Below, one piece after another: positions 1 through 10,271 of a stretch of 10,271 bases of DNA. Both the position numbers and the translations under genes were made by a program. The notes under the pieces were generated by a model, which saw only the letters and a list, made by a program, of their open reading frames with translations, was not told the origin of the DNA and ran no database searches. Position 1 is the first letter of the stretch. Each line of letters opens with the position of its first letter. This DNA comes from Nitrospirota bacterium. GTDB taxonomy: Bacteria > Nitrospirota > Thermodesulfovibrionia > Thermodesulfovibrionales > SM23-35. Where the stretch lies: NCBI GenBank assembly GCA_029883145.1, contig JAOUJR010000036.1, positions 1 to 10,271 on the forward strand, given 5' to 3'.

Positions 1-2
1 GT

Positions 3-752
3 CAGCTTAGATGGCAGGATCTGGTAGATATCGTTCTGATGTCCCTTATACTCTACCGTCTTTTACTTATCATAAAAGGCACAAAGGCTGCACAGATGCT
101 TATCGGGCTTGGTGTCCTGCTTTTTGCATCTCTGGTTTCAAAGTATTTTGAGCTCTATACAGTAGGTTGGCTGATACATAGCTTTTGGGCACAGATTGTT
201 ATCGCAATAATTATTCTTTTCCAGCCTGAGATAAGAAGGGCACTGGCCCAGATGGGAGAAACACAATTTCTCCATACATTCACCACTGCTGAAGAACTGA
301 AATCCCTTGATGAAATTGTCAGAGCAACGATTGCATTAGCTAACAGAAAGATAGGTGCACTTATCGTTATAGAACGCGATACAAGTCTTAAAGATTTTGT
401 CGAGATAGGGACCACTCTCGATGCAAAGGTTTCAAAGGAATTACTCATGAGTATATTTCATCCAACCTCACCAATACATGATGGTGCTGTCGTGATAAAG
501 GGTAACAGAGTTGTTGCTGCGGGATGTTTTTTACCTATAACACTGAGTGCAGAGCAGGACCGATCATTGGGTACGAGACACCGTGCAGGGCTTGGTCTTA
601 CAGATGAGACAGATTCGGTAGCAATAATCGTTTCTGAAGAAACAGGTGGAATATCAATGGCAATGAATGGAAAGCTTGAAATACACCTGGATATGGGAAC
701 ACTGAGAGATATTCTCACAGATTTATTTACAACCAAGAAGGTAAAGAAGTGA
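3..752 (+). CDS. cdaA: Diadenylate cyclase CdaA, 5' end outside the window
   Basis: Membrane-bound DAC-domain enzyme that makes the second messenger c-di-AMP from two ATP. The first ATG is at 39, but the frame is open back to position 3 and the upstream codons read QLRWQDLVDIVL. That matches the usual CdaA N-terminus, so the true start lies at or beyond the window edge. Counting from the ATG at 39, hydrophobic segments lie at about residues 3-12, 19-45 and 50-61. The catalytic motifs are HDGA (Asp-Gly-Ala at 148-150) and GTRHR (RHR at 180-182). The protein ends in a lysine-rich tail. Its TGA stop overlaps the GTG start of cdaR, forming the conserved cdaA-cdaR-glmM order. Identity is secure; only the start is unknown. 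Confidence 0.95.
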   Translation, partial: QLRWQDLVDIVLMSLILYRLLLIIKGTKAAQMLIGLGVLLFASLVSKYFELYTVGWLIHSFWAQIVIAIIILFQPEIRRALAQMGETQFLHTFTTAEELKSLDEIVRATIALANRKIGALIVIERDTSLKDFVEIGTTLDAKVSKELLMSIFHPTSPIHDGAVVIKGNRVVAAGCFLPITLSAEQDRSLGTRHRAGLGLTDETDSVAIIVSEETGGISMAMNGKLEIHLDMGTLRDILTDLFTTKKVKK

Positions 753-1396
753 AAAAGATTTTTTTAGAAAACCTTGGTCTTAAAGTTGCCTCTATTTTAC
801 TCTCAATATTTTTATGGATTTTTGTGACTTCACGTGGCCTTTCAGAAATATCGCTGGATATTCCGCTTGAGTTCAAAAATGTCCCGGCAGGACTTGAACT
901 GGTTCATCAGAGTGCAAAAGTGGTGAGTTTAAGCATAAAGGGTCAGGAAAGGCTCATCGAGGATATAAGGTCAGCAGATATAAGGGTTTATGTTGACCTC
1001 GGTAAGGCAAAAAAAGGTGAGGGTGTTTACTATTTAAATAAAGACAACGTGAAACATCCCCATATTGTAAATGTGATCAATATTACCCCTTCTTATGTGA
1101 AGGTTCTCCTCGATGAAACGGTCACAAAGACAGTCCTGGTGAAACCTGTGGCTATTGGAACTCCTGAAAGCGGATTTTATGTAAAAGCTATAGAGGTAAT
1201 ACCAAAAACTGTAGTAATTGAAGGTGTAAGGTCTGAGGTAAAAAAGATTTATAATTTAAAGACTGAACCAATAGATATCACAGGGTTTAATGAGACATTT
1301 TCACATAAAGTGAAGCTTGATATATCGGGTGTGAATGTGAGGACAAAAACAGATGAGGTGAAGATAAGGGTTATCATCGCAGGGGGAAAAAAGTGA
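749..1396 (+). CDS. cdaR: YbbR-domain protein CdaR, regulator of CdaA
   Basis: A 215-residue membrane-anchored protein outside the cytoplasmic membrane that, in the studied family, binds CdaA and modulates c-di-AMP synthesis. One N-terminal transmembrane anchor (about residues 11-28, rich in Ile, Leu, Phe and Trp) is followed by YbbR-type beta-rich repeats. The first contains DIPLEFKNVPAGLEL; later segments such as KTVVIEGVRSEVKKI and VRTKTDEVKIRVII fit further repeats. Members in Firmicutes are often longer with more repeats, so this is a short form. The GTG start overlaps the cdaA stop by four bases and is supported by that coupling. The TGA stop overlaps the GTG start of glmM in the same way, so the three genes are probably translated together. 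Confidence 0.9.
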   Translation: MKKIFLENLGLKVASILLSIFLWIFVTSRGLSEISLDIPLEFKNVPAGLELVHQSAKVVSLSIKGQERLIEDIRSADIRVYVDLGKAKKGEGVYYLNKDNVKHPHIVNVINITPSYVKVLLDETVTKTVLVKPVAIGTPESGFYVKAIEVIPKTVVIEGVRSEVKKIYNLKTEPIDITGFNETFSHKVKLDISGVNVRTKTDEVKIRVIIAGGKK

Positions 1397-2739
1397 AACT
1401 GTTTGGAACAGACGGTATAAGAGGAACGGTCAACAGACATCCGATGACACCTGAAACAGTTCTGAGAATAGGTATGGCTGCTGCACATGTGCTGAGAGCT
1501 GAACAAGGGAGAAATATGATTCTGATAGGTAAAGACACAAGACTGTCAGGGTACATGATAGAGAGTGCCCTTACCTCAGGAATATGCTCGATGGGAATGA
1601 ATGTCACTCTGGTCGGTCCATTGCCTACCCCTGGTATTGCCTTTCTCACAAGGACATTACGATTAGATGCAGGAATTGTCATATCAGCATCGCATAATTT
1701 ATTTGAAGACAATGGTATTAAATTTTTCTCTTCTGACGGGTTTAAACTTCCTGACGGAATAGAAAGGAAAATCGAGGAGCTCGTTCTTGATGAAGGACTG
1801 CAAAGGAACAGACCAAAAGGTTCACAGATCGGTAAGGCATACCGGCTGGATGACGCAACAGGACGATATATCGAGTATATCAAATCAACACTTCCTCGAG
1901 GCATGACCTTTGAGGGGATGAAGATTGTTGTTGATTGTGCAAATGGCGCTGCATATAAGACAACGCCATGGCTGCTGCGTGAGCTTGGGGTGGAGGTGAT
2001 ATCAATGAATGACAGGCCTGATGGGCTGAATATCAATTTGGGATGTGGCTCATTGAATATCGAGAGACTTCAGAGAGAAGTAAAACTCCATAAAGCAGAC
2101 ATTGGTATCGCGCATGACGGAGATGCGGATAGGGCAATCTTCTGTGATGAAAAAGGCAGAATAGTTGATGGGGACAAGATTATGGGTATGTGTGCAGTAG
2201 AAATGAAAAGAAAGGGTATGCTTAAAGGTGATACAGTTGTATCTACTGTGATGAGCAACCTTGGTTTTGAGAAGTATCTTGAAAAGAACGGGATAGAACT
2301 TATCAGGACAAGGGTAGGGGATAGATATGTTGTGAAGAAGATGATTGAAGGAGGCTTCAAGCTTGGAGGGGAACAGTCAGGACATATTGTCTTCCTTGAC
2401 TATAATACAACAGGCGATGGCCCTCTCACCGCAGTCCAGGTTCTGTATTTGATGAAGGAAAAAAATGTTTATCTATCTAAACTTGCATCCGAGATAAAAC
2501 TTTATCCGCAGGTCTTGATGAATGTTGACGTGGAAAATAAACATGATATCAAAACAATCCCTGAGATTGAAGAAGCGATAAAAAATGCAGAAGAGAAGCT
2601 TCATGGAAAGGGAAGAGTTCTTGTGAGGCCATCAGGGACAGAGCCAAAAATCAGAGTAATGCTTGAGGGCAAAGATATGAAACTTATCATAAAACTTGCT
2701 GAAAATATTTCAAAGGTTATTAAAGAAAAAATGACCTGA
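1393..2739 (+). CDS. glmM: Phosphoglucosamine mutase GlmM
   Basis: Converts glucosamine-6-phosphate to glucosamine-1-phosphate for UDP-N-acetylglucosamine and so for peptidoglycan and lipopolysaccharide. The 448-residue length is normal for the family. The phosphoserine loop is at residues 97-102 (ISASHN, with Ser100 the expected phosphorylated residue). The metal-binding loop DGDADR is at 242-247. The sugar-binding loop GGEQSG is at 325-330, and the phosphate-binding loop RPSGTEP is at 412-418. The N-terminal FGTDGIRG is typical. All key residues are present, so the enzyme should be active. The GTG start overlaps cdaR by four bases. In studied bacteria GlmM also interacts with CdaA, which fits the operon order. 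Confidence 0.97.
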   Translation: MKLFGTDGIRGTVNRHPMTPETVLRIGMAAAHVLRAEQGRNMILIGKDTRLSGYMIESALTSGICSMGMNVTLVGPLPTPGIAFLTRTLRLDAGIVISASHNLFEDNGIKFFSSDGFKLPDGIERKIEELVLDEGLQRNRPKGSQIGKAYRLDDATGRYIEYIKSTLPRGMTFEGMKIVVDCANGAAYKTTPWLLRELGVEVISMNDRPDGLNINLGCGSLNIERLQREVKLHKADIGIAHDGDADRAIFCDEKGRIVDGDKIMGMCAVEMKRKGMLKGDTVVSTVMSNLGFEKYLEKNGIELIRTRVGDRYVVKKMIEGGFKLGGEQSGHIVFLDYNTTGDGPLTAVQVLYLMKEKNVYLSKLASEIKLYPQVLMNVDVENKHDIKTIPEIEEAIKNAEEKLHGKGRVLVRPSGTEPKIRVMLEGKDMKLIIKLAENISKVIKEKMT

Positions 2740-5075
2740 TGCTCTTTTTTCTTTCATTCCTCTCAGGTGTAGCCCTTTTTTATTCATTCCAGTATTTTCC
2801 TTTTTCTTCTGGCGTTATCATTTTATTATATTCTGTATATCTGGTGGTTAAAAAAAGATTTATTTTCATAGCTTTCATTCTCGCCGGAATGGCCTTTGCA
2901 TTTCTAAGATATGAGCCACTTAAGGACATGTCACATGTAGGCGGAAGAGAGTTTATTGTTAAAGGTATTTTTGAATCACATCCGGTAAAGACTGACAGCG
3001 GTACATACAGACAGGCATTTGCTATAAGGTCTGCTCTGGATATGGAGGCTGGTGAGATGATGGATGACCTTGCAGGACAGGAAATAATACTCTTTTCGGA
3101 GAGGGAGTTTGATTCAGGGACTGAATATGAGATTGCGATTAAATTTCTGAGAGACAGGATAAGGTTAAACCCTGGAATGTGGAACAGCGCTGATCTCTAT
3201 GCGAACCTGCTTAATGTAAGAGGTTCAGGACAAAGGAGAATGTCTATTGGTTCGATGATTCAGGCATACAGGTACAGGCTTGACAGTTATATCAGTGAAA
3301 ATTTTAAAAAGGATTCTGGTGCAATTGTCGCTGCGATGACAATAGGCCAGATGGTTTATGTAAGCGAAGACCTGAGAAATGCATTTAATTCAATAGGACT
3401 TGCGCATATCCTCAGCATTTCTGGTACCCATTTCGGGTTATTCTCTGTATTTTTATTTGGAATATTCATGTTACTGATAAAGGCATTCCCTTACCGGATT
3501 CTTCAGAGGATCACAATCTTTCTTACACCTTCACAGGCTGCTGCCTTGCTCTGCCTTCCCTTTATGATTGCATATCTCTGCCTTTCAGGAGGCAGTGTTC
3601 CTGCGGTGAGGTCATTTATTATGATTAGCCTTTTCCTGATAGGACTTATTATCGGGAGAAAGGGGTTCTGGCTCAATTCTCTTATTTTCGCTGCATTTAT
3701 ATTAACTGTCTGGAAACCTGACGTTATCTTTAATCTCTCATTTCAGCTCTCATTTCTTGCAGTACTGTTTATCGGTTTTTCAATTGGCTACATGGAGGAT
3801 GAGAAAAATGAAGATAAAAAGAAAAGCAGAAAAGTGCTCAGGTATTTTAAGAATGCATTATTCCTTACTATAGCAGCGACTATTGGTACCGCACCACTTG
3901 TTGCAAACTATTTCCATTATTTTTCTTTCATCTCTCCCATATCAAATTTGCTCATAGCACCGTTCATAGGTTTTATACTCATTCCCATCTCAGTTGTATC
4001 ATCTTTTTTATTCCTTATCACAGGTCATTATGTGTTTGCTCCAGTGGTGTCAGTAGTTTCAGATGTGAGCATTTTCCTCGTGAAGCTATTATCTGATATC
4101 CCCTTTGCTGATATAAAAATACAGGCATTTCCCTCTGTTATCGTGGTCCTTTTTTACATAGGATTTATTTTCTATTTCCTTTCAGGTAAGAAGAGATATA
4201 CCCTGATAATTCCATTTATTCCTGTAATAATTTATCTCGCTCTGTCAATTTTCGAGAAAAGAGAACTTACTGTTACCTTCCTTGATGTAGGTCAGGGAGA
4301 TGCATCTCTAATTGAGCTTCCTGATGGGAAAACAATTTTGCTGGATACAGGGAGAACCGGCAGGGAAGCTGCTTCGTTCCTTAAATACAGCGGTAAAAAC
4401 TCTGTTGATGTCATTATTCTTTCACATGTTCACCCAGACCATACAGGTGGATTGGGGTATATAGTAAAGAGATATAAGGTTAAAGAAATCTGGGACAGTG
4501 GGAGGCTTATCTTTCATGAAGATATCAACCCTCATATAAATCACAGGACCCTTAAGCGGGGTGATGTTGTTGAAGGTAAAGGATATGGTATATATATTTT
4601 CCATCCATATCCTGAGTTCTATACCATGTCCGGAAATGAATATGTATGGGCAAATAATGACTCACTTGTCTTGAAGATCAAAGGGAAAAATAAATCGTTT
4701 CTGTTTACCGGAGATGTTGACGAGGAAGCAGAAGAAGACATTGTACATCTTGGAAAGTGGTTGAAGAGTGATGTGATTAAGATTCCGCATCATGGTGGAA
4801 AGACATCTGTGTATAAACCATTTTTTGAGGTGGTCTCACCTGATGTTGCGATCATCAGTGCGGGGCGTGATAATCGTTTCGGCCACCCCCATAAAGAAAT
4901 GCTGAAAATACTTCGTGGGGTAAAAATATACAGAACAGATAGTGATGGGGCAATAAAAATAAGAGAGTCAGTGAATGGACTTGAGATTAAGAGGTATAAA
5001 GATTTTCAGTTTGAGAAGGTAAAATCGTTCAATAAAGAAATAGAGAACGTGAAAAGGTTGTTTATGGTATGGTAA
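2739..5075 (+). CDS. comEC: ComEC/Rec2-type DNA-uptake channel protein
   Basis: Inner-membrane protein that carries single-stranded DNA into the cytoplasm during natural transformation. The 778 residues show the full architecture. An N-terminal membrane segment (about 1-52) is followed by a soluble DUF4131-like region. The multi-span Competence domain follows, with its signature ILSISGTHFG at about 224-233. A C-terminal metallo-beta-lactamase domain begins with LDVGQGD at about 515-521. Its metal ligands are visible in HVHPDH (563-568), the GDVD loop around Asp659, and the His684-His685 pair. Whether this domain is catalytic in DNA uptake is not settled for the family. The ATG overlaps the glmM TGA by one base, so it is cotranslated with the housekeeping operon. 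The sequence shows no frameshift. Confidence 0.95.
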   Translation: MLFFLSFLSGVALFYSFQYFPFSSGVIILLYSVYLVVKKRFIFIAFILAGMAFAFLRYEPLKDMSHVGGREFIVKGIFESHPVKTDSGTYRQAFAIRSALDMEAGEMMDDLAGQEIILFSEREFDSGTEYEIAIKFLRDRIRLNPGMWNSADLYANLLNVRGSGQRRMSIGSMIQAYRYRLDSYISENFKKDSGAIVAAMTIGQMVYVSEDLRNAFNSIGLAHILSISGTHFGLFSVFLFGIFMLLIKAFPYRILQRITIFLTPSQAAALLCLPFMIAYLCLSGGSVPAVRSFIMISLFLIGLIIGRKGFWLNSLIFAAFILTVWKPDVIFNLSFQLSFLAVLFIGFSIGYMEDEKNEDKKKSRKVLRYFKNALFLTIAATIGTAPLVANYFHYFSFISPISNLLIAPFIGFILIPISVVSSFLFLITGHYVFAPVVSVVSDVSIFLVKLLSDIPFADIKIQAFPSVIVVLFYIGFIFYFLSGKKRYTLIIPFIPVIIYLALSIFEKRELTVTFLDVGQGDASLIELPDGKTILLDTGRTGREAASFLKYSGKNSVDVIILSHVHPDHTGGLGYIVKRYKVKEIWDSGRLIFHEDINPHINHRTLKRGDVVEGKGYGIYIFHPYPEFYTMSGNEYVWANNDSLVLKIKGKNKSFLFTGDVDEEAEEDIVHLGKWLKSDVIKIPHHGGKTSVYKPFFEVVSPDVAIISAGRDNRFGHPHKEMLKILRGVKIYRTDSDGAIKIRESVNGLEIKRYKDFQFEKVKSFNKEIENVKRLFMVW

Positions 5076-5117
5076 AAATAGGCATATTGAATCGAGATAT
5101 TTATAAGATTGTGATAT

Positions 5118-5232
5118 ATAGGCAGGACATAGCATTTTCGCTCATTCTCGGTCCCGATATACATCGGGACCTCCGAGGTGAATTCTTTCTACTAAAGAAT
5201 TCAAATCCGCTCAAATACTACGCCCTGCCTAT
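5118..5232. repeat. Structured palindromic repeat, copy 1
   Basis: Intergenic element with a 24-pair outer stem (5118-5141 with 5209-5232) enclosing two hairpins. Hairpin A is 5150-5158 paired with 5163-5171 (9 bp, loop ATAC), extended by CTC/GAG (5147-5149 with 5175-5177) after a 3-base bulge. Hairpin B is 5180-5188 with 5194-5202 (9 bp, loop CTACT). The outer stem has three A-C oppositions (5127/5223, 5129/5221, 5133/5217) and one tandem mismatch (5138-5139 with 5211-5212). On the minus strand these become G-U pairs and a tandem G-A/A-G. A second copy lies at 6300-6426. A six-T run at 5236-5241 follows it on the + strand, so it could also end comEC transcription. Confidence 0.85.
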
Positions 5233-5322
5233 CTCTTTTTTAAAATAATAATAAAGTATTCTAAAGTATAAAATCCTTAAATTGTAGAATATTTTTTATA
5301 TGAGTTAAGGAGGGACAAAGGT

Positions 5323-5787
5323 ATGGAAGAGAAAGAGATTGAAGGTCTGGATGACTCTTTAAAGGGTTACAAAGAAAAAATACCTCTTGTAAGCAGAGCT
5401 TTTCTCACGTGGGAAAAAGATACTGTTTTTACAGGTCGGATGCCTGGTTGTTTAGTTGATTATGACCCCACGAGAAAAGAGGGATGTGTGCCGACCGATA
5501 CCCTTCTGGTAAGCATCGCAGGTTGTCTTGCAATAGATGTGGTTACATTTCTCAGGAAGATGAAAGGAGAGATTACCAGTTTTGAGATAGAAATTTCAGG
5601 ACAAAGAAATCCAGCACCACCTCAATATTTCAAATCGGTAGAAATGATAATCCATATAGCTGGTAAGGAAATCACCCCAAGGAAACTCGATAGAGCTATC
5701 TCACTTTCCCAGGAAAAATATTGCTCGGTGTCCCATACACTCCGAAAAGATATGCCGGTTAAAGTAAGTTATATCATTGAAGGATAA
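5323..5787 (+). CDS. OsmC-family protein
   Basis: A 154-residue cytoplasmic OsmC/Ohr-superfamily protein. Characterised members use two cysteines to reduce hydroperoxides or react with other electrophiles. The two expected cysteines are present: Cys68 in SIAGCLAIDVV at the start of the central helix, and Cys134 in EKYCSVSHTLR. Two further cysteines (43, 55) are less typical. The first 20 residues are a charged, probably flexible extension. The start is well supported by a strong Shine-Dalgarno (AAGGAGGG, 5307-5314) eight bases upstream. It resembles the YhfA-like branch more than classical Ohr, so the substrate is uncertain. Its place beside ArsR and selenoprotein candidates suggests thiol-redox or metalloid stress. 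Selenocysteine forms of OsmC are known; this one keeps Cys codons. Confidence 0.88.
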   Translation: MEEKEIEGLDDSLKGYKEKIPLVSRAFLTWEKDTVFTGRMPGCLVDYDPTRKEGCVPTDTLLVSIAGCLAIDVVTFLRKMKGEITSFEIEISGQRNPAPPQYFKSVEMIIHIAGKEITPRKLDRAISLSQEKYCSVSHTLRKDMPVKVSYIIEG

Positions 5788-5827
5788 AACAATCGAATTA
5801 TAGTGTGAAACCAGATTTTGTTTTTTT
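5786..5827 (+). terminator. Possible weak intrinsic terminator after the OsmC gene
   Basis: AAAACA (5786-5791) can pair with TGTTTT (5819-5824), and ATC (5792-5794) with GAT (5814-5816) across a two-base bulge. A T run (5821-5827) follows. The stem is A/T rich with a 19-base loop, so it would be weak. A separate promoter directly downstream makes a transcript end here plausible. Confidence 0.25.
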
Positions 5828-5831
5828 ATTC

Positions 5832-5860
5832 TTGACAAATATATGCAAATATTATAATAT
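5832..5860 (+). promoter_or_regulatory. Sigma70-type promoter for the arsR-like gene
   Basis: A perfect -35 box TTGACA lies at 5832-5837. Two overlapping -10 choices follow: TAATAT at 5855-5860 with a 17-base spacer, or TATAAT at 5853-5858 with a 15-base spacer. Transcription would begin at about 5865-5868, almost at the upstream ATG (5869). This is the clearest promoter in the window and shows that a new transcription unit starts here. Confidence 0.75.
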
Positions 5861-5870
5861 TTTTATATAT
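5839..5870. promoter_or_regulatory. Palindromic operator overlapping the promoter
   Basis: A 32-bp inverted repeat centred between 5854 and 5855. Fifteen of the sixteen symmetric pairs would be needed for near perfection; I count fourteen matching pairs, failing only at 5845/5864 and 5846/5863. Its 12-bp core (5849-5860) is a perfect palindrome. It starts just after the -35 box, covers the -10 and reaches the transcription start, so a bound dimer would block RNA polymerase. ArsR/SmtB repressors bind AT-rich inverted repeats in such positions, so autoregulation by the next gene is the simple reading. The high A/T content makes some symmetry likely by chance. Confidence 0.6.
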
Positions 5871-5886
5871 GTTGAAGGATAACAGA

Positions 5887-6228
5887 ATGAATTCAATTGG
5901 GAGGAATGTAGAAATCCTTAGAGTCATAGCTCATCCTGTAAGGATAATGATACTCGAGGAACTTACAAAAGGGGTGAAGTGTGTAAGTGATTTCGAGGAC
6001 TTTTTAGAAATCAGTCAGCCCAATATATCACAGCATCTTGCCTTACTCAGAAATTGCCGTATTATTGATTACTTCATTGACGGAAGACTTAAGTGTTATT
6101 TTCTTGTTGACTCAATAATTCCTGATCTCCTTGAACTACTCAAAAAGGATTACCATGAATCTCTCCCTGGACCTGAATGTTGCCCTGTAACGAAGAAAGG
6201 TAAATATCCTGGGGAAAGGCGGAGGTAA
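5887..6228 (+). CDS. ArsR/SmtB-family metalloregulatory repressor
   Basis: A 113-residue winged-helix repressor that should dissociate from DNA when its cysteines bind a metal(loid). The ArsR start LRVIAHPVRIMILEEL is followed by the recognition helix region (EISQPNISQHLALLRN) and wing (YFIDGRLKCYFL). The classical ELCVCDL arsenite motif is reduced to KCVSDF, with one cysteine (Cys32 counted from 5887). A Cys-Cys pair (98-99) lies in the tail sequence PGPECCPVTKK, so the sensing site probably differs from plasmid R773 ArsR. An ATG at 5869 would give 119 residues but would be nearly leaderless; GAAGGAT at 5873-5879 is a ribosome site for the ATG at 5887, so I chose that. The same tail motif recurs in the small ORF at 8565. 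The effector (As, Sb, Hg, Se or other) cannot be read from sequence alone. Confidence 0.88.
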   Translation: MNSIGRNVEILRVIAHPVRIMILEELTKGVKCVSDFEDFLEISQPNISQHLALLRNCRIIDYFIDGRLKCYFLVDSIIPDLLELLKKDYHESLPGPECCPVTKKGKYPGERRR

Positions 6229-6299
6229 TAGTAGGGGTTAAAGAGATGCAAACCAGAATATATAGTTTAGCCCAGATTATTTATAAACTATGTTTATTA

Positions 6300-6426
6300 A
6301 GACAGGACATAGTATTTTCACTCATTCTCGGTCTTCGACCTCCGAGGTATTTTGCCTCTCTATTATTTATATGCACACTGTATGAATATCAGCAAAATAA
6401 ATCCGCTCAAATACTATATCCTGTCT
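6300..6426. repeat. Structured palindromic repeat, copy 2
   Basis: Second copy of the element at 5118-5232, in the 271-base gap between the arsR-like gene and the first selenoprotein gene. The outer stem pairs 6300-6321 with 6405-6426. The same tandem mismatch is kept (6318-6319 with 6407-6408), and there are two A-C oppositions (6308/6418, 6320/6406) that become G-U on the minus strand. Hairpin A is shorter (6330-6333 with 6337-6340, loop TTC) but keeps the CTC/GAG extension and 3-base bulge. Hairpin B is a perfect 8-bp stem (6348-6355 with 6392-6399) around a 36-base loop, with no sequence similarity to hairpin B of copy 1. Pair 6302/6424 is A-T where copy 1 has G-C (5122/5228), a compensatory change. 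I see no clear promoter or gene in the rest of the gap. Confidence 0.85.
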
Positions 6427-6499
6427 ATATTTGAGAAATTTATGAATAAAATGGGTTAGAGAGAATGATTGAAAGAAAAAATAAAATGGAGGTGTCAAT

Positions 6500-6811
6500 A
6501 TGTTAAAAGTCCGATTTTTTCTTAATGAGCCAAGAGGAAAACCCTGAAAGCATTTTGAAGAGATAATGCCCGGTCTGGGCAAAAAGTATGGCATCGAGAT
6601 AGAAGTTATATCAAAACCAAAAAATGAATATATTACAGATGAGTATTTTGCAACAGATCTGCCCCTTGCACCTGCTGTTATGGTAGCTGATGAAGTTGTT
6701 GTTGAAGGAAAGGATGTTACAGAAAAGGAGCTTGAGTCTGTTATCTGCAGGCATCTGGGAATTAAAGAGAGCAAAGGTTTTCTGGGTAGATTATTTAAAA
6801 GGAGTCAGTAA
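6500..6811 (+). CDS. Thioredoxin-fold selenoprotein (in-frame TGA at codon 16)
   Basis: A small cytoplasmic thioredoxin-like protein of 103 residues if TGA (6545-6547) is read as selenocysteine. The start ATG has a good ribosome site (GGAGGTG, 6488-6494). The first beta strand LKVRFFLNEPRGKP leads directly to the TGA, followed by KHFEEIMPGLGKKYG, which looks like the first active-site helix. TGA therefore sits at the redox-active cysteine position, with no second nearby cysteine (a monothiol, or monoselenol, site). The Ala-Pro-Ala around Pro58 fits the conserved cis-proline loop. Another cysteine lies near the C-terminus in VICRHLGI. A SECIS-like hairpin follows the TGA (6567-6581). A gene caller would start falsely at the ATG at 6566 and lose the active site. 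The stop lies 6 bases before the next gene, implying one operon. Confidence 0.8.
6567..6581 (+). promoter_or_regulatory. SECIS-like hairpin for the TGA at 6545
   Basis: TGCCC (6567-6571) pairs with GGGCA (6577-6581) around the loop GGTCT (6572-6576). The loop starts 24 bases after the TGA, inside the spacing accepted for bacterial SECIS elements, and begins with G as they require. From memory, GGUCU is also the apical loop of the E. coli fdhF SECIS bound by SelB. The hairpin lies within the coding sequence, as expected in bacteria. Confidence 0.7.
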
Positions 6812-6817
6812 AGCAGT

Positions 6818-8554
6818 ATGAAAAAGATAATTGTGATACAGTTATTGCTTTTGCTCCTATCAGGTTGTACTGTCTATGACTACTATAAAAGTCGATTCGG
6901 GACTCGCACTCAAGAAACTGTTGCAAATGAGGCAAAAAAAGGCGGATATAACCTTATAACACCTGAGGAGATAAAAAGGGAATATCTGAACAATCCAGAA
7001 GCGCTTTTTCTCGTAGACACAAGGCAAGAGTGGGAGTATGAAAGCCAACATATACAAGGGGCGGTAAACCTACCGGTGAAACCTTACTGGTGGTATCCAT
7101 ACTATCCCAAGAACCGAAAGGACTTGAGGAATACCCTTGGCCCGGACAAGAACAGGCAGGTGTTCTTCTACTGAGACGGCCTGGCTTGAGTACGAAGCCA
7201 CGACGCAGCCAGTTTGGCTGTAAGACTTGGATATAAGAATATATATCGGTTTGCCGAAGGAATACCGGAATGGAAAAAGATGGGATTGCCTGTCACAGAA
7301 AAAAACCTTTCCGACCTGTTATCTGCTCAACAAAAGGATACATGGCGTTTCGCTTTTGAAAGCGGGCTATTCTTGACATTGATTGGTGTCTTTTTTGGAG
7401 GTATTGCCTTGAATCTCACTCCTTGCGTTTATCCTTTAATCCCTGTTACAGCTTCTTATTTTGGCGGAAGGAGTGGTGACAAGCGCCAGGGTTATCTCCT
7501 GATTCATGGGGTCTTGTATATCCTCGGGATTTCTATTATGAACTCCACGCTCGGTGTAACCGCTGCATTGACAGGAAAACTGATGGGCTCTCTCCTTCAA
7601 CACCCTGCTGTTCTCATCTTTGTATCATCCGTGTTCCTTCTCATGGCTCTCAATTTCTTCGGCCTTTGGGAGTTGCGCATACCGGCTTTTCTGAGTCCCA
7701 TCATTTCAAAATCACATACCGGCTATGCTGGTTCGTTATTTATGGGGCTGACACTCGGTATAGTGGCTGCTCCCTGTATCGGACCATTTATTATAGGGCT
7801 TTTGACGATGGTTGCCCAAAAGGGTGATCCTTTATTCGGTTTTCTCATATTCTTTACTCTCAGTCTCGGCCTCGGTTTACCTTTATTTATTCTTTCCATA
7901 TTCGCAGGAAATCTGAGTAAGCTGCCTCGATCAGGAGAGTGGCTGTTGTGGATCAGGAAATTTTTTGGATGGATTATGCTGGCCATGGCAGTATATTTCA
8001 TAAAACCTGTCTTTCCATGGCGAGATCTGGGGACTTATATACTTGTAATAGTTATTTTTGCATCTGGAGTTTATCTGGGGTTCCTTAACAAAATCGGGCA
8101 GACTCTTCGGACCTTCGTTTTCATAAAAAGGATTACCGGTATTGTAGCCATTGCCCTTTCACTGGTTCTTGTCCTGTCATTGCTTCTTCAAGGACCCGGC
8201 GTTTCCTGGAAATCATATTCACAACTAAATTTAAAAGAGGCAGAGACTTCTGGGAAACCGACCATTATTGATTTTTATGCTGACTGGTGTACCCCTTGCC
8301 GGAACCTGGAGAGAAAGACATTCCATGACAGGAGGGTGGTAAAAGAGTCTGAAAAGTTTCTCATGATCAAAGTAGACTTAACGAAAAAAGGTGACCTCGA
8401 TCCAGTACAACTACTTGATAAGTATCACGTCAAAGGGGTACCTACAGTAATTTTCCTCGATTCAAGAGGGAATGAGATAAAAGAATTGAGGATATTGGAC
8501 TTTATGCCTGCAGAAGAATTTTTTCTCAGAATGCAAAGAGTCTTGAGAGAGTAA
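6818..8554 (+). CDS. Double-Sec rhodanese-DsbD-thioredoxin fusion selenoprotein
   Basis: One 578-codon frame interrupted only by TGA at 7172-7174 (codon 119) and 7187-7189 (codon 124). A signal peptide with lipobox LSGC (Cys17) is followed by a rhodanese domain containing LVDTRQEWEYESQHIQGAVNLP (about 65-86). The active loop reads FY-TGA-DGLA-TGA-VRSHDAA; TGA falls where rhodaneses of the YC-x4-C-RS type have their two cysteines. The domain then continues as LGYKNIYRFAEGIPEWKKMGLPV. Next comes a DsbD/CcdA membrane domain with its redox pair Cys203 (NLTPCVYP) and Cys320 (AAPCIGPF), and a C-terminal thioredoxin domain with WCTPC (Cys491, Cys494). It should carry electrons across the membrane from cytoplasmic thioredoxin to outward-facing domains, and the selenolates may be their target. 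The unbroken homology across both TGAs argues against a pseudogene. Automated calls would split it near 7174 and 7214. Confidence 0.82.
7182..7200 (+). promoter_or_regulatory. SECIS-like hairpin for the TGA at 7172
   Basis: TGGCTT (7182-7187) pairs with AAGCCA (7195-7200) around the 7-base loop GAGTACG (7188-7194). The loop starts with G, 13 bases after the first TGA ends, at the short end of the usual spacing. The second TGA (7187-7189) lies inside this hairpin, spanning the top of the 5' arm and the loop, so the two recoding signals are physically interlocked. Confidence 0.55.
7206..7220 (+). promoter_or_regulatory. SECIS-like hairpin for the TGA at 7187
   Basis: CAGCCA (7206-7211) pairs with TGGCTG (7215-7220) around the loop GTT (7212-7214), with a possible extra G-U pair below (7205/7221). 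The loop starts with G, 22 bases after the second TGA. TTG at 7214, which a gene caller may choose as a start for the downstream half, lies inside this hairpin and has no convincing ribosome site. Confidence 0.55.
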
Positions 8555-8564
8555 ATGAGGGTAT

Positions 8565-8678
8565 ATGAGGTCTTTAGGCAAAAGGGTTGAGTTACTAAAA
8601 AAAGACTACAATGAATCATTACCTGTACCTTCATGTTGCCCTGTTAAGAAAAAGAAAGAAGAAATCAGTTACATATGA
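8565..8678 (+). CDS. Small ORF matching the Cys-Cys tail of the ArsR protein
   Basis: A 37-residue ORF between the DsbD fusion and the TVP38 gene. Its residues 9-27 read VELLKKDYNESLPVPSCCP, closely matching the C-terminal tail of the ArsR-like protein at 5887-6228 (LELLKKDYHESLPGPECCP). It has no DNA-binding domain: an in-frame TGA stop at 8556 blocks extension, and upstream sequence belongs to the previous gene. GAGGG at 8557-8561 is close to the ATG (8565), and the stop overlaps the next ATG by four bases, so coupled translation is plausible. It may be the remnant of a second arsR-like gene, or a stand-alone metal-binding peptide that retains the Cys-Cys site. The low divergence at protein level favours a preserved or recent sequence, but 37 codons are too few to be sure. 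Confidence 0.5.
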   Translation: MRSLGKRVELLKKDYNESLPVPSCCPVKKKKEEISYI

Positions 8679-9373
8679 AGAAAAGTGTTATAAAAAAGAT
8701 TCTCCTCTTAGTGATAATAGTCGGCATCATCGCTGGGATAAGGGTCTCTGGTCTCGGAGATTACCTCACCTTTGAGAATTTGAAGGAGAACAGAGGGTAT
8801 TTACATGATATAGTTGATAAGAATTATTTGATTTCAGTTATTCTGTTTATCGTAATCTACATTGTCGTTGTTGGCCTGTCTATACCTGTTGCCTCAACTG
8901 TAACCCTGGGAGGAGGTTTTCTCTTCGGCACAATTCTGACTACTATATACGTTAATATTGGTGCCACAATTGGAGCTACCATTGCCTTTTTAGTTTCTCG
9001 ATACCTTTTAGGAAACTGGATTCAGGCCAAATATCATAATAAGCTCCAGAAGTTTAATCAGGAGATAGAAGTGAATGGATACCGCTATCTCCTTACCCTG
9101 AGGCTCATTGCCCTTTTTCCATTCTACCTAATCAACATTATGGCCGGTGTCACGAAAACCCCTATCAGGACATATATATGGACCACATCAGTGGGTATAA
9201 TCCCGGGTACCCTGGTTTATGCCTTTGCCGGAAGCAGGTTGAACCTTATCGAATCGCCTAAGGATATATTTTCTACCCAGATATTACTCGCATTTGCCCT
9301 GCTGGCACTTTTACCATTATTGCCCATAGTTATTAAAAAACTTAAACATATCAAGCATGCTGAAAGTAAATGA
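8675..9373 (+). CDS. TVP38/TMEM64-family (VTT domain) membrane protein
   Basis: A 232-residue integral membrane protein of the TVP38/TMEM64 (SNARE-associated, DedA-related) family, whose transported substrate is mostly unknown. An N-terminal span (about 7-25) and a second span (about 50-70) precede the signature block GGGFLFGTILTTIYVNIGAT, followed by FLVSRYLLGNWI. The second conserved block is RLIALFPFYLINIMAGVTKT with SVGIIPGTLVYAFAG. A last span (about 200-222) ends in a lysine/histidine-rich tail. The ATG overlaps the preceding small ORF by four bases; the upstream ribosome site is weak, which supports translational coupling. From memory, proteins of this family are often encoded beside ArsS-like radical SAM genes, as here, so it may move a substrate or product of that pathway; this is an inference. 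Confidence 0.88.
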   Translation: MKKSVIKKILLLVIIVGIIAGIRVSGLGDYLTFENLKENRGYLHDIVDKNYLISVILFIVIYIVVVGLSIPVASTVTLGGGFLFGTILTTIYVNIGATIGATIAFLVSRYLLGNWIQAKYHNKLQKFNQEIEVNGYRYLLTLRLIALFPFYLINIMAGVTKTPIRTYIWTTSVGIIPGTLVYAFAGSRLNLIESPKDIFSTQILLAFALLALLPLLPIVIKKLKHIKHAESK

Positions 9374-9410
9374 AGGAGATATTGAAAATAATACAGCTCA
9401 GGAGGGGGGA

Positions 9411-10271
9411 ATGGCAGTCTTGTGGCGGAATAAAAACATAAGGAAGACCAATATCGAGACAATCCAGATCAATATAGGAAACCGTTGTAACCAGGCCTGC
9501 ACCCACTGCCATATCGAGGCATCACCCAGGGGGAGAAGCAATATGGCCACAGCTACGGCTGAGAAGATTCTGGATAAGCTTCTGGAGCTTGATATTGAAA
9601 ATGTGGAGTTTACAGGAGGAGCTCCAGAACTTAATTTGAATCTCAAGATGTTTATCGAGAGAATAGGAAAGCATCATAAGAAGGTTGCAGTGAGAACGAA
9701 TTTAACTGTGCTTGATATGCCTGAGTATTCATTTTTCATAGATCTCTATAAACGCTACAGTGTGAAGATAATAGCATCATTGCCAAGTTGTTTTAAGGAT
9801 CTGACAGATGAACAGAGGGGCAGGGGGATATTCGATAAGTGTGTGAAGGTTCTGAAAAGACTGAATGAGACAGGCTATGGCAGTGAAGAGCTTCCAGTTG
9901 AGCTTGTGTACAATCCTGTGGGGGATTATCTTCCCCCTTCACAAATGAATCTCGAAAAAGATTATAAAAAACTCCTATCTGATATCCACGGTATTTCTTT
10001 CAATAAGCTGATTACAATCACAAACTCTCCCATAGGAGGATTCAGAAAGTATCTTATCCGGCAAGGGAAACTTGATGATTACATGAGGCTCCTTGTAAAC
10101 AACTTTAACTATGAGACTCTCGATAGTATCATGTGCAGGCGATTACTTTCGGTGGATTATCAGGGATATGTCTATGATTGTGATTTCAACCTTGCCCTGG
10201 GAATACGTGTTAAAGGGTATGAAGATAAAAAATTATGGGAGATACATTTTGAAGACTTTATCCCCGAAATA
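9411..10271 (+). CDS. arsS: ArsS-like radical SAM/Cys-rich protein, 3' end outside the window
   Basis: A radical SAM enzyme of the ArsS (rSAM/Cys-rich, TIGR04167-like) family. In cyanobacteria, ArsS with the methylase ArsM makes arsenosugar precursors by adding a 5'-deoxyadenosyl group to methylated arsenic. The 287 visible codons are open to the window edge. The iron-sulfur motif CNQACTHC (Cys26, Cys30, Cys33) is followed by the SAM-binding FTGGAPELN (about 65-73). The C-terminal part begins with MCRRLLSVDYQGYVYDCDFNLALG, typical of this family. The Cys-rich tail, where some members carry selenocysteine, lies beyond the edge. ATG 9411 has a strong AGGAGG (9400-9405). No ArsM is visible, so arsenic as substrate is inferred from family membership. 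Confidence 0.85.
   Translation, partial: MAVLWRNKNIRKTNIETIQINIGNRCNQACTHCHIEASPRGRSNMATATAEKILDKLLELDIENVEFTGGAPELNLNLKMFIERIGKHHKKVAVRTNLTVLDMPEYSFFIDLYKRYSVKIIASLPSCFKDLTDEQRGRGIFDKCVKVLKRLNETGYGSEELPVELVYNPVGDYLPPSQMNLEKDYKKLLSDIHGISFNKLITITNSPIGGFRKYLIRQGKLDDYMRLLVNNFNYETLDSIMCRRLLSVDYQGYVYDCDFNLALGIRVKGYEDKKLWEIHFEDFIPEI

Follow-up and report, generated by a model that had tools for sequence, protein, structure and literature searches.

A TsoB rhodanese-DsbD fusion with two predicted selenocysteines and a candidate shared SECIS hairpin at a Nitrospirota locus with arsS

Genes and features of the tsoB locus

The window, i.e. the whole stretch of 10,271 nt that was analysed (contig JAOUJR010000036.1 of assembly GCA_029883145.1), belongs to a Nitrospirota draft genome of 444 contigs that is 86.6% complete. 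Its genes include, in this order, those for OsmC, ArsR, TsoC, TsoB, a VTT-domain protein, and ArsS. The following features were assigned, with the selenocysteine (Sec) codons and the hairpins being predictions:

5323..5787, + strand: OsmC-family protein (PF02566)
5869..6228, + strand: ArsR/SmtB-family regulator with a CCPV tail (NF033788, 66.7 bits, cut-off 55)
6500..6811, + strand: tsoC, predicted NEPxGxxU selenoprotein, TGA at 6545-6547 (NF045708, 148.7 bits, cut-off 45)
6567..6581, + strand: candidate SECIS hairpin of tsoC, loop GGTCT 24 nt after the TGA (weak z-score, -0.70)
6818..8554, + strand: tsoB, rhodanese-DsbD-thioredoxin fusion with two predicted Sec codons (NF045694 score, translation)
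6965..7279, + strand: rhodanese domain, residues 50-154 (PF00581, 56.5 bits)
7172..7174, + strand: predicted Sec codon 1 (U119), at the catalytic Cys position of rhodaneses (translation, alignment to solved rhodaneses)
7187..7189, + strand: predicted Sec codon 2 (U124), second active-loop residue (translation; Cys in the relatives P0095, P0096, and P0112)
7205..7221, + strand: hairpin of 6 bp, candidate SECIS of both Sec codons (loop AGTTT, 7211-7215)
7376..8011, + strand: DsbD_TM domain, residues 187-398, with C203 and C320 (PF02683)
8240..8521, + strand: thioredoxin-like domain (Thioredoxin_2), residues 475-568, WCTPC at C491/C494 (PF13098)
8675..9373, + strand: VTT-domain membrane protein (PF09335)
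9357..10271, + strand: arsS (arsenosugar radical SAM protein), truncated at the contig end (TIGR04167, 327 bits, cut-off 300)

Translation with TGA read as U confirmed the tsoB frame and the codon numbers of the first-pass annotation: 578 codons on the + strand (6818-8554), closed by TAA at 8552-8554 and interrupted solely by two TGA codons, 119 and 124. Four of the nine window genes whose ends are present terminate normally at TGA, and therefore the code is standard; an altered genetic code, already thought unlikely in that annotation, was ruled out.

The protein reaches 819.9 bits with the NCBIfam model NF045694 (“rhodanese/DsbD fusion-like selenoprotein TsoB”, curated cut-off 805), and the same model gave 807.7 bits for this gene in the genome search. 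Judged by its sequence, the window gene very probably encodes a double-Sec selenoprotein of this already named family. The novelty that the first-pass annotation had implied for a double-Sec fusion is lost, because TsoB is already listed as UxxxxU with two Sec in a table of a 2026 review (PMC13188914). The review also refers to the Tso operon, for which work by Haft and coworkers is cited (Haft and Tolstoy 2025), and to further Sec-containing rhodanese forms. In a literature search by the name TsoB, this review was the sole relevant paper found.

For comparison, ten distinct TsoB genes were examined, i.e. the window gene, L108, L109, and L110 (three genomes of the same family), L111 (same order, ending at a contig edge 3′ of both TGA codons), and the far loci L009-L013 (MAGs titled Deltaproteobacteria, Desulfobacteraceae or Desulfobacterales). 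The search used genetic code 10, which detects TGA and Cys codons alike, and matches over residues 100-140 only; relative loci were the best 80 of 494. The output comprised these ten genes (six rows being second copies) and two further rhodanese segments of L012, both with Cys codons.

An ArsR gene is also found upstream of tsoB at L108-L111. The VTT gene, the product of which we take to be TVP38/TMEM64-like by name, also adjoins tsoB at L108, L109, L110, and L011; it lies downstream at three of the four loci L108-L111, the contig ending first at the fourth. No ArsS match was found at L108-L111 or L009-L013. The window regulator reaches just 28.9 bits with the TsoR model NF045707 (cut-off 115). 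Between tsoB and the VTT gene, a 37-residue ORF (8565-8678) repeats the C-terminal tail of the ArsR protein (5869-6228), including the CCPV motif (67 nt, 78% identity); from its sequence, it may be what is left of a second arsR. Copies of a dispersed palindrome of about 135 bp are present at 5098-5240 and 6278-6333, with inverted arms at 5118-5232; at E <= 1e-5, the repeat has 23 matches in the genome, counting the query. Another inverted repeat, of larger size, lies at 6268-6458.

TsoC is encoded immediately upstream of tsoB in the window and downstream of it at four of the five far loci (L009, L010, L011, and L013; not L012). It is more widespread than TsoB, because its model has matches in 50 of the 394 related genomes, in 23 of them above the cut-off and in most, not all, of these with TGA. 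A small TGA gene with the motif NRPAGKRU (GxxU) lies upstream of tsoB at L108 (1137-1385) and L110 (7732-7980, - strand). The two reach 24.7 and 29.4 bits with the TsoC model, below its cut-off of 45, and from their sequences are perhaps diverged TsoC genes.

Close to the contig end, the ArsS match breaks off at model position 275; positions 282-303 of the model are matched at the start of contig C351 of the same genome, in an open frame that leads on to an ArsM-like domain, for which the score of 160.2 bits does not reach the cut-off (263). Next on C351 are two arsenosugar glycosyltransferase genes (TIGR04282 and TIGR04283, both above cut-off), followed by selD, the gene for a protein that looks TauE-like by eye and has no NCBIfam match, and another OsmC gene. 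The ends of the two contigs have only AAATA in common. We infer that the window contig probably continues into the arsenosugar genes and selD on C351. At locus L127 (3-1127), the C-terminus of ArsS is apparently in frame with an ArsM-like methyltransferase domain. The two OsmC genes (L127 4496-4915 and window 5323-5787) share 82% protein identity and 85% DNA identity over 369 bases; if the two contigs adjoin, these genes would lie on either side of the combined Tso/arsenosugar region.

Conservation of the two TGA codons

TGA is present at both positions in all ten distinct TsoB genes, and chance or sequencing error is therefore an unlikely source of the pair. Of the three outcomes that the first-pass annotation had named as refuting (a genome lacking Sec machinery, homologues lacking Cys, and sequencing errors), none came about; as to the last, the same TGAs were found in separate assemblies. 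Both lie inside the Pfam Rhodanese match (residues 50-154), in agreement with the earlier statement that homology runs unbroken across them. For codons 40-118, pN/pS was 0.18-0.40 (six pairs among four genes), indicating purifying selection on the half of tsoB that is 5′ of the TGA codons.

Of 6836 protein relatives, 120 were listed and placed according to their BLAST offset. In this set, 116 begin 3′ of the second TGA (47 at codon 125, 52 at codons 126-150, and 17 later), and the rhodanese half is present in four. Database proteins with about 70% identity bear names such as Thermodesulfovibrionales and Nitrospira, in keeping with Nitrospirota. Three of the four full-length relatives without TGA (P0095, P0096, and P0112) have Cys at both Sec positions, and in alignments to solved rhodaneses U119 falls on the catalytic Cys; the first-pass annotation had assigned the TGAs to the active-loop Cys sites of C-x4-C rhodaneses. 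The fourth, P0097, has Gly and Arg at the two positions, which counts against the Sec reading. GGA and CGA, for Gly and Arg, would each differ from TGA by one base.

In the 394 related genomes, the TsoB model gave matches at E <= 1e-40 in 13 genomes. Four of them, the genome of the window included, exceed the cut-off and have two TGA codons each, and a fifth (G082) has a gene with two TGA codons that is split over two contigs. The remaining eight match the model only from about position 150 onward, i.e. in the DsbD part. No TsoB beyond those from the 394 genomes was found in 395 genomes of the phylum.

The set by which selenoprotein synthesis is recognized in bacteria, SelA, SelB, SelD, and tRNA-Sec, is complete in the genome of the window, as the earlier reading of the TGA codons presupposed. 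The scores, each above cut-off, are 72.7 bits for tRNA-Sec, 633.6 for selA, 370.7 for selB, and 342.8 for selD. tRNA-Sec, selA, and selB are together on contig C212, and selD itself has a TGA, in SSCAG-U-AAKF.

With the standard code, the tsoB region consists of the ORFs 6818-7174 and 7214-8554, and might be read as two genes. One would encode a secreted piece of rhodanese that is short because it stops at the first TGA, and the other, with its start at TTG 7214 or nearby, a DsbD. This is how automatic annotation would split it, and the 116 of 120 listed relatives that correspond to the second part only are compatible with it. However, the TGA pair is kept in ten of ten genes, the frame 5′ of it shows the signature of purifying selection, the Pfam Rhodanese match covers both codons, and full-length Cys/Cys proteins exist, so that two separate genes are very improbable. 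In a draft genome of 444 contigs and 86.6% completeness, one could also suspect gene decay or misassembly, with two stops that arose by chance, and P0097 has neither Sec nor Cys at the two positions. Yet both codons recur in ten genes from separate assemblies, pN/pS is low, and the 578 codons contain no other stop; we regard the probability of this explanation as negligible. At the level of sequence, the conserved frame, the conserved TGA pair, and the Sec machinery are established, and we have high confidence in the reading of U119 and U124 as two Sec residues of a single protein.

A candidate SECIS hairpin for both UGA codons

The predicted hairpin at 7205-7221 lies 36 nt after the first and 21 nt after the second TGA and has a folding energy of -9.1 kcal/mol. 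An alternative form has 7 bp, the loop GTT, and spacings of 37 and 22 nt. The review gives the rules for bacterial SECIS as a stem of 4-16 bp, a loop of 3-9 nt, a spacing of 16-37 nt, an MFE <= -7.5, and a G in the first two loop positions (PMC13188914); the window hairpin falls within them for both TGA codons. The U-x4-U spacing places one loop at 36 and 21 nt, and hence both distances are within 16-37 nt.

For all genes, stems were listed if they had 4 bp or more and included two or more GC pairs, the latter a filter added in this analysis. Exactly one hairpin is common to the same place in all ten TsoB genes, with a spacing that fits both TGAs. When synonymous codons were permuted column by column, alike in all rows, such a hairpin arose in 17 of 5000 trials. 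This codon-level null was added after dinucleotide shuffling had given weak z-scores for the window hairpin regions (-0.97, -1.12, and -0.76), which count against the hairpin. All 60 cells of the shared hairpin (ten genes, six pairs) are paired, and its covariation score was reached in none of 500 shuffles. Two pairs have changed on both sides, a number that was reached in 41 of 500 shuffles and reflects few evolutionary events. Four of the six pairs are invariant and carry little information, because conserved Ala and Val codons fix these positions. The other two link third codon positions, with A-U/G-C in six/four genes and C-G/U-A in nine/one.

The folding support is good in the window's group and uneven beyond it. 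For the sequence after the first TGA, the pair probabilities of the shared hairpin are at least 0.64 in six of the ten genes (window, L108-L111, and L013) and at most 0.17 in L009, L010, L011, and L012. After the second TGA, they are at least 0.83 in eight of ten, about 0.47 in L011, and 0.08 in L012. Over codons 120-135, the near group shows high synonymous conservation, equalled or exceeded in 9 of 540 windows, whereas the values within the far group (equalled or exceeded in 100 of 540) and between the groups (287 of 539) are unremarkable. Rfam returned no SECIS for the window, its two matches both being far below the gathering scores. For the candidate SECIS of tsoC, an equivalent stem is present in the centroid fold of the L009 tsoC gene and absent from its minimum-energy fold.

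These results support the view that a hairpin directly 3′ of the TGA codons acts as a SECIS, and that in the window's group a single hairpin could serve both UGAs. We tentatively propose that one SECIS hairpin decodes two UGAs 15 nt apart, with one SelB-binding site and two successive Sec insertions, a reading that falls somewhat short of being probable. Alternatively, each UGA may have its own SECIS, 7205-7221 acting for the second UGA only and a different, partly overlapping hairpin for the first, to which we assign a substantial, slightly less than even chance. L009-L013 have a hairpin 18 nt after the first TGA with a G in the first two loop positions; in L010, L011, and L012 it is part of the minimum-energy fold, and the shared hairpin is improbable there. 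Folding of the alignment gives a three-pair helix (columns 19-21/28-30), one pair of which is broken in two of the ten genes. In contrast, the shared stem alone satisfies the rules for either TGA in the window and in L108, the extra stems of L111 are further downstream and fit the second TGA alone, L109 and L110 add just a 4-bp stem at 19 nt, and the upstream hairpin of the window leaves 13 nt before its loop, short of 16-37. The idea of a shared SECIS thus fits best in the window's own group. The shared hairpin is possibly a new finding: among the titles and abstract beginnings listed, none described a bacterial SECIS that acts on two UGAs, which is weak evidence.

Proposed function and comparison with known systems

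All of the 22 aligned sequences have C203, C320, C491, and C494. By their roles, we take C203/C320 and C491/C494 to be the Cys pairs of the membrane domain and the thioredoxin domain of DsbD, respectively. A structure model of TsoB had moderate confidence (pLDDT 73.5, pTM 0.48), too weak for judging the docking of rhodanese and thioredoxin domains. In a comparison of the model with the PDB, DsbD gamma (1uc7) ranked first and the first rhodanese, 6mxv, ranked 11th. The TsoB loop is two residues longer than those of rhodanese chains in the four alignments shown of 15 matches, and therefore sulfurtransferase activity is not assured.

We propose that C203/C320 in the membrane domain would be reduced by cytoplasmic thioredoxin and would pass electrons to C491/C494, which in turn would reduce a diselenide or selenenyl bond at U119-U124 on the periplasmic rhodanese. 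The rhodanese would thus replace the N-terminal domain of classical DsbD as the electron outlet. U119 might attack a sulfane-sulfur, selenium or arsenic-thiol substrate, with U124 as the resolving residue, and the likely function of TsoB would be to process such species reductively in the periplasm, TsoC being its partner. An electron path from DsbD via the thioredoxin domain to U119/U124 is somewhat more probable than its absence, and the substrate class (sulfane sulfur, selenium or thioarsenic), suggested by the genomic context only, is a doubtful assignment. The putative function given in the first-pass annotation is plausible. A lipid anchor, which that annotation had also ascribed to the rhodanese, has some basis in the window, where a Cys lies in what we take to be a lipobox-like motif (LLSGC), and perhaps in L109 (LLMSC), but L108, L110, L010, L011, and L013 have none (the L009 and L012 rows begin at residue 31, and L111 is outside the alignment); as a general TsoB feature, the anchor is not supported by these sequences.

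TsoB has two predicted Sec residues in one active loop, covalently joined to a probable reductant, and therefore diselenide-based periplasmic chemistry could be tested in a single polypeptide. If one SECIS serves both UGAs, the gene offers a compact model for the number of Sec residues that a single SECIS can specify in bacteria, and its product would have an active site that is able to form a diselenide and is connected to the electron relay of DsbD. The nearby TsoC and ArsS, and an ArsM-like enzyme and SelD that are probably nearby too, suggest arsenic or sulfur chemistry as a lead to the substrate. At the tsoB locus, the shared hairpin and the arsenosugar context deserve follow-up.

Classical DsbD has another N-terminal domain at the place where TsoB has the rhodanese. 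In comparison with it (PRK00293, NF001419), the DsbD_TM domain and the C-terminal thioredoxin domain are shared, with conserved Cys pairs in both, whereas the rhodanese of TsoB occupies the place of the N-terminal domain. The score of 257.8 bits for the DsbD subfamily model NF001419 is below its cut-off of 330. The single-domain rhodaneses PspE and YgaP are alike in fold and in the position of the catalytic residue. Unlike in a standard rhodanese, with its usual loop length and catalytic Cys, a predicted Sec is at the catalytic position and the alignment has a two-residue gap; in comparison with the solved rhodaneses shown, the active loop of TsoB is longer and has a second predicted Sec. UxxU proteins are known from Prx-like families (PMC2398784, PMC9312934). 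Of the Tso operon with three selenoproteins (tsoA, tsoB, and tsoC), tsoB and tsoC adjoin in the window; tsoA, like tsoY, was not found in the draft genome by searches that had no positive control. In comparison with the TsoB family itself (NF045694), the domains and the U-x4-U motif are the same, the score is above the curated cut-off, and the protein has no visible difference; the window copy lies beside arsS and probably an arsenosugar cluster.
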